A stretch of DNA of 52,607 bases from Actinomycetota bacterium (lineage in GTDB: Bacteria > Actinomycetota > Acidimicrobiia > Acidimicrobiales > MedAcidi-G1), in NCBI GenBank assembly GCA_014381945.1, contig JACNKQ010000020.1:1-52607 (forward strand), in the 5' to 3' direction. Made by a program: the position numbers and the translations under genes. Positions 1 to 52,607 of this stretch are shown here, piece after piece. The notes below the pieces were generated by a model that was given only the letters and a program-made list of their open reading frames with translations, did not search any database and was not told the DNA's origin. Position 1 is the first letter of the stretch. Every line of letters starts with the position of its first letter.

Positions 1-80
1 GTGGAGGAAGTGGAGGAAGTGGAGGAAGTGGAGGAAGTGGAGGAAGTGGAGGAAGTGGAGGAAGCGGAGGAAGCGGAGGT
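1..80. repeat. 9-bp tandem repeat, about 9 copies
   Basis: Seven exact copies of gtggaggaa are followed by one gcggaggaa and a partial gcggaggt. The array starts at or before the window edge. Because the period is a multiple of 3, it is open in all three forward frames: Val-Glu-Glu, Trp-Arg-Lys or Gly-Gly-Ser repeats. The Val-Glu-Glu frame runs from base 1 to a TGA at 112-114, so it could be the tail of an upstream gene. The Gly-Gly-Ser frame is in frame with the amidohydrolase that follows. Which frame, if any, is translated cannot be decided here. Confidence 0.95.
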
Positions 81-110
81 GAAAAAGAGAGTTCGTGCAG
101 GAAGCCCCGC

Positions 111-1589
111 ATGATTTGCGTTGCACCCGTGGCAGTGTGGGCGCCGACGGTGGACCATCATCGAGGGCAAGCCCCAGCAACAAGCCCCAGCAACAATGAA
201 ACACACCACGTGACCACAGGAACCACCTTCCTCATCCAGGGAGGAATCGTGCTGCCACTCGAAGGGCAGCGGACCAGCTTCGACCCCGGATCCGTTCTGG
301 TGGTTGACGGCGTGATAGCGGCGGTCGGCACCGTCGATGATGTGGCGAGGCACCCGGCTGCCTCGACGGCTACAACCGTGGATGCGACAAGCCACGTCGT
401 CATGCCGGGCATGCACAACTGCCACCTCCACTCGGGTCTGCTCCGCGGCACGGCGGAGTCCATGGCGCTCTGGGAGTGGCTCGAGAACCACGTCGATCCT
501 GCTCACCGGGCGCTTACACCTGAGATAGCCATGGCGGCCTCCTACATGGCGTACACGGAGGGGCTGCGCGGCGGGACGACATCGGTGCTCGATATGTGGC
601 GGTTCATGGAGGGGTCCGCCGAGGCGGCAGAAGAGGTCGGGATCCGGGCAACGCTGGCCCCGTACACCGCTGACCTCTACGACTACTTCGAAACCCTCGA
701 GACCAACCGTCGCCTGCTTGAGACGCACCTCACGGCTGCAGAAGGCCGGGTGCGGTCGTGGGTCGGGCTCGAACACATCTTCTACTGTTCTCCGGAGATG
801 TTTCGGGGAGCGGCGGCCCTGGCCGAGGAGTTCGGCACCGGGATCCACACCCACTCCTCCGAGTCGATCTGGGAGGTCCAGGAGTGCCTGCGCCAGTTCG
901 GACGGCGGCCGATCGAGGAGTTCTACAACCGCGGCATCCTCGGCGAGAACACGGTGATCGCCCACGGTGTGTGGCTCGACGACCGGGAGGTGCAGATCAT
1001 GGTTCAGACCGGCACCTCGGTCACGCACTGCCCCTGTTCGAACATGAAGCTCTCGTCGGGGCCGGCCCGCATCGGCTTCTACCGCAGTCAGGGAATGACG
1101 GTGGCGCTGGGCACCGACGGTGAGAAGGAGAACAACAACCTCGACATGCTCGAGGAGATGAAGTTCGCTTCCCTTCTCCAGAAGGTCAGCACCCTCGACC
1201 CGACCGTCGGTGATCCGTGGGACATCCTCGACATGGCCACCCGTTCCGGAGCGGCCGCCCTCGGCCTCGATGACGTGACGGGAACCCTGGAGGAGGGCAA
1301 GGACGCCGACATCGTGATGGTTGACCTCAGCGGCCTGCACTTCGTACCGGTGCTCCACGGCCGGGACTTCAACGCACCGGCCCACCTTGTGTTCACGGCC
1401 GGCTCGCACGATGTCTCCGACGTCTGGGTCAGGGGCAGCCACCTGGTTGAGGGCGGAGAGGTCATGTCGGTCGACGTCGCAGCGATAGCCGAGCGCTCAC
1501 AGGCTGCGGCAGAGGATCTCTTCGCCCGTCGAGCTGCCCTACAGGGCCGTACCCCCAGCCCGGCCACGGACCTCCACAAGCATGGCTAG
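111..1589 (+). CDS. metal-dependent amidohydrolase (AtzA/TrzN/SAH-deaminase-like)
   Basis: This is a cytosolic amidohydrolase-superfamily enzyme of the chlorohydrolase/deaminase branch, which removes amino, chloro or similar groups from purine-, pyrimidine- or triazine-like rings. The metal site is visible: HxH at H105/H107 (MHNCHLH), H246/H248 (GIHTHSS), H285 (AHGVW) and D336 (LGTDG), consistent with a single divalent metal. The ATG at 111 has AGGAAG six bases upstream, but family similarity starts only at the GTG at 210 (VTTGTTFLIQGG). A 13-bp tandem duplication at 168-193 also sits in the extra N-terminus, so GTG 210 is a serious alternative start. The gene overlaps the following aldehyde dehydrogenase by 8 nt, implying one operon. 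The exact substrate is not readable from sequence. Confidence 0.85.
   Translation: MICVAPVAVWAPTVDHHRGQAPATSPSNNETHHVTTGTTFLIQGGIVLPLEGQRTSFDPGSVLVVDGVIAAVGTVDDVARHPAASTATTVDATSHVVMPGMHNCHLHSGLLRGTAESMALWEWLENHVDPAHRALTPEIAMAASYMAYTEGLRGGTTSVLDMWRFMEGSAEAAEEVGIRATLAPYTADLYDYFETLETNRRLLETHLTAAEGRVRSWVGLEHIFYCSPEMFRGAAALAEEFGTGIHTHSSESIWEVQECLRQFGRRPIEEFYNRGILGENTVIAHGVWLDDREVQIMVQTGTSVTHCPCSNMKLSSGPARIGFYRSQGMTVALGTDGEKENNNLDMLEEMKFASLLQKVSTLDPTVGDPWDILDMATRSGAAALGLDDVTGTLEEGKDADIVMVDLSGLHFVPVLHGRDFNAPAHLVFTAGSHDVSDVWVRGSHLVEGGEVMSVDVAAIAERSQAAAEDLFARRAALQGRTPSPATDLHKHG
168..193. repeat. 13-bp tandem duplication
   Basis: Two exact adjacent copies of caagccccagcaa lie just upstream of the GTG at 210. 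A 13-bp unit changes frame when copied, which argues that this stretch is 5' untranslated or a poorly constrained N-terminus. Confidence 0.9.
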
Positions 1590-3066
1590 TTCAAGCCGGG
1601 CTGGCAGGTCGGCAGGCAGGTCGGCAGGCACAGCGCCAGAATCGGCAGGATGCTTCATTGATGGAGCCTGGGTGGCAACCGCTGCGACGTTCGATGTGAC
1701 CGACCCGGCCACCGGCGATGTCGTGGGCGCTGCCGCAGATGCCGGACCGGAAGTGGCATCGGCGGCGGTCGCCGCCGCCCACCGTGCCTTCGGCGGGTGG
1801 GCTGACCGCACGGCCCAGGATCGGGCGGAGGTGATCAGGCGCATCTCTGCCGAACTGCTCGCCGCCCTCGACCACATCGCCGACGTCATCGTCTCTGAAC
1901 AGGGCAAGCCCCGCGCCCAGGCCCTGTTCGAGGTCAGGTATGCGACCCAGTGGCTCGACTGGTTCGCAGAGGAGGGTCGTCGCTCCTACGGCGAGGTCAT
2001 ACCCACCCACATCCCCGGCAAGCGCCTCGTCGTCCAGCAGAAGCCCCTCGGCGTTGCGGTCGCCATCACTCCCTGGAATTTCCCGGTGGCCATGATCGCC
2101 CGCAAGCTCGCCCCGGCGATGGCTGCCGGCTGCACGATCGTGGTCAAGCCCGCAGAGCAGACCCCCCTGTCGGCGGTCGCCCTGTTCGAGGCCATTGACC
2201 GTGCCGGGGTGCCGGCGGGCGTCTGCAACCTCGTGACCTCCTCCGACCCCGAACCCCTTGCAGCGCCCCTGCTCGAAGATCCCAGGGTCCGCAAGATCAC
2301 GTTCACGGGCTCAACCGACGTCGGAAAACTCCTGGTGCGGGCATCTGCAACCAACCTTGCCCGCGTGTCGTTGGAGCTCGGCGGACAGGCACCGTTCATC
2401 GTGTTCGACGACGCCGACCTGGATGCAGCGGTCGAAGGCGTGCTGATGTCGAAGTTCCAGGTCAACGGCCAGTCCTGCCTCTGCGCCAACCGGATCTTCG
2501 TCCAGGAGGCGGTCGCCGACGACTTCACGGGCCGTCTGAGCAGGGCGGCGTCGAAGCTCAGGGTCGGCCCCGGCGACGAAGATGGCGTAGACGTCGGCCC
2601 CCTCATCGACGCCGCTGGTTTCGACAAGGTCTCGGCCCATGTCATGGATGCCGTGGATAGGGGAGCCACCGTAGAGACCGGGGGCGGTCGGGTTGGGTCA
2701 CACCCCGGTGGGTACTTCTTCAAACCAACAGTCCTGTCCGGCTGCACCGACGAAATGCTGTGCGCCAGGGAGGAGACCTTCGGACCGGTGGCACCCGTGC
2801 TGACGTTCCGGACCGAAGCAGAGGTGGTGGATCGCGCCAACGACACCCGCTATGGGCTGGCCGCGTACGTCTACACCAGGGACCTCGGTCGGGCGATGAG
2901 GACATCGGAGAAACTGGAGTTCGGAATGGTGGGGGTGAACGACCCCATGCCGGCCTCGCCGACGGCACCGTTCGGCGGCTTCAAGGAGTCGGGTCTAGGC
3001 CGCGAGGGAGGCCATGACGGTCTCGAGGCGTTCCTGGAAAAGAAGCTCGTCTCGTTCGTTAGCTGA
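1582..3066 (+). CDS. NAD(P)-dependent aldehyde dehydrogenase, succinate-semialdehyde-dehydrogenase-like
   Basis: Oxidises an aldehyde to the acid. The general base is E265 in LELGGQAP, and the catalytic cysteine is C299 in NGQSCLCANR, where the second cysteine two residues later is typical of GabD-type enzymes. The C-terminus PFGGFKESGLGREGG also fits that subfamily. Length 494 aa is normal. The first 20 residues are low complexity (Ser/Arg/Ala/Gly) and come from a 12-bp DNA duplication at 1603-1626, so they are probably not functional. It starts 8 nt inside the amidohydrolase, which suggests translational coupling and a shared pathway whose aldehyde product is unknown. Assignment to succinate semialdehyde is by subfamily resemblance only. 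Confidence 0.9.
   Translation: MASSSRAGRSAGRSAGTAPESAGCFIDGAWVATAATFDVTDPATGDVVGAAADAGPEVASAAVAAAHRAFGGWADRTAQDRAEVIRRISAELLAALDHIADVIVSEQGKPRAQALFEVRYATQWLDWFAEEGRRSYGEVIPTHIPGKRLVVQQKPLGVAVAITPWNFPVAMIARKLAPAMAAGCTIVVKPAEQTPLSAVALFEAIDRAGVPAGVCNLVTSSDPEPLAAPLLEDPRVRKITFTGSTDVGKLLVRASATNLARVSLELGGQAPFIVFDDADLDAAVEGVLMSKFQVNGQSCLCANRIFVQEAVADDFTGRLSRAASKLRVGPGDEDGVDVGPLIDAAGFDKVSAHVMDAVDRGATVETGGGRVGSHPGGYFFKPTVLSGCTDEMLCAREETFGPVAPVLTFRTEAEVVDRANDTRYGLAAYVYTRDLGRAMRTSEKLEFGMVGVNDPMPASPTAPFGGFKESGLGREGGHDGLEAFLEKKLVSFVS
1603..1626. repeat. 12-bp tandem duplication in the N-terminal coding region
   Basis: Two adjacent copies of ggcaggtcggca encode an Ala-Gly-Arg-Ser type repeat before the aldehyde dehydrogenase domain begins. 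Confidence 0.85.
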
Positions 3067-3075
3067 GCGGCGCGA

Positions 3076-3732
3076 TCACCCGGGCTCCGGATCCTCCATG
3101 AGGCCCAGGTCCTGGGGCGGCACTCCGGTTATCCGAATGTCCTCGAGTCGTTCGATGTAACGGACGAACCGGTACTTGTCCTCGATGCCGTCGGTGCGCC
3201 GGGGCTCGACCTGCGAGTGCCCGGGTTCGGTGCGAACGTTGATGAAGCTGCACAGGTTGCGTGAGAAGGCCAACCCGATCTCGGTATCCAGTTGTTCCCG
3301 AGTGGATACGTCGGCGGTGTGGGGCACGCCGCAGGAGGCTGCGATCGAGGCCAGGTCGGCCCTGCCGGCCGTGGCTGTCGGGCGCCGTCCGGCGTCTCCC
3401 CAACCGATGGACTCGTACACGCCGTTATCCACCACGAAGACCACGAGGTTGTCGGGAGCGTGCTGCCCCATGGCGACGAACTGCCCCAGCTCCATCAGCA
3501 CAGAACCGTCACCGTCCAGGCAGACCACCTTCCGATGGGGCAGGGCCATCGCAAGGCCCAGTGCCAGGCCGATCACGTCGCCCATCTGACCGAGGTGTCC
3601 GGTCCGTGGATGTTCTTCGGTGTGGTGTGCCCACTCGAAGGAGACCGCACCGATGTAGGTGGACATGACCAGGCAGTCGTCGGGCAACGCGGCCGCAAGG
3701 CATGCCAACCAGTCGTTACGGTCGAGGGCCAT
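3076..3732 (-). CDS. thiamine-diphosphate decarboxylase, beta subunit (sulfopyruvate-decarboxylase ComE-like)
   Basis: This is the thiamine-diphosphate-binding half of a split 2-oxoacid decarboxylase. The cofactor motif begins at GDGSVLMELG and ends at VVDNGVYE, giving the expected GDG...N spacing; LGQMGDVIGLALGLA is typical of the family. The ATG at 3732 shares one base with the TGA of the alpha subunit (TGATG). About 218 aa, slightly longer than archaeal ComE because of a C-terminal extension. Known ComDE proteins decarboxylate sulfopyruvate to sulfoacetaldehyde. Phosphonopyruvate decarboxylase is a related alternative, but that enzyme is normally a single chain. No other sulfolactate or coenzyme M gene is adjacent. 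Confidence 0.82.
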   Translation of the reverse strand: MALDRNDWLACLAAALPDDCLVMSTYIGAVSFEWAHHTEEHPRTGHLGQMGDVIGLALGLAMALPHRKVVCLDGDGSVLMELGQFVAMGQHAPDNLVVFVVDNGVYESIGWGDAGRRPTATAGRADLASIAASCGVPHTADVSTREQLDTEIGLAFSRNLCSFINVRTEPGHSQVEPRRTDGIEDKYRFVRYIERLEDIRITGVPPQDLGLMEDPEPG

Positions 3733-4271
3733 CAACGACCATCCCCGTCGTCCCAGACGCAGTCGCCGGAGATGAGTACGGCGGCGGGGTGCAGCTGGGC
3801 CTCGGAGAGACGCTGGGCCCGCACGATGGCCGTGCGCAGTTCGTCGACCCGTCGGACTATGAGGTACCTGATCCTCAGGGCCTGCAGGAGTGGCTCGGCG
3901 ACGATGCCGTGGGGGATTCCCCAGTGCTCGGTCTCGCCGACATCCCCCCGGTACGAACAGAGCAGGGTGACCGGAACGCCGGTTCCGAGCGAGATGCGTG
4001 CGATGTACTCCGATGCCACGCGCAGGCCGCTATTTTCCATGATGAGGGCCGACTTCATGCCCCCGAGCCACGCTCCGGCACACATCGAAAATCCGACGCC
4101 CTCGTTGCACACCGGGGCGTACCGGAAGTTGTCGTTGTCCTCGACCAGTTCGTGCACGTTGCGCTGCCAACCGTCGGGCAGCCCGGAAACGAAGTTGATC
4201 CCGGCCTCCTCGAGGCCCCGTACAGCCTCCTCGGCGGCATGTTGCAACACGTCCCAGCCCCTCTCGAGCAC
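3732..4271 (-). CDS. thiamine-diphosphate decarboxylase, alpha subunit (sulfopyruvate-decarboxylase ComD-like)
   Basis: This is the pyrimidine-binding half of the split decarboxylase encoded with the beta subunit. The N-terminal region contains GINFVSGLPDGW and later YAPVCNEGVGFSMCAGAWLGG. The glutamate in CNEG is the expected activator of the thiamine ring. The start used is GTG 4271; no in-frame ATG fits better. A good -10 element (TACAAT) lies on this strand at 4295-4300, giving a leader of about 17 nt. The pair forms a divergent unit with adenine deaminase. About 179 aa, normal for ComD. The substrate (sulfo- or phosphonopyruvate) is inferred from the family only. Confidence 0.82.
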   Translation of the reverse strand: MLERGWDVLQHAAEEAVRGLEEAGINFVSGLPDGWQRNVHELVEDNDNFRYAPVCNEGVGFSMCAGAWLGGMKSALIMENSGLRVASEYIARISLGTGVPVTLLCSYRGDVGETEHWGIPHGIVAEPLLQALRIRYLIVRRVDELRTAIVRAQRLSEAQLHPAAVLISGDCVWDDGDGR

Positions 4272-4294
4272 GGCCTGATTGCTTCTGGCTGCGG

Positions 4295-4300
4295 ATTGTA
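4295..4300 (-). promoter_or_regulatory. -10 element (TACAAT) for the decarboxylase pair
   Basis: On the minus strand TACAAT matches the actinobacterial TAnnnT pattern and lies 23 nt upstream of the GTG at 4271. No convincing -35 is visible. Confidence 0.45.
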
Positions 4301-4372
4301 CCCACCGGCCGGGACGCAGGCCGGGTTCGCCAGGTCAGCGGTCTGACATCGGGGACCCCGGAGCCGGAGCAC

Positions 4373-4378
4373 TACCCT
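4373..4378 (+). promoter_or_regulatory. possible -10 element (TACCCT) upstream of adenine deaminase
   Basis: TACCCT is the only TAnnnT-type hexamer I noticed in the 169-bp gap in front of the deaminase. It lies 62 nt before the chosen GTG (4441) and 17 nt before an in-frame GTG at 4396. Confidence 0.3.
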
Positions 4379-4440
4379 CCGGGAATCAGCCACGTGTGCG
4401 ATCTGTCGCCTGCTCCAATGTCGATTCCGGGATCCTCTCC

Positions 4441-6228
4441 GTGATCGATCGTTCGCATCTGGTCGGGGTTGCCATCGGAAGGGAGCCGGCGGACCTGGTC
4501 CTGCGGGGCGGCCGGGTCGTGGGCGTCGATACCCGCGAGACGTTCCCAGCCGACGTCGTCATCGCCGGAGACCGGATCGCAGCCCTGGCGCAGGCCGGGG
4601 ACTACCGGGTTGGGGAGACGACCGAGGTCGTCGACCTGGATGGCCGCCATGTCTGCCCGGGTCTGATCGATCCGCACATCCACATCGAGAGCTCGAACCT
4701 CATGGTCGGGGAGCTCGCACGCGCCATCGTGCCCAGGGGCGTGCTCACGCTCGTCGCCGATCCGCACGAGATCGCCAATGTGCTCGGAATGGCAGGCGTC
4801 GAGTTCCTGCTCGGGCAGGCGGTGGGGCTGCCCCTCGACGTCCTGCTGCGCGTGCCGGGGCGTGTGCCGGCCATGCCTGCGCACCTCGAGACCTCCGGGC
4901 ACGAGGTTGACCTGGCGGCCACGATCGCCCTGCTGGACCGTCCCGATGCCGTCTGCATCGGCGGCGACATCAACCCGGCGCTCCTGCTCGAACTCGACGC
5001 AGGACAGCTGGCCAGGATCGGGGCCGCCATCGACCGGGGCCTGACTGTGGGAGGACAGTTGCCGGGCTTCACCGGTCCGGAACTCGACGCCTCGGTGGCA
5101 TGTGGCCTCGAAGACACCCATGTCGCCGAGTCGGTCGATGAGGTGATCGCACAACTTCGGAGGGGTCTGAGGGTCCTGCTGACGCCGAGGATCGACCGCC
5201 TGCCCGCTTCAGACTGGCCCGAGCTGGCCGCCGAGTTGCATCGGCAGGGGATCGACACGCGTCACCTCGTCCTGTGCACCGATGACGTCCACCCCAACCT
5301 GCTCCGCAGGGAGGGCCACCTCGACCAGCGTGTCCGCCTTGCCATCGAGTCGGGGTTCGACCCGGTCGAGGCGATCCAGATGGCGACGCAGAACAGCGCA
5401 GAGCTCATGCGCATCGGCAGGGACCGGGGCGGCGTGAACCCGGGAAAGTTCGCCGACCTGGTGGTGCTCGACGATCTCCGGTCATTCGATGTCTCGATCG
5501 TCATCCACCACGGCAGGGTGGTCGCCCGCGACCATTCGCTGACCGTCGAGATCGTGGCGTCCAGGGCTCCCGGATGGACCATGGACACGGTCCGTCTTGC
5601 GGACGAGGTTCGGACTGCTGCAAGGCTCGTCGACAGGCTCGCCGTGCACGTTGACGCAGACGGCCCGGTGACTGTCAACGTCGTGGAGTTCGGCGGTCCC
5701 AAGATGATGCGCCGGGTCGAGCTGGTGGCAACCGGCGGGATCGTTCTGCCCGACAGCGATCAGGACATAGCAGGCATCGCCGTTCTGGAACGCCACAAGG
5801 GCACCGCAGCGGTGGGTCTGGGGTTCGTTGCCGGGCTCGGCATCACGGGAGGGGCCGTGGCATGCACCGTGAACCACGATTCCCACAACATCTTCGTCGT
5901 CGGCGACGACCACAGGTCGATGGCAGCGGCCGTCGAGGCGCTGGCCCTGGCAGGTGGCGGCTACTGCGCCGTCGTGGGCACCGAGGTTCGGGCTCTTCTG
6001 GCGCTGCCCATCGCCGGGCTGCTTTCCGAAGAGCCACTCGATGTTGTCGCCGATGGCCTCGAGGCGGTCGAGCGGGTGCTCCTAGACGAACTCGGCTGCA
6101 GCATCACCGACCATCCGCTGTATGCGCTCAACTTCCTCTGCCTCCCGAACATCCCCGACGTGGGCGTTACCGACAAGGGCATCGTCGAGACAGCGGCGAT
6201 GAGGATCGTCCCCACGGTTGTTCCATAG
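4441..6228 (+). CDS. ade: adenine deaminase
   Basis: Converts adenine to hypoxanthine and ammonia in purine salvage or catabolism. Recognisable motifs in order are VAIGREPADLVLRGG near the N-terminus, the metal-binding PHIHIESS (H79, H81), ADPHEIANVLG, LCTDDVHPNLL, and a C-terminal domain with NHDSHNIFVVGDD and ALPIAGLLSEEP. All are diagnostic of the Ade/YicP family rather than generic dihydroorotases. From GTG 4441 the protein is 595 aa, the usual length, with nine residues before the conserved N-terminus. A GTG at 4396 would add 15 residues. There is no clear ribosome-binding site. It sits alone between divergent and convergent neighbours. Confidence 0.93.
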   Translation: MIDRSHLVGVAIGREPADLVLRGGRVVGVDTRETFPADVVIAGDRIAALAQAGDYRVGETTEVVDLDGRHVCPGLIDPHIHIESSNLMVGELARAIVPRGVLTLVADPHEIANVLGMAGVEFLLGQAVGLPLDVLLRVPGRVPAMPAHLETSGHEVDLAATIALLDRPDAVCIGGDINPALLLELDAGQLARIGAAIDRGLTVGGQLPGFTGPELDASVACGLEDTHVAESVDEVIAQLRRGLRVLLTPRIDRLPASDWPELAAELHRQGIDTRHLVLCTDDVHPNLLRREGHLDQRVRLAIESGFDPVEAIQMATQNSAELMRIGRDRGGVNPGKFADLVVLDDLRSFDVSIVIHHGRVVARDHSLTVEIVASRAPGWTMDTVRLADEVRTAARLVDRLAVHVDADGPVTVNVVEFGGPKMMRRVELVATGGIVLPDSDQDIAGIAVLERHKGTAAVGLGFVAGLGITGGAVACTVNHDSHNIFVVGDDHRSMAAAVEALALAGGGYCAVVGTEVRALLALPIAGLLSEEPLDVVADGLEAVERVLLDELGCSITDHPLYALNFLCLPNIPDVGVTDKGIVETAAMRIVPTVVP

Positions 6229-6245
6229 GTCAGCAGGGCGTGTTT

Positions 6246-6281
6246 CCTGGAGGACCTGGAGGACCTGGAGAGCCTGGAGAA
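6246..6281. repeat. 9-bp tandem repeat, 4 copies
   Basis: Four units of the type cctggagga (the last two diverged to cctggagag and cctggagaa) fill most of the 75-bp gap between the convergent adenine deaminase and NrfD genes. No hairpin-plus-T-run terminator is evident here. Confidence 0.9.
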
Positions 6282-6303
6282 TCTGATCAGCCCGTACGGG
6301 TGC

Positions 6304-7311
6304 TCACCGTCGGGTCGACGGGATGTGGACCGGGGGGAAGATTCCGACCCTCAGGGTGGTCAGCCGCAACAGCAGCCCTCCCTGTACCAGCAGGGCGAAC
6401 GAGATCACCGACAGCGCTGTACGGGCCCCGGGAACGGCGGCTCCGATGAACGCCAGCAGGGTCGGCATGAGTGTTCCGAGCACCAGTACCAACCCCACGA
6501 AGACCGCCCGGTGGGGGCCCCGCAGCAGGCTGTCGAGGCTCTGCTGCTTGCCGGGCACGTCGCGGTGGGTCGAAAGGTGGACGGCCATGGCGGTCAGCAG
6601 GCCGGCCGTGAGGATGCCGAGCAGGGCCATCTGGCCACCGCTGATGGGAACGTCGTTGATCGCCTCGAGCAGCAGCACGGTCGCCAGGGACATGGCGGCG
6701 GACGACAGCAGGAACTGGATCGGCACGGCGGGCGAGCTCCAGTAGGGGATGGATCGTGGTCTGGCCAGGACGGCCCCGGCATAGGTCATGACGATGACGG
6801 CAGCCGCACCAGCGAGGATCTCCAGGGCCAGTCCGGTCGCGTCGCTGCCGTCGGGTTCCCAGCCCAGTCCGCTGAAGGGTCGTGAGCCGCCGAGGGACAA
6901 CGCCGGCAGGACGAGCAGGCCGGCAACGGTCAGGAACACGAGGTCGGACCAGGCGCCCCAGCTGATCCAACTCGTGCGTATGTTGGCGAAGGCCCTCCAG
7001 AACTGGAGTGGCCGCCCCAGGTCGGCGACCAGGATCAGGCCACCGATGGCGATCGCCACGAAGCTGACGATGTCGACCATCGGTATGCCGAGCCAGTGGC
7101 CGAGGTCCTCGGTCAGATTGAGGATCCGCCCGGCCAGGAACACTCCTCCGCCCAATCCCATGAGCGTGAACCAGACGGCATGGTTGAGGTCCCACACCCT
7201 CTGGGTGCGCGCCTCGAGGTTGAACTGATCCATGAAGGGGTTCTGGGAATGAGAGGAAAGAGATGAAAGGGGCATCTCCCCGCCGGCGTGCGGCGTGCCC
7301 GTATTGCTCAT
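6304..7311 (-). CDS. NrfD/PsrC-family membrane quinone-interacting subunit
   Basis: Integral membrane anchor of a complex-iron-sulfur-molybdoenzyme; it exchanges electrons with the quinone pool. The 335-residue protein has about eight hydrophobic segments, including the typical first helix after LNHAVWFTLMGLGGG and the conserved DLGRPLQFWRAF in the second loop. CGGAG lies just before the ATG at 7311 as ribosome-binding site. It is the last gene of an operon with the catalytic and ferredoxin subunits. Menaquinone is the likely partner, because menB is present in this window. The direction of electron flow cannot be deduced. Confidence 0.88.
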   Translation of the reverse strand: MSNTGTPHAGGEMPLSSLSSHSQNPFMDQFNLEARTQRVWDLNHAVWFTLMGLGGGVFLAGRILNLTEDLGHWLGIPMVDIVSFVAIAIGGLILVADLGRPLQFWRAFANIRTSWISWGAWSDLVFLTVAGLLVLPALSLGGSRPFSGLGWEPDGSDATGLALEILAGAAAVIVMTYAGAVLARPRSIPYWSSPAVPIQFLLSSAAMSLATVLLLEAINDVPISGGQMALLGILTAGLLTAMAVHLSTHRDVPGKQQSLDSLLRGPHRAVFVGLVLVLGTLMPTLLAFIGAAVPGARTALSVISFALLVQGGLLLRLTTLRVGIFPPVHIPSTRR

Positions 7312-7327
7312 TGCAACTCCGCGTTGA

Positions 7328-7993
7328 TCATTGCAGGTTCACGTATTTGGTCTTCGGGTTGGTTCGGGCGTCGGGCCGCAGGACCTCACCCGGACCATTC
7401 TCCGTCAGGTACCGGCTGACGTTGCTCTCCGGGTCGTCCAGGTCTCCGAAGATCCGACACTCGGCCGGGCAGGTGACCACACACGCCGGTGTTGCGAGGG
7501 GATGGACGCCCACCTCCAGGCCGTGTTCGACCCCGTAGTCGATGCGGTGCGCGCAGTAGGTGCACTTGGAGATCGCACCGTGGACGTGTTGTTCGTGGGC
7601 GTAGCGCTCGGGGACGCTTGCCTGGGGCGTGGCCGAGCCAGCAGGAGCCGAGGCGGTGCCGCTGTCCTCGAAGAAGTTGATCGCACCGTAGGGGCAGGCT
7701 GCCATGCAGGCGCGTGACCCGATGCAGATGTCCTCGTCGGCGATCACGATGCCGTCGTCGCGGCGCGTTATCGCCCCGGACGGGCAGGCGGTCACGCAGG
7801 GGGCGTCCTCACAGTGGTTGCACAGCGTCGGCAGGTAGTTGAGCGTCGCGTCCGGAAAGACACCCGATTCCCATTCGATGACAGGGGCGTACCAGGCGTC
7901 CAGGGGAGACTGGTTCTCGGTCTTGCATGCGACGGTGCAGGCCTGGCATCCGACGCAGCGCCCGATGTCGATCACCATGCCCCAGCGGGTCAC
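7328..7993 (-). CDS. four-cluster [4Fe-4S] electron-transfer subunit (NrfC/PsrB/DmsB-like)
   Basis: Carries electrons between the molybdenum subunit and the NrfD anchor. Start GTG 7993 overlaps the MopB stop codon by 4 nt (GTGA). The 221-aa chain has four cysteine groups: C13/C16/C19/C23, C58/C61/C66/C70, C90/C96/C100, and C144/C147/C171/C175/C179. In the third group the second ligand is replaced: the sequence reads CIGSRACMAACP, with Ser93 (codon TCA, 7717-7715) where the family has Cys. That cluster may be ligated by serine, be a [3Fe-4S] cluster, or be unstable. No Tat or Sec signal is present. Confidence 0.9.
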   Translation of the reverse strand: MTRWGMVIDIGRCVGCQACTVACKTENQSPLDAWYAPVIEWESGVFPDATLNYLPTLCNHCEDAPCVTACPSGAITRRDDGIVIADEDICIGSRACMAACPYGAINFFEDSGTASAPAGSATPQASVPERYAHEQHVHGAISKCTYCAHRIDYGVEHGLEVGVHPLATPACVVTCPAECRIFGDLDDPESNVSRYLTENGPGEVLRPDARTNPKTKYVNLQ

Positions 7994-10587
7994 GACGCAC
8001 CTCCGGGCCCGGCGACCCTGCGAATGTCTGCTGCGATGCAGGAGTCGAGTGCACCCGAGACGAAGTCGATGTGGTCGACGTCGATGTTCAGCAGGGCGTT
8101 GAAGTTGACCTCGTCGCTGTCGCTGCCGCTGGTCCATCCACCGCCGCAGCCCTGCGTGGCCAGCACCTCGGGATGGACCAGTTGGGTGACCCGGGCCGTC
8201 GCCGTCTGTCGGCGGCCCTGGGCGGTTTCGATCTCGACCCGGTCGCCGTTGTCGATTCCGCGGGCTTCTGCTGTCTGTTGGTGTATCCACACGGTCTTGA
8301 GGTCGTTGTGCCGGTTGGAGAGGCTGCGCAGGATCGGGTTCTTGTGTGTGTGGGAGAGAGCGTGGTTGGGGACCTTCATGTTGATTACGAACAGGTCGTG
8401 GGGCGCGGTCCGTTCGTAGGCCGGCCCGGGCTTCCAGTCGGGAACCGGCTGGTAGTCGTCGGTCTCCCATGGGATTCCGAGCTCTTCGACCTTGCGCTCA
8501 AGGTCCTCCCTGGCCGCCAGCATGAACTCGAAGTAGACCTGTGCGCGTGCCTCGAAGAACGGGCGCGGGTACTTCTCCTGGACCGTCTTTTCGTCTGTCC
8601 ACAGCCCGTCCTCCAGGTGCCAGTCGATGCCCTTGTCGGGTCCGAAGGTGTTCTTCAACCATCGGTCGCAGATCTCGAAGTAGGAGTAGTGGGCGTCCGG
8701 GTCGAGCCTGTATTCGTCGTTCAGTTTGGCGATGCCGTTGAATGCCTCGTAGACGTCGCGGAGCGTTCCGCTGCGACGTGACAGTTCGAGGTAGATCTGC
8801 ATCGCATCGACGTACGGTTCGCCTGCCACCGGACCCTCCATCGGCGCTGGGACGACGGGTTTGGACCCGTACACGGAGTGCTTCCCGTCGCCGGACGTCA
8901 GATGCTGGAACGTGAAGGGGGTGAGGCGCTCGAGGTAGTGGAGGTCGGGGAGGACGATGTCGGCCATCTCGGTGGTCTCTTCGAAGCGCCTGCTGATCGA
9001 GGCGATGAAGGGGATCCGCTTGAGGAAGCGCTCGACGATCTCGGGAGGGCCGGACGTCTTCATCATGTTGGACTGGAAGTTGATCATCATCGACGGGAAC
9101 GGCGGTGCGCCGAAGAGGTCGGGCTCCTCGGAGTTGAGGAGGGAGAAGACCGTCCCGTACGGGGCACAGGGCATCAACTCGAACATCTCGGTGGTCTGGG
9201 GCGCACGGGCCTCGCGCGGCGGGTAGAGCCCGCCCACCCGGCCGCCACCGATGAAGCCCTGGGAGATGAGCCCCTCCGGGCTGGCGGTTGCCGTGTAGGT
9301 GCGGTCCTTCACCTTGCCCATGAGACCCCAGGGGTCACCGAGCAGGCCGCCGGGCACGTCGAGTGCGCCCATGAGGGTCGGAAGCAGGATGATCGCCAGG
9401 CCGTTGAGCATCGAGTGCTTGTGGGCCGAGAGGCCCCGGTACCAGATGACGGTGGCCGGCCGATAGGGGAGCTCCACGCCGTCTATCTCGATCGTCTCCC
9501 CGATGCGGGCGGCTTCTCCGAATTCGCGTGCCAGCCGGCGGACGGTTTCGGCTGGGACCGTGGTGATCGACTCGACGTGCTCCGGTGTGTATGTGCGTAC
9601 GTGGTCCTTGAGCATCTGGAAGCCGGGCCGCACGGCGACGCCGTCGACTTCGAAGGTGCCGGTCAGGGCGGCACCGGTGGTTCCGGCGTCGAAGGGCTGT
9701 GCGCCGTTGTCCCGGTCCCACACCAACGGCTTCTCGCCACCGGGTTGGCGGACGTAACGTCCGTCGGGGCCGACCAGGTAGGCGGCGTTCGTGAAGTTCC
9801 TGAGGAAGTCGGCGTCGTAGATGTCGAGTTCGTTGATGAGTTGGTCGACCATTCCGAGGATGAGGGCTGCATCGGTGCCGGGCCGGATGGGGACCCACTC
9901 GTCGGCGGTGGAGGCGGCGGAACTGCAGACCGGGTCGATCGAGACCAGGTTGATGTCGGACCTGCGTTGCGACATCTCGTGTGTGGCGTTCATCGTGTCG
10001 TAGTGGACTACGGATCCGAACTGTGAGCCGAAGTTCAGGATGTAGTTGCTGTAACCGGGGTCGGGTGTGCCCTCGAAGGCGTTCTGGTTCATGTAGGCGA
10101 TGCCGTGCACGTTGTTGCCGCAGAAGATGGCCGCCGACCACGTCGAGTACCCGGGCATCCCCATGCCGGTTATCCAACTTGCCGCCAGTGCCCCCCTGAG
10201 GTGGAAGGTGTCGAAGCTGGTGTAGAGGATCTTCTCGGGATCGTCGGCGATCGTTTCGCGGATCCTGTCAGCGATCGTGTCGAGCGCCTCGTCCCAGGTG
10301 ATCGGTACCCATCCGGGGTCGACGCCGATTCCCCGTTCGGGGTTGGTCCGCTTCAGCGGGGTCAGGATTCGGTCCGGGTCGGTCAGGCCCTCGAAGCCGG
10401 AGTCGCCCTTGGCGCACGTCCGGCCGTGGTTGTGCGGGTTGGCCGGATCTCCCAGGATCTTGTCGACGACCTCGTCCTGGTTGACGTGGGCGAGGATGCC
10501 GCAGCGGTTCATGCAGATCGAGCACGAGGTGCGGACCCAGTCATCCCCGTATGCAGTTCCAGAGCGGGCTCCTAGTACCGATTCCAT
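7990..10587 (-). CDS. molybdopterin oxidoreductase catalytic subunit (DMSO-reductase family)
   Basis: Large 865-aa bis-MGD enzyme with an N-terminal [4Fe-4S] site: C22, C25, C29 and C58 (CSICMNRCG ... GRTCAKG). The substrate is unknown. Relatives reduce or oxidise sulfur, arsenic, nitrogen or organic compounds. The region around IFCGNNVHG would be near the Mo-coordinating loop, but the Mo ligand is not certain. The start at ATG 10587 has GGAGG ten bases upstream. The open frame extends further 5' across the neighbouring gene, but that extension is shadow sequence. No twin-arginine motif precedes the Fe-S site, suggesting a cytoplasmic active site. First gene of an operon with the Fe-S and NrfD subunits. 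Confidence 0.92.
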   Translation of the reverse strand: MESVLGARSGTAYGDDWVRTSCSICMNRCGILAHVNQDEVVDKILGDPANPHNHGRTCAKGDSGFEGLTDPDRILTPLKRTNPERGIGVDPGWVPITWDEALDTIADRIRETIADDPEKILYTSFDTFHLRGALAASWITGMGMPGYSTWSAAIFCGNNVHGIAYMNQNAFEGTPDPGYSNYILNFGSQFGSVVHYDTMNATHEMSQRRSDINLVSIDPVCSSAASTADEWVPIRPGTDAALILGMVDQLINELDIYDADFLRNFTNAAYLVGPDGRYVRQPGGEKPLVWDRDNGAQPFDAGTTGAALTGTFEVDGVAVRPGFQMLKDHVRTYTPEHVESITTVPAETVRRLAREFGEAARIGETIEIDGVELPYRPATVIWYRGLSAHKHSMLNGLAIILLPTLMGALDVPGGLLGDPWGLMGKVKDRTYTATASPEGLISQGFIGGGRVGGLYPPREARAPQTTEMFELMPCAPYGTVFSLLNSEEPDLFGAPPFPSMMINFQSNMMKTSGPPEIVERFLKRIPFIASISRRFEETTEMADIVLPDLHYLERLTPFTFQHLTSGDGKHSVYGSKPVVPAPMEGPVAGEPYVDAMQIYLELSRRSGTLRDVYEAFNGIAKLNDEYRLDPDAHYSYFEICDRWLKNTFGPDKGIDWHLEDGLWTDEKTVQEKYPRPFFEARAQVYFEFMLAAREDLERKVEELGIPWETDDYQPVPDWKPGPAYERTAPHDLFVINMKVPNHALSHTHKNPILRSLSNRHNDLKTVWIHQQTAEARGIDNGDRVEIETAQGRRQTATARVTQLVHPEVLATQGCGGGWTSGSDSDEVNFNALLNIDVDHIDFVSGALDSCIAADIRRVAGPGGAS

Positions 10588-10691
10588 GGTGTGTGTGCCT
10601 CCGAAGCCGGTAGGGGTAGGAACGTGGGATACAAGTGGTAGCAGGTCGAGCCCCTGAGGGCGTGGCTGGCGCCGGACCGTCCGGACTGCAG

Positions 10692-13022
10692 TCAGGCTCG
10701 TTCGTGGAGCGCCTGCCAGATTCGGCTCGGCGAGAGGGGAGTGGCGAGGTCGCTCCAGTCGGCGTCGGGGAGGGCTGAGCACACGGCGTTGACGACCGCT
10801 GCGTACGAGCCGTTCGTGCCCCCCTCGCCCATTCCCTTCATCCCGCCCGGCGTGTGCGGGCTCGGTATCTGGAGGTGTTCGATTCGGATGTCGGGCATCG
10901 ATTCGCTGACAGGTACGTGGTAGTCGAGCAGGGTCGACGACAACGGTTGGCCGTCCTCGTCGTAGAAGAACTCCTCCATGAGTGCGGCGCCGAGGCCCTG
11001 GGCGACTCCGCCGTGTATCTGGCCCTCGACGATCGTGGGGTTGACGATGGTCCCGCAGTCGTGCACGACGACGTATTCCTCGACGCTGACAGCCCCGGTT
11101 TCCGTGTCGACGGCGACCCTGCATGCGTGTGTCGCATAGGAAAACGTTGCGCTGACCGGTTCGTAGGCGTACGACTCCGCCAGCCCCGGATCGCTGCCAT
11201 CCGGTAGTCGGAACCCCTGCCATGCCCGGCGGGCGACGTCGGCAATCGCCACATCGACGTTGGTGCCGGCCACGGTGGCCCTGCCGTTGCCGAGTTCGAT
11301 GTCGGCGGGGTTGGCCTCGAGCATCTCGGCTGCGATCGCCCTGACCTTGTCGGCCAGCCTCTGCGAGGCGACGACCGCGGCCCCGCCACCGAGGGCGATC
11401 GAACGGGAGGCGGCAGTTCCGTAGGCCGAATAGGGGGTGGTGTCGGTGTCGCCGTGGACCAACTCGACGGTCCCGGGGTTGATGCCTAGTTCGTCGGCCA
11501 CCAGTTGGGGAATGGTGGTCTCGAGCCCCTGGCCGTGTGGAGAGATGCCCGTTGCGACCCGCACGGTTCCGTCGGGTTCGAAGCGGACGGTGGCACTCTC
11601 GAAGCCGCCGATCTGCAACCCGATCGCCTCGTTGGCGTCGCTTGGTCCGATGCCTCCCATCTGGACGTAGCTGCAGTAGCCGACGCCGCGTGCCAGGCCG
11701 TCGTCGGGAGGGGCCGGAGCTTCGGCGATCAGCTCACCGGCCCGTCGCAGGGCCCTCCGGTAGTCGCCGTTGTCGAGTTGGATCGGTGTCCGCATCCGGT
11801 AGGGGAGTTCGTCGGCGGCGATCATGTTCATCTCGCGCAGGTCGACCGGGTCGATGCCGAGTTCGCCTGCAACCAGGTCTACGGCGCGCTCCCTGATCAG
11901 GGCGGCCTGGGTCTGGCCGAAACCCCGGTACGCCCCCGTGGACATCGTGTTCGTTGCCACGAGGCGTCCGCCGCAGCGCACCGACTCCCACCGGTAGGGG
12001 CCGGGTACGACACCGAGGGCGGTGAACAGCGGACCTCCTCCGAAGACGGCCAGGCGTGCGCCGACGTTGCGCCGACCGTCGACCCGGAGGCCCCTGAGGG
12101 ATCCGTCTTCGTCGAAGGCCACCTCGACCTCGTGGATCTCGTCCCGGGCATGGGTGGTGGCGAGGAGCGATTCGAACCGATCCTCGATCCACTTCACGGG
12201 TCGGCCCAGCTCGAGGGCTGCGATCACGACCATGAGCTCGTCCTCGTAGATGTGGTCCTTGAGGCCGAAAGCACCACCAACGTCGGGGGCCACCACCCGG
12301 ACGTCTCCCTGCCGGAGGCCCAGCACCTCGCAGACCGAGTCACGGACGCCGTGTGGTGTCTGGGTGGATGTGTAGATCGTGATCCTGTTCCTGTTTCCGG
12401 GTGCTCTCCGGGGCTCGGGGACCGCCACGATTCCCCTCGGCTCGATGGCCAGCCCGTGCACTCGGCCGATCCGCAGCGTGGTCCGTAGCACCCGGTCTGC
12501 GGCGGCGAAGACCGCCCGGTCGTGTTCGGCCGAGTCGCCTGCCTCGAAGGTTGCGATGACGTTGGTTCCGGAGTCGGGGTACAGCAGGGGAGCATCGGGG
12601 GCCAACGCCTGGTCGATGCCTACGACGGGGGTGAGGTAGTCGATGGCCAGATCAACGGCTTCGGCAGCGTCCTCTGCCTGGTAGCGGGAACCGGCGACGG
12701 CTATGCCGATGGGCTGCCCGACGTACCTCAGGTGTTCGTCTACGAGCGGCGTGCCGAGTTGCTGCTGGTCGCCGATCGTCCAGAGCACCGGCACCTCTGC
12801 ATGGACCCGGGCCCGGAGGTGTTCGGGCCCGAACACCGAGGCGCTCCCGGGAACGCTCTCGGATTCGAACGCCGTGAGGATCCCGTGTGCCACGGGGCTG
12901 CGGACGATTGCCGCGTGGAGCATGCCGGGCACCTCGATGTCGTCGACGTAGAGGCCGGTTCCGTGCAGGGGCCCGTGGTCGTTGACCCGCGGGACCCGCT
13001 GCCCGACATGGCGGGGTCTCAT
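10692..13022 (-). CDS. xanthine/aldehyde-oxidase-family molybdenum-binding large subunit
   Basis: Catalytic subunit of a three-part molybdenum hydroxylase that inserts water-derived oxygen into aromatic heterocycles or aldehydes. Visible signatures are GMLHAAIVRSPVAHG near the N-terminus, VGGAFGLKDH, AYRGFGQTQAA, GISPHGQGLET, and the C-terminal KGMGEGGTNGSYAAV with the catalytic glutamate of GEGG. The loop AYRGFGQ differs from the AYRCSFR of true form-I CO dehydrogenase, so carbon monoxide is unlikely as substrate. ATG 13022 overlaps the small-subunit stop by 4 nt. Length 776 aa is standard. Translated upstream reading is repetitive and comes from the tandem repeat at 13031-13130. Confidence 0.93.
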   Translation of the reverse strand: MRPRHVGQRVPRVNDHGPLHGTGLYVDDIEVPGMLHAAIVRSPVAHGILTAFESESVPGSASVFGPEHLRARVHAEVPVLWTIGDQQQLGTPLVDEHLRYVGQPIGIAVAGSRYQAEDAAEAVDLAIDYLTPVVGIDQALAPDAPLLYPDSGTNVIATFEAGDSAEHDRAVFAAADRVLRTTLRIGRVHGLAIEPRGIVAVPEPRRAPGNRNRITIYTSTQTPHGVRDSVCEVLGLRQGDVRVVAPDVGGAFGLKDHIYEDELMVVIAALELGRPVKWIEDRFESLLATTHARDEIHEVEVAFDEDGSLRGLRVDGRRNVGARLAVFGGGPLFTALGVVPGPYRWESVRCGGRLVATNTMSTGAYRGFGQTQAALIRERAVDLVAGELGIDPVDLREMNMIAADELPYRMRTPIQLDNGDYRRALRRAGELIAEAPAPPDDGLARGVGYCSYVQMGGIGPSDANEAIGLQIGGFESATVRFEPDGTVRVATGISPHGQGLETTIPQLVADELGINPGTVELVHGDTDTTPYSAYGTAASRSIALGGGAAVVASQRLADKVRAIAAEMLEANPADIELGNGRATVAGTNVDVAIADVARRAWQGFRLPDGSDPGLAESYAYEPVSATFSYATHACRVAVDTETGAVSVEEYVVVHDCGTIVNPTIVEGQIHGGVAQGLGAALMEEFFYDEDGQPLSSTLLDYHVPVSESMPDIRIEHLQIPSPHTPGGMKGMGEGGTNGSYAAVVNAVCSALPDADWSDLATPLSPSRIWQALHERA

Positions 13023-13612
13023 TCGCTGCCTCCCTGTCTGTGGCTCTCCTGCCCGAGGCTCACCTGTCCGAGGCTCTCCTGTCCGTGGCTCTCCTGTCTG
13101 TGGCTCTCCTGTCCGAGGTTCTCCTGTCTGTACCCGGTTCGCCTGTCGCCGGCTGCCTCCCACGCTGCGTCGACCGCAGCGCGGATGTTCACGTATCCCG
13201 TGCAGCGGCACAGGTGCCCGTCGAGGACCTGTTCTCGGGCAGTTGCAGCGGGCACGCCGGCCCGGTGTGCGGCCACCAGCGACATGACGATGCCCGGCGT
13301 GCAGAATCCGCACTGCAGGCCGTGTTGTTCGTGCAGGGCGGTCTGCACGGCGTTCTCGATCCCGTCGCATTCCACGCCCTCGACGGTTTCGACAGTCGTG
13401 CCGTCTGCCTGGACGGCCAGCACCAGGCAGGACCTCTGGGGACGGCCGTCGATGATGACGGTGCAGGCCCCGCAGGCACCCTGCTCGCATCCGACGTGCG
13501 TGCCGGTGAGACCCAACTGGTGCCGGATCAGGTCGGAGAGGAGCATCCGAGGCTCGACCCGCACCTCGGCGTTCTCGCCGTTGACCGTGAGGCGGATGGT
13601 GTGCTCATTCAT
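13019..13612 (-). CDS. [2Fe-2S] small subunit of molybdenum hydroxylase, with repeat tail
   Basis: Electron-transfer subunit with two [2Fe-2S] clusters: the plant-type site C42, C47, C50, C62 (GCEQGACGAC) and the second site C101, C104, C135, C137 (CGFCTPG, CRCTGY). The conserved domain ends near residue 157. Residues 161-193 form a tail of five-residue repeats rich in Gly/Arg-Gln-Glu-Ser, created by a 15-bp tandem DNA repeat. Most homologues stop at about 155-165 aa, so this tail is extra. The gene overlaps both neighbours by 4 nt, which indicates tight coupling within the operon. Confidence 0.93.
   Translation of the reverse strand: MNEHTIRLTVNGENAEVRVEPRMLLSDLIRHQLGLTGTHVGCEQGACGACTVIIDGRPQRSCLVLAVQADGTTVETVEGVECDGIENAVQTALHEQHGLQCGFCTPGIVMSLVAAHRAGVPAATAREQVLDGHLCRCTGYVNIRAAVDAAWEAAGDRRTGYRQENLGQESHRQESHGQESLGQVSLGQESHRQGGSE
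13031..13130. repeat. 15-bp tandem repeat, 6 copies plus a partial one
   Basis: Units of the type tggctctcctgtccg run at 13041, 13056, 13071, 13086, 13101 and 13116, with a partial unit before them. Copies differ at a few positions only. The array lies inside the 3' end of the [2Fe-2S] subunit gene, keeps its frame, and ends nine bases before the overlap with the large-subunit start. Confidence 0.95.
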
Positions 13613-14466
13613 GACATGGATGCGAGCGCACGTGCGACGAGGGTTCCCGCAACCTGGCGTCGGTACCCACCGGTCGCATAGACATCGTCCCGGAAACCCT
13701 CCAGTAAGCCGAACTCTTCTCGCAACTGTTCGACGGTCGCCTGAAACGTGTTGGCATTGGCAACTGCGCCGACCAGTACGGCCTCGGCCGAGGCCATCCG
13801 CACAGGCTGACCGGACACCCCGAACAGGACGATGCTCGGATCGGAGATGACCCCGTCGGCTATCGCATAGGCGACGACGGCGCCGACCATTGCGAAGTCA
13901 CCGGGGCGCTTGGCCACCTCGACCACCGCTACCGACCCCGGGTGCGCCGGGATCCACACCGAGGTGAGCAGTTCGTCCGGTTCGCGTACGGTCATCATCG
14001 GGCCGGTGAAGAAGTCGGCAGCCTCAACGGTGCGCTCGCCACGGGCCACACTGTGCAGCACGACCTGTCCGCTGAGCGCCAACAGCAGTGCCGGGAGTTC
14101 GGCTGCTGCGTCGGCGTGGGCCACCGACCCGCCGATGGTCGTACGGGAGCGCACCTGTGGATGGCCGATCTGGCGCAGCGCATCACCGAGGCCGGGTACC
14201 AGATGCACGTCGGGGTGTTCCTCGACATCGATGGCGCGGGCCATCGCACCTGCCCGAAGGCCCTGGTCGGTGATGGTGAAGGTCGCCAGGTCGGCAATCC
14301 GGCGGAGGTCGACCACCATCTCAGGTCGGGCCAGGCGGAGGTTGAGCATCGGCACGAGGCTCTGCCCTCCGGCGATGACCACAGCATCGTCGCCCAGTCG
14401 GGCCAGAAGGTCGAGGACCTCGTCGAGTGCCTCGGGGGCTGCGTAGTCGAACGGGTGTGGCTTCAT
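13609..14466 (-). CDS. FAD-binding medium subunit of molybdenum hydroxylase (CoxM-like)
   Basis: Binds FAD and passes electrons from the iron-sulfur subunit onward. The N-terminal motif AGGQSLVPMLNLRLA and the later RSRTTIGGSVAHADAAAELPALL are the two classic FAD contacts of this family. The 285-aa length is normal. ATG 14466 overlaps the HAD stop codon by 4 nt, and the stop overlaps the [2Fe-2S] start by 4 nt. Gene order here is FAD, [2Fe-2S], molybdenum, as in cox/ndh-type operons. Confidence 0.93.
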   Translation of the reverse strand: MKPHPFDYAAPEALDEVLDLLARLGDDAVVIAGGQSLVPMLNLRLARPEMVVDLRRIADLATFTITDQGLRAGAMARAIDVEEHPDVHLVPGLGDALRQIGHPQVRSRTTIGGSVAHADAAAELPALLLALSGQVVLHSVARGERTVEAADFFTGPMMTVREPDELLTSVWIPAHPGSVAVVEVAKRPGDFAMVGAVVAYAIADGVISDPSIVLFGVSGQPVRMASAEAVLVGAVANANTFQATVEQLREEFGLLEGFRDDVYATGGYRRQVAGTLVARALASMS

Positions 14467-15227
14467 GGTCGGCTCGAAACCGATCGGCCGGGGTCGGGGC
14501 CTCGGCCTGATTCCTCTGCTGCGACCGCCTCCGCCATCTCGGCCATCGTGAAGAACACGTGGTCGGGCCTGCTCCAACCGGCATCCCAGCCGTCCTCTTC
14601 GGACCTGCGTTGCCGGTCGATCCAGGCATTGTCCAGTCCTAGTCGGCGGGCCGGTATGTGGTCGTGTCGGATGCTCTGCGCCGTGTGCAGGACGGCTTCC
14701 CTGTCATGGCCGAGATCGGCGGCCAGGTGGCTCAGCATGTATTCGAAGTTGGCCGGGTCCGGCTTGTAGGAGCCGATGTCCTCGGCGGTGTAGATCGCAT
14801 CGAAGTCGACCCCGAGCCTGGCGTTGGATGCGGCGAACCCGGCACGGTCGACGTTCGACAGGATCACGAGGTCGAAACGGCCGGCGAGGACGGTCAGCGC
14901 ATCGGAGGAGTCGGGGAAGGCGGGCCAGTCCGGTACAGACCCACCGAAGGCAGCGTCCATCTCCGGAGAGGTGGTCAGGCCGAACTCCTCGGCCAGGGAG
15001 CGATGCACGCACTCGAGGATTCCGGGATAGCCGACGGCGGGCGTGGCCGACTGCTGGGCGGCCTCGAGGCGGTCGAAGGCGACAAGGGCCTGATGGCGGG
15101 AGCCCTCGAAGTGGGGGTTGGTTGCAAGCAGGGGCTGCAGCGCCTCCCAGATGCCGGTCTCCCAGTCGATGAGGGTCCCGTAGCAGTCGAAGGTCAGCAC
15201 AGCGTGGTCGGTGAGGTGGCGGGTCAT
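14463..15227 (-). CDS. HAD-superfamily hydrolase, haloacid-dehalogenase type II-like
   Basis: The motif-I nucleophile is D14 in FDCYGTLID. Motif II is the serine in ILSNVDRAGF, motif III is the lysine in SYKPDPANFEYML, and an acidic loop (HTAQSIRHDHIPA) completes the HAD active site. The DxYGT form is characteristic of L-2-haloacid dehalogenases and their relatives, so it may release halide or phosphate from a small acid. It is 254 aa, and its last four bases are shared with the FAD subunit start. Being the first gene of the coupled unit suggests it acts on the same substrate pathway as the molybdenum hydroxylase. The actual substrate is unknown. Confidence 0.85.
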   Translation of the reverse strand: MTRHLTDHAVLTFDCYGTLIDWETGIWEALQPLLATNPHFEGSRHQALVAFDRLEAAQQSATPAVGYPGILECVHRSLAEEFGLTTSPEMDAAFGGSVPDWPAFPDSSDALTVLAGRFDLVILSNVDRAGFAASNARLGVDFDAIYTAEDIGSYKPDPANFEYMLSHLAADLGHDREAVLHTAQSIRHDHIPARRLGLDNAWIDRQRRSEEDGWDAGWSRPDHVFFTMAEMAEAVAAEESGRGPDPGRSVSSRP

Positions 15228-15241
15228 GCAGGGATGGTCGA

Positions 15242-16090
15242 TCAGCCAGTTGCTTCGGAATTCAAGCGTTCGGAATTCAACGGATCCATGTCCCAGAGTT
15301 GCGTGTCCGGCGGGTCGCCGTAGAGGAGGTGGGCCGGGCTCTGCTTGTCGATGTTGCCGGTGAGGCCGCGGTACATGTCCAGACCGCACAGGGCCCGCAA
15401 CTCGGGCGTGAAGCCGGCCATGACCTCGGGGGGAATGCCGAGGTGCTGATTTTCCTGTTGGCGGATGAAGCCGGCGCAGTAGTTCATGGCGATCCCGACC
15501 CTGACCTCGGCGCTCGTGGTGTTGGCGCCGCCGCCGTGCCAGGTGCTGCCCTGCCAGACCAGCACCGAGCCCCGGGCCATCTCGGCGCAGGCCGTGTCGA
15601 TGTCCTCGGGATCGGCCATGTAGTCGGGGTTCTGCCAGCGGTGGCTGCCGGGGACGATGCGGGTGGCGCCATTGGCCTCCGTGAAGTCGGTGAGCGCCCA
15701 CATGGAGTTGCACACGGTGGGAACGTGCGGCTTGGCGATCGGATGGATCTGGTCGTCGGAGTGGATGACCTGTTTGGTCTCGCCGGGGGCGATCGAGATC
15801 GAAGCCAAAGAGGAAACAAGGCACTGCGGGCCGAGGACGCCCTCGATCAACTCGAGCACCTGCGGCTGCACGGGGACCTGCTGCCAGACCTCACCGTGGG
15901 CCAGCAGGTTGTAGGTGCGTGTGGTGTGGCTGCCCTCGAAGCGGTTTCCTCCGGGAGAGCGGGCGAGTTCGCCTTCGAGTCGGCGGACATCGGCAAGGAG
16001 CCGATCCACCAGGGCGTCGTCGACCACCCGCTCGAGGATGGTGTAGCCATTCTCCTCGAGTTCGCGGTGGTGTTTCGAGAGGTCCGGCAC
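15242..16090 (-). CDS. PhyH-family Fe(II)/2-oxoglutarate dioxygenase 1
   Basis: Putative hydroxylase of a small substrate. The metal triad is visible as H110 and D112 (IHSDDQ) plus H185 (STWHGGGAN). The 2-oxoglutarate-binding basic residue should lie just downstream. Start GTG 16090 gives 282 aa; no in-frame ATG exists nearby. It ends 14 bp before the HAD gene and runs in the same direction, so it may head the molybdenum-hydroxylase operon. The last residues contain a duplicated Leu-Asn-Ser-Glu, reflecting a 15-bp period DNA repeat at 15254-15280. Confidence 0.87.
   Translation of the reverse strand: MPDLSKHHRELEENGYTILERVVDDALVDRLLADVRRLEGELARSPGGNRFEGSHTTRTYNLLAHGEVWQQVPVQPQVLELIEGVLGPQCLVSSLASISIAPGETKQVIHSDDQIHPIAKPHVPTVCNSMWALTDFTEANGATRIVPGSHRWQNPDYMADPEDIDTACAEMARGSVLVWQGSTWHGGGANTTSAEVRVGIAMNYCAGFIRQQENQHLGIPPEVMAGFTPELRALCGLDMYRGLTGNIDKQSPAHLLYGDPPDTQLWDMDPLNSERLNSEATG
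15254..15280. repeat. 12-bp direct repeat, 15-bp period
   Basis: Two copies of ttcggaattcaa begin at 15254 and 15269 within the 3' end of the PhyH gene, encoding a repeated Leu-Asn-Ser-Glu. Confidence 0.85.
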
Positions 16091-16149
16091 GCGACCAGCC
16101 AAGCACCTGATGCGGCGCCGGCCCACACCGAGCGGCCACCGGAGGGGAC

Positions 16150-16155
16150 TAGGGT
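16150..16155 (+). promoter_or_regulatory. -10 element (TAGGGT) for the PLP enzyme
   Basis: TAGGGT lies 39 nt upstream of the ATG at 16195 in the 104-bp divergent gap. The leader would contain AGGAAG nine bases before the start codon. Confidence 0.4.
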
Positions 16156-16194
16156 CTCGCCCTGTCCCGGAGCAGCGGCAGGAAGAGCGCACAC

Positions 16195-17412
16195 ATGGTC
16201 GGCGGTCCCCGCAGGAAGAAGTCAGCGAAGATGTCGACCGAGGCGATCCACGCGGGCGAGATCCACGACGCCTCGGGTGCGCACATCGCTCCGATATTCC
16301 AGACGTCCACGTTCACCTTCGACGACATGGCTGCGATCGAGGCCCGCTCTGCCGGTGACTCGGATGCCTACATGTATTCCCGGGGCGGCAACCCTTCGCG
16401 GACTGCACTGGCGCAGAAGTTGGCGGCCCTCGAGGGAGGGGGCCTCGTCGATGGAGAGGCCCGTGCCGAGATCTTCGCTTCGGGAATGGCTGCCATCACG
16501 GCTGCCCTCATGGGCATGGCAAGGGCCGGCGACCACATCGTCACCCAGCAGGTGCTCTACGGATCAGCCGACCACCTCATCGCCGACGTCCTGTCCGGGT
16601 TCGGGGTCACCAACACGCGACTTCCCGGCCTTGCGCCCGACGATCTGGAGGCCGAGCTGACCCGGCGACCAGGGACGGCGGTCGTCTACCTCGAGACGCC
16701 GGCGAATCCGACGATGGAGCTGATCGACATAGCCGAGACCTGTGGGATCGCACACGCCTTCGGTGCCCGGGTGGTGGTCGACAACACGTTTGCAACGCCG
16801 GTGCTCCAACGGCCCCTGGAGTTGGGCGCCGACGTGGTGGTCCACAGCACCACCAAGTTCATCAACGGCTTCGGGACGGTGATCGGCGGGGCGGTGGTGA
16901 GCGCCGACGCTGACCTTATGGACGACGAGATCGCCAGGCTGATTCGCTACACCGGCGGGGTTCCCAGCCCCTTTGACTGTTGGCTGACCAACCTGGGGCT
17001 CAAGACCCTGCCGTTGCGGATGGAGCGCCACTGCGACAACGCCATGGTCGTCGCACGGTTCCTCGAGGACCACCCGGGGGTTGTCGACACGTTCTATCCC
17101 GGCCTTGTCGAGCACCCGCAGCACGAGCTTGCCCGCCGCCAGATGGACGGATTCGGCGCCATGATCGCATTCGACCTGGGCGACTACGAGTCGGCTGCCA
17201 GGTTCCTTGATCGTGTCGATCTCTGCGCTCTGGCCGTCAGCCTCGGGAACGTCGACACCCTGATCGAGCATCCGGCCTCGATGACCCATGCCGTGGTGCC
17301 GCCGGAGGAGAAGGCGGCTTCAGGCATCACCGACGGGCTGATCCGCATCTCGGTCGGCCTGGAGGACGTAGACGACATCGTCGCCGACCTCGAACAGGCG
17401 CTTGCCGGCTGA
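16195..17412 (+). CDS. Cys/Met-metabolism PLP enzyme (cystathionine gamma-synthase / methionine gamma-lyase family)
   Basis: Fold-type I pyridoxal-phosphate enzyme of trans-sulfuration. The PLP lysine is K221 in HSTTKFINGFG. Phosphate and ring contacts are Y61/R63 (YMYSRGGNP), the stacking Y122 (VLYGS) and D196 (VVDNTFATP). The cysteine typical of bacterial methionine gamma-lyases after LYG is Ser here, so gamma-lyase activity cannot be assumed; O-acetylhomoserine sulfhydrylase or cystathionine synthase/lyase are alternatives. ATG 16195 has a ribosome-binding site, but ATG 16231 is also possible. The methyltransferase chimera follows after 18 bp, so the two may be co-transcribed. Confidence 0.88.
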   Translation: MVGGPRRKKSAKMSTEAIHAGEIHDASGAHIAPIFQTSTFTFDDMAAIEARSAGDSDAYMYSRGGNPSRTALAQKLAALEGGGLVDGEARAEIFASGMAAITAALMGMARAGDHIVTQQVLYGSADHLIADVLSGFGVTNTRLPGLAPDDLEAELTRRPGTAVVYLETPANPTMELIDIAETCGIAHAFGARVVVDNTFATPVLQRPLELGADVVVHSTTKFINGFGTVIGGAVVSADADLMDDEIARLIRYTGGVPSPFDCWLTNLGLKTLPLRMERHCDNAMVVARFLEDHPGVVDTFYPGLVEHPQHELARRQMDGFGAMIAFDLGDYESAARFLDRVDLCALAVSLGNVDTLIEHPASMTHAVVPPEEKAASGITDGLIRISVGLEDVDDIVADLEQALAG

Positions 17413-17430
17413 GCGGATGGTTCGAATCCG

Positions 17431-18765
17431 ATGGTGAGACGGGGGCGTGTCCGGCCCTGCGGGAATGCGCCGGCGGTTCGGCAGCTGCCATGGAGGCAGG
17501 TCGAGAACCCCCACGGGACCCTTCCGGTACTCGACGTCGAGGGGGTCGAGACTATCCACCAGGCGTCGCTGCGGGTCCTGGAGGAACTCGGCATCGAGGT
17601 CTGGAGCGAGACCGCCCGGAATCTTTTCGCCGACGCCGGGGCGATCGTCGAGGGTGAGGTGGTCCGGGTCGGCAGAGAGGTAATCGAGGCAGCACTCGCA
17701 ACTGCTCCGGGTACCTTCACCATGACCTCGCGGAACCCCGCAAAGGCGCTCGACATCGGTGGCAACCGGATCGCCTTCGGCCTCGTGGCCGGGCCGCCTT
17801 CTGTGCACGACGAGGTGCGGGGTCGCCGTTCGTCGAACATGGACGACTACGAAAACCTCGTCCGCCTTGCCCACTACTTCAATGCGATCCACATCCTCGG
17901 CAACCAGGTCGCAGCACCGTTGGAGCTTCCGACCAACAACCGGCACCTCGACACCTACAACGCCAACCTGTCGCTGTCGGACCTCGCCTTCCACTGCACC
18001 GCCATCGGTCGTGGCCGCGCCCTCGACGGCATCAACATGGCGGCGATCGCCCGCGACATCTCCCTCGACGACCTTGAACAGTTGGCGGCATCACCGGGTG
18101 TAACGACGATTGTCAACGTCAACTCGCCACGGCGCTTCGACGAGGAGATGGTCAACGGGCTCATGACGATGAGCGAGCACGGCCAGCCGGTGTCGGTCAC
18201 CCCTTTCACGCTGATGGGGGCGATGAGCCCGACGACGCTGGGGGCGGGTCTCACGCAGCAGAACGCCGAGGCCCTGTTCGGGGTCACCCTCACGCAGCTG
18301 ACCCGGACGGGGGCACCGGTGCTGTACGGGGCGTTCACCTCCAACGTCGACATGCGCTCGGGCGCACCGGCGTTCGGCACCCCCGAGCACGCCAAGGCGA
18401 ACGTCGCATCGGGGCAGCTGGCCCGCCTGGCACGCCAGATCCCCTACACGGCGGCGATGCGGCTGATCCTGGGAGGCGAGCCGATCACGGCAGGGGATGC
18501 CCTGCACTGCGGTCTCGTCACCGAAACGGTCGCTGCAGGCGAGGTACGCGGCCGTGCACGCGAGGTCGCCCGATCCGTCGCACTCGGAGCGCCCATCGCC
18601 CTGGCCAAGGCGAAGGAGGCAGTGATCCGATCCAACGGCCTGCCGCTGGAGGAGGCGTACAGGATCGAGAACGAATGCTCCCGGGCGGTGATGGCCACCG
18701 AGGACGCCCGCGAGGGACCCAGGGCCTTCATGGAGAAGCGCCCACCCGAGTTCAAAGGGCGTTGA
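17431..18765 (+). CDS. chimeric protein: MttB-like methyltransferase N-terminus fused to enoyl-CoA hydratase C-terminus
   Basis: Residues about 30-332 match the trimethylamine/glycine-betaine methyltransferase (MttB) family without pyrrolysine: ASLRVLEELGIEVWSE, NMDDYENLVRLA, VNSPRRFDEEM, GAPVLYGAFTSNVDMRSGAP. Residues about 333-444 are instead the C-terminal half of a crotonase: RLARQIPYTAAMRLIL, GEPITAGDALHCGLV, ATEDAREGPRAFMEKRPP. The junction is at GQLARLARQIPY (about 18415-18445). The MttB C-terminal part of the barrel and the crotonase N-terminal oxyanion-hole part are both absent, so neither enzyme looks complete. An in-frame deletion joining two neighbouring genes, or an assembly chimera, explains this best. 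A functional fusion is less likely. ATG 17431 is the first start; translation could begin later. Confidence 0.85.
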   Translation: MVRRGRVRPCGNAPAVRQLPWRQVENPHGTLPVLDVEGVETIHQASLRVLEELGIEVWSETARNLFADAGAIVEGEVVRVGREVIEAALATAPGTFTMTSRNPAKALDIGGNRIAFGLVAGPPSVHDEVRGRRSSNMDDYENLVRLAHYFNAIHILGNQVAAPLELPTNNRHLDTYNANLSLSDLAFHCTAIGRGRALDGINMAAIARDISLDDLEQLAASPGVTTIVNVNSPRRFDEEMVNGLMTMSEHGQPVSVTPFTLMGAMSPTTLGAGLTQQNAEALFGVTLTQLTRTGAPVLYGAFTSNVDMRSGAPAFGTPEHAKANVASGQLARLARQIPYTAAMRLILGGEPITAGDALHCGLVTETVAAGEVRGRAREVARSVALGAPIALAKAKEAVIRSNGLPLEEAYRIENECSRAVMATEDAREGPRAFMEKRPPEFKGR

Positions 18766-18783
18766 CCCGGCCGACGCATCTCG

Positions 18784-18789
18784 TAGAGT
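18784..18789 (+). promoter_or_regulatory. possible -10 element (TAGAGT) for the PhyH operon
   Basis: TAGAGT lies 7 nt before a GTG (18797) that opens a 61-codon frame and 180 nt before the PhyH start. It is the only TAnnnT hexamer I noticed in the 204-bp gap. Confidence 0.3.
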
Positions 18790-18820
18790 CCGCGCTGTGA
18801 CCCGCACTGTGTCTCTTGTC

Positions 18821-18883
18821 GTTCTGCCTGATCTGCCTGTTCTGCCTGTTCTGCCTGTTCTGCCTGATCTGCCTGATCTTCCT
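18821..18883. repeat. 9-bp tandem repeat, 7 copies
   Basis: Units gttctgcct and gatctgcct alternate in runs, with the last copy reading gatcttcct. It occupies the gap between the chimera and the PhyH operon. In the GTG-18797 frame it would encode Val-Leu-Pro / Asp-Leu-Pro repeats. Confidence 0.95.
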
Positions 18884-18969
18884 GCGACACAGGCGCCCGG
18901 CCACGGATGCCCGGTCGGCGGGCCACCCGGTCAGAGGGCAGCCCAGCCACCTGGGAGGGAGGTTCACCC

Positions 18970-19836
18970 ATGGACGTGCTGACCGAGGCGCAGGTCGGGC
19001 AGTTCGAGCGGGAGGGCTGGCTGTTCCTCGCGGATGCCCTGCCTGCCGCCACCCTCGACGACCTGAACGCGCAGTTTGAAGCCTGGGTGGAGGAGAGCCG
19101 CAGCCATGGCGAGCCCTACGGCCTGACCTTCGACGGACGGCCCCGCTTCGACCTGGAGCCCGGCCACAACCCGGCGCAGCCTGCGCTCCGGCGGATCGCA
19201 TCACCGACGGAACTGTCAGATGCCTATCTGGCCGTGATGCGGTCCGGCCTCGCCGTCGATGCCACGGCAGAGCTCATCGGTCCGAACATCGAGTTCAACC
19301 ACTCAAAGGTCAATGCAAAGCAACCCGGGGCTGCAACTGCGGTGAAGTTCCACCAGGACCTGCTGTTCGAACTCCACACGAACGACTCGATGATCACCGT
19401 CCTCTACTTCCTCGACGACGTCACGCTCGAGAACGGGCCGCTGGAGGTGGTGCCCGGAAGCCACCGGGGCCCGTTGTACGAGCACTGGCAGAACGGAGTG
19501 TTCACGGGAACCGTCGGTGACGAGGTGGTGGAGATGGCGCGCTCCGAGGCGATCCCGTGCGTCGGACCGGCCGGGTCCGCCTGCCTCATGCACGGGCGCC
19601 TCCTCCACGGCTCAGGGCCCAACCTGTCGAACCGGCCACGGACCCTGTTCATCTCCACCTACCGTTCAGAGGACTGCCACCCGCTCGAGCCCAACCACGT
19701 TCCGAGCGAACACGAAGGCGATCTGGTCCGGGGCGCCCGCACCAACCGGGTCAGGTGCACCGCGATGGAGATGGCGTTCTCCGAGATTCCTACCGGTGCG
19801 TCATTTTTCGACCAGCAGGCCAAGGCGGAGATGTGA
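18970..19836 (+). CDS. PhyH-family Fe(II)/2-oxoglutarate dioxygenase 2
   Basis: Predicted hydroxylase or demethylase of a small molecule, 288 aa. The iron ligands are H128 and D130 (VKFHQDLLF) and H213 in LLHGSGPN, and the downstream arginines in SNRPRTLF supply the 2-oxoglutarate contact. The ATG at 18970 is preceded by a strong GGAGG ribosome-binding site, which decides the start over an in-frame GTG/ATG further up. Its stop overlaps the next gene's GTG by 4 nt, so it is coupled to the maleate-isomerase-like gene and the M24 peptidase. Substrate unknown. Confidence 0.9.
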   Translation: MDVLTEAQVGQFEREGWLFLADALPAATLDDLNAQFEAWVEESRSHGEPYGLTFDGRPRFDLEPGHNPAQPALRRIASPTELSDAYLAVMRSGLAVDATAELIGPNIEFNHSKVNAKQPGAATAVKFHQDLLFELHTNDSMITVLYFLDDVTLENGPLEVVPGSHRGPLYEHWQNGVFTGTVGDEVVEMARSEAIPCVGPAGSACLMHGRLLHGSGPNLSNRPRTLFISTYRSEDCHPLEPNHVPSEHEGDLVRGARTNRVRCTAMEMAFSEIPTGASFFDQQAKAEM

Positions 19837-20618
19837 GCGGCGCCGACATGGTGCAGCAACTCGGATTCGACACCGACGACGGCGTCGGCCCCAGGGCCCT
19901 GCTCGGCCTCATCGTCCTCGAGACCGACCGCACGGTGGAGGCGGAACTCCGCTCCCTCTACGGGGAGGGCGGCCTGGACGGTGTAGCCCACCACGTCTCG
20001 CGCATTCCGATGGAGGCGACCGTCACCGCCGAGACCCTGGCGGCGATGGAGGCGCACCTTCCCGTGGCCGCCGGGCTGCTCCCCACCGCCTTCGGGTTCG
20101 ACGCCATCGGTTACGCCTGCACCTCGGGGGCAACGCTCATCGGATCCGAACGGGTTGGGGAGGTGGTCGGTACGGTGCATCCGGGCGTCTCATGCACCGA
20201 CCCGATCGCTGCGGCCCTGGCGGCCTTCACAGCGCTCGGCGTCCGGTCGATCGGGCTCGTCACCCCCTACAACGCCGAGGTCACGCTGCGCATGGCCGCC
20301 CACTACGAAAAACGCGGCATCGGGGTGGCGGCTGTCGGCTCGTTCCTCGAGGAGGACGACAACGTGGTCGGGCGGATCACCGAGGCGTCCGTCGCCGACG
20401 CCGCCCGCCGGATCGGGGCGGAACCGGGGTGCGACGCCGTCTTCGTGTCGTGCACCAGCCTGCGGACCTTCGGGGTAATCGCCGAACTCGAGGCGGAGAT
20501 GGGCCGGCCGGTGGTGTCGAGCAACCAGGCCTTCGCCTGGCACCTGCTCCGGCTGGCCGGCATCGACGACGTGCTCCCTGCTCCTGGGTCGCTCTTCGGG
20601 CGCGGCCTGGCGACATGA
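19833..20618 (+). CDS. Asp/Glu racemase superfamily, maleate-isomerase/arylmalonate-decarboxylase-like
   Basis: Cofactor-independent isomerase or decarboxylase, 261 aa. The two active-site cysteines expected of the maleate isomerase group are present: C96 in GYACTSGAT and C207 in FVSCTSLRT. GVSCTDPIAAALAAF and LVTPYNAEV are also characteristic. GTG 19833 overlaps the PhyH stop by 4 nt, and the stop overlaps the M24 ATG by 4 nt. In aerobic pyridine or nicotinate catabolism maleate isomerase produces fumarate; whether that pathway exists here is not shown by the neighbours. Confidence 0.88.
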   Translation: MSGADMVQQLGFDTDDGVGPRALLGLIVLETDRTVEAELRSLYGEGGLDGVAHHVSRIPMEATVTAETLAAMEAHLPVAAGLLPTAFGFDAIGYACTSGATLIGSERVGEVVGTVHPGVSCTDPIAAALAAFTALGVRSIGLVTPYNAEVTLRMAAHYEKRGIGVAAVGSFLEEDDNVVGRITEASVADAARRIGAEPGCDAVFVSCTSLRTFGVIAELEAEMGRPVVSSNQAFAWHLLRLAGIDDVLPAPGSLFGRGLAT

Positions 20619-21790
20619 GCGACGTGGACGATTTCCCGCAGCGGGGATTCCCGGTCGAGGAGTACGAACGCCGGACAGGCGCCGCCCAGGCGCTGCTGGC
20701 CGAACGGCGACTCGACGCCCTGCTCGTGTGCACCGAGCCGGAAGTCCGCTACTTCACCGGCTTCCACACCTCCTTCTGGCAGAGCCCGACGCGTCCGTGG
20801 TTCGTGGTCGTGCCGCTGGAGGGTCGCCCGATCGCTGTCATACCGGGCATCGGGGGCGCGTCGATGGGGGAGACCTGGATCCAGGATGTCCGCACCTGGC
20901 CGGCCCCGCGTCCTGACAACGACGGGGTGACGCTTCTGGCGACGACCCTCCACGAGGTGGCGGGCACCGAGGGCCGGATCGGCGTGCCGATGGGCCATGA
21001 GACCCATCTGCGGATGCCGCTCGCCGACTGGGAGGCCCTGCAGGAAGCGACGATCGACGTCACCTACCACGATGCGACGGATGTCGTCCGGAGCCTGCGG
21101 ATGCACAAGTCCGAACTCGAGATCGCAAAGACGGCCCACGTATGCGGCATCGTCTCGGACGCCTTCGAGGGCATCCCGGACCTGCTGTCAGCCGGCATGA
21201 CCGAACGTGAGGCCTTCACCGCCTTCCGGATCGACCTCCTCCGACGCGGTGCCGACGATGTGCCGTACCTGGTGGGAGCCACAGGGCCCGGCTTCGTCGA
21301 TGTCATCAGGCAACCGTCCGACCGGGTGATCGGGGAGGGCGACCTGCTCATGTTCGACACGGGCACCGTCTTCGACGGCTACTTCAGCGACTTCGACCGC
21401 TATTTCGCCTTCGGGCATGCCGACACCGCCGCCCGACGGGCACACGAGACCGTGTGGGATGCCACCGAGGCCGGACTGGCAGTGCTCCGGCCCGGCATCA
21501 CCACCACCGAACTCTGGACGGCGATGGCAGACGTGCTCGACGCCGGTGGGTCACTGGGCAACGAGGTCGGGCGTCTGGGGCACGGTCTGGGCATGCAGCT
21601 CACCGAATGGCCGTCCAACACCCGCGACGACGACACGGTCATCACAGAGGGAATGGTCCTGACCCTCGAACCCGGCCTCACCTGGGCGCCCGGGTGCATG
21701 ATGCTCCACGAAGAAAATGTCGTGGTCCGCGAGGACGGCCCGGAGCTGCTCTCCGGGAGGGCCCCCCGGGAACTGCCCATCATCACCTGA
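20615..21790 (+). CDS. M24-family metallopeptidase (Xaa-Pro dipeptidase-like)
   Basis: Two-domain pita-bread enzyme, 391 aa: an N-terminal creatinase-type domain (LVCTEPEVRYFTGFH) and a catalytic domain. All five metal ligands are visible: D248 and D259 (FDTG ... SDFDR), H323 (LGHGLGM), E352 (TLEPG) and E367 (HEENVVV). The intact dimetal site argues against creatinase, which lacks metal. It may hydrolyse a C-N bond in a dipeptide or a modified amino acid. DMSP lyase DddP shares the fold and cannot be excluded from sequence alone. Start ATG 20615 overlaps the previous stop by 4 nt. Confidence 0.88.
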   Translation: MSDVDDFPQRGFPVEEYERRTGAAQALLAERRLDALLVCTEPEVRYFTGFHTSFWQSPTRPWFVVVPLEGRPIAVIPGIGGASMGETWIQDVRTWPAPRPDNDGVTLLATTLHEVAGTEGRIGVPMGHETHLRMPLADWEALQEATIDVTYHDATDVVRSLRMHKSELEIAKTAHVCGIVSDAFEGIPDLLSAGMTEREAFTAFRIDLLRRGADDVPYLVGATGPGFVDVIRQPSDRVIGEGDLLMFDTGTVFDGYFSDFDRYFAFGHADTAARRAHETVWDATEAGLAVLRPGITTTELWTAMADVLDAGGSLGNEVGRLGHGLGMQLTEWPSNTRDDDTVITEGMVLTLEPGLTWAPGCMMLHEENVVVREDGPELLSGRAPRELPIIT

Positions 21791-21814
21791 GGCCCAGGGC
21801 CGCCAGGTCTGCGA

Positions 21815-21820
21815 TACTTT
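21815..21820 (+). promoter_or_regulatory. possible -10 element (TACTTT) for the lipoprotein protease
   Basis: TACTTT ends only 4 nt before the ATG at 21825 and there is no ribosome-binding site, so the protease gene may be transcribed separately, perhaps leaderless. Confidence 0.35.
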
Positions 21821-21824
21821 CAGC

Positions 21825-23366
21825 ATGCGCCCACACTTCGTCTTCCTGGCGACGGCCGCCCTCCTGGTCGGATGTACTGCTGCCGATGATCCTGCCGGTC
21901 AGGGCCTGATCCAGGAGCAGGCGGCTGCCGTCGAGGCACTCCAGACACAGGTTGCCGACCTCGAGGCGCGTATCGCTACATCGACGGCTCCGCCCACAAC
22001 CACCTCCACCACGGCTGCCCCCACGACAAGCCTCCCGGTGCCCCTACCTGCAGCCGCCGACGTGTTCGCCGCGGCCGCACCGTCGGTCGTCTTCATCGAG
22101 GTTCCGGACGGGACCGGCAGCGGCGTGGTACTCGCCGACGGGTGGGTCGTCACCAACGCCCATGTCGTCGGTCGATATCCCACGGTCCGCCTCTTCACAG
22201 CAGTCGGCGAGGTCACCGACGTACCGGTCCATGCCAGGGACTGGCTGCACGACCTGGCGCTGGTCGGACCCCTACCCGTGTCGGTGTCCGACGAACTGCC
22301 GGCCCTCGACCTCGAAATGGCTGAAGCCCCCAGTGTCGGCGAGGCCGTCTACCTGGTGGGATTTCCGGGAGAGGTCGAGGCCGACCCCGACCCAACCATG
22401 ACCGCCGGGATACTGAGCCGGCAGAGACGCCAACCTTGTCTCGACGTCACCTTCCTCCAGGTCGATGCCCTGATCGCCGGTGGGCAGAGCGGCGGCGCAC
22501 TATTGGACCAGAGCGGCAACCTGATCGGAATCTCGGGCCTTGGCGGATTCACGGATTGGAACTTCGGACTGGTGTTCTCTGCCGGAGACGCCGCCAGGGT
22601 CCTGGCGCCGATGTCCGCCGGGGAGGAACCCGAGGGCGAGTCGACGGCCACGAAGCGGCTCGGCGCGGTCGTGGACTACTACGACAGCCAGGCGTTCCTC
22701 GTAACCATCACCGAGCAGGTGCCGACCCTGTCGGTCAGTGCCGAGGCGATTTCCGGCGCCGACATCTGGCTCGGCATCGACAGCCCGGACGGGTACCCCC
22801 CGATGCCGGTGACAGCCGTCGACGAGGTCGACTACCTGCTGGGCGCCTACGGCGAGGAAGAGGAGGAGCACCTGTACTTCGAGGACCTCAACCTCGAAGG
22901 GGAAGGTGAGACCCTCGAGGTGAGCCTCCTGCCGGGCCGCTACGTGGTGTCGCTCGGCTACTGGTCATCCGCCGACACCGAAGCCATCGAGGTGGTTTCC
23001 TCCCACCTCCTGGTCCCCCTTCCCGATGACGAAAATGGGTGGGACACGCTGCGGGCAGGCGACTCTGCGGTGGGGGACATCGGGCACCTGTACGACACGG
23101 ACCGGTTCCACATCGAGTTGGAGGCCAACGAGCAGATCAGAATCCAGGTCGACTCCCTCGGCGACCCGGTCATGAGCCTGTACCTAGACGACTACCTGGT
23201 CGCATCGAACGATGACGCCGGTACGGGCCTGTACGGGGCCGGCGCATCGATGGTCGTGGTGGCACCCGCTACCGGCACCTACGATCTCGACCTGGGGATG
23301 ATCGGCGAGGTCCCGGCCGGCTACCTCGTCCAGGTACAGCCCGGCGAGGACGAGCCCTGCCGGTGA
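21825..23366 (+). CDS. exported lipoprotein with trypsin-like serine protease and C-terminal beta domains
   Basis: The 513-aa protein begins with a lipoprotein signal (LLVGC, lipid cysteine C17), then a short coiled-coil-like stretch (residues 28-50) and a Thr/Pro-rich linker. The chymotrypsin-fold domain has the full triad H113 (TNAHVV), D143 (WLHDLAL) and S222 (GGQSGGAL), resembling HtrA/DegP but without an evident PDZ domain. From about residue 285 there are two beta-rich modules similar to bacterial pre-peptidase C-terminal domains (DSAVGDIGHLYDTDRFHIE). It should act outside the cytoplasmic membrane, for example in surface quality control. It appears functionally unrelated to the flanking catabolic genes. 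Confidence 0.9.
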   Translation: MRPHFVFLATAALLVGCTAADDPAGQGLIQEQAAAVEALQTQVADLEARIATSTAPPTTTSTTAAPTTSLPVPLPAAADVFAAAAPSVVFIEVPDGTGSGVVLADGWVVTNAHVVGRYPTVRLFTAVGEVTDVPVHARDWLHDLALVGPLPVSVSDELPALDLEMAEAPSVGEAVYLVGFPGEVEADPDPTMTAGILSRQRRQPCLDVTFLQVDALIAGGQSGGALLDQSGNLIGISGLGGFTDWNFGLVFSAGDAARVLAPMSAGEEPEGESTATKRLGAVVDYYDSQAFLVTITEQVPTLSVSAEAISGADIWLGIDSPDGYPPMPVTAVDEVDYLLGAYGEEEEEHLYFEDLNLEGEGETLEVSLLPGRYVVSLGYWSSADTEAIEVVSSHLLVPLPDDENGWDTLRAGDSAVGDIGHLYDTDRFHIELEANEQIRIQVDSLGDPVMSLYLDDYLVASNDDAGTGLYGAGASMVVVAPATGTYDLDLGMIGEVPAGYLVQVQPGEDEPCR

Positions 23367-23388
23367 GGGGCATGGGCGGGCCCTCCGG

Positions 23389-24186
23389 ATGAGCGTCGAC
23401 ACCCACTTCCGTATCGACGGTGGGGGAACGCGCACGCCGCTGGTCCTGCTGCACGGGGCCGGGCTCGACCTCACGATGTGGGACAGGGTCGTCGCTGCCC
23501 TGGCGGCGGACCGGAAGGTGGTGCGCTTCGACCTGCTCGGTCACGGCCAGACCGTCGATCCTCCCGGCGGGCGTTCGATCGAGGAGTACGTCGCACAACT
23601 CCTCGGGGTCGTAGAGGCCACGGGAGCCGGCAGACCCGACCTTGCGGGCCTCTCGATGGGCGGGATGGTCGCCCTCGGCACTGCCGCAAGGCACCCGGAA
23701 TCCTTTCGGCGGGTGGCGCTTCTCAACACCGTCTTCGACCGGACACCGGAACAGAAGGCCGGGAACCGCGAGCGCCTTGCCGCAACGGAAGCAGGCGGGA
23801 TGGCCGCAGTCGCCGACCTGGCCATCGATCGGTGGTTCACCCCCGACTGGCAGGCAGCGCACCCCGTGGATGCAGACGCCGTCCGCAACAAACTCCTCGC
23901 AAACGACCCCGCCGCCTACCTGAAGGCATACGGGCTGTTCATCGAGGGTGACCCGATCATGCCTGGGGGTGCGGGCGCCATCACCGTGCCGACGCTCGTC
24001 ATGACCGGCGAACTCGACTCCGGGTCCACGCCGGCCATGACCCGCTCGCTCGCAGCACGCGTTGCGGACGGGCAGGCTGTGGTTCTACCCGGACTCCATC
24101 ATCTGCCTCCGATCGAGGCGCCCGAAGCCTTCGCCCTCAACCTGCTCGACTTCCTCGATTCGCCCGACAAGGAGACCCTCCAATGA
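23389..24186 (+). CDS. alpha/beta hydrolase (PcaD/enol-lactonase-like)
   Basis: The 265-aa esterase/lactonase-fold protein has oxyanion motif LLHGAGLDLTMW, nucleophile elbow S89 in GLSMGG, an acid in TGELDSG and the catalytic histidine in PGLHHLPPIEAPE. The start at ATG 23389 lacks a strong ribosome-binding site. The stop overlaps the aldehyde dehydrogenase ATG by 4 nt, so hydrolase and dehydrogenase probably act in sequence, for example opening a lactone or ester and oxidising the released aldehyde. The substrate is not known. Confidence 0.87.
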   Translation: MSVDTHFRIDGGGTRTPLVLLHGAGLDLTMWDRVVAALAADRKVVRFDLLGHGQTVDPPGGRSIEEYVAQLLGVVEATGAGRPDLAGLSMGGMVALGTAARHPESFRRVALLNTVFDRTPEQKAGNRERLAATEAGGMAAVADLAIDRWFTPDWQAAHPVDADAVRNKLLANDPAAYLKAYGLFIEGDPIMPGGAGAITVPTLVMTGELDSGSTPAMTRSLAARVADGQAVVLPGLHHLPPIEAPEAFALNLLDFLDSPDKETLQ

Positions 24187-25658
24187 ACGACTACCCCATG
24201 TACATCGACGGCGGGTTCTGCGAGGCGTCCGACGGTGGGCGCTTCGACTCCGTCAACCCGGCGACGGGCCTCGTCTGGGCGACCGCACCGGCCGCGACAG
24301 AAGAGGACGTCGACCGTGCGGTCCGGGCCGCCCGACGCGCCCTTCACGAGGGGGAGTGGGCCACCATGACCCCCACGCAGCGCGGCAAGGTGCTCTTCCG
24401 ACTGGCCGACCTGGTGGAGGAACACGCAGAGATCCTCGGCTCGGTCGAGACCACCGACAGCGGAAAGCTCGCCGTCGAGACCCGCGGCCAGTCGGCCTAC
24501 GTGGCCGAGTACTACCGCTACTACGCAGGGCTGGCCGACAAGATCCAGGGCGCCACGCTGCCCATCGACAAGCCCGACATGCACGTCTACACGCTGGCGG
24601 AACCGATCGGGGTGGTCGCCGGCATCGTTCCCTGGAACGCCGAGATGCTGCTCACCGCCACCAAGGCGGCGCCGGCCCTGGCAGCGGGCAACACGGTGGT
24701 CATCAAGTCCTCGGAGGAGGCGCCGGCGCCGGTCCTCGAGTTCGCCCGCCTGGTCGACCAGGCCGGATTCCCACCGGGGGTGTTCAACCTCATCACCGGG
24801 TTCGGCGAACCGTGCGGCAGGGCGCTCACCAGCCACCCCCTGGTCAGCCGGGTGTCGTTCACCGGAGGCGCCGACACCGCACGCCACGTGGTCGTCAACA
24901 CTGCCAACAACTTCGCCCACCTGTCGCTCGAACTCGGCGGCAAGTCGCCGATCCTCATCTTCGACGACGCCGACCTGGGGGGAGCCGTCAACGGCGCCGT
25001 AGCAGGCAACTTCGGCGCCTCGGGACAGAGTTGCGTCGCCGGGTCCCGAGTCTTCGTGCAATCCGGGATCTATGCGGACTTCATCGACGAGGTGGTGAAG
25101 CGGGCCGAGGCGGTACGGATCGGCGACCCCCTCGACGCCGACACGCAGATGGGACCGCTCGCCACCAGGGAGCAGCGCGATCGAGCCGAGGCGGTCATCG
25201 CAGAATCGATCGCCCAGGGTGCGACCCTGCACACGGGGGGGCGACGCCCCGATGGCTTCGACGCCGGCTGGTACTTCGAACCGACCCTGCTGGCATGCCC
25301 CGACCAGGACATCCGGAGCACAAGGGTCGAACTCTTCGCCCCGGTGATGTCGGCGCTGAAGTTCGAGACCGAGGAAGAAGGCATCGCCCTCGCCAACGAC
25401 ACCGAGTTCGGCCTCGGCTCGGGGGTGTTCACCCAGAACCTGGCCCGCGCCCACCGGGTGGCCAGGGCCATCCACTCCGGGATCGTGTGGATCAACACCT
25501 ACCGCGCCATTTCGCCGGTGTCACCCTTCGGCGGGTTCGGGCAGAGCGGCTACGGACGCGAAGCCGGCCTCGACGTGATGCACGAATACACCCGCACCAA
25601 GGCCGTCTGGGTCAACACATCACAGGAGCCGATGGCGAACCCGTTCGTCATGCGCTGA
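24183..25658 (+). CDS. aldehyde dehydrogenase, betaine-aldehyde/benzaldehyde type
   Basis: NAD(P)-dependent oxidation of an aldehyde, 491 aa. The general base is E250 in LELGGKSP, and the catalytic cysteine is C284 in GQSCVAGSR. SAYVAEYYRYYAGLADKIQG and PFGGFGQSGYGREAGLD are typical of aldehyde dehydrogenases acting on aromatic or betaine-like aldehydes. Translationally coupled to the preceding hydrolase. Its 3' end overlaps the convergent glycosidase gene by 11 bp. Precise substrate cannot be read out. Confidence 0.92.
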   Translation: MNDYPMYIDGGFCEASDGGRFDSVNPATGLVWATAPAATEEDVDRAVRAARRALHEGEWATMTPTQRGKVLFRLADLVEEHAEILGSVETTDSGKLAVETRGQSAYVAEYYRYYAGLADKIQGATLPIDKPDMHVYTLAEPIGVVAGIVPWNAEMLLTATKAAPALAAGNTVVIKSSEEAPAPVLEFARLVDQAGFPPGVFNLITGFGEPCGRALTSHPLVSRVSFTGGADTARHVVVNTANNFAHLSLELGGKSPILIFDDADLGGAVNGAVAGNFGASGQSCVAGSRVFVQSGIYADFIDEVVKRAEAVRIGDPLDADTQMGPLATREQRDRAEAVIAESIAQGATLHTGGRRPDGFDAGWYFEPTLLACPDQDIRSTRVELFAPVMSALKFETEEEGIALANDTEFGLGSGVFTQNLARAHRVARAIHSGIVWINTYRAISPVSPFGGFGQSGYGREAGLDVMHEYTRTKAVWVNTSQEPMANPFVMR

Positions 25659-27162
25659 CGAGCCGTCCCAGGGAGTCGGCCAGGCCACCGGGCCGGCTCG
25701 AAAGCAGCCAGGCCTCCGCCTGCATTCGTCGAACCGCCTCAACGTCTTCGCCACCCGGCTCTTCGCCCCGGATGCGACGCAACCCGAGCCCTGCCAGCCC
25801 GCAGGCAGCGGTCATCTCTGCTGCAATAACCCCACCCCTGTCGCCCGGGATGGGACCGGAGGATCGGGTGGAAAAGGCCTCGGCCGCTTCCGCGACGGCC
25901 ACCAGCGCTGCATCGATCGCCCCACCCTCGGCTTCGCCGAAGGTCGGCACGCCGGTGTCGAGGATCGCTGTGAAGATGGGGGACCCGTTGGGTGAGGTCA
26001 GGCCGAGCGACTCGCCTAGCCCACCGAGACGGTCGAGCAGGTCGCCCGTCCCCGCCCGGGCACCGAGCAACCCGTCGACGACCGGGCCGACGGGAATGTC
26101 GCTTCCACGACCGTTCCATGCAGCAGCCGCGGCTCGGACCATCGACGGAAGGGAGACTGCGAGGGGCTGCCAGTGCCCGTTGTCCCCCCAGTCGGCCAGG
26201 AGCAGCCCTTCGGCCCCGCAACGGGCTCCGACGGCGGCGGCGTCTGCGATGTTGGCTGCGGCATTGACATTCCGGCCGATGACGGAGTTCCACGATCCGG
26301 TACCGGGCGCCACCCAGAAGGGTGTCTCGGATTCGATGAACAGCCGGGCGTGTGCCTCGAACCCGAGGTGTGAATCGGCAGGAAGGTTGAGGCGGTCGAG
26401 AAGGTCCCGGGGCAACGCATCCAGCCAGCTGTTCCCGGATGGAGCCTCGTAGTGCCAGACGACACCGGTGGCTCCATCCGGTATGGATCGCACCAGGGCC
26501 GGGTCGTTCCGGAACTGGTCTGCCCAGAACATCACATCGACCCCGTCGGCGACCAGGGGCTCGATCATGCGCACCAGGTGTTCCAGGTACACGGCATCCC
26601 GTCCGACCTCCGCCACCCGTTCCGCAGAGCGACCTTCGCCCAACTCGAACGGCTCGTCACCACCGATGTGGATGCGCCTGCCTCCGACAGCGGACAGCAT
26701 CTCCCTGGCGAGGTCCACTGCGAATGCGGCGTTTTCAGGCGTCGGCTCCAGGCAGGACGGTTCAGCCGGTCCTCCTCCGAACAGGTTCGCCGTCCCTTCC
26801 GGGCACTCGGCACGCTGCCGGTACCCGTCATGGCGCAGCCAGCGCCCCATGTGGCCGAATCCGTTCATGTGGGCGACGAGCTGGACGCCCCGTTCCCCGG
26901 CGTAGTCGGCGATCCACGCCATGTCCCGATGGGACAGGGGGGAGGCATCCCGCCACACGACGTCGTGGCCCGTGTAGGTGAACGTGTGCTCGACGTAGAG
27001 CTGGAACTCCGTGAAGCGCAGCGCAGCGAGGACGTCGATGAGCCAGGCGATGGTCTCGAGGGTGGGGACCCGGTCGCGGGACACGTCGAGCATGTATCCG
27101 CGTCGCCCGAAGGCGGGCTCGCCGGTGACGTACCCGGCAAGGGCGTCCTGCTCGGTAGGCAT
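25648..27162 (-). CDS. glycoside hydrolase, GH20 beta-N-acetylhexosaminidase-like
   Basis: Predicted cytoplasmic exo-hexosaminidase, 504 aa from ATG 27162. The GH20 catalytic pair is D169-E170 within RIHIGGDEPFELG. Other barrel features are GYMLDVSRDRVPTL near the N-terminus, VQLVAHMNGFGHMG and VVWHYEAP. No signal peptide is present, so it likely trims imported oligosaccharides or amino-sugar conjugates. An in-frame GTG at 27216 would add 18 residues; ATG 27162 has GGGAGG but very close. It stands alone, convergent with the dehydrogenase and divergent from a sulfatase. The sulfatase pairing suggests action on sulfated glycans, though this is only inference. Confidence 0.82.
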   Translation of the reverse strand: MPTEQDALAGYVTGEPAFGRRGYMLDVSRDRVPTLETIAWLIDVLAALRFTEFQLYVEHTFTYTGHDVVWRDASPLSHRDMAWIADYAGERGVQLVAHMNGFGHMGRWLRHDGYRQRAECPEGTANLFGGGPAEPSCLEPTPENAAFAVDLAREMLSAVGGRRIHIGGDEPFELGEGRSAERVAEVGRDAVYLEHLVRMIEPLVADGVDVMFWADQFRNDPALVRSIPDGATGVVWHYEAPSGNSWLDALPRDLLDRLNLPADSHLGFEAHARLFIESETPFWVAPGTGSWNSVIGRNVNAAANIADAAAVGARCGAEGLLLADWGDNGHWQPLAVSLPSMVRAAAAAWNGRGSDIPVGPVVDGLLGARAGTGDLLDRLGGLGESLGLTSPNGSPIFTAILDTGVPTFGEAEGGAIDAALVAVAEAAEAFSTRSSGPIPGDRGGVIAAEMTAACGLAGLGLRRIRGEEPGGEDVEAVRRMQAEAWLLSSRPGGLADSLGRLVSA

Positions 27163-27328
27163 GTCCTCCCTCGGCGATCCGGTCACGTGCCCCCACATGA
27201 TCGCGTATGGACCCACCGCACACCGGAGACGGGGCCGACATAGCGGATGGCAGACAGGGCCGGTCTACGCCCTACCGTGGGAGCCGGCCCCGGCACCGGG
27301 GGAATCCAGGGGGGGGAGAAGAGGGAAA

Positions 27329-29629
27329 GTGGCACACACGGAGGAGTTCCAGGGCGTCATCGGCCGCACGACCAGCGAGTCGGAGCCGTGGTGGCCCGAT
27401 CCGGTCCTGCCGCCGGAGGGCACCCCCAACGTCGTGGTGATCCTCCTCGACGACACCGGCTTCGGCCACCTGGGTTGCTTCGGGGGCATGGTCGACACGC
27501 CCAACTTCGACCGCCTGGCTGCACGGGGGCTGCGCTACAACAACTTCCACACCACGGCGCTGTGCTCGCCGACACGGGCATGCCTCCTGACAGGTCGCAA
27601 CCACCATTCCGTCGGCATGCGCGCCATCGCCAACTTCGACACCGGGTTTCCGAACATGCGTGGCCGGATCTCCCACAGCGCCGGGACCCTCGCTGAGATA
27701 CTCAACGGAGAGGGCTTCGCCACGTTTGCGGTGGGCAAGTGGCACCTCACTCCGATGCGGGAGGCCTCCGCAGCCGGCCCCTTCACCGACTGGCCGCTCC
27801 AACGCGGCTTCGACCGCTTCTACGGGTTCATGCAGGGCGAGACCGACCAGTTCCATCCGGAGCTCTCCGAGGACAACAGGCCCACCCCGGTGCCCCGTAC
27901 CCCCGCCGAGGGCTACCACGTCAGCGAGGACCTGCTCGACCAGGCCATAGGCATGGTCCGGACCCAGGAGTCGCTCGTGCCCGAGCGTCCCTTCTTCCTG
28001 TACCTGGCGTTCGGCGCAACGCACGCCCCCCATCAGGCTCCCGACGACTACCTGGCGAAGTGGCGGGGCCGGTTCGACGAGGGCTGGGACGTCTGCCGGC
28101 AACAGGTCTACGAGCGGCAGCTGGCGATGGGGGTGATCCCACCTGGGACCGAAATGGCCCCCCGCAACCCCGGAGTGCGCCCATGGAATGACCTCAGCGA
28201 CGATGAACAACGGGTGGCGTGCCGTCTCCAGGAGGCCTTTGCAGCCATGCTCGACCACACCGACGCACAGGTCGGCCGCCTCCTCGACGCCCTCGAGGAC
28301 CTGGGCCTCTCCGATGACACCCTCGTGATGGCACTCAGCGACAACGGCGCATCCCGGGAGGGCTTCGAGACAGGCATCACGGACACCTTCCGCTTCTTCA
28401 ACGGCATCCCCCAGCCGCTCGACGAGATGGTCGAGCGGATCGACGACATCGGGACGCGGCGGAGCAACACCAACTATCCGCGCGGCTGGGCCCAGGTCGG
28501 CAACAGCCCGGGCCGGTGGTACAAGTCGCATACCCACTCGGGCGGCGTCCGCGACCCCCTGATCGTGTCCTGGCCCAGCGGCATCGATTCTTCGGTCAAC
28601 GGGCAGGTCCGGTCGCAGTTCCACCATGTGATCGACCTGGCACCGACCATCCTCGAGGTCCTCGGCATCGAGGTGCCCGACAGCATCAAGGGTGTTGAGC
28701 AGCAGCCCGTCGAGGGCACGAGCCTCGCCTACACCTTCGGTGCCGACGCTGTCGACGATGCCGAGGTGCCGACCCGAAAGACGGCGCAGTACTTCGAGAT
28801 GCAGGGAAACCGGGCGATCTGGGCCGATGGCTGGAAGGCCGTCTCGATGCACGAGCACGATCCCCTCCAGGCCTTCGAAGGGGGCCTCAGGGAGGACAAC
28901 TGGGAGTTGTTCCACCTCGACTCGGACTTCTCCGAATGCCATGACCTGGCGGAGAGAGAACCGGAGCGGCTCGGACGGATGGTCGACCTGTTCTGGTCGG
29001 AGGCCGAGCGCTACGGGGTCCTGCCGATCATGGACAGGGCCGGCAACCTGTTCGCCGGGCATCGGACAGCGGGCACGCCGGCGAACCGCCGTCAGTTCGT
29101 GTACCACCCGCCGGTGCCCCGGATACCGCCGGAGGCGGCGCCTCCACTCGGTTCGCGCAACTGGGTGATGCGCTTCGAGGTTGACCGACTGGAGGGCGAT
29201 GAGGCCGGCGTGCTCCTTGCCTTCGGGACGTTCAACAACGGGCTCGTCGTCTACGTCGATTCGGACGGGCACCTGGTGTACGACCACAACGCCTTCACGA
29301 CCCACACGGTTCTACGGTCGGAGGACAGCGTTCCGACGGGTCGCAGCACGCTCGAGGTTCAGCAGCAGCGCGTTCGCCGGGGGCCCGGACGGGCGTGGCT
29401 GCTGGTCGACGGCGTACCGTCCGCCGAGGCCGACATTCCACTCATCCCCGCGATGATCTCACCGGTCGGCATGGACCTGGGTCGGAACCCGACTGGGGTC
29501 AGCACCGCCTACGAGGCGCCCTTTGCGTTCACCGGCACGCTCTCCCGCGCCACGATCACGACCACCAGGTCGTTCCGCCCGGACGAGGAGTCCGCCTTCG
29601 AGGTCGAGGCGGCGTTTCTGACGGACTAG
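27329..29629 (+). CDS. type I sulfatase (arylsulfatase A family) with C-terminal extension
   Basis: Hydrolyses a sulfate ester. The formylglycine signature is C79-S-P-T-R83 (LCSPTRACLLTGR); metal ligands include D41/D42 (LLDDTGFG) and the later SDNGAS. Of 766 residues, about 540 form the sulfatase core. The C-terminal 200 residues (from about NWVMRFEVDR) look like a beta-sandwich accessory domain of the kind fused to large actinobacterial arylsulfatases. GTG 27329 is chosen because it follows a purine-rich AGAGGGAAA site. No signal peptide is evident, so the substrate may be taken up first. Its 3' end overlaps the convergent DUF454 gene by 4 bp. Confidence 0.9.
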   Translation: MAHTEEFQGVIGRTTSESEPWWPDPVLPPEGTPNVVVILLDDTGFGHLGCFGGMVDTPNFDRLAARGLRYNNFHTTALCSPTRACLLTGRNHHSVGMRAIANFDTGFPNMRGRISHSAGTLAEILNGEGFATFAVGKWHLTPMREASAAGPFTDWPLQRGFDRFYGFMQGETDQFHPELSEDNRPTPVPRTPAEGYHVSEDLLDQAIGMVRTQESLVPERPFFLYLAFGATHAPHQAPDDYLAKWRGRFDEGWDVCRQQVYERQLAMGVIPPGTEMAPRNPGVRPWNDLSDDEQRVACRLQEAFAAMLDHTDAQVGRLLDALEDLGLSDDTLVMALSDNGASREGFETGITDTFRFFNGIPQPLDEMVERIDDIGTRRSNTNYPRGWAQVGNSPGRWYKSHTHSGGVRDPLIVSWPSGIDSSVNGQVRSQFHHVIDLAPTILEVLGIEVPDSIKGVEQQPVEGTSLAYTFGADAVDDAEVPTRKTAQYFEMQGNRAIWADGWKAVSMHEHDPLQAFEGGLREDNWELFHLDSDFSECHDLAEREPERLGRMVDLFWSEAERYGVLPIMDRAGNLFAGHRTAGTPANRRQFVYHPPVPRIPPEAAPPLGSRNWVMRFEVDRLEGDEAGVLLAFGTFNNGLVVYVDSDGHLVYDHNAFTTHTVLRSEDSVPTGRSTLEVQQQRVRRGPGRAWLLVDGVPSAEADIPLIPAMISPVGMDLGRNPTGVSTAYEAPFAFTGTLSRATITTTRSFRPDEESAFEVEAAFLTD

Positions 29630-30060
29630 GCGCCGCCTGTGGCCCGTTCCCGGGTCGGTACCCGCCATCCCACGTACCAGACCCCCACAAGGCCGACGGC
29701 GGCGACCAGCAGGCGGATGCCGAGCGGCCCGATCAACAGGCCGGCACTGAGCCCGCAGGCGACGACCATCATCGAGATGGCCCAGGCCTTGGCCCGTCTT
29801 GGCATTCCGAGACCTGCCCGATAGTCGCGGACCGTGGGCCCGACCCTTGGGAGGTCCAGGATCCACCGTTCGAGCCGTGGGTACGAGCGGGCGAAGCAGC
29901 CCGCGGCGATGATCAGGAAAATCGTCGTGGGGAGGCCGGGGACGATCACCCCGAGGCCACCCAGGGCCAGGGAGAGCAGGCCGACTAGGAACCAGAGCCA
30001 GCGGGCCGGGCCGCGGGCGACCCGGGGGGCAGGCCGTTGCTCATCCAGTGCGGCGACCAT
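29626..30060 (-). CDS. DUF454 (YbaN-like) inner membrane protein
   Basis: A 144-aa membrane protein with the DUF454 hallmark GGLGVIVPGLPTTIFLIIAAGCFARSYPRLERW split by about three to four hydrophobic segments. The first segment is WLWFLVGLLSLALGG; the last pair spans about residues 95-130. No enzymatic motif is known for this family and its function is unknown. It lies 12 bp downstream of another small membrane protein in the same direction, so the two are likely co-transcribed. Confidence 0.85.
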   Translation of the reverse strand: MVAALDEQRPAPRVARGPARWLWFLVGLLSLALGGLGVIVPGLPTTIFLIIAAGCFARSYPRLERWILDLPRVGPTVRDYRAGLGMPRRAKAWAISMMVVACGLSAGLLIGPLGIRLLVAAVGLVGVWYVGWRVPTRERATGGA

Positions 30061-30072
30061 GGCGGGCGGGGC

Positions 30073-30438
30073 TCAGCCGAGCAGGTCGGCGACGTCGCCG
30101 ACGACGAGTACCGACAACAGGGCGATCACGCCGGTGTTGATCATCATCACGGGCAGCCGCATCCTGTGGTCCGACGAGCGGAAGCGGCGGATGCTGTCGA
30201 CGTTGAAGCCGATGGCCAGGAGCCCGATCGGCAGGCCGATCCAGGGGCCGACGCCGCCGGCCCAGCCGAGTGCCGGCAACAGCCAGGGGAAGATGACATA
30301 TGTGAGCATGCAGCGGATGCCCGAGATGATCATCGAGCGGCTGAACCTGCGGGCAGCGAGGTCGGGGTCGAAGGGGCAGTCCTCGGCACCCGTGTCGGCC
30401 CCGGTGCCGGTCTCGGAGGTGGAGAGGGCGTCGCTCAT
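30073..30438 (-). CDS. small three-helix membrane protein, unknown function
   Basis: Starting at ATG 30438 this gives 121 aa: an acidic, Ser/Thr-rich N-terminus with a Cys, then three hydrophobic segments (about residues 36-55, 62-78, 94-115) separated by short basic loops (NVDSIRRFRSSDHRMR). I do not recognise a named family with certainty. The longer open frame upstream overlaps the divergent F420-enzyme gene and is rejected. Probably forms an operon with the DUF454 gene. Confidence 0.7.
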   Translation of the reverse strand: MSDALSTSETGTGADTGAEDCPFDPDLAARRFSRSMIISGIRCMLTYVIFPWLLPALGWAGGVGPWIGLPIGLLAIGFNVDSIRRFRSSDHRMRLPVMMINTGVIALLSVLVVGDVADLLG

Positions 30439-30522
30439 GCGGTCACAGCCTGCCACGGCCCGGTTCGGATAGCGACCGGCCACGGAGATTCTCCGGGCTG
30501 CGAGCCGGGCGGGATCCCCGGC

Positions 30523-30528
30523 TACCGT
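30523..30528 (+). promoter_or_regulatory. -10 element (TACCGT) of a leaderless promoter
   Basis: TACCGT ends exactly 6 nt before the ATG at 30535, the spacing expected when transcription starts at the A of the start codon. No ribosome-binding site intervenes. Confidence 0.5.
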
Positions 30529-30534
30529 GTGGGT

Positions 30535-31044
30535 ATGAGCACAGAACTTCCCCCCGGAGAGTCCACCGACCAGCACGTCGTCATGGAATGGGAGACCCCC
30601 ACGCCCGAGCAGATCATCGAGATCACCAGGGCGCATGTCGAGGCGATGGAGGCGAGCACCGATCCTGCCATCTGGGTGAGCGGGGGTATGCACAACGTGA
30701 TGCTGTACACGGTCGGTCGACGCAGCGGGAACATCCACCGCGTGGCGCTTCCCTTCTGGCGGGACCCCGGTGGCGACCGGATCGTCGTCGGCTCCTTCGC
30801 CGGGGCGGCCAGGGACCCCGCGTGGGTGTTCAACCTGCGCGACCGCAAGGCCAACCCGGGGGTGAAGGTACGCACCCAACACGGCCTCTTCTGGTCCGAA
30901 CATCAACTGCTCGAGGGCGAGGAGCACGCCGAACTGTGGGGGCTGATGACCGCTGATCGAGCGTTCTACGCCGACTATCAGGCGAAGACCGAACGGACCA
31001 TACCTCTGGTCCGCCTGCCCGAATCCGAGATGCTCGACACCTGA
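30535..31044 (+). CDS. DUF385/Ddn-like deazaflavin (F420)-dependent nitroreductase family
   Basis: A 169-aa split-barrel protein with the family features MLYTVGRRSGNIHRVALPFW, IVVGSFAGAARDPAWVFNLR and KANPGVKVRTQHG, which in Ddn-type enzymes hold the F420 cofactor and its phosphate tail. Such proteins reduce quinones or nitro compounds with F420H2. Presence of this family suggests the cell makes F420, common in actinobacteria. The gene is followed after 13 bp by a YciI-like gene on the same strand and is probably transcribed as a leaderless mRNA. Confidence 0.88.
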   Translation: MSTELPPGESTDQHVVMEWETPTPEQIIEITRAHVEAMEASTDPAIWVSGGMHNVMLYTVGRRSGNIHRVALPFWRDPGGDRIVVGSFAGAARDPAWVFNLRDRKANPGVKVRTQHGLFWSEHQLLEGEEHAELWGLMTADRAFYADYQAKTERTIPLVRLPESEMLDT

Positions 31045-31057
31045 TCACAGGCGCGTC

Positions 31058-31336
31058 GTGTTGTTCAACATCCACGCACTCGACCGGACCGACGCCGGCG
31101 ACCTGCGCGCCGAGACCCGTTCCGCCCACCTCGAGTACATGGCGGGCTTCGACCTCACCTACGCGGGGCCCCTCCTGGACGAGGAAGGGGCCATGTGCGG
31201 CTCGCTGATCGTCCTCGAGGCCGAGGACCTGTTGGAGGCAGAGGCCTTCGCCGCCGGCGACCCCTATGCGGTCGCAGGACTGTTCGAAAGGGTCGAGATA
31301 CGCGGCTTTCGGCCCGTGTTCGGCCCCGGAAGCTGA
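31058..31336 (+). CDS. YciI-like protein
   Basis: Small 92-aa ferredoxin-like-fold protein. YciI-family features seen are RSAHLEYM with the putative catalytic histidine, the AGPLLDEEGAMCGSLIVLEA strand-turn and DPYAVAGLFERVEIRGF near the end. Start is GTG 31058. Members are suspected hydrolases or dehydrochlorinase-like enzymes, but no role is established. Co-directional with the F420 enzyme, 13 bp apart, and convergent with the hydrolase downstream. Confidence 0.85.
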   Translation: MLFNIHALDRTDAGDLRAETRSAHLEYMAGFDLTYAGPLLDEEGAMCGSLIVLEAEDLLEAEAFAAGDPYAVAGLFERVEIRGFRPVFGPGS

Positions 31337-31342
31337 GCCGGT

Positions 31343-32143
31343 TCAGCCCAGGCCCACCAGGAACTCCAGCAGGGCGGCGTTCACGGTTTCCGGGTCCTCG
31401 AGGTTGGCCGAATGGCCGGCGCCGGAAACCTCGATGAAGGTGACGGGTCCGCCGAGTCCGTCAGCCATCTCCCGGCCCCGGTCGACGGGGATTGCGGCAT
31501 CGACGTCCCCGTGGACCACCAGGGCAGGACAGGTGATCTCGGCGAGCCGTTCGGCCACGGAGTCCCGTTCGAAGAGGCACTGCTTGGCTGGCGCCCACAT
31601 GGCGACGGGCCTGGCGTTCCACTTGGCACGCCAGATGGCCGCCCCGTCATAGCCTGGAGCGAAGAGCACCGCCTGGAGCATGTCGCCGACCTCGCCGGCC
31701 AGCCCCATGGCGAGCGCTGCATCGAAGAGCGCCTGGAACTGTGCACGTTCATCATCGGGAAGGTCATTCGGTTCGGTATCGACGAGGAACATCGCCCTGA
31801 CACGGTCCGGAGCGGTCAGGGCCGCCCTCAGGGTGAGGAACCCTCCCTGGGACATCCCGCCCAGGACAGCCTTGTCGAGCGCCAGGTGGTCCATGAGGGC
31901 GAGGACGTCGTCGGCCAGGTCCCAGTAGGTGAACGGTTCGGTGTAGGTGGTCTGGCCCCAGCCCCGCTCGTCGTAGGTGACGACCCGCCAACCCGCATTC
32001 ACGAGGGGGGCGATCTGCGGCTCCCACATCTCGTGCCCCATCGAAAATCCGTGGCTGAGGATGATGGCGGGGCCGTCGTCGCCCGAGTCGGCCTGATGGT
32101 CGACGAAGTGGATGGACTGCCCGTTTACGTCTGCGAATGGCAT
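31343..32143 (-). CDS. alpha/beta hydrolase (epoxide-hydrolase/lactonase-like)
   Basis: A 266-aa hydrolase with oxyanion motif LSHGFSMGHEMW, serine nucleophile in GGMSQGGFL, acid in VHGDVDAAIP and histidine in GAGHSANLEDPE. The serine nucleophile argues against haloalkane dehalogenase or epoxide hydrolase, which use aspartate. AGGAAG precedes ATG 32143. It is separated by 61 bp from the MFS gene upstream and has its own -10 element, so it is probably a single-gene unit. Substrate unknown. Confidence 0.87.
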   Translation of the reverse strand: MPFADVNGQSIHFVDHQADSGDDGPAIILSHGFSMGHEMWEPQIAPLVNAGWRVVTYDERGWGQTTYTEPFTYWDLADDVLALMDHLALDKAVLGGMSQGGFLTLRAALTAPDRVRAMFLVDTEPNDLPDDERAQFQALFDAALAMGLAGEVGDMLQAVLFAPGYDGAAIWRAKWNARPVAMWAPAKQCLFERDSVAERLAEITCPALVVHGDVDAAIPVDRGREMADGLGGPVTFIEVSGAGHSANLEDPETVNAALLEFLVGLG

Positions 32144-32173
32144 GCCGGCTTCCTTTCAGATGTCGAAACGTCG

Positions 32174-32179
32174 ACCCTA
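32174..32179 (-). promoter_or_regulatory. -10 element (TAGGGT) for the alpha/beta hydrolase
   Basis: On the minus strand TAGGGT lies 30 nt upstream of ATG 32143, leaving a leader that contains AGGAAG. Confidence 0.4.
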
Positions 32180-32204
32180 GGACACGGGACCGGACGTCAC
32201 GGGA

Positions 32205-33521
32205 TCAGGACCCGTCGCCTCCCTCGACGTGGCGCCGTCCATGGCGGGCCAGCCACTCGTCGAGCGGATGGCGCACCCACCGGCTGACCGAGTGGGCCAT
32301 CTCGCCCGAGCGGGCGAGGATCGGCTGGAACTTGGACTGCCGCTCGACGGGCATCGGCGCACGCATCCTGATCCGGACCAGCAGGTAGACGACCAGTGCC
32401 GCCAGCACGGCCGAGAGGGTCGCGTAGTAGCCCTTCGGGCCGAACGCCTCCATGGCGATGGCCAGGGCCATCGGGGAGAAAACGGCGCCGACACCGCTGA
32501 CCATCACGATTGCGGAGGCGGCAGCGAGGCGCTTTTCCGGCGGGATCCAGTCGTTGGCCAGGGCCACGAACTGACCGTAGAGCGGGAAGACGAAGGCACC
32601 GAAGGCGAAGTTGAGGAGCAGGATGAGGTTGCCGGAGGCCGGGACGACCGTGCCCAGGGCTGCCAGGACGCAGGAGACCGTGGCCACGATGGCGATGACC
32701 GCCGAACGATGGTAGCGGTCAGAGAGCGAGCCCAGCGGAACCTGGAGGACGACGGCGCCGATGACGGCCACCGAAGTGAAGGTCGCCACCTTGGCGGTAC
32801 TCATGCCGGACTCGATGCCGTAGACGGCGCCCATGCTGGTGGCCGCCGACTGTACAAACGAGCAGAAGAAGAGCCCGATCACCGCCGACGGGACGGTGCG
32901 GTAGACCTCGCGGACCGGCATGGTTTCGGATGTGGTCATGGGCGGCGTCGACGAGGCCGAGAGGGTCACCGGAATGACGGCCAGGGAGATCAGAACCGAC
33001 GAGAGCACGAAGAGCTCGAAGCCCTCCGGTGCCCCGACGTTGATGAGCCACTGGCCGCCGGCCGTCCCGCCCATCATCACCATCATGTAAAGGCCCAGGA
33101 TCTTGCCGCGTGTTTCGTTCGAGGCGCGGTCGTTGAGCCAACTCTCCAGGACGACGAACACGCCGGCGTTGCAGAGACCGCCCACGAGGTAGACGATCGA
33201 CCAGCTGAGAGGGGTCACGAGGACGGCGTTGACGAGCACGGCAGTCGAGGCAGTGGAGGCGAGGGCGGCGAACACCCGTATGTGTCCGACGGCCCGCAGG
33301 GCCCGCGTGATGACCTTGGCTCCCAGGAGGTAGCCACCGAAGTGGAAGGCCATGACCATGCCCATGGCCCCGGCACCGATGCCCTCGGATTCGCCCCGGA
33401 TGGGGAGCAGTATTCGCTGGAGGCCATTGCCGACCTGCAGGAAGGCGAACGCGAGAAATAGCGCCCAGACACCCGCGATCGCCGGGGAGGTGCGGGTCGT
33501 GGGTGTCCGGTTCCCGCTCAA
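32205..33521 (-). CDS. MFS transporter (YcaD/MFS-1 type)
   Basis: A 438-aa polytopic protein with about 12 hydrophobic segments. Typical loops are GNGLQRILLPIRGESEG after helix 1, VLESWLNDRASNETRGKILGLYM between helices 4 and 6, and PLGSLSDRYHRSAVI in the second half. The start is decided by context: a TTG at 33521 overlaps the thioesterase stop by 4 nt (TTGA). No ATG fits the N-terminus. The C-terminal 50 residues are hydrophilic and basic. Coupling to a betainyl-CoA-type thioesterase hints at import of a related substrate, such as an amine or carnitine-like compound. This is inference. Confidence 0.85.
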   Translation of the reverse strand: MSGNRTPTTRTSPAIAGVWALFLAFAFLQVGNGLQRILLPIRGESEGIGAGAMGMVMAFHFGGYLLGAKVITRALRAVGHIRVFAALASTASTAVLVNAVLVTPLSWSIVYLVGGLCNAGVFVVLESWLNDRASNETRGKILGLYMMVMMGGTAGGQWLINVGAPEGFELFVLSSVLISLAVIPVTLSASSTPPMTTSETMPVREVYRTVPSAVIGLFFCSFVQSAATSMGAVYGIESGMSTAKVATFTSVAVIGAVVLQVPLGSLSDRYHRSAVIAIVATVSCVLAALGTVVPASGNLILLLNFAFGAFVFPLYGQFVALANDWIPPEKRLAAASAIVMVSGVGAVFSPMALAIAMEAFGPKGYYATLSAVLAALVVYLLVRIRMRAPMPVERQSKFQPILARSGEMAHSVSRWVRHPLDEWLARHGRRHVEGGDGS

Positions 33522-34006
33522 CGAAGGGACCGGATGCCCATGCCGACATGGTCGGCGAGGGGCAGCGGGGCATGGGCCGCGGCCAGGTCCAGGGCGGCAG
33601 CCAGGAGCGGTTCGGCCATGGGACCGACACGGGGCGCCCCACCATCGGCCTGGGACACGTGGAGCATCATCGACTCCTGGGTGGCAGCGGGCTCGGGGTC
33701 GTCCCCGGCGAGCAGGTGGTGCAGGACGTGGAGACGCTTCTCGTCCGCTCCGAGCAGCCACGTGTCTGCGGATATCGCTGCCCCTTCGTGCACCTCGCGG
33801 AGGAAGCGGATACGGGTCTCCGCTGTGTAGAAGGTGCCATGGGCATCCCGGTACGGCGCTCCAAAACCCAGGTGGACCAGCAGTTCGTCCGAGGCAGCGC
33901 CGAAGGCGATCCCGTACCAACCCTCGGACATGTGGCCGTTGTAGTCGGACCACTCGGGTGGCACCACGCTGCTCCAGACCCGGGTCGGCTCGGGGACTTC
34001 TGACAT
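33518..34006 (-). CDS. hotdog-fold acyl-CoA thioesterase (4HBT/betainyl-CoA-thioesterase-like)
   Basis: A 162-aa single hotdog domain. VPPEWSDYNGHMSEGWYG carries the catalytic Asp of the 4-hydroxybenzoyl-CoA thioesterase family and resembles the DYNGHM motif of thioesterases in carnitine degradation, which release glycine betaine from betainyl-CoA. GGGAGG lies nine bases before ATG 34006. First gene of a two-gene unit with the MFS transporter. Given the sarcosine oxidase and Rieske oxygenase nearby, a role in feeding glycine betaine is plausible but not proven. Confidence 0.82.
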   Translation of the reverse strand: MSEVPEPTRVWSSVVPPEWSDYNGHMSEGWYGIAFGAASDELLVHLGFGAPYRDAHGTFYTAETRIRFLREVHEGAAISADTWLLGADEKRLHVLHHLLAGDDPEPAATQESMMLHVSQADGGAPRVGPMAEPLLAAALDLAAAHAPLPLADHVGMGIRSLR

Positions 34007-34038
34007 GGCACACACCTCCCGGTTCGATCTACCCGCGC

Positions 34039-34044
34039 AATCTA
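34039..34044 (-). promoter_or_regulatory. -10 element (TAGATT) for thioesterase-transporter unit
   Basis: TAGATT on the minus strand lies 32 nt upstream of ATG 34006; the leader includes the GGGAGG ribosome-binding site at 34015-34020. Confidence 0.4.
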
Positions 34045-34089
34045 GGTCCGAGTCGGGCTTTCGACCATGGATGGGGAGTGGCGTCTGGC

Positions 34090-35499
34090 TCACCTGCCCG
34101 TCGGCCCCAACGGTCCGGGTGGAAGAGTGGTCGGATCCGTCGCAGAAAGCTCGTCGATCGGTGGGCGTCTGCCGGCGGCGAACACCTCCTCGGCTGATGC
34201 CGCCACATCGAGCAGGCGCCTGTCACGGTTCCTGGCCCCGGACAACTGTATTCCGATCGGCACCCTGCCGTCATCGCTCCACCCGGCGGGAATCGAAATC
34301 GACGGGCCTGCGAACACGGTCAACCGGGAGCAGCTCCGCATCCAGTCCGTATAGCGGTCCAGGGAGCGACCCTCCACCTCCCGTACCCATTCGTCACCCA
34401 CGGGGAACGGCGGCACCTGGCTGGTCGGGGTCAGCAGGATGTCGTCGGGCCCGAGGAAGCGGTCCCATGCGGCGCGGAGCCGGTTCTCTTCGGCCACCGC
34501 ACGGGCGACGGTCTCCTCGGTGAGGGAAAGACCTTCCCTGATCTCCTGGCGGATCGTGGCCTTCACGTTCTCGTTGTCCATGAGCCCGGCGGACCTCACG
34601 GCGTAGCCGAGCGTCCGGAGCACCTCGAAGCAGGCATCGACGCCCCTGACCGGGGGGTCCGACTCCTCGACGATCCAGCCGGCCTGTTCAAGTGCCGTTG
34701 CGGCTTCTGCCACGACCCGGCGAACAGCGGCGTCCACGGGCAGGTCGCCGTGGTCATGCGAGACCAGGAGCCGTGCAGGGGGTCGGGCCTCGATGCTCGT
34801 CGGGAGCCCGAGCATCACGCCGTACAGGAGATCCAGGTCCCCGACCGTGCGGGCCATCGGGCCTTCGATCGGCATCCGGAGGCGGTCGTCCAGCGGCGGG
34901 AAGCCGGGGATCGTCCCCGCTGATGGGCGGAAGCCGACGATGCCGCAGAACGAGGCGGGGTTGCGGAGGGAGCCTCCGAGGTCGGACCCGTCGGCCAGCG
35001 AAAGAGATCCGCAGGCGAGGGCCGCTGCCGCCCCGCCGCTCGAGCCTCCGGCGCTCCTCGACGGATCCCAGGGATTGCGTGTCAGGCCGTGGACGGGGTT
35101 GAAGGTGTGGGAACCGGCGCCGAACTCCGGGGTGTTGGTCTTGCCGACGAACACCGTTCCGGCGGCAGCCATGAGGTCGACGAGTGGATGGTTCTGCCTG
35201 GGAATGTGGTCGGCGAAGGCCGGACTGCCATAGGTCGTGCGGATCCCCGCCGTGTCGAGGAGGTTCTTGTGGGCGATGACGAGCCCCCGAAGGGGAGCAT
35301 CGGCTGAGAGCCCGGGGTCGGAGTCGAGTTGTCCGGCGAGCAGGCCTGCCCGGTCCCAGTCGGCGTCGATGAGTGCGTTGACGACCGGTTCGGTTGCCTC
35401 GGCGCGCTTCCGGCAGGCGTCGAGCAGTTCCCGGGAGGACAGCGACCGGTTGCCGAGCAGGTGCAGCTGTTCGACGGCCGTCAGGTCCGCAGGCTCCAT
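34090..35499 (-). CDS. amidase-signature family amidase
   Basis: Hydrolyses an amide to acid plus ammonia or amine. The Ser-cisSer-Lys triad is visible: K78 (VIAHKNLLDTAG), the serine pair in GGSSGGAAAAL (about S153-S154) and S177 in DLGGSLRNPA. The 469-aa length is usual. ATG 35499 has no ribosome-binding site but sits 7 nt after a TAGGTT element, so the mRNA may be leaderless. It follows soxG in the same direction with a 50-bp gap and could add nitrogen release to the amine pathway. Substrate unknown. Confidence 0.9.
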   Translation of the reverse strand: MEPADLTAVEQLHLLGNRSLSSRELLDACRKRAEATEPVVNALIDADWDRAGLLAGQLDSDPGLSADAPLRGLVIAHKNLLDTAGIRTTYGSPAFADHIPRQNHPLVDLMAAAGTVFVGKTNTPEFGAGSHTFNPVHGLTRNPWDPSRSAGGSSGGAAAALACGSLSLADGSDLGGSLRNPASFCGIVGFRPSAGTIPGFPPLDDRLRMPIEGPMARTVGDLDLLYGVMLGLPTSIEARPPARLLVSHDHGDLPVDAAVRRVVAEAATALEQAGWIVEESDPPVRGVDACFEVLRTLGYAVRSAGLMDNENVKATIRQEIREGLSLTEETVARAVAEENRLRAAWDRFLGPDDILLTPTSQVPPFPVGDEWVREVEGRSLDRYTDWMRSCSRLTVFAGPSISIPAGWSDDGRVPIGIQLSGARNRDRRLLDVAASAEEVFAAGRRPPIDELSATDPTTLPPGPLGPTGR

Positions 35500-35506
35500 G
35501 GGGGGC

Positions 35507-35512
35507 AACCTA
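35507..35512 (-). promoter_or_regulatory. -10 element (TAGGTT) of a leaderless promoter
   Basis: Minus-strand TAGGTT ends 7 nt before the amidase ATG at 35499. Confidence 0.45.
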
Positions 35513-35549
35513 GGGGCCCGGCAACCTCTGACCCGGCACAGCAGTGGGG

Positions 35550-36125
35550 TTAGTGGATGCTGAGTCCGGCAGGGAGGCTGGCTCCGAATTCGGTGCTGGC
35601 GTCCGCCAGGGCGGCGAACAGGTAGCTGCCGAATGAGCGCTCGCAGGAGATCAGGTAGGAAGCCTCGCCTGCCCTGTCCGCCCGGAGCAGGTCGCAGGTC
35701 ACCTTGGCCACAGAACCCGAAAATACCGCCCCGTCGGGGGTCATGTCGTCGGCCAGGTCGATGTTGCAGACCTTCGCCAGCAGGGCAGTGGCCTTCGGTC
35801 CGGAAACCCGCATCATTGCCCGGCCGTGCGTGATGTCGATGGCGTTGACGAACCCGTCGGTGTCGACCGGTGCAATGACCTCGGCGGCACGACCCGCGGC
35901 GGCGAAGAGAGTCCATTCGTCGGGCCGGGTGCCGCACACCAGGGTGCCGTCGGCACGGAGTCGGCTCTGCCCGTAGGGCACCCCCAGGTCGGCAGCAGCG
36001 GCTGTGCCCGCAGCGGCACGGACCACGACCTTGGTGGTGGAGGTCTCGTCCTCGATGCTCACAGAGCCGTCGGGTGTCGAGATGGGCCCGTGGGATATCG
36101 GACTCTGGAACTCGATGTCAGGCAT
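35550..36125 (-). CDS. soxG: sarcosine oxidase gamma subunit
   Basis: A 191-aa protein of the SoxG family, the small accessory subunit of heterotetrameric sarcosine oxidase. Recognisable elements are GTRPDEWTLF, the aspartate-rich VDTDGFVNAIDITHGRAMMRVSGPKA and the C-terminal SCERSFGSYLFAALADASTEFG. ATG 36125 lies 8 nt inside the soxA 3' end, which implies coupling. It completes the order soxB-soxD-soxA-soxG found in corynebacteria and pseudomonads. Confidence 0.92.
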   Translation of the reverse strand: MPDIEFQSPISHGPISTPDGSVSIEDETSTTKVVVRAAAGTAAAADLGVPYGQSRLRADGTLVCGTRPDEWTLFAAAGRAAEVIAPVDTDGFVNAIDITHGRAMMRVSGPKATALLAKVCNIDLADDMTPDGAVFSGSVAKVTCDLLRADRAGEASYLISCERSFGSYLFAALADASTEFGASLPAGLSIH

Positions 36126-38976
36126 TCTGACGTACCCCCTCGGGATCGACGTGGGCATGGTGTTCCTGGACGGTGCCGAGGATTCGGCGCCCGTCGATGA
36201 GCAGGATGGTGACCTTCGATCCGGCTGCCGCCAGGGACGGATCGACCTGCCCGAGGCAGACAGAGCGGCCAAGCGTCGGCGACATTCGACTGGAGGTGAT
36301 GCGGCCGAGGATCCGGTTGGAGTCGCCGTCGACGATCTGGTCAGCCTCCATCGGGACCACTTCCGGGTCGTCCGTCTGGATCGCCACCAGGATGGGCAGG
36401 TCGGTGCGGGCGTAGGCGGCCCTCAATTCCGGCAGGCCCAGCGTGTCCGGCTTGTCGAGTTTGACGAGACCACCGAGGCCGGCGGACGGCGCCTTGGTGA
36501 GGCCGTCGGTGTCCTGGCCGACGATGTAGTGCCCCTTCTCGAGGCGCAGGATGCGCTGGGACTCGACGCCGAACGGCATGATGCCGAGGTCCTCGCCGTT
36601 GGCGAGCAGGGATTCCCAGACATGGAGGGCATGGCCTGACGGGACGTGCACCTCGTAGGAGAGCTCACCCGTGAACCCGATGCGCCAGATGATGCAGTCG
36701 GGCACGCCTGCGACCGTGCCGCGGCGCACGTGGAAGTAGGGGAACGCATCGGGGCTGAGGTCGACGCCCTCGACGAGGCGCAGCAGCAGTTCGCGGCACC
36801 TCGGGCCCGCCACGTTGATGCTCGTGAGGCCTCCCGTGACGGCGGTGACGTGCACGTTCCAGTCGGGGCGGTAGGTCTGGAGGTAGTCCTCGAGCATCTC
36901 CCAGATGGCGCCGGCGCCAGACGAGGTGGTCGTCATCAGGTAGTGGTCCTCGCCGAGGCGGCCGGTGACGCCGTCGTCGGACACGACGCCGTCTTCGGCG
37001 ACCATCGTGCCGTAGCGGACCCGTCCGACGTCGAGCTTCTGCCACCTGTTGACGTAGACGAGCTCCAGGAGCTTCGTGACATCCGGTCCACGGAGGTCGA
37101 GCTTGCCCAACGGGGTGACGTCGATGATGCCGACGTTCTCACGCACGTTGCGGGCCTCGGCGACGGGGTCGCCGTAGTGGTCGGGGCGGACCCACTGGCC
37201 GGCCAGGAGGGGCGATGCACCGTGGTCCTCGTGCCAGTCCTGGAGGGCAGAGCGACGGATCGGCTCGAAGATGCGGCCGGCCAGGGCGCCCAGCGAGATG
37301 GGTGCGAAGGGCGGTCGCCAGACGGTCGTGCCGATGTCGACCATGTCCATGCTGCGCGTCTCAGCCAGCACGGCGGCGGCGTTGACGGTCTCGAGCTTGC
37401 CCTGTGAGGGACCCATCGTGACCGTCGTGTAGCGCTTCATGAGCTCGATCGAGTCGAACCCCTCCCGGGAGGCCTGGACGAGGTCCTTGGAGGACACGTC
37501 CTCGGAGAAGTCGACCATGCCGTGGCTGCTGCTCCGGTAGCACTCGGGGTGCGGTGTGCGGGCCAGGGAGGCCCGGGTGTCGTGGAGGGACTCGGGTATC
37601 GGGCCCTCCGGGCTTCGGGCGCGAGCGGTGGACGAGCGGCGGTCGTGGCGGTTGCGGAGCGCCCGATTTGCCGCCAGCGTGCCCGTGGCCCTTCCGTGCT
37701 CGACGAGTTCGGCCGTCGTGCCGTTTCCGGTTATGCCACCGGTCGCCAGCACATCGTCAGGAAGCTGGTTTGGGAAGTAGCGGGCGGCTGTGGGGTCGTA
37801 GACGGGTCGGTCTCCGGCCATGTTGAGCAGCGATGTGGGGGCGGTCCAACCGGTGCCGATGACCACCAGGTCTGCTGACACGGTGCGGCCGTCGCCGAGG
37901 ACGACGTTGCCCACACGGCCCCTTCCCTCGACCTCGACGATGTCCTCGCCCGCACGGGCGTCGAGCGCTGCGACGATCTCGACGCCGGCGGCCTCCAGGT
38001 CTGCGATGGCGGCGTCGCCTTCGGGGTTGGCGGAGAGCACCACGGCCCTGGTGCCGGGCCTGACCGCCCACAGGTTGATCAGGCGCCGGACAGCGCCGGA
38101 CAGCATCACGCCGGGGGTGTCGTTGCCCGCAAAGACATACGGCCGTTCGATGAGGCCGGGTGCCACGACGAGGCTTCCCGCCCGTGCCTTGATCAGGCGT
38201 TCGGGCGCAATCTCATGCGAGCGCTGCATCACGGCGATCCAGTTGTGGTCGTAGCGACCTGTCACCGTCGAGTCGACCAGGACCTCGATGCCCGGATGGG
38301 ATTCGACGGCTGCAGCCAGGTCGGCGAGAACAGCCAGGTCGTCGGCATCGCCCCAGCGAAGGTGGCCGCCGAGATCCGGTTCGTGCTCGACGAGCATGAC
38401 GGATGCGCCGGCTTCGGCTGCGGCGATCGCCGCACCCATTCCGGCCGGTCCACCTCCGGCGACGAGCACGTCCGGGTGGGCATAGCGCTTGTCGTAGGCA
38501 CCGTGGGTGCTGGTCTCCCAGTGGATCCGCCCTCCGGGGGCGAACTTGCGGAGGACCTTCTGGTAGAGGTGGTGCCAGAGCCACTTCGGGCGCATGAAGG
38601 TCTTGTAGTAGAAGCCCGACGAAAGGAACCGGCCTACCAGTTGGTTGGCGGCACCGATGTCGAACCTGAGGTTCGGCCACACGTTCTGGGCGCTGACCTC
38701 CATGCCGGCGACGAGGCGACGGCTACCGGCCCTCACGTTGGGCTCGTCCCCGACCTGCACGAACAGGTTCGGGTCCCAGTGGTCTGCTGTCATGATGCCG
38801 CGCCTGCGCTTGTACTTCATGGAGCGGGCGAAGACGTCGACACCGTCGGCGGCGAGGGCCGAGGCGATCGTGTCGCCCCTATGCCCGGTGTGAGGTCGAC
38901 CGTTCCAGGTGAAGGCCAGGGAGGTCTCCCGGTCGATCACCTCTCCCGGGCGTACGGGGAGCCGGTTGGGGTTCAC
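36118..38976 (-). CDS. soxA: sarcosine oxidase alpha subunit
   Basis: A 952-aa large subunit. The N-terminus (LAFTWNGRPHTGHRGDTIASAL) is a ferredoxin-like domain of the Fer2_4 type. Next is a pyridine-nucleotide-disulfide-reductase domain with VLVAGGGPAGMGAAIAAAEAG (split) and AGNDTPGVMLSGAVRRL. The last ~400 residues form a GcvT-like folate-binding aminomethyltransferase domain (EKGHYIVGQDTDGLTKA). The complex oxidises sarcosine to glycine and passes the one-carbon unit to tetrahydrofolate. GTG 38976 overlaps the soxD stop by 4 nt. Confidence 0.95.
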   Translation of the reverse strand: MNPNRLPVRPGEVIDRETSLAFTWNGRPHTGHRGDTIASALAADGVDVFARSMKYKRRRGIMTADHWDPNLFVQVGDEPNVRAGSRRLVAGMEVSAQNVWPNLRFDIGAANQLVGRFLSSGFYYKTFMRPKWLWHHLYQKVLRKFAPGGRIHWETSTHGAYDKRYAHPDVLVAGGGPAGMGAAIAAAEAGASVMLVEHEPDLGGHLRWGDADDLAVLADLAAAVESHPGIEVLVDSTVTGRYDHNWIAVMQRSHEIAPERLIKARAGSLVVAPGLIERPYVFAGNDTPGVMLSGAVRRLINLWAVRPGTRAVVLSANPEGDAAIADLEAAGVEIVAALDARAGEDIVEVEGRGRVGNVVLGDGRTVSADLVVIGTGWTAPTSLLNMAGDRPVYDPTAARYFPNQLPDDVLATGGITGNGTTAELVEHGRATGTLAANRALRNRHDRRSSTARARSPEGPIPESLHDTRASLARTPHPECYRSSSHGMVDFSEDVSSKDLVQASREGFDSIELMKRYTTVTMGPSQGKLETVNAAAVLAETRSMDMVDIGTTVWRPPFAPISLGALAGRIFEPIRRSALQDWHEDHGASPLLAGQWVRPDHYGDPVAEARNVRENVGIIDVTPLGKLDLRGPDVTKLLELVYVNRWQKLDVGRVRYGTMVAEDGVVSDDGVTGRLGEDHYLMTTTSSGAGAIWEMLEDYLQTYRPDWNVHVTAVTGGLTSINVAGPRCRELLLRLVEGVDLSPDAFPYFHVRRGTVAGVPDCIIWRIGFTGELSYEVHVPSGHALHVWESLLANGEDLGIMPFGVESQRILRLEKGHYIVGQDTDGLTKAPSAGLGGLVKLDKPDTLGLPELRAAYARTDLPILVAIQTDDPEVVPMEADQIVDGDSNRILGRITSSRMSPTLGRSVCLGQVDPSLAAAGSKVTILLIDGRRILGTVQEHHAHVDPEGVRQNA

Positions 38977-39221
38977 GATGCCTCCGAACTGCGGGTCTCG
39001 TTGGTGGCGGTGTTGCGCTCGATGGTGAAGTACCGGCGGCAGCCGCTCCGGCAGTACCAGGTCTCGGTCACCCAGCCGGCGGGGTTCTCCCGCAGGTACA
39101 GGTAGGTACGCCATTCGGACAGGGAGGCGGTCGCAGGGTCGGGGCGGGTGGTGACCTCGCCGCAGGGACGGAGGTCCGAGGAGTTCCTCGGACCGCAGTG
39201 GGGACAGTTCACGACGATCAT
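38973..39221 (-). CDS. soxD: sarcosine oxidase delta subunit
   Basis: An 82-aa zinc-binding subunit. The N-terminal CPHCG motif gives C6 and C9; the C-terminal ligands look like C57 and C61 in YCRSGCRRYF, where many homologues have His-x3-Cys. SEWRTYLYLRENPAGW is the typical SoxD core. ATG 39221 shares one base with the soxB stop (TGATG), and the stop overlaps the soxA GTG. Structural subunit with no catalytic role of its own. Confidence 0.93.
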   Translation of the reverse strand: MIVVNCPHCGPRNSSDLRPCGEVTTRPDPATASLSEWRTYLYLRENPAGWVTETWYCRSGCRRYFTIERNTATNETRSSEAS

Positions 39222-40510
39222 CAGTGACCTACCGCAGCAGCGCCCTTTTCACCGACGAGGTCTCCCTCGGTGAAGCGGCTGATGGTGAAGGGGGCGATCA
39301 GGTCCGCATCGCGGCCGGTGGCGATCGTCTCCGCCATGGTTTCGCCGGCCACCGGGCCGGCCTTGAATCCGTATGTGCCCCAGCCCACGTCCACGAAGTA
39401 GCCGTCGACCTGGGTGGTGCCCATCACCGGCGAGTAGTCGGGGGTCATGTCGCAGAGCCCCGACCACTGGCGCAACAGGCGCATCTTGGAGATGCCCGGC
39501 ATGAGCTCGAGCACGTGGCCGGCCAACTCCTCGGTGAACTCGAGGGTGCCGTTGACCCTGTAGGTGCCGACGGGATCGACGGAGGCGCCGAACACGAGTT
39601 CGCCCCGGTCGGTCTGGCTGACGTAGACGTGCAGGGACCCTGAGACGACCACGGTCGGCAGGAACACCTTGCAGGGCTCGGTTACGGCTGCCTGCAGCGG
39701 GTGCGTGGTGATCGGCAGCGGCACGCCTGCCATATTCGAGATGAGCGAGGCCCAGCCGGCGGTGCAGTTGACGACGGCGGGGGCACTGATGTCGCCCCGG
39801 CTGGTGCGGACGCCTGTGACACGGCCCCCGGCGCCCTTGCCATCGGGGCCCTCGCCGCCCTCGCAGAGGATGTCGAGGACCTCGGTCTCCTGGAGCATGT
39901 GGACCCCGAGGTGGTCTGCGGCCCGGGCGTATCCCCAGACCACTGCGTCGTGGCGGACGATGCCGCCCGGCGGATGGAACAGGGCACCCAGGATCGGATA
40001 GCGGGTGTCCGCCGAGACGTCGAGGCTCGGAGCCTGCTTCTTGACCTCCTGCGGGTCGATCACGCTGGAGTCGATCCCCTGGAGCTTGTTGACCTCGGCC
40101 CGCCAGTGCATGGTGCGCAGGGCCGAGTCGGTGTGGGCCAGCGTCAGGTGGCCCCGCCGCGAGAACATGACGTTGAGGTTCAGGTCCTGGGCCATCGAGT
40201 TGTAGAGGTCGAGCGACCGGTCGTAGAACGCCACACCCTCGGGGGTGAGGTAGTTCGAGCGGACGATGGCGGTGTTGCGGCCGGAACCGCCGCCGCCGAG
40301 GTAGCCCTTGTCGACCACTGCGATGTTGGTCATTCCGTGGTTGTGGGCCAGGTAGTAGGCGGTCGCCAGCCCATGGAGGCCACCACCGATGATCACGACG
40401 TCGTAGGAGGATCGTGCCTCGGGTCGGCGCCACATGCGCGGCCAGTCGCCGCGGGTGAGCCCGTGCCTGATCAGCTTGCCAGCCGAGTACTTGTAGCCGT
40501 GCCTGGCCAT
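39221..40510 (-). CDS. soxB: sarcosine oxidase beta subunit
   Basis: A 429-aa flavoprotein of the DAO family and the sarcosine-oxidising subunit. The FAD-binding motif is VVIIGGGLHGLATAYYLA (about residue 38 onward), the GGGGSGRNTAIVRSNYL loop is diagnostic for SoxB, and H187 in RHDAVVWGYA corresponds to the histidine that covalently holds FMN in known heterotetrameric enzymes. AAGGAA precedes ATG 40510. The gene follows the Rieske oxygenase by 54 bp in the same direction and is the first of the coupled soxBDAG set. Confidence 0.95.
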   Translation of the reverse strand: MARHGYKYSAGKLIRHGLTRGDWPRMWRRPEARSSYDVVIIGGGLHGLATAYYLAHNHGMTNIAVVDKGYLGGGGSGRNTAIVRSNYLTPEGVAFYDRSLDLYNSMAQDLNLNVMFSRRGHLTLAHTDSALRTMHWRAEVNKLQGIDSSVIDPQEVKKQAPSLDVSADTRYPILGALFHPPGGIVRHDAVVWGYARAADHLGVHMLQETEVLDILCEGGEGPDGKGAGGRVTGVRTSRGDISAPAVVNCTAGWASLISNMAGVPLPITTHPLQAAVTEPCKVFLPTVVVSGSLHVYVSQTDRGELVFGASVDPVGTYRVNGTLEFTEELAGHVLELMPGISKMRLLRQWSGLCDMTPDYSPVMGTTQVDGYFVDVGWGTYGFKAGPVAGETMAETIATGRDADLIAPFTISRFTEGDLVGEKGAAAVGH

Positions 40511-40564
40511 GGAGGTTCCTTGCTGCTGCGGGGAGGTGGTCGGTCGTGGGTGTGGTTCGGGATT

Positions 40565-41866
40565 TCAGCTGGTGGCAGCGCGTCTACGCCAGGGGAGCGG
40601 GTTGACGCCGGTGCCGTGGAGGGGAGCATCGTCCCCGGGGTCGCCGTCCGGTATGCCTGAGGTCCCGGTCATCCGATCGGCAAGCATGTTGTGGAATCGG
40701 AGCAGGGGTTCCTCGAATCGAGGGGAGAGCCTACCGGGCGTGTAGCCGCCGGAGTCGAGGCCGATCTGGCCCCTCTGCACGATGTCGACGTCCTCGTTGT
40801 TGACGTCGATCCAGAAGTCGCGTGTGAGGGCGAAGTCCTCGTCGAGGACGTCTCCTGAGCCCGGGGGCAGCAGCCAGGTGCAGTGTTCCCGGGTGAGGCC
40901 GGGAGCGAGGGCTTCGAGTCGGATCACGAAAGCATGGTTGGGGAGGATGCTCAGCATGACGTTGGGGAACAGGGCCAGGAAGCGGCCGCTGGCCATGTCC
41001 GACTCGTCGAGGCCCTCGGCGGGCTGCATGGCGGTCCAGTCGCCGCGCTCGTCGCTGGAGATGGGTGTGGTGGTCTGGCCGCAGTACATGCCTGGGCCCT
41101 GGTAGCGGTAGTGGTCCTCGACCCGGGAGACCTTGGCGAGTTCGGGATGGACCCATCGCAGGTGGTAGTACTCCTGGAAGTTCTCGGTGATGAGTTTCCA
41201 GTTGGCCCGGATGTCGATGGTCTGGGTGTGGTGGCTGAACCAGGCGTCGAGCCTGTAGCCGGCGAGCCTCTCGCCCAGGTCGCCGAACCAGTCGTGTACC
41301 GATGGTGCCTCCGGGTCGAGGTTGGCGAACAGCAGGCAGCCCCACTGTTCGACCCGGACGGCGTGCAGTCCGTAGTCGGCAGGGTCGAAGCGGTCGATCC
41401 CGGCATCGGCGAACTGTGGGGTGGCGACGAGTACACCGTCCCGGTCGTAGCCCCAGCGGTGGTAGGGGCAGCGGATCGTGCTGCCAACGGTGCAGTCGGC
41501 TTCGAGGAGCTGGGTGCCGCGGTGCCGGCAGGAGTTCGCGAACCCCCGTAGTTCGCCGCCGGCGTTCTTGGTGATCAGGATCGAGCGCCCACCCAGGTCG
41601 CGCACGAGGACCTGTCCTACCGGTTGCAGTTCGTCGGCGATGCCGACGAAGACCCATGAGGTGCCAAAGACGCGGTCCCGTTCCAGGGAGAAGAAGTCCT
41701 GGGACGTGTATGCGTCTGCAGGGAGGGCATGGGCTTCGAGGATCGGGCGCCGTGTGCCGATCCAGGCGTCCTCGGAGGTCCAGTCCGGGTCAGGCACGGT
41801 CGACGTGCCAACTGCAGGACCGGGGGACTCTGGGGACCTTGGGGACATGACGGGGAGTGTAGACAT
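40565..41866 (-). CDS. Rieske ring-hydroxylating-type oxygenase alpha subunit (glycine betaine/carnitine monooxygenase-like)
   Basis: A 433-aa Rieske nonheme-iron oxygenase. The [2Fe-2S] site is C113/H115 and C133/H136 (CRHRGTQL ... CPYHRWGY); the mononuclear iron ligands are H235 and H240 in ENFQEYYHLRWVHPE. That motif, and the C-terminal NNEDVDIVQRGQIGL, resemble glycine betaine demethylase GbcA, carnitine monooxygenase CntA and choline monooxygenase. With sarcosine oxidase downstream, N-demethylation of betaine to dimethylglycine is the best guess. No reductase subunit (GbcB/CntB type) or dimethylglycine dehydrogenase is found nearby. The N-terminus is Pro/Ser-rich and contains a 9-bp DNA repeat. 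Start ATG 41866. Confidence 0.9.
   Translation of the reverse strand: MSTLPVMSPRSPESPGPAVGTSTVPDPDWTSEDAWIGTRRPILEAHALPADAYTSQDFFSLERDRVFGTSWVFVGIADELQPVGQVLVRDLGGRSILITKNAGGELRGFANSCRHRGTQLLEADCTVGSTIRCPYHRWGYDRDGVLVATPQFADAGIDRFDPADYGLHAVRVEQWGCLLFANLDPEAPSVHDWFGDLGERLAGYRLDAWFSHHTQTIDIRANWKLITENFQEYYHLRWVHPELAKVSRVEDHYRYQGPGMYCGQTTTPISSDERGDWTAMQPAEGLDESDMASGRFLALFPNVMLSILPNHAFVIRLEALAPGLTREHCTWLLPPGSGDVLDEDFALTRDFWIDVNNEDVDIVQRGQIGLDSGGYTPGRLSPRFEEPLLRFHNMLADRMTGTSGIPDGDPGDDAPLHGTGVNPLPWRRRAATS
41823..41849. repeat. 9-bp tandem repeat, 3 copies
   Basis: Units ggggactct, ggggacctt and ggggacatg lie in the 5' coding end of the Rieske oxygenase and encode the Ser/Pro-rich N-terminus. Confidence 0.8.
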
Positions 41867-41896
41867 GAATTCACCCTGTGTAAATGTTGTTTCCTG

Positions 41897-41924
41897 AGGA
41901 TAGAGATTCTTGGAAAGCTGTCGA
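41897..41924 (-). promoter_or_regulatory. sigma70-type promoter for the Rieske-sox operon
   Basis: On the minus strand TCGACA (41924-41919) and TATCCT (41902-41897) are separated by 16 bp and lie 30 nt upstream of ATG 41866. This is the clearest -35/-10 pair in the window. It could drive the Rieske gene and soxBDAG together. Confidence 0.5.
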
Positions 41925-41942
41925 GGGCCCGTCCCATGCAGC

Positions 41943-41970
41943 CCGACACCGTCGCGCGCGAGCCTAAGGT
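41943..41970 (+). promoter_or_regulatory. leaderless promoter for upp
   Basis: CCGACA (41943-41948) and TAAGGT (41965-41970) are separated by 16 bp. TAAGGT ends 6 nt before the upp ATG, so transcription probably begins at the start codon. Confidence 0.5.
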
Positions 41971-41976
41971 GGCGGC

Positions 41977-42615
41977 ATGTCCGCCGCACCGAATCCGACC
42001 CTGCACGTCATAGAGCATCCCCTGGTGACCCACAAGCTCACCGAGATGCGCCGGGTCGAGACGCCCAGCGAGCGGTTCAGGCAACTCCTGACAGAGATCA
42101 GCTTCCTGCTCACCTACGAGGTCACCAGGGACCTTCCCACCCGTGACGAGCGCATCACCACCCCCCTGACCGAGATGGATGCGCCCGTCCTCGTGGAGGA
42201 GCCCGTGGTCATCTCGATCCTGCGGGCCGGCAACGGCCTGCTCGACGGCGTGCTGCGCGTGATTCCATCCGCACGGGTCGGCCATGTGGGCCTCTACCGC
42301 GACCACGAGACGCTCGAGGCGATCGAGTACTACTGCAAGTTCCCACCCATCGAGGGCCGCACCGTGATCGTGGTCGACCCGATGCTCGCCACCGGCAACT
42401 CGGCCTCGGCCGCCCTGGACCGGGTAAAGGCGGACGGGCCGGCCGATGTTCGCTTCCTCTGCCTCCTGGCGGCTCCGGAGGGGGTCGCCCAACTGCACCG
42501 GGCCCACCCCGACGTTCCGGTCTGGACGGCCGCCCTCGACGACCACCTCAACGAGGTCGGCTACATAGTCCCCGGCCTTGGCGATGCCGGAGACCGCATC
42601 TTCGGCACCACCTGA
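41977..42615 (+). CDS. upp: uracil phosphoribosyltransferase
   Basis: Pyrimidine salvage: uracil plus PRPP gives UMP. The 212-aa protein has the family start [17 protein letters not shown], the [30 protein letters not shown] core (split) and the PRPP-binding loop [15 protein letters not shown], plus the uracil-binding C-terminus [24 protein letters not shown]. No ribosome-binding site is present, matching a leaderless transcript. The polysaccharide deacetylase starts 6 bp after the stop. Confidence 0.97.
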
Positions 42616-42621
42616 GCCCCG

Positions 42622-43596
42622 ATGGGGAGACGCCTCCTCGTCCTGCTCTTCGCGGCAGCATCGCTGCTGTTTGTCCCGGACACATTCGCCCTGAGCTCTA
42701 CGTACGAACCGAAGGTCATGTACCTGACCTTTGACGACGGTCCGAACCCGCTGTTCACGCCGATCGTCCTCCGCATCCTCCAGCAACACGGTGCCCGGGC
42801 CACCTTCTTCCCGACCGGCCGGACTCTCAGCGCGTTCTGGGATGACGAGGAGGCCCAGGACCTCCTCGACCGCGGCCATGCGGTGGGAAGCCACTCGTGG
42901 GTCCACAGGCAACTGCCGGACCTCACACCCGGGGAACTCGAAGAGGACATTCTCCGGGCGAACGGGGTGCTGAGACGACGGACCGGCTTCACACCGACGT
43001 GCTTCCGGGCCCCCTACGGAATCACCGACCGGACGGTCGAAGACACCCTCGACAGGATGAACCTGGCCCTGGTTGGCTGGGACGCCGATCCGGCTGAATG
43101 GTCCAACCCCTCGATCGGGGAAGCCCTGGCCCACATCGACAAGTGGGAACACGACGGGATGATCGTCTTGTTCCACGACCGAAAGTGGCAGACGTTGTCG
43201 ATCCTGCAGGCGGTGCTCCGGGAGTACGAGCAGGAGGGATGGACCTTCGAAGCCCTGCCGGAATGCCTGGTCGGTGCGTCGATGGCAGTCCGACAGCAGA
43301 CCCGGGCGCCTGGCAACGGTCCCATCGGGGGCCTCGAAGCGCTCGACTTCGACGCCGGTCGCCGGGAACACGTCCTCGGAGGATGGGCCTACGACGCAGA
43401 CTCCCCGGAGGGAGGCCTGGAGATACGCCTGGACATCGACGGCGAGCCGACCCCGTACGGTCGCACAGGCGACGACCACCGCTTCGAGGTGCGGGTTCCC
43501 GCTGCGACAGCCGGACCGCTGTGCCTGTGGGCCCGAAACAGCGGCACGCAGAGGGAGGACGCATTCCTCGGGTGCCATGCGGACCGAAGTGGCTGA
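42622..43596 (+). CDS. exported polysaccharide deacetylase (NodB homology, CE4) with C-terminal domain
   Basis: A 324-aa protein with an N-terminal signal peptide (RRLLVLLFAAASLLFVP, likely cleavage after FALS or nearby). The NodB motifs are TFDDGP (D38-D39), the metal histidines H91 and H95 (SHSWVH), RAPYG and VGWDADPAEW. It should remove N-acetyl groups from cell-wall peptidoglycan or another extracellular glycan. Residues from about 230 (LDFDAGRREHVLGGWAYDADSPEG) form a beta-strand module seen in surface proteins. The gene overlaps alkB by 20 nt. Confidence 0.9.
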   Translation: MGRRLLVLLFAAASLLFVPDTFALSSTYEPKVMYLTFDDGPNPLFTPIVLRILQQHGARATFFPTGRTLSAFWDDEEAQDLLDRGHAVGSHSWVHRQLPDLTPGELEEDILRANGVLRRRTGFTPTCFRAPYGITDRTVEDTLDRMNLALVGWDADPAEWSNPSIGEALAHIDKWEHDGMIVLFHDRKWQTLSILQAVLREYEQEGWTFEALPECLVGASMAVRQQTRAPGNGPIGGLEALDFDAGRREHVLGGWAYDADSPEGGLEIRLDIDGEPTPYGRTGDDHRFEVRVPAATAGPLCLWARNSGTQREDAFLGCHADRSG

Positions 43597-44212
43597 CAGG
43601 CGCCTCATTCCCGACCCGGCACCGATGGCACCGGGGCTCGACATCGAGGTGCTCCGTGGCTTCCTGGCCGACGCCGACGCCCACCTGGGTGGCCTGCTCG
43701 ACGAGACCCCCTGGGCGCAGGGCGAGATCATCGTCTATGGCGAGCGGCGACCGATCCCGAGGCTCGAGGCCTGGTACGGCGACCCGGGAAGCGTGTACAC
43801 GTATTCGGGGCGCACAATGGAGCCGCTGCCATGGACCGAACGGCTGGCAGGCCTGCGGGACAGTTGTGCTCGTGCCGCCGGCACACCGTTCGACTCGGTG
43901 CTGGTGAACCGGTACCGCAACGGCGCCGACGCCGTGGGTTGGCACTCCGACGACGAGCCGGAGCTGGGACACCGTCCGATCATCGCATCGATGTCCCTGG
44001 GAGCCACACGCCGATTTCGCCTCCGGCGCAGGGATCGCCGCTACGACCCGGTCGCCCTGGACCTCGAACACGGCGACCTGCTGGTGATGAGGGGCCAGAC
44101 CCAGGGGTTGTGGGAGCACTGCCTCGCCCGGACGGCAAGGCCCGTGGGGGAGCGGGTGAACCTCACCTTCCGGAGGATCGTCGGTCCTGCAGCATCCGGA
44201 GGCAGGGACTAA
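43577..44212 (+). CDS. AlkB-family Fe(II)/2-oxoglutarate dioxygenase
   Basis: A 211-aa alkylated nucleic acid repair-type demethylase. Iron ligands are H123, D125 (GWHSDDEPEL) and H181; the 2-oxoglutarate arginines are R193 and R199 (RVNLTFRRI). NRYRNGADAVGWHSDD and IIASMSLGATRRFRLRR place it closest to ALKBH2/3-like bacterial proteins. ATG 43577 gives a 20-nt overlap with the deacetylase. The stop codon TAA lies within the first copy of a 15-bp tandem duplication that also carries the next gene's -10 element. Confidence 0.92.
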   Translation: MRTEVADRRLIPDPAPMAPGLDIEVLRGFLADADAHLGGLLDETPWAQGEIIVYGERRPIPRLEAWYGDPGSVYTYSGRTMEPLPWTERLAGLRDSCARAAGTPFDSVLVNRYRNGADAVGWHSDDEPELGHRPIIASMSLGATRRFRLRRRDRRYDPVALDLEHGDLLVMRGQTQGLWEHCLARTARPVGERVNLTFRRIVGPAASGGRD

Positions 44213-44231
44213 GGTCGCAGGGACTAAGGTC
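44202..44231. repeat. 15-bp perfect tandem duplication
   Basis: Two copies of gcagggactaaggtc lie back to back. The first holds the alkB stop codon; the second places TAAGGT 7 nt before the next start codon. Confidence 0.95.
44225..44230 (+). promoter_or_regulatory. -10 element (TAAGGT) of a leaderless promoter
   Basis: TAAGGT ends 7 nt before GTG 44238. It lies in the second copy of the 15-bp duplication; the first copy carries an identical hexamer at 44210-44215. Confidence 0.45.
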
Positions 44232-44237
44232 GCCGGG

Positions 44238-45065
44238 GTGGACCTGAAGGCGGATCGGCTGGCGACCCCTGACGAGATCCGGTGTTTCCACGACAATGGG
44301 CACGTCGCCGTTCGCGGTCTCGCCTCTGCCGACGAGGTCGCCGAGTTCGCTCCGACGATCCTCGGGGCGGCCGACCTGTTCGCATGGAACCGGGATGTCC
44401 CACTCGAGAAGCAGCGCACCTACGACCGGGCATTCCATCAGGCGATCGGCCTCTGCTGGCACGACGATGTGATCCGCCGCTTCGTGTTCGCCGCCCGCTT
44501 CGCGAGGGTGGCCGCCGAGCTGCTCGGGGTCGACGGCGTACGGCTCTACCACGATCAGGCCCTGGTCAAGCGGGCCGGCGGTGGCCCCACGCCCTGGCAC
44601 CAGGATGCCTACTACTGGCCGGTGGACGGCGGTTCGGCGATCACGATGTGGATGGCCATGGCCGATATCCCGGCCGACGCGGGCTCGATGGTGTTCGCTG
44701 ACGGCACGCACCACCGGGGCGACCTGCGGGGTCCGGCCATCTCCGACGAATCCGAGGACCGCTTTGCCGCCCTTGTCGTCGATGAGGCACTTCCGACCTC
44801 GACGCACGGAGCGATGGCAGCGGGCGACGCCACCTTCCACGCCGGATGGACCCTCCACTCGGCGGGTCCCAACCCGACGGGTGCGGATCGGCCCGCCATG
44901 ACGGTGATCTACGTCGCCGACGGGACGACGATCATCGAGCCCGAACGGGACGAACAGCGCCTCGACCTGGCGCTCTACCTTCCCGATGCGGCTCCCGGTG
45001 ATGCCGCGGCAACCCACCGCAACCCCCTGCTCTGGGGTTCCGGCAATCCGGAGCCCGCCCCGTAG
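44238..45065 (+). CDS. PhyH-family Fe(II)/2-oxoglutarate dioxygenase 3
   Basis: A 275-aa predicted hydroxylase. Metal ligands are H121 and D123 (PWHQDAYYWPVDGG) and H207 in WTLHSAGPN; the arginine in GADRPAMTVIY should bind 2-oxoglutarate. The PWHQDxxYWP motif is shared with phytanoyl-CoA and ectoine hydroxylase-type enzymes, but no ectoine genes are nearby. The start is GTG 44238, with no ribosome-binding site. An acyltransferase gene follows after 11 bp. Confidence 0.9.
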   Translation: MDLKADRLATPDEIRCFHDNGHVAVRGLASADEVAEFAPTILGAADLFAWNRDVPLEKQRTYDRAFHQAIGLCWHDDVIRRFVFAARFARVAAELLGVDGVRLYHDQALVKRAGGGPTPWHQDAYYWPVDGGSAITMWMAMADIPADAGSMVFADGTHHRGDLRGPAISDESEDRFAALVVDEALPTSTHGAMAAGDATFHAGWTLHSAGPNPTGADRPAMTVIYVADGTTIIEPERDEQRLDLALYLPDAAPGDAAATHRNPLLWGSGNPEPAP

Positions 45066-45068
45066 CCT
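45063..45068 (+). promoter_or_regulatory. possible -10 element (TAGCCT) before the acyltransferase
   Basis: TAGCCT ends 8 nt before GTG 45077 and overlaps the PhyH stop codon. Confidence 0.3.
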
Positions 45069-45076
45069 CCTTCGCC

Positions 45077-45739
45077 GTGGACGAGGCACGACTCGACGAG
45101 GTGTTCGTACGGCGGCTCCGCCATGTCCACCGGGCACTCCGGATCGCCGCCCGCTACGACGTGGGCCCACCCGGGACCATCGAGGCCGGGCCGGTGATCC
45201 ACGCCGCCAACCACCGGAGCATGGCCGACCTGCTCTTCGCCGCTGCGGCCTTCCACGAGTGGGGCCTGCCCATCCGCTGCCTCGTTGCGGCGAGCTACTT
45301 CGGCAAGAGGGGCATCGGCCGCCTGCTGCGCGACCTGCGGTGCATTCCGGTAGAGGGCACCGAGGCCCTCCAGGTCGCTGCTGAGATCCTGGAGCGGGGC
45401 ATCCCGATCGCGATCATGCCGGAAGGACGCATAGTCGGCCCGGAGGACTGGGATGAGGCAAGGGTGGGACGGCCGCACCCCGGAGTCGGCCGTCTGGCGA
45501 TTGACACCGGACTGCCGGTCGTCGCGGTCGGGGCGGCCGGCACGGAGGATCTCTGGCCCAGGGCGCGGGGACGACCGTTCATCCGGCCATGGAACCGCAC
45601 GCTGCTGACGATGCGTACGCGCCACCTCGGACGGATCGAGGTGGAGCAGCCCCGGGAGGCCACGGCGATCATCTGGGAAGGAGTGAAGGCCTGTGTGGCC
45701 GAAGCAGACGCCGCCCGGGGGGTCGGGCCCGTCTCGTAG
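45077..45739 (+). CDS. PlsC-like 1-acyl-glycerol-3-phosphate acyltransferase family
   Basis: A 220-aa membrane-associated acyltransferase. The catalytic block I NHRSMAD (H46-x4-D51), block II RCIPVEGTEAL and block III MPEGRI are present in the right order and spacing. It likely transfers a fatty acyl chain to lysophosphatidic acid or a related acceptor in phospholipid synthesis. No strong transmembrane helix stands out. It starts at GTG 45077 and converges on the ABC ATPase gene 7 bp away. Confidence 0.87.
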   Translation: MDEARLDEVFVRRLRHVHRALRIAARYDVGPPGTIEAGPVIHAANHRSMADLLFAAAAFHEWGLPIRCLVAASYFGKRGIGRLLRDLRCIPVEGTEALQVAAEILERGIPIAIMPEGRIVGPEDWDEARVGRPHPGVGRLAIDTGLPVVAVGAAGTEDLWPRARGRPFIRPWNRTLLTMRTRHLGRIEVEQPREATAIIWEGVKACVAEADAARGVGPVS

Positions 45740-45746
45740 GAGGACC

Positions 45747-46517
45747 TCAGCCGTGGCTGCCGTGGCCGTGGTCGTCGACGATGAGCAGGTCGTGGGCGTG
45801 GTCGTGGCCGGCGTGGTCGCCGAGCACCCGGTCGCCGTAGGCCTCACGGAGCACCGACGGCGTCAGGACCTCGTCGGGGGTGCCCTCGGCGACGAGCCGG
45901 CGGTCGAGCACCAGCACCCGGTCGCAGTGCCGGGCCTCGTCCAGGTTGTGCGTGGTGACGACGACGGTTGTCCCGGCCGCCGTCTCCTGGCCGACTACCT
46001 CGAGGATCCGCTCCTGGCTGGCGAGGTCGAGGCCGGTGATCGGCTCGTCGAGCAGCAGCAGTTGGGCGCGGCGGGCGAGCGCCTGTGCCACCAGGACCCG
46101 CTGCCGTTGGCCGCCTGAGAGTCCGCTGACCTGTCTCTGGAGCAGGCCGCCGACCTCGAGTCGCCCGACGGCGTCGTCGACGGCCGCACGGTCGACGGCG
46201 GTCATCCGACGGGGGAGCGGCGAGGGGCCGAAGCGGCCCATGCGCACCACCTCGGCGACGGTGAGGGGGAGCCAGCGGTGATGGTGGTCCTGGGTGACGA
46301 GGGCGATGCAGGATGCAGGAGCCAGGACCTCTCCGGCATCCGGGGGCAGGAGTCCGGCCAGTACCTCGAGCAGGGTCGTCTTGCCAGATCCGTTCGGTCC
46401 GACCATGGCCGTGGAGGTTCCCGGGCCGAACGCGACCGATACCGAGTCGAGGGCGACCCTTCCGCCACGGCTGACCGTGATCCCTCGTAGCTGCAGGACA
46501 CCTGTTGCCACATCCAT
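45747..46517 (-). CDS. znuC: ABC transporter ATPase, zinc/manganese (ZnuC) type
   Basis: A 256-aa ATP-binding subunit. Walker A is GPNGSGKTT (about 40-48), signature LSGGQRQR (133-140), Walker B LLLLDEPITGLD (152-163). Family placement with metal importers is supported by a histidine-rich C-terminus (HAGHDHAHD ... HGHGSHG) and by a candidate Zur palindrome directly upstream. The cognate permease and binding protein are not adjacent; the gene downstream is on the opposite strand, so this ATPase stands alone here. ATG 46517 is chosen because the conserved N-terminus follows directly. The symbol is inferred from family and context. Confidence 0.8.
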   Translation of the reverse strand: MDVATGVLQLRGITVSRGGRVALDSVSVAFGPGTSTAMVGPNGSGKTTLLEVLAGLLPPDAGEVLAPASCIALVTQDHHHRWLPLTVAEVVRMGRFGPSPLPRRMTAVDRAAVDDAVGRLEVGGLLQRQVSGLSGGQRQRVLVAQALARRAQLLLLDEPITGLDLASQERILEVVGQETAAGTTVVVTTHNLDEARHCDRVLVLDRRLVAEGTPDEVLTPSVLREAYGDRVLGDHAGHDHAHDLLIVDDHGHGSHG

Positions 46518-46520
46518 GAT

Positions 46521-46533
46521 GAGAACGATTCTC
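46521..46533. promoter_or_regulatory. candidate Zur/Fur-family operator
   Basis: GAGAACGATTCTC has perfect 5-bp inverted arms (GAGAA and TTCTC) around CGA. It lies 3 bp upstream of the ATPase ATG on the minus strand, in the 83-bp gap shared with the divergent TauD-like gene. Fur-family sites are AT-containing palindromes of this type. A zinc repressor would be the natural reader, given the zinc-type transporter. Confidence 0.5.
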
Positions 46534-46587
46534 GCCCAGATGGATGCCGACCACAACCAGGGCTTCGCCAACCGCCGGTTCGGCACC

Positions 46588-46593
46588 TACCCT
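46588..46593 (+). promoter_or_regulatory. -10 element (TACCCT) of a leaderless promoter
   Basis: TACCCT ends 7 nt before ATG 46601 of the TauD-like gene, with no ribosome-binding site between. Confidence 0.45.
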
Positions 46594-46600
46594 GCGGGCC

Positions 46601-47563
46601 ATGAGCGCCACCGAGATCGTCGCCCAGGGGGATCCGACCAGCGGCCTGCCGCTCAGGCGTCTTCCCCGGACCGACTTCCCCACCTACATCGGACCGGCAA
46701 CCCATCTTGCCGACGAGAACGCCCGACTCTCGGCGCTCACGTGGGAGCACTTCGATGCCCGCATGATGGGCGCCACGATCGGCGCCGAACTCACGGGAAT
46801 CGACCTGACGGGCCAACTCCCGCAGGCCGCCACCGCCGAGATTGCTGCTGCCCTGGCCGCCTACAAGGTGGTCTTCTTACGCGACCAGCACCTCACCCCG
46901 GCCCAGCACGTTGACTTCGCCCGCAACTTCGGGGAGTTGGAGGTCCATCCCTTCTTCCCCTCCAACACCGACCAGCCGGAGCTGGTCCGCCTGGCCAAGG
47001 ACTCCGTCACCGCCGGCTACGAGAACCAGTGGCACCACGATGTGACCTGGCGGGAGTGTCCTTCCAGGGCCACCGTCCTGCGTGCGATCCAGGTCCCCGA
47101 CGTCGGTGGCGACACTCTCTTCGCCGACATGTACGCCGCCTACGAGGTGCTGTCCCCTGAAACGAAGGTTGAGGTCGATGCGCTCGAGGTGGTCCACGAC
47201 TTCGTGGCGTCGTTCGGCCGCAACGTGCCGCCGGACCGCATGGCGGAGATGCGCGACCTGTACCCGGAGGTCATCCATCCGGCGGTCTGCACGCACGATG
47301 TCACCGGTCGCCGCCACCTGTACGTGAACCGGACCTTCGTCGACCGCTTCGTCGGCCAGACGCGCGAAGAGTCGCTGGACCGCCTCGACCGGCTCTGCCG
47401 TCTCAGCGACACCCCCGAATACCAGTGCCGCTTCCACTGGGAACCCGATTCGGTGGCCTTCTGGGACAACCGTGCGGTCCAGCACCTGGCGTGCTCCGAC
47501 TACTGGCCCCAGACGCGGGTCATGGAACGCGCCAGCATCATGGGAGACCGCCCTCGGCGCTGA
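46601..47563 (+). CDS. TauD/TfdA-family Fe(II)/2-oxoglutarate dioxygenase
   Basis: A 320-aa dioxygenase. Iron ligands are H145 and D147 (WHHDVTWRECPS) plus H295 (WDNRAVQHLA); the 2-oxoglutarate arginine is R306 or R310. MMGATIGAELTGIDLT at the N-terminus and GGDTLFADMYAAYE are standard for the family. Members release sulfite from taurine or alkyl sulfates, or cleave aryloxyacetates. With two sulfatases and a sulfopyruvate-decarboxylase-like pair in the window an organosulfur substrate is plausible, but unproven. Start ATG 46601 is preferred to an upstream in-frame ATG because of the promoter spacing and domain start. Confidence 0.92.
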   Translation: MSATEIVAQGDPTSGLPLRRLPRTDFPTYIGPATHLADENARLSALTWEHFDARMMGATIGAELTGIDLTGQLPQAATAEIAAALAAYKVVFLRDQHLTPAQHVDFARNFGELEVHPFFPSNTDQPELVRLAKDSVTAGYENQWHHDVTWRECPSRATVLRAIQVPDVGGDTLFADMYAAYEVLSPETKVEVDALEVVHDFVASFGRNVPPDRMAEMRDLYPEVIHPAVCTHDVTGRRHLYVNRTFVDRFVGQTREESLDRLDRLCRLSDTPEYQCRFHWEPDSVAFWDNRAVQHLACSDYWPQTRVMERASIMGDRPRR

Positions 47564-47586
47564 CACCGGCCACGAGAGATCGAGGG

Positions 47587-48159
47587 CTACCAGAGGCCGG
47601 TTGCCAGCCCTGCTGCAAGGGTGGCGCCCAGGTCCCTTGCAGCCGTCAGGTGTTTCTCGGTGAGCTCACCGGCGGCGATCACCGGCGGCACCACCTCGTT
47701 CCATCCCAGGCCGGTGGTAAGCGGGGTCACCGCCGCCACCGCACCGTCCCCGCCGCCACCGGCACGCACCGCCAGCCCGTACGGTCGCCCCCGGGTGTGT
47801 TCGAGGCAGGGGTAGTAGACGGTGTCGAAGAAGTGCTTCAAGGCTCCCGACATGTACCCGAAGTTCTCGGGCGTTGCAAGAATGAGCCCATCGGCGGCCA
47901 GCACGTCGTCGACTCCGGCATCCAGGGCCTTGAGCGAAACCACCTCGACGCCCTGTATCGAAGGGTCGGTTGCCCCTTCGAGGATCGCCTCGACCAGGGA
48001 CTCCGCTCCTCCCGTGGCAGAGTGCCAGACGACGAGGAGGCGCGGCGCTGGATCAGAAGTGATGTGGAAAGTCCGACCAGTCGGGGGAGCGCTTCTCGAG
48101 GAATGCGTCGCGCCCTTCGGTCGCCTCGTCGGTGCCGTAGGCGAGGCGCGTGGCCTCAC
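47587..48159 (-). CDS. flavodoxin-fold NADPH-dependent FMN reductase-like protein, start uncertain
   Basis: The conserved part begins at PRLLVVWHSATGGAESL (about 48042) and includes the flavin loop ATPENFGYMSGALKHFFDTVYYPC and the Gly-rich VRAGGGGDGA. It probably binds FMN and handles quinone or flavin reduction. The only standard start codon is GTG 48159, deep inside menB, which adds about 38 unlikely residues. Between the menB stop and the conserved region there is no ATG, GTG or TTG in frame; an ATC at 48063-48061 is the nearest non-canonical option. It is clearly coupled to menB by overlap. Confidence 0.75.
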   Translation of the reverse strand: MRPRASPTAPTRRPKGATHSSRSAPPTGRTFHITSDPAPRLLVVWHSATGGAESLVEAILEGATDPSIQGVEVVSLKALDAGVDDVLAADGLILATPENFGYMSGALKHFFDTVYYPCLEHTRGRPYGLAVRAGGGGDGAVAAVTPLTTGLGWNEVVPPVIAAGELTEKHLTAARDLGATLAAGLATGLW

Positions 48160-48973
48160 CGGCGAACACCTGCTGACCGATCAGCCCGTCGTCGATCATG
48201 TTGAAGGCGAACTTGAGCATCCGTTGGGCAGTGGGGCTCTTGGCGTTGATCGCCGCCGCCCACTCCAGCGCCACCGCCTCGAGGTCGGCGTGGTCGACCA
48301 CCTCGTTCACCATGCCCAGGTTGTGGGCCTGCTCGGCCGTGTATTCCCGACCCAGGAAGAAGACCTCCCTGGCGAACTTCTGTCCGATCTGGCGGGCCAG
48401 GTAGGCCGAGCCGAAGCCACCGTCGAAACTGGCCACGTCGGCGTCCGTCTGCTTGAAGCGGGCGTGCTCGCGGCTGGCCAGGGTGAGGTCGCACACGACG
48501 TGGAGGCTGTGGCCTCCACCGGCCGCCCACCCGGGCACCACGGCGATCACGACCTTGCCCATGAACCTGATGAGACGCTGCACCTCGAGGATGTGGAGCC
48601 GTCCCGTGAGCGCCGGATCCACGCTCTCGCCAGTCTCGCCCTCGGCATAGCGGTACCCGTCGCTGCCCCGGATGCGCTGGTCTCCACCCGAGCAGAAGGC
48701 CCAGCCGCCGTCTCTGGGCGACGGCCCGTTGCCCGTGAGCAGGATCGTGCCGACATCGGTCGCCATGCGGGCGTGGTCGAGCGTGCGGAAGAGTTCGTCG
48801 ACGGTCCGGGGCCGGAATGCGTTGCGCACCTCCGGCCGGTCGAAGGCGATGCGAACCGTCCCCCGGTCGGCGTCACTGCGGCCACGGTGGTAGGTGATGT
48901 CCGACAGTTCGAACCCGGCGACGGGCTCCCAACGGTCGGGGTCGAAGACCTCGGACACCCCGGTTGTCGACAT
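48053..48973 (-). CDS. menB: 1,4-dihydroxy-2-naphthoyl-CoA synthase
   Basis: Crotonase that closes the second ring in menaquinone synthesis. The 306-aa sequence contains the MenB signatures GGWAFCSGGDQRIRG, RLHILEVQRLIR, VIAVVPGWAAGGGHSLHVVCD (split), FKQTDADVASFDGGFGSAYLA and the C-terminal AYGTDEATEGRDAFLEKRSPDWS. These distinguish it from generic enoyl-CoA hydratases. The long N-terminus matches actinobacterial MenB. GGAGGG precedes ATG 48973, and a TAGGCT -10 element lies just upstream. It shows that the organism uses menaquinone, the expected partner of the NrfD complex. Confidence 0.95.
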   Translation of the reverse strand: MSTTGVSEVFDPDRWEPVAGFELSDITYHRGRSDADRGTVRIAFDRPEVRNAFRPRTVDELFRTLDHARMATDVGTILLTGNGPSPRDGGWAFCSGGDQRIRGSDGYRYAEGETGESVDPALTGRLHILEVQRLIRFMGKVVIAVVPGWAAGGGHSLHVVCDLTLASREHARFKQTDADVASFDGGFGSAYLARQIGQKFAREVFFLGREYTAEQAHNLGMVNEVVDHADLEAVALEWAAAINAKSPTAQRMLKFAFNMIDDGLIGQQVFAGEATRLAYGTDEATEGRDAFLEKRSPDWSDFPHHF

Positions 48974-48998
48974 CGCAGCCCTCCTGTCGTCGCCCGGG

Positions 48999-49004
48999 AG
49001 CCTA
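48999..49004 (-). promoter_or_regulatory. -10 element (TAGGCT) for menB
   Basis: Minus-strand TAGGCT lies 25 nt upstream of ATG 48973; the short leader contains GGAGGG. Confidence 0.4.
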
Positions 49005-49036
49005 TGCCCGAGGGGTCACTGCGGCATCAGCAGACC

Positions 49037-49042
49037 TACGAT
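49037..49042 (+). promoter_or_regulatory. -10 element (TACGAT) for the SRPBCC-sulfatase operon
   Basis: TACGAT lies 22 nt upstream of ATG 49065, leaving a short leader with GGAGGAGAG directly before the start codon. Confidence 0.4.
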
Positions 49043-49064
49043 CCGACCGACCGGAGGAGAGAGC

Positions 49065-49493
49065 ATGGTCACCGTCGCAGAGGAGATCACGATCGACGCA
49101 CCGGCCGACGAGGTTTGGGCGGTGGTCGCCGCCCCCGAGCGACAGGCCGAGTGGTTTCCGGGTATGAAGACGTCATCGGTCGACGGCAACGTGCGTACGA
49201 TCGGCACTGCTGCAGGCGGAATGCTCCTCGAGGAGATCCTCTGCATAGACCACGAGCGCCGCCGCTTCGAATACCGCATCACCGGGCCAATGCAGTTCGA
49301 GCACCACCTCGGCAGCATCGAGGTCGAAGACGTGGGGGGGGCCACACGTGTCGTCTATGGCCAGGAACTCGAGCCGACGGCGCTGACGTACGTGCTCGGA
49401 GCAGCGATACGCGACGCCCTGATCGGGCTCAAGGCCCTGCTCGAGACGGGCACCACCTCGCGGGGCTGGGACCCCGGGGAGGCCGCCTCATGA
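49065..49493 (+). CDS. SRPBCC (polyketide cyclase/START-like) family protein
   Basis: A 142-aa helix-grip domain protein with the typical start VAEEITIDAPADEVWAVVAAPERQAEWFPGM (split) and the strand FEYRITGPMQFEHHLGSIEVED. The family binds hydrophobic ligands in a central cavity and rarely shows clear catalytic motifs. ATG 49065 is fixed by a strong GGAGGAGAG site. Its stop overlaps the sulfatase ATG by 4 nt, so it may bind or deliver the sulfatase's substrate or product. This is inferred from coupling only. Confidence 0.85.
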   Translation: MVTVAEEITIDAPADEVWAVVAAPERQAEWFPGMKTSSVDGNVRTIGTAAGGMLLEEILCIDHERRRFEYRITGPMQFEHHLGSIEVEDVGGATRVVYGQELEPTALTYVLGAAIRDALIGLKALLETGTTSRGWDPGEAAS

Positions 49494-51043
49494 CGAGGCG
49501 CATCCTGTTCGTCACGACCGACCAGCAGCGCTACGACGCCCTGGGTTGCAACGGCGGGCAGGTGGCCCGCACCCCGGTGCTCGACCGGCTCGCCGCCGAG
49601 GGCGTCCGCTACGAGCGGGCCCATCCCCAGAACGTTGTCTGCATGCCCTCCCGGGCGACGATCGTGACCGGCCGACACGTTCGCAACCACGGTGTCTGGA
49701 TGAACGGCGTGCCCCTGGAGCCCGACTCACCGACGGTGGCCCAGGTGCTTCTCGATGCAGGCTGGCGGACCGGCCTCTTTGGCAAGGCCCACTTCGAGCC
49801 GTTCCTCGATCCGTTCCTGCGCCAGGCGGAGAACCGCATCGGGGTGTCCGGCACAACCGACCTCGATGGTGCACCGCACCGGGGATTCGAGCACCTCGAG
49901 TTCGCCGGACACGGGGCGGTGGGCCTGTTGCACCACGGCCGGTGGATGCGTGCCGAGCACCCTGAGCACCTCTTCGACTTCTACCCGGTGCTCGACATGA
50001 GCCTCGAGGTGAACACCGCCGGGGGCGGCGACTCGGGTGCCCCGCAGGTCCACCACAACCCCGTTCCCCGCGACCTCTACCACACCGACTGGGTCGCTGA
50101 TCGGGCCCTCGCCTGGCTGGATGGCCTCGACGACGACGAGGACTGGTTCTGCTGGCTGAGCTTCCCGGACCCGCACCACCCCTGGGACCCGCCCGTGTCC
50201 GAGCTGCACCGGGTGCCGTGGAGAGACCTGGACCTGCCCGGGGGCTACCCGCAGGACCGGGGTGAACGCGAGGCACGACTCGACGCCAAGGGCGCCCATT
50301 GGCGCCTCTGGTACGACGGCGACCTGGTCTCGAACTACGAGGCACCCGCCCACTGGGTGCCGGCAACCCTCACGGCCGATCAGGTCCGCGAGGTCAACGC
50401 CATGGCCCACATAGAAAACGAGCTGATCGACGAGGCCCTCGGCCGTGTCCTGGACCGGATCGGGCAGCGGGGGTGGGGCGACGACCTCGACGTGCTCTAT
50501 ACGACCGACCACGGCGAGTTCCAGGGCGACCACGGCCTGCTGTTCAAGGGCCCCTACCACGTCGATGCGCTCATGCGCCTGCCGATGCTGTGGAGGCCCT
50601 CACCGGCGGGTGACCCTGCCGGTGGCGCCGTTGTCGCCTCGCCCGTGGGCCTGCTCGACCTGGCGCCCACCTTCTGTGCGATCGCCGGCTTGGAAGTCCC
50701 GGAGTGGATGGACGGCATACCGCTCCCGCGGGACGAAGCGGAAGCCGCCGCACAGGGAAGGGAGAGCGTCCTGACCGAATGGGACAGCACCCATCCAGAC
50801 GGAACGGAGGTGCACCTCCAGAGCATCTACCGCTACGGCCTGCTCTGCACCCGGTACGAGGCGGGCACCTGCCACGACGGCACCGAAGGCGAACTGTTCG
50901 ACCTGTCGGAGGACCCCGTGCAGGCGGTCAACCTGTGGAACGACCCGGATCGGCGGGCGCTGCGAGACGATCTGGTCGATGACCTGGATGCGAGCCTGCC
51001 TCCCCGCCCCGTGGTGGCCCGTCGGGTCGAAGCGCCTGTCTGA
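49490..51043 (+). CDS. type I sulfatase (CxPSR class)
   Basis: A 517-aa cytoplasmic-looking sulfatase. The formylglycine site is C51-M-P-S-R55 (NVVCMPSRATIVTGRH); D11 in FVTTDQQRYDALG is a metal ligand, and TTDHGEFQGDHGLLFKGP gives the second Asp-His pair. It resembles choline-sulfatase/iduronate-sulfatase-type enzymes (CMPSRA, DQQRYDALGCNG). With the quaternary-amine genes in the window, choline sulfate is an attractive but unproven substrate. No anaerobic sulfatase-maturase or formylglycine-generating enzyme is found here. Translationally coupled to the SRPBCC gene. Confidence 0.9.
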   Translation: MTRRILFVTTDQQRYDALGCNGGQVARTPVLDRLAAEGVRYERAHPQNVVCMPSRATIVTGRHVRNHGVWMNGVPLEPDSPTVAQVLLDAGWRTGLFGKAHFEPFLDPFLRQAENRIGVSGTTDLDGAPHRGFEHLEFAGHGAVGLLHHGRWMRAEHPEHLFDFYPVLDMSLEVNTAGGGDSGAPQVHHNPVPRDLYHTDWVADRALAWLDGLDDDEDWFCWLSFPDPHHPWDPPVSELHRVPWRDLDLPGGYPQDRGEREARLDAKGAHWRLWYDGDLVSNYEAPAHWVPATLTADQVREVNAMAHIENELIDEALGRVLDRIGQRGWGDDLDVLYTTDHGEFQGDHGLLFKGPYHVDALMRLPMLWRPSPAGDPAGGAVVASPVGLLDLAPTFCAIAGLEVPEWMDGIPLPRDEAEAAAQGRESVLTEWDSTHPDGTEVHLQSIYRYGLLCTRYEAGTCHDGTEGELFDLSEDPVQAVNLWNDPDRRALRDDLVDDLDASLPPRPVVARRVEAPV

Positions 51044-51054
51044 ACCCGGGGGTC

Positions 51055-52607
51055 CTACTCGACGGCGAGGTCGACCTCGAGGGCGCCCGACCCGATGAGG
51101 CGCTCGACCTCGTCCGGATCCATGCCCAGGTCCCCTATGCAGATGCTGCGTGTGTGCTCACCGAGACCCGGCGCAGGCCCGAGGAAGGGATCGGCCATCA
51201 CCGTGCCGCGGAAGCAGGGGCCGTCGAGGGTGATCGTCCCGATCGGCTTCTGTTCGATATCCGGGAAGAAGCCGCGCCCCTGGAGGTGCGGGTCCTCCAA
51301 CTGTTCGGCAACGGTGAGCACAGGGGCCGCCGGCACGCCGTGTGCCTGGCAGGCATCGGCCACCTCGGTTGCTGTGAGGGTGGCCGTCCAACCAGCAACC
51401 CCATCGTTCAACTCGTCTCGACAGGCCAGTCTGTCGAGGGCAGCAGCGAAGCGCTCATCGTCGGCCCAGTCCGGGTCGCCCATCGCCCGGCGCAGCGACC
51501 GCCAGTCTGCGTCGTCGCGAACACACACGACGCACCAGCGCTCCTCGCCCGCACACGGGAACACGCCCCAGGGGGCCCCACGAAGCGAGTCGTTGCCCAT
51601 CGGCCGCACCGAACCGGGTGCCAGCCCCTCGGCGAGGAAGAGGTCGCCTAGGGTCGCCATGAGCGCCTCGACCTGGGCGATCTCGACATGTGCCCCGCCC
51701 CGCCCCCGATTCCGGGCGAACAGCGCAGCGGTGGCGAACAGGGCGCAGACCCTTCCAGCCAGATGGTCGGGGTGAATCGCCGGACTGCCGGGCGGCGGAT
51801 CGCCGTCGTCGAAGTTCCAGAGCCAGCTCAGGCCACCGACGCTCTGGATGGTCGGCCCGTAGCCGCTCCAGTCGGCGAACGGACCACGACTGCCCATGAG
51901 TTGGCTGCTCACCATTATCAGGTCCGGGTTGATCTCGGTGAGGTCCTCATAGGAGAGGCCCAGGTCGGCCATCGTGCCCGTCGAGTTGTTCTCGATCACG
52001 ACATCGGCATGCCGCACCAGCTCGCGCACGACGGCGATCCCCTCCGGGTGCTTGAGGTTCGCCCCGAAGCCACGCTTGCTTCGGCTCGACGAGGCGAAGG
52101 CAGGCGTCATCTCGCCTCCCAGGACGACGCGGATGAAGTCCGGGTAGGTACGGCTCTCGACCTTGACCACATCGGCGCCGTACTCGGCGAGCATCCGGCC
52201 ACACTCCACGCCGACACCGCCGTGCCCGAAGTCGATGACCCGCAGCCCGGCGAGCGGCAGGGGAGCGGGGTCGGCCGGATCGACGGGGCCGACCGGTCCC
52301 GAACCGCTGAACGCCGCCTCGTGTTCGTCGAGCGCCGGTGACCGGAAGTTGTAACCGCACCGCAGGCCGTCGATCTCACCGAAACCGGCCATCGTCGGAC
52401 CTGACACGCCCGGGGCCACCTCCACCTCGGGAAAGCTGTGGCGCGCCGCGAAGTGCCCGCTCTCCAGCACCTCGGCGGCCTCGAGCATCGGCAGGGCTAC
52501 TATCCCCCTCCGCTGGGCTTCGATGGAGCCCTCGATCTTGGGCCGATCGGCCCAGTGCTCCAGGAACAGCGGGTTCAGCACGTCCAGGTTCATGAGGCGG
52601 CTGAAGG
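51055..52607 (-). CDS. CaiB/BaiF family III CoA-transferase, tandem-domain, 5' end cut by window edge
   Basis: The frame stays open to the right edge. An ATG at 52593 is available, but the first ~100 residues (SIEAQRRGIVALPMLEAAEV ... FRSPALDEHEAAF) look like the end of one family III domain: the sequence has the alternating pattern of the C-terminal part that precedes a second domain start. A complete domain follows from PLAGLRVIDFGHGGVGVECGRMLAEYGADVVKVE (split), with the catalytic-region ESRTYPDFIR and a C-terminus HGVPAAPVLTVAEQL. This implies a two-domain fusion whose first domain lies outside the window. It would transfer CoA between carboxylic acids. Carnitine CoA-transferase is one family member. 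Confidence 0.85.
   Translation of the reverse strand, partial: FSRLMNLDVLNPLFLEHWADRPKIEGSIEAQRRGIVALPMLEAAEVLESGHFAARHSFPEVEVAPGVSGPTMAGFGEIDGLRCGYNFRSPALDEHEAAFSGSGPVGPVDPADPAPLPLAGLRVIDFGHGGVGVECGRMLAEYGADVVKVESRTYPDFIRVVLGGEMTPAFASSSRSKRGFGANLKHPEGIAVVRELVRHADVVIENNSTGTMADLGLSYEDLTEINPDLIMVSSQLMGSRGPFADWSGYGPTIQSVGGLSWLWNFDDGDPPPGSPAIHPDHLAGRVCALFATAALFARNRGRGGAHVEIAQVEALMATLGDLFLAEGLAPGSVRPMGNDSLRGAPWGVFPCAGEERWCVVCVRDDADWRSLRRAMGDPDWADDERFAAALDRLACRDELNDGVAGWTATLTATEVADACQAHGVPAAPVLTVAEQLEDPHLQGRGFFPDIEQKPIGTITLDGPCFRGTVMADPFLGPAPGLGEHTRSICIGDLGMDPDEVERLIGSGALEVDLAVE

Follow-up and report, generated by a model that had tools for sequence, protein, structure and literature searches.

An in-frame hybrid of an MttB-type methyltransferase front and an enoyl-CoA hydratase C-terminal half in a MedAcidi-G1 genome, probably a recent and inactive fusion

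The MttB superfamily (COG5598, PF06253) includes non-pyrrolysine members, among them MtgB (PDB 2QNE, 9YCE) and an S. meliloti protein (4YYC), and also M. barkeri MttB, in which the barrel spans residues 82–395, the active site contains Pyl334 and Tyr364, the corrinoid is bound by Gly372, and a dimerisation loop occupies residues 396–452 (PMC9842639). In docking of the betaine enzyme MtgB, the substrate was surrounded by Y94, N199, R309, H345, and residue 353 (PMC6855144). Bacterial fusion pseudogenes, which result from deletions between co-directional genes, consist of a 5' part of one gene and a 3' part of another, both truncated, and occur in a single lineage. In the enoyl-CoA hydratase (ECH)/crotonase family (PF00378), the N-terminal half bears the oxyanion hole and both catalytic Glu residues (Glu144 and Glu164 in the rat enzyme). 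The hybrid gene described here resembles the fusion pseudogenes in its composition from two truncated parts, but it shows no stops or decay yet, and its parental neighbours were not found.

The window analysed is a complete contig (C58; 52,607 bases) of a 2.49-Mb draft genome that comprises 78 contigs and is 97.5% complete and 0.5% contaminated. A stop-free reading frame on its forward strand (17431–18765, with the stop codon at 18763–18765) encodes 444 aa, in which the N-terminal two thirds of an MttB-type methyltransferase are followed in the same frame by the C-terminal half of an enoyl-CoA hydratase (Table 1). The preliminary description had proposed such an in-frame chimera with both families truncated, and its reading frame, coordinates, and motifs were as described. 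The Pfam search that it had suggested matched both domains, each partially: MTTB (PF06253) scored 376 bits against a cutoff of 25 (E = 2.3e-112) over residues 13–341 and profile positions 14–335 of 500, and ECH_1 (PF00378) scored 67 bits against a cutoff of 27 (E = 1.7e-18) over profile positions 119–250 of 251. NCBIfam agreed with Pfam on both halves; its scores of 170 bits for TIGR02369 (cutoff 525) and 114 bits for EchA19 (cutoff 400) are far under what full-length members of the two families require. Judged by these profiles, the family similarity of both halves is far beyond chance, and the profile ends, together with the alignments of relatives, bore out the truncation of both families. 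The MttB N-terminus and the natural ECH C-terminus (EDAREGPRAF-EKR) are both intact, so the joint runs exactly from the front of one gene to the back of the other; both parents are truncated at the joint in the order and on the strand expected of a deletion-made fusion pseudogene.

Table 1. Features of the chimeric gene and its flanks (window coordinates).
Feature	Coordinates	Strand	Description
Left flank	16195..17412	+	Cys/Met-metabolism PLP enzyme (cystathionine gamma-synthase family); kept in congener G004
Front part, residues 1–332	17431..18426	+	non-pyrrolysine MttB (COG5598/PF06253): N-terminus with the greater part of the TIM barrel
Junction codon R332 (CGC)	18424..18426	+	sole codon fitting both parents
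Back part, residues 333–444	18427..18762	+	enoyl-CoA hydratase/crotonase C-terminal half, to the natural C-terminus of the family
Tandem repeat of TCTGCCTGA, 9/18 bp	18821..18884		between the chimera and the PhyH gene
Right flank	18970..19836	+	PhyH-family dioxygenase; kept in four congeners

Comparison with the described structures and with relatives revealed what each half has lost. The MttB part keeps the N-terminal domain with the greater part of the barrel and stops at the equivalent of about residue 325 of M. barkeri MttB (7XCL) and residue 322 of 2QNE; everything beyond those positions is therefore gone, that is, the last ~173 residues of the family with the barrel end, the active-site and corrinoid-contact residues, the dimerisation loop, and the tail. 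The chimera thus contains no complete TIM barrel with its active-site/corrinoid-contact region and dimerisation tail, and the conserved tail of the relatives is absent. In the ECH relatives, the ...EV-RLGLIPAGGSLV segment precedes the point at which similarity begins, and all catalytic residues lie upstream of this point; the relatives' segment up to GGSLV is missing, and neither the oxyanion hole nor the two catalytic Glu residues were found in the chimera. Because both halves miss their active-site regions, we infer that the protein should perform neither the MttB nor the ECH reaction. A search for the missing MttB tail and ECH front elsewhere in the 97.5% complete genome yielded distant paralogs only, the best at 51% and 48%, respectively.

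The junction was located by alignment with relatives of each family. The MttB similarity ends at A331/R332 after GQLA (residues 328–331), where relatives continue with R-(R/H/C)Y-x-LPYR (e.g., R-YGLPYR), and the ECH similarity starts at R332/L333 (LARQIPYTAAM), which relatives precede with G-S/T-LV-R; in mixed MttB/ECH alignments, MAFFT put the ECH rows in the wrong place. The R332 codon can accordingly be read as GQLA-R-RYGLPYR in the MttB parent and as LV-R-LARQIPYTAAM in the ECH parent. Recombination through a shared LAR stretch, as suggested in the preliminary description, did not hold up: an LAR/LAR crossover was rejected, as it would leave a single copy (GQ-LAR-QIPY), whereas the chimera retains both (GQ-LAR-LAR-QIPY), and the sequence common to the parents amounts to about 3 nt, the R332 codon. 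As chance gives a match of this length, the case for microhomology as the mechanism of joining is weak, although such a mechanism is possible.

Comparative analysis of the flanks with genomes of the same genus showed synteny on both sides. The PLP gene to the left shared 83% nucleotide identity with its counterpart in G004, in an alignment that runs to its last base (17412). The PhyH gene to the right shared 77–82% identity with G004, G001, G002, and G005 from its start or nearby, the alignment beginning at 18973/18985 in G004, G001, and G005 and at 19083 in G002; its frame is open from 18907, and its tabulated start is the one shared by alignment. For the PLP gene, the order on the left is seen in a single congener, G004, where an N run lies to its right; for the PhyH gene at 15242–16192 it is seen in G001. 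A contig from another genome was rejected as an explanation on the basis of this two-sided synteny. The content between the flanks differed among congeners: in G001 both of these PhyH flanks are found on a single contig, with an MFS transporter gene between them, the interval in G002 holds an unnamed ORF, and that in G004 (L188, G004:C71, bases 2864–7512 of the reverse complement) holds a ferrochelatase gene, a HemN-like radical SAM gene, an ORF of 432 aa that matched no Pfam family, and an N run of 342 bases. The site thus seems to turn over within the genus, and, as judged from this synteny, the contig is native to its genome and the chimera occupies a variable interval in it.

Several short sequences in the window were recorded alongside. 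In the gap of 18 nt between the upstream gene and the chimera, GGTTCGAATCC at 17419–17429 resembles a tRNA T-arm core. No tRNA gene was detected in the window, and no exact second GGTTCGAATCC was found in the genome, in which the sole other near copy, on contig C38, has two mismatches; a tRNA-linked insertion was rejected for the lack of a tRNA and of an exact second copy. None of the congener loci read contained the TCTGCCTGA repeat. Positions 1–79, at the extreme end of the contig, consist of GTGGAGGAA repeated 8.8 times in tandem, a likely assembly break, and a 15/30/45-bp tandem repeat occurs near 13.1 kb (13033–13131).

We considered that the joint might be an assembly artefact, in which the metagenome assembler ran together two genes that lie apart, or left out what lies between them, while the genes on the chromosome are intact. 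The draft has 78 contigs, of which the window is one in full, ending in a tandem repeat, and a congener assembly (G004) has its N run in the same interval, both of which would fit such an error. An artefact is nevertheless unlikely, given that no exact repeat of more than 11 bp touches the joint within the contig, a length below that of assembly k-mers, that the joint is precisely in frame, that neither missing half turned up elsewhere in the bin, and that the composition is the same on both sides, with native flanks around the chimera. A collapse between paralogs of the same genome was rejected, as these are only 28–44% (MttB) and about 40% (ECH) identical to the chimera halves.

Similarity searches with each half placed its closest relatives outside the genus. 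The closest relatives of the MttB half are full-length MttB proteins of ~505 aa from other Acidimicrobiales families and rhizobia; identity was 75–82% to most of the intact proteins of other Acidimicrobiales families, 67–71% to a few, and ~60–67% to rhizobial and rhodobacterial proteins, whereas MttB paralogs in congeners and the rest of the family showed 44% or less. In the MttB tree, the window sequence fell inside an Acidimicrobiales clade (22 rows, support 100/98) on an end branch of 0.21, with its placement within the clade unsettled. The non-pyrrolysine MttB clade of 17431–18426 is common to Acidimicrobiales, rhizobia, and Rhodobacter-like bacteria, at ~60–82% identity to the window half. 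The ECH half was 60–64% identical to ordinary ECH proteins of four other Acidimicrobiales (G202, G221, G196, and G087), and no matching mttB was found beside any of these closest relatives. No intact parent gene, mttB or ech, was found in the genus, and both parents seem to belong to lineages outside the genus or to have been lost by the rest of it.

Searches for a second fusion covered successively wider ranks. In a search of genome contigs (one genome per species, in which records very near the own genome may be left out), the best 80 of 510 MttB relatives covered residues 1–342 at most and included no full fusion. Searches of whole genomes at the ranks of genus, family, and order gave no match that continued past the joint into the ECH half as one fused protein, a probe of 100 aa centred on the junction region (residues 291–390) matched only the own genome among 395 genomes of the class, and the exact junction pattern did not occur in viral contigs. 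Homologues with the same full-length fusion, by which the preliminary description would have recognised a conserved architecture, were found neither among the 395 genomes of the class nor among the other relatives searched, so the searches from genus to class found this joint in no second lineage. This uniqueness among the genomes searched would also be expected of an assembly artefact. The expectation that relatives carry separate mttB and ech genes side by side was not borne out in any neighbourhood read: ECH neighbourhoods (L159–L163 and L167) contained no mttB, and mttB neighbourhoods (L049–L064 and L164–L166) contained no matching ech. The order mttB, PrpD, ech was found at L049, with an ECH only 31% identical to the back half of the chimera. 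Thus, no relative had the parents adjacent and co-directional among the mttB and ech loci read; the true parents may sit in unsampled genomes.

Neither half showed signs of decay. The MttB half had two conservative changes (L to M and I to V) at 117 sites invariant in 45 relatives, and the ECH half had none at 20 invariant sites; intact relatives had 0–4 changes at otherwise invariant sites, comparable to the chimera. The dN/dS values against relatives were 0.07–0.16 for the MttB half and mostly 0.34–0.41 for the ECH half, with one outlier of 0.79 where dS was low; these values are in or near the range among intact relatives and are rough, with synonymous sites near saturation. Both halves agree with the other genes on the contig in GC content and codon usage. 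Given the absence of decay at conserved sites and the host codon usage, the fusion, if real, would be young. It is either recent, or kept by selection, or an artefact; a lack of decay would be expected of an artefact made from pieces of two living genes. A decayed remnant was rejected on account of the kept conserved sites and the dN/dS values. Among the three options raised earlier, namely a gene-fusing deletion, a remnant, and an assembly collapse, we favour a real and recent rearrangement, and an old remnant is unlikely.

The AlphaFold model of the chimera was good in the MttB part, with most blocks at 80–97 and low confidence around residues 262–267 and 305–313, and the best PDB match of this part was 9YCE (E = 5e-26, rmsd 2.0 Å over 306 columns). 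The ECH part, which was built without an alignment of relatives, had a pLDDT of about 40 and is not informative; a full-length control model gave a pLDDT of 33. One predicted helix (318–347) spans the joint. This helix, the intact frame, the conserved sites kept in both halves, and the 18-nt spacing to the upstream gene, which would allow co-transcription, would agree with a functional new protein that is expressed and under selection; its role could be that of a binding or scaffold protein, for instance, or of a regulator acting on MttB or ECH oligomers. Such a function appears very improbable, as both active sites are lost, the barrel is cut before its end, the back half is poorly modelled, and, with a second occurrence in no lineage, selection after fusion cannot be demonstrated. 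About as improbable is a translated and selected protein that consists of a partial TIM barrel and the helical crotonase C-terminal part and serves, for instance, one of the parent families as a non-catalytic partner.

Taking these comparisons together, the locus is probably the product of a recent, lineage-specific rearrangement that gave a dead hybrid, and we infer that the joint is real. In the simplest form, a deletion would have brought together, in frame, the 5' two thirds of an mttB-like gene and the 3' half of an ech gene, within a genomic interval whose content appears to turn over in the genus. The hybrid may have formed in its own lineage or may have come in by transfer already fused, and its product, presumably without either activity, would make it a fusion pseudogene in which decay has yet to start. 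Two points count against this reading: a decay-free frame of 444 codons would also be expected of a selected protein or a two-gene artefact, and no intact parents were found in the genus, nor any side by side in neighbouring genomes.

In other respects the locus would represent ordinary genome turnover, an ordinary accident unless it is an assembly error. If the fusion is real, it is a trap in naming: annotation pipelines would assign the chimera to the methyltransferases or to the enoyl-CoA hydratases, and it should act as neither. It would then also show two unrelated folds freshly fused in frame in a wild bacterium, ahead of decay.
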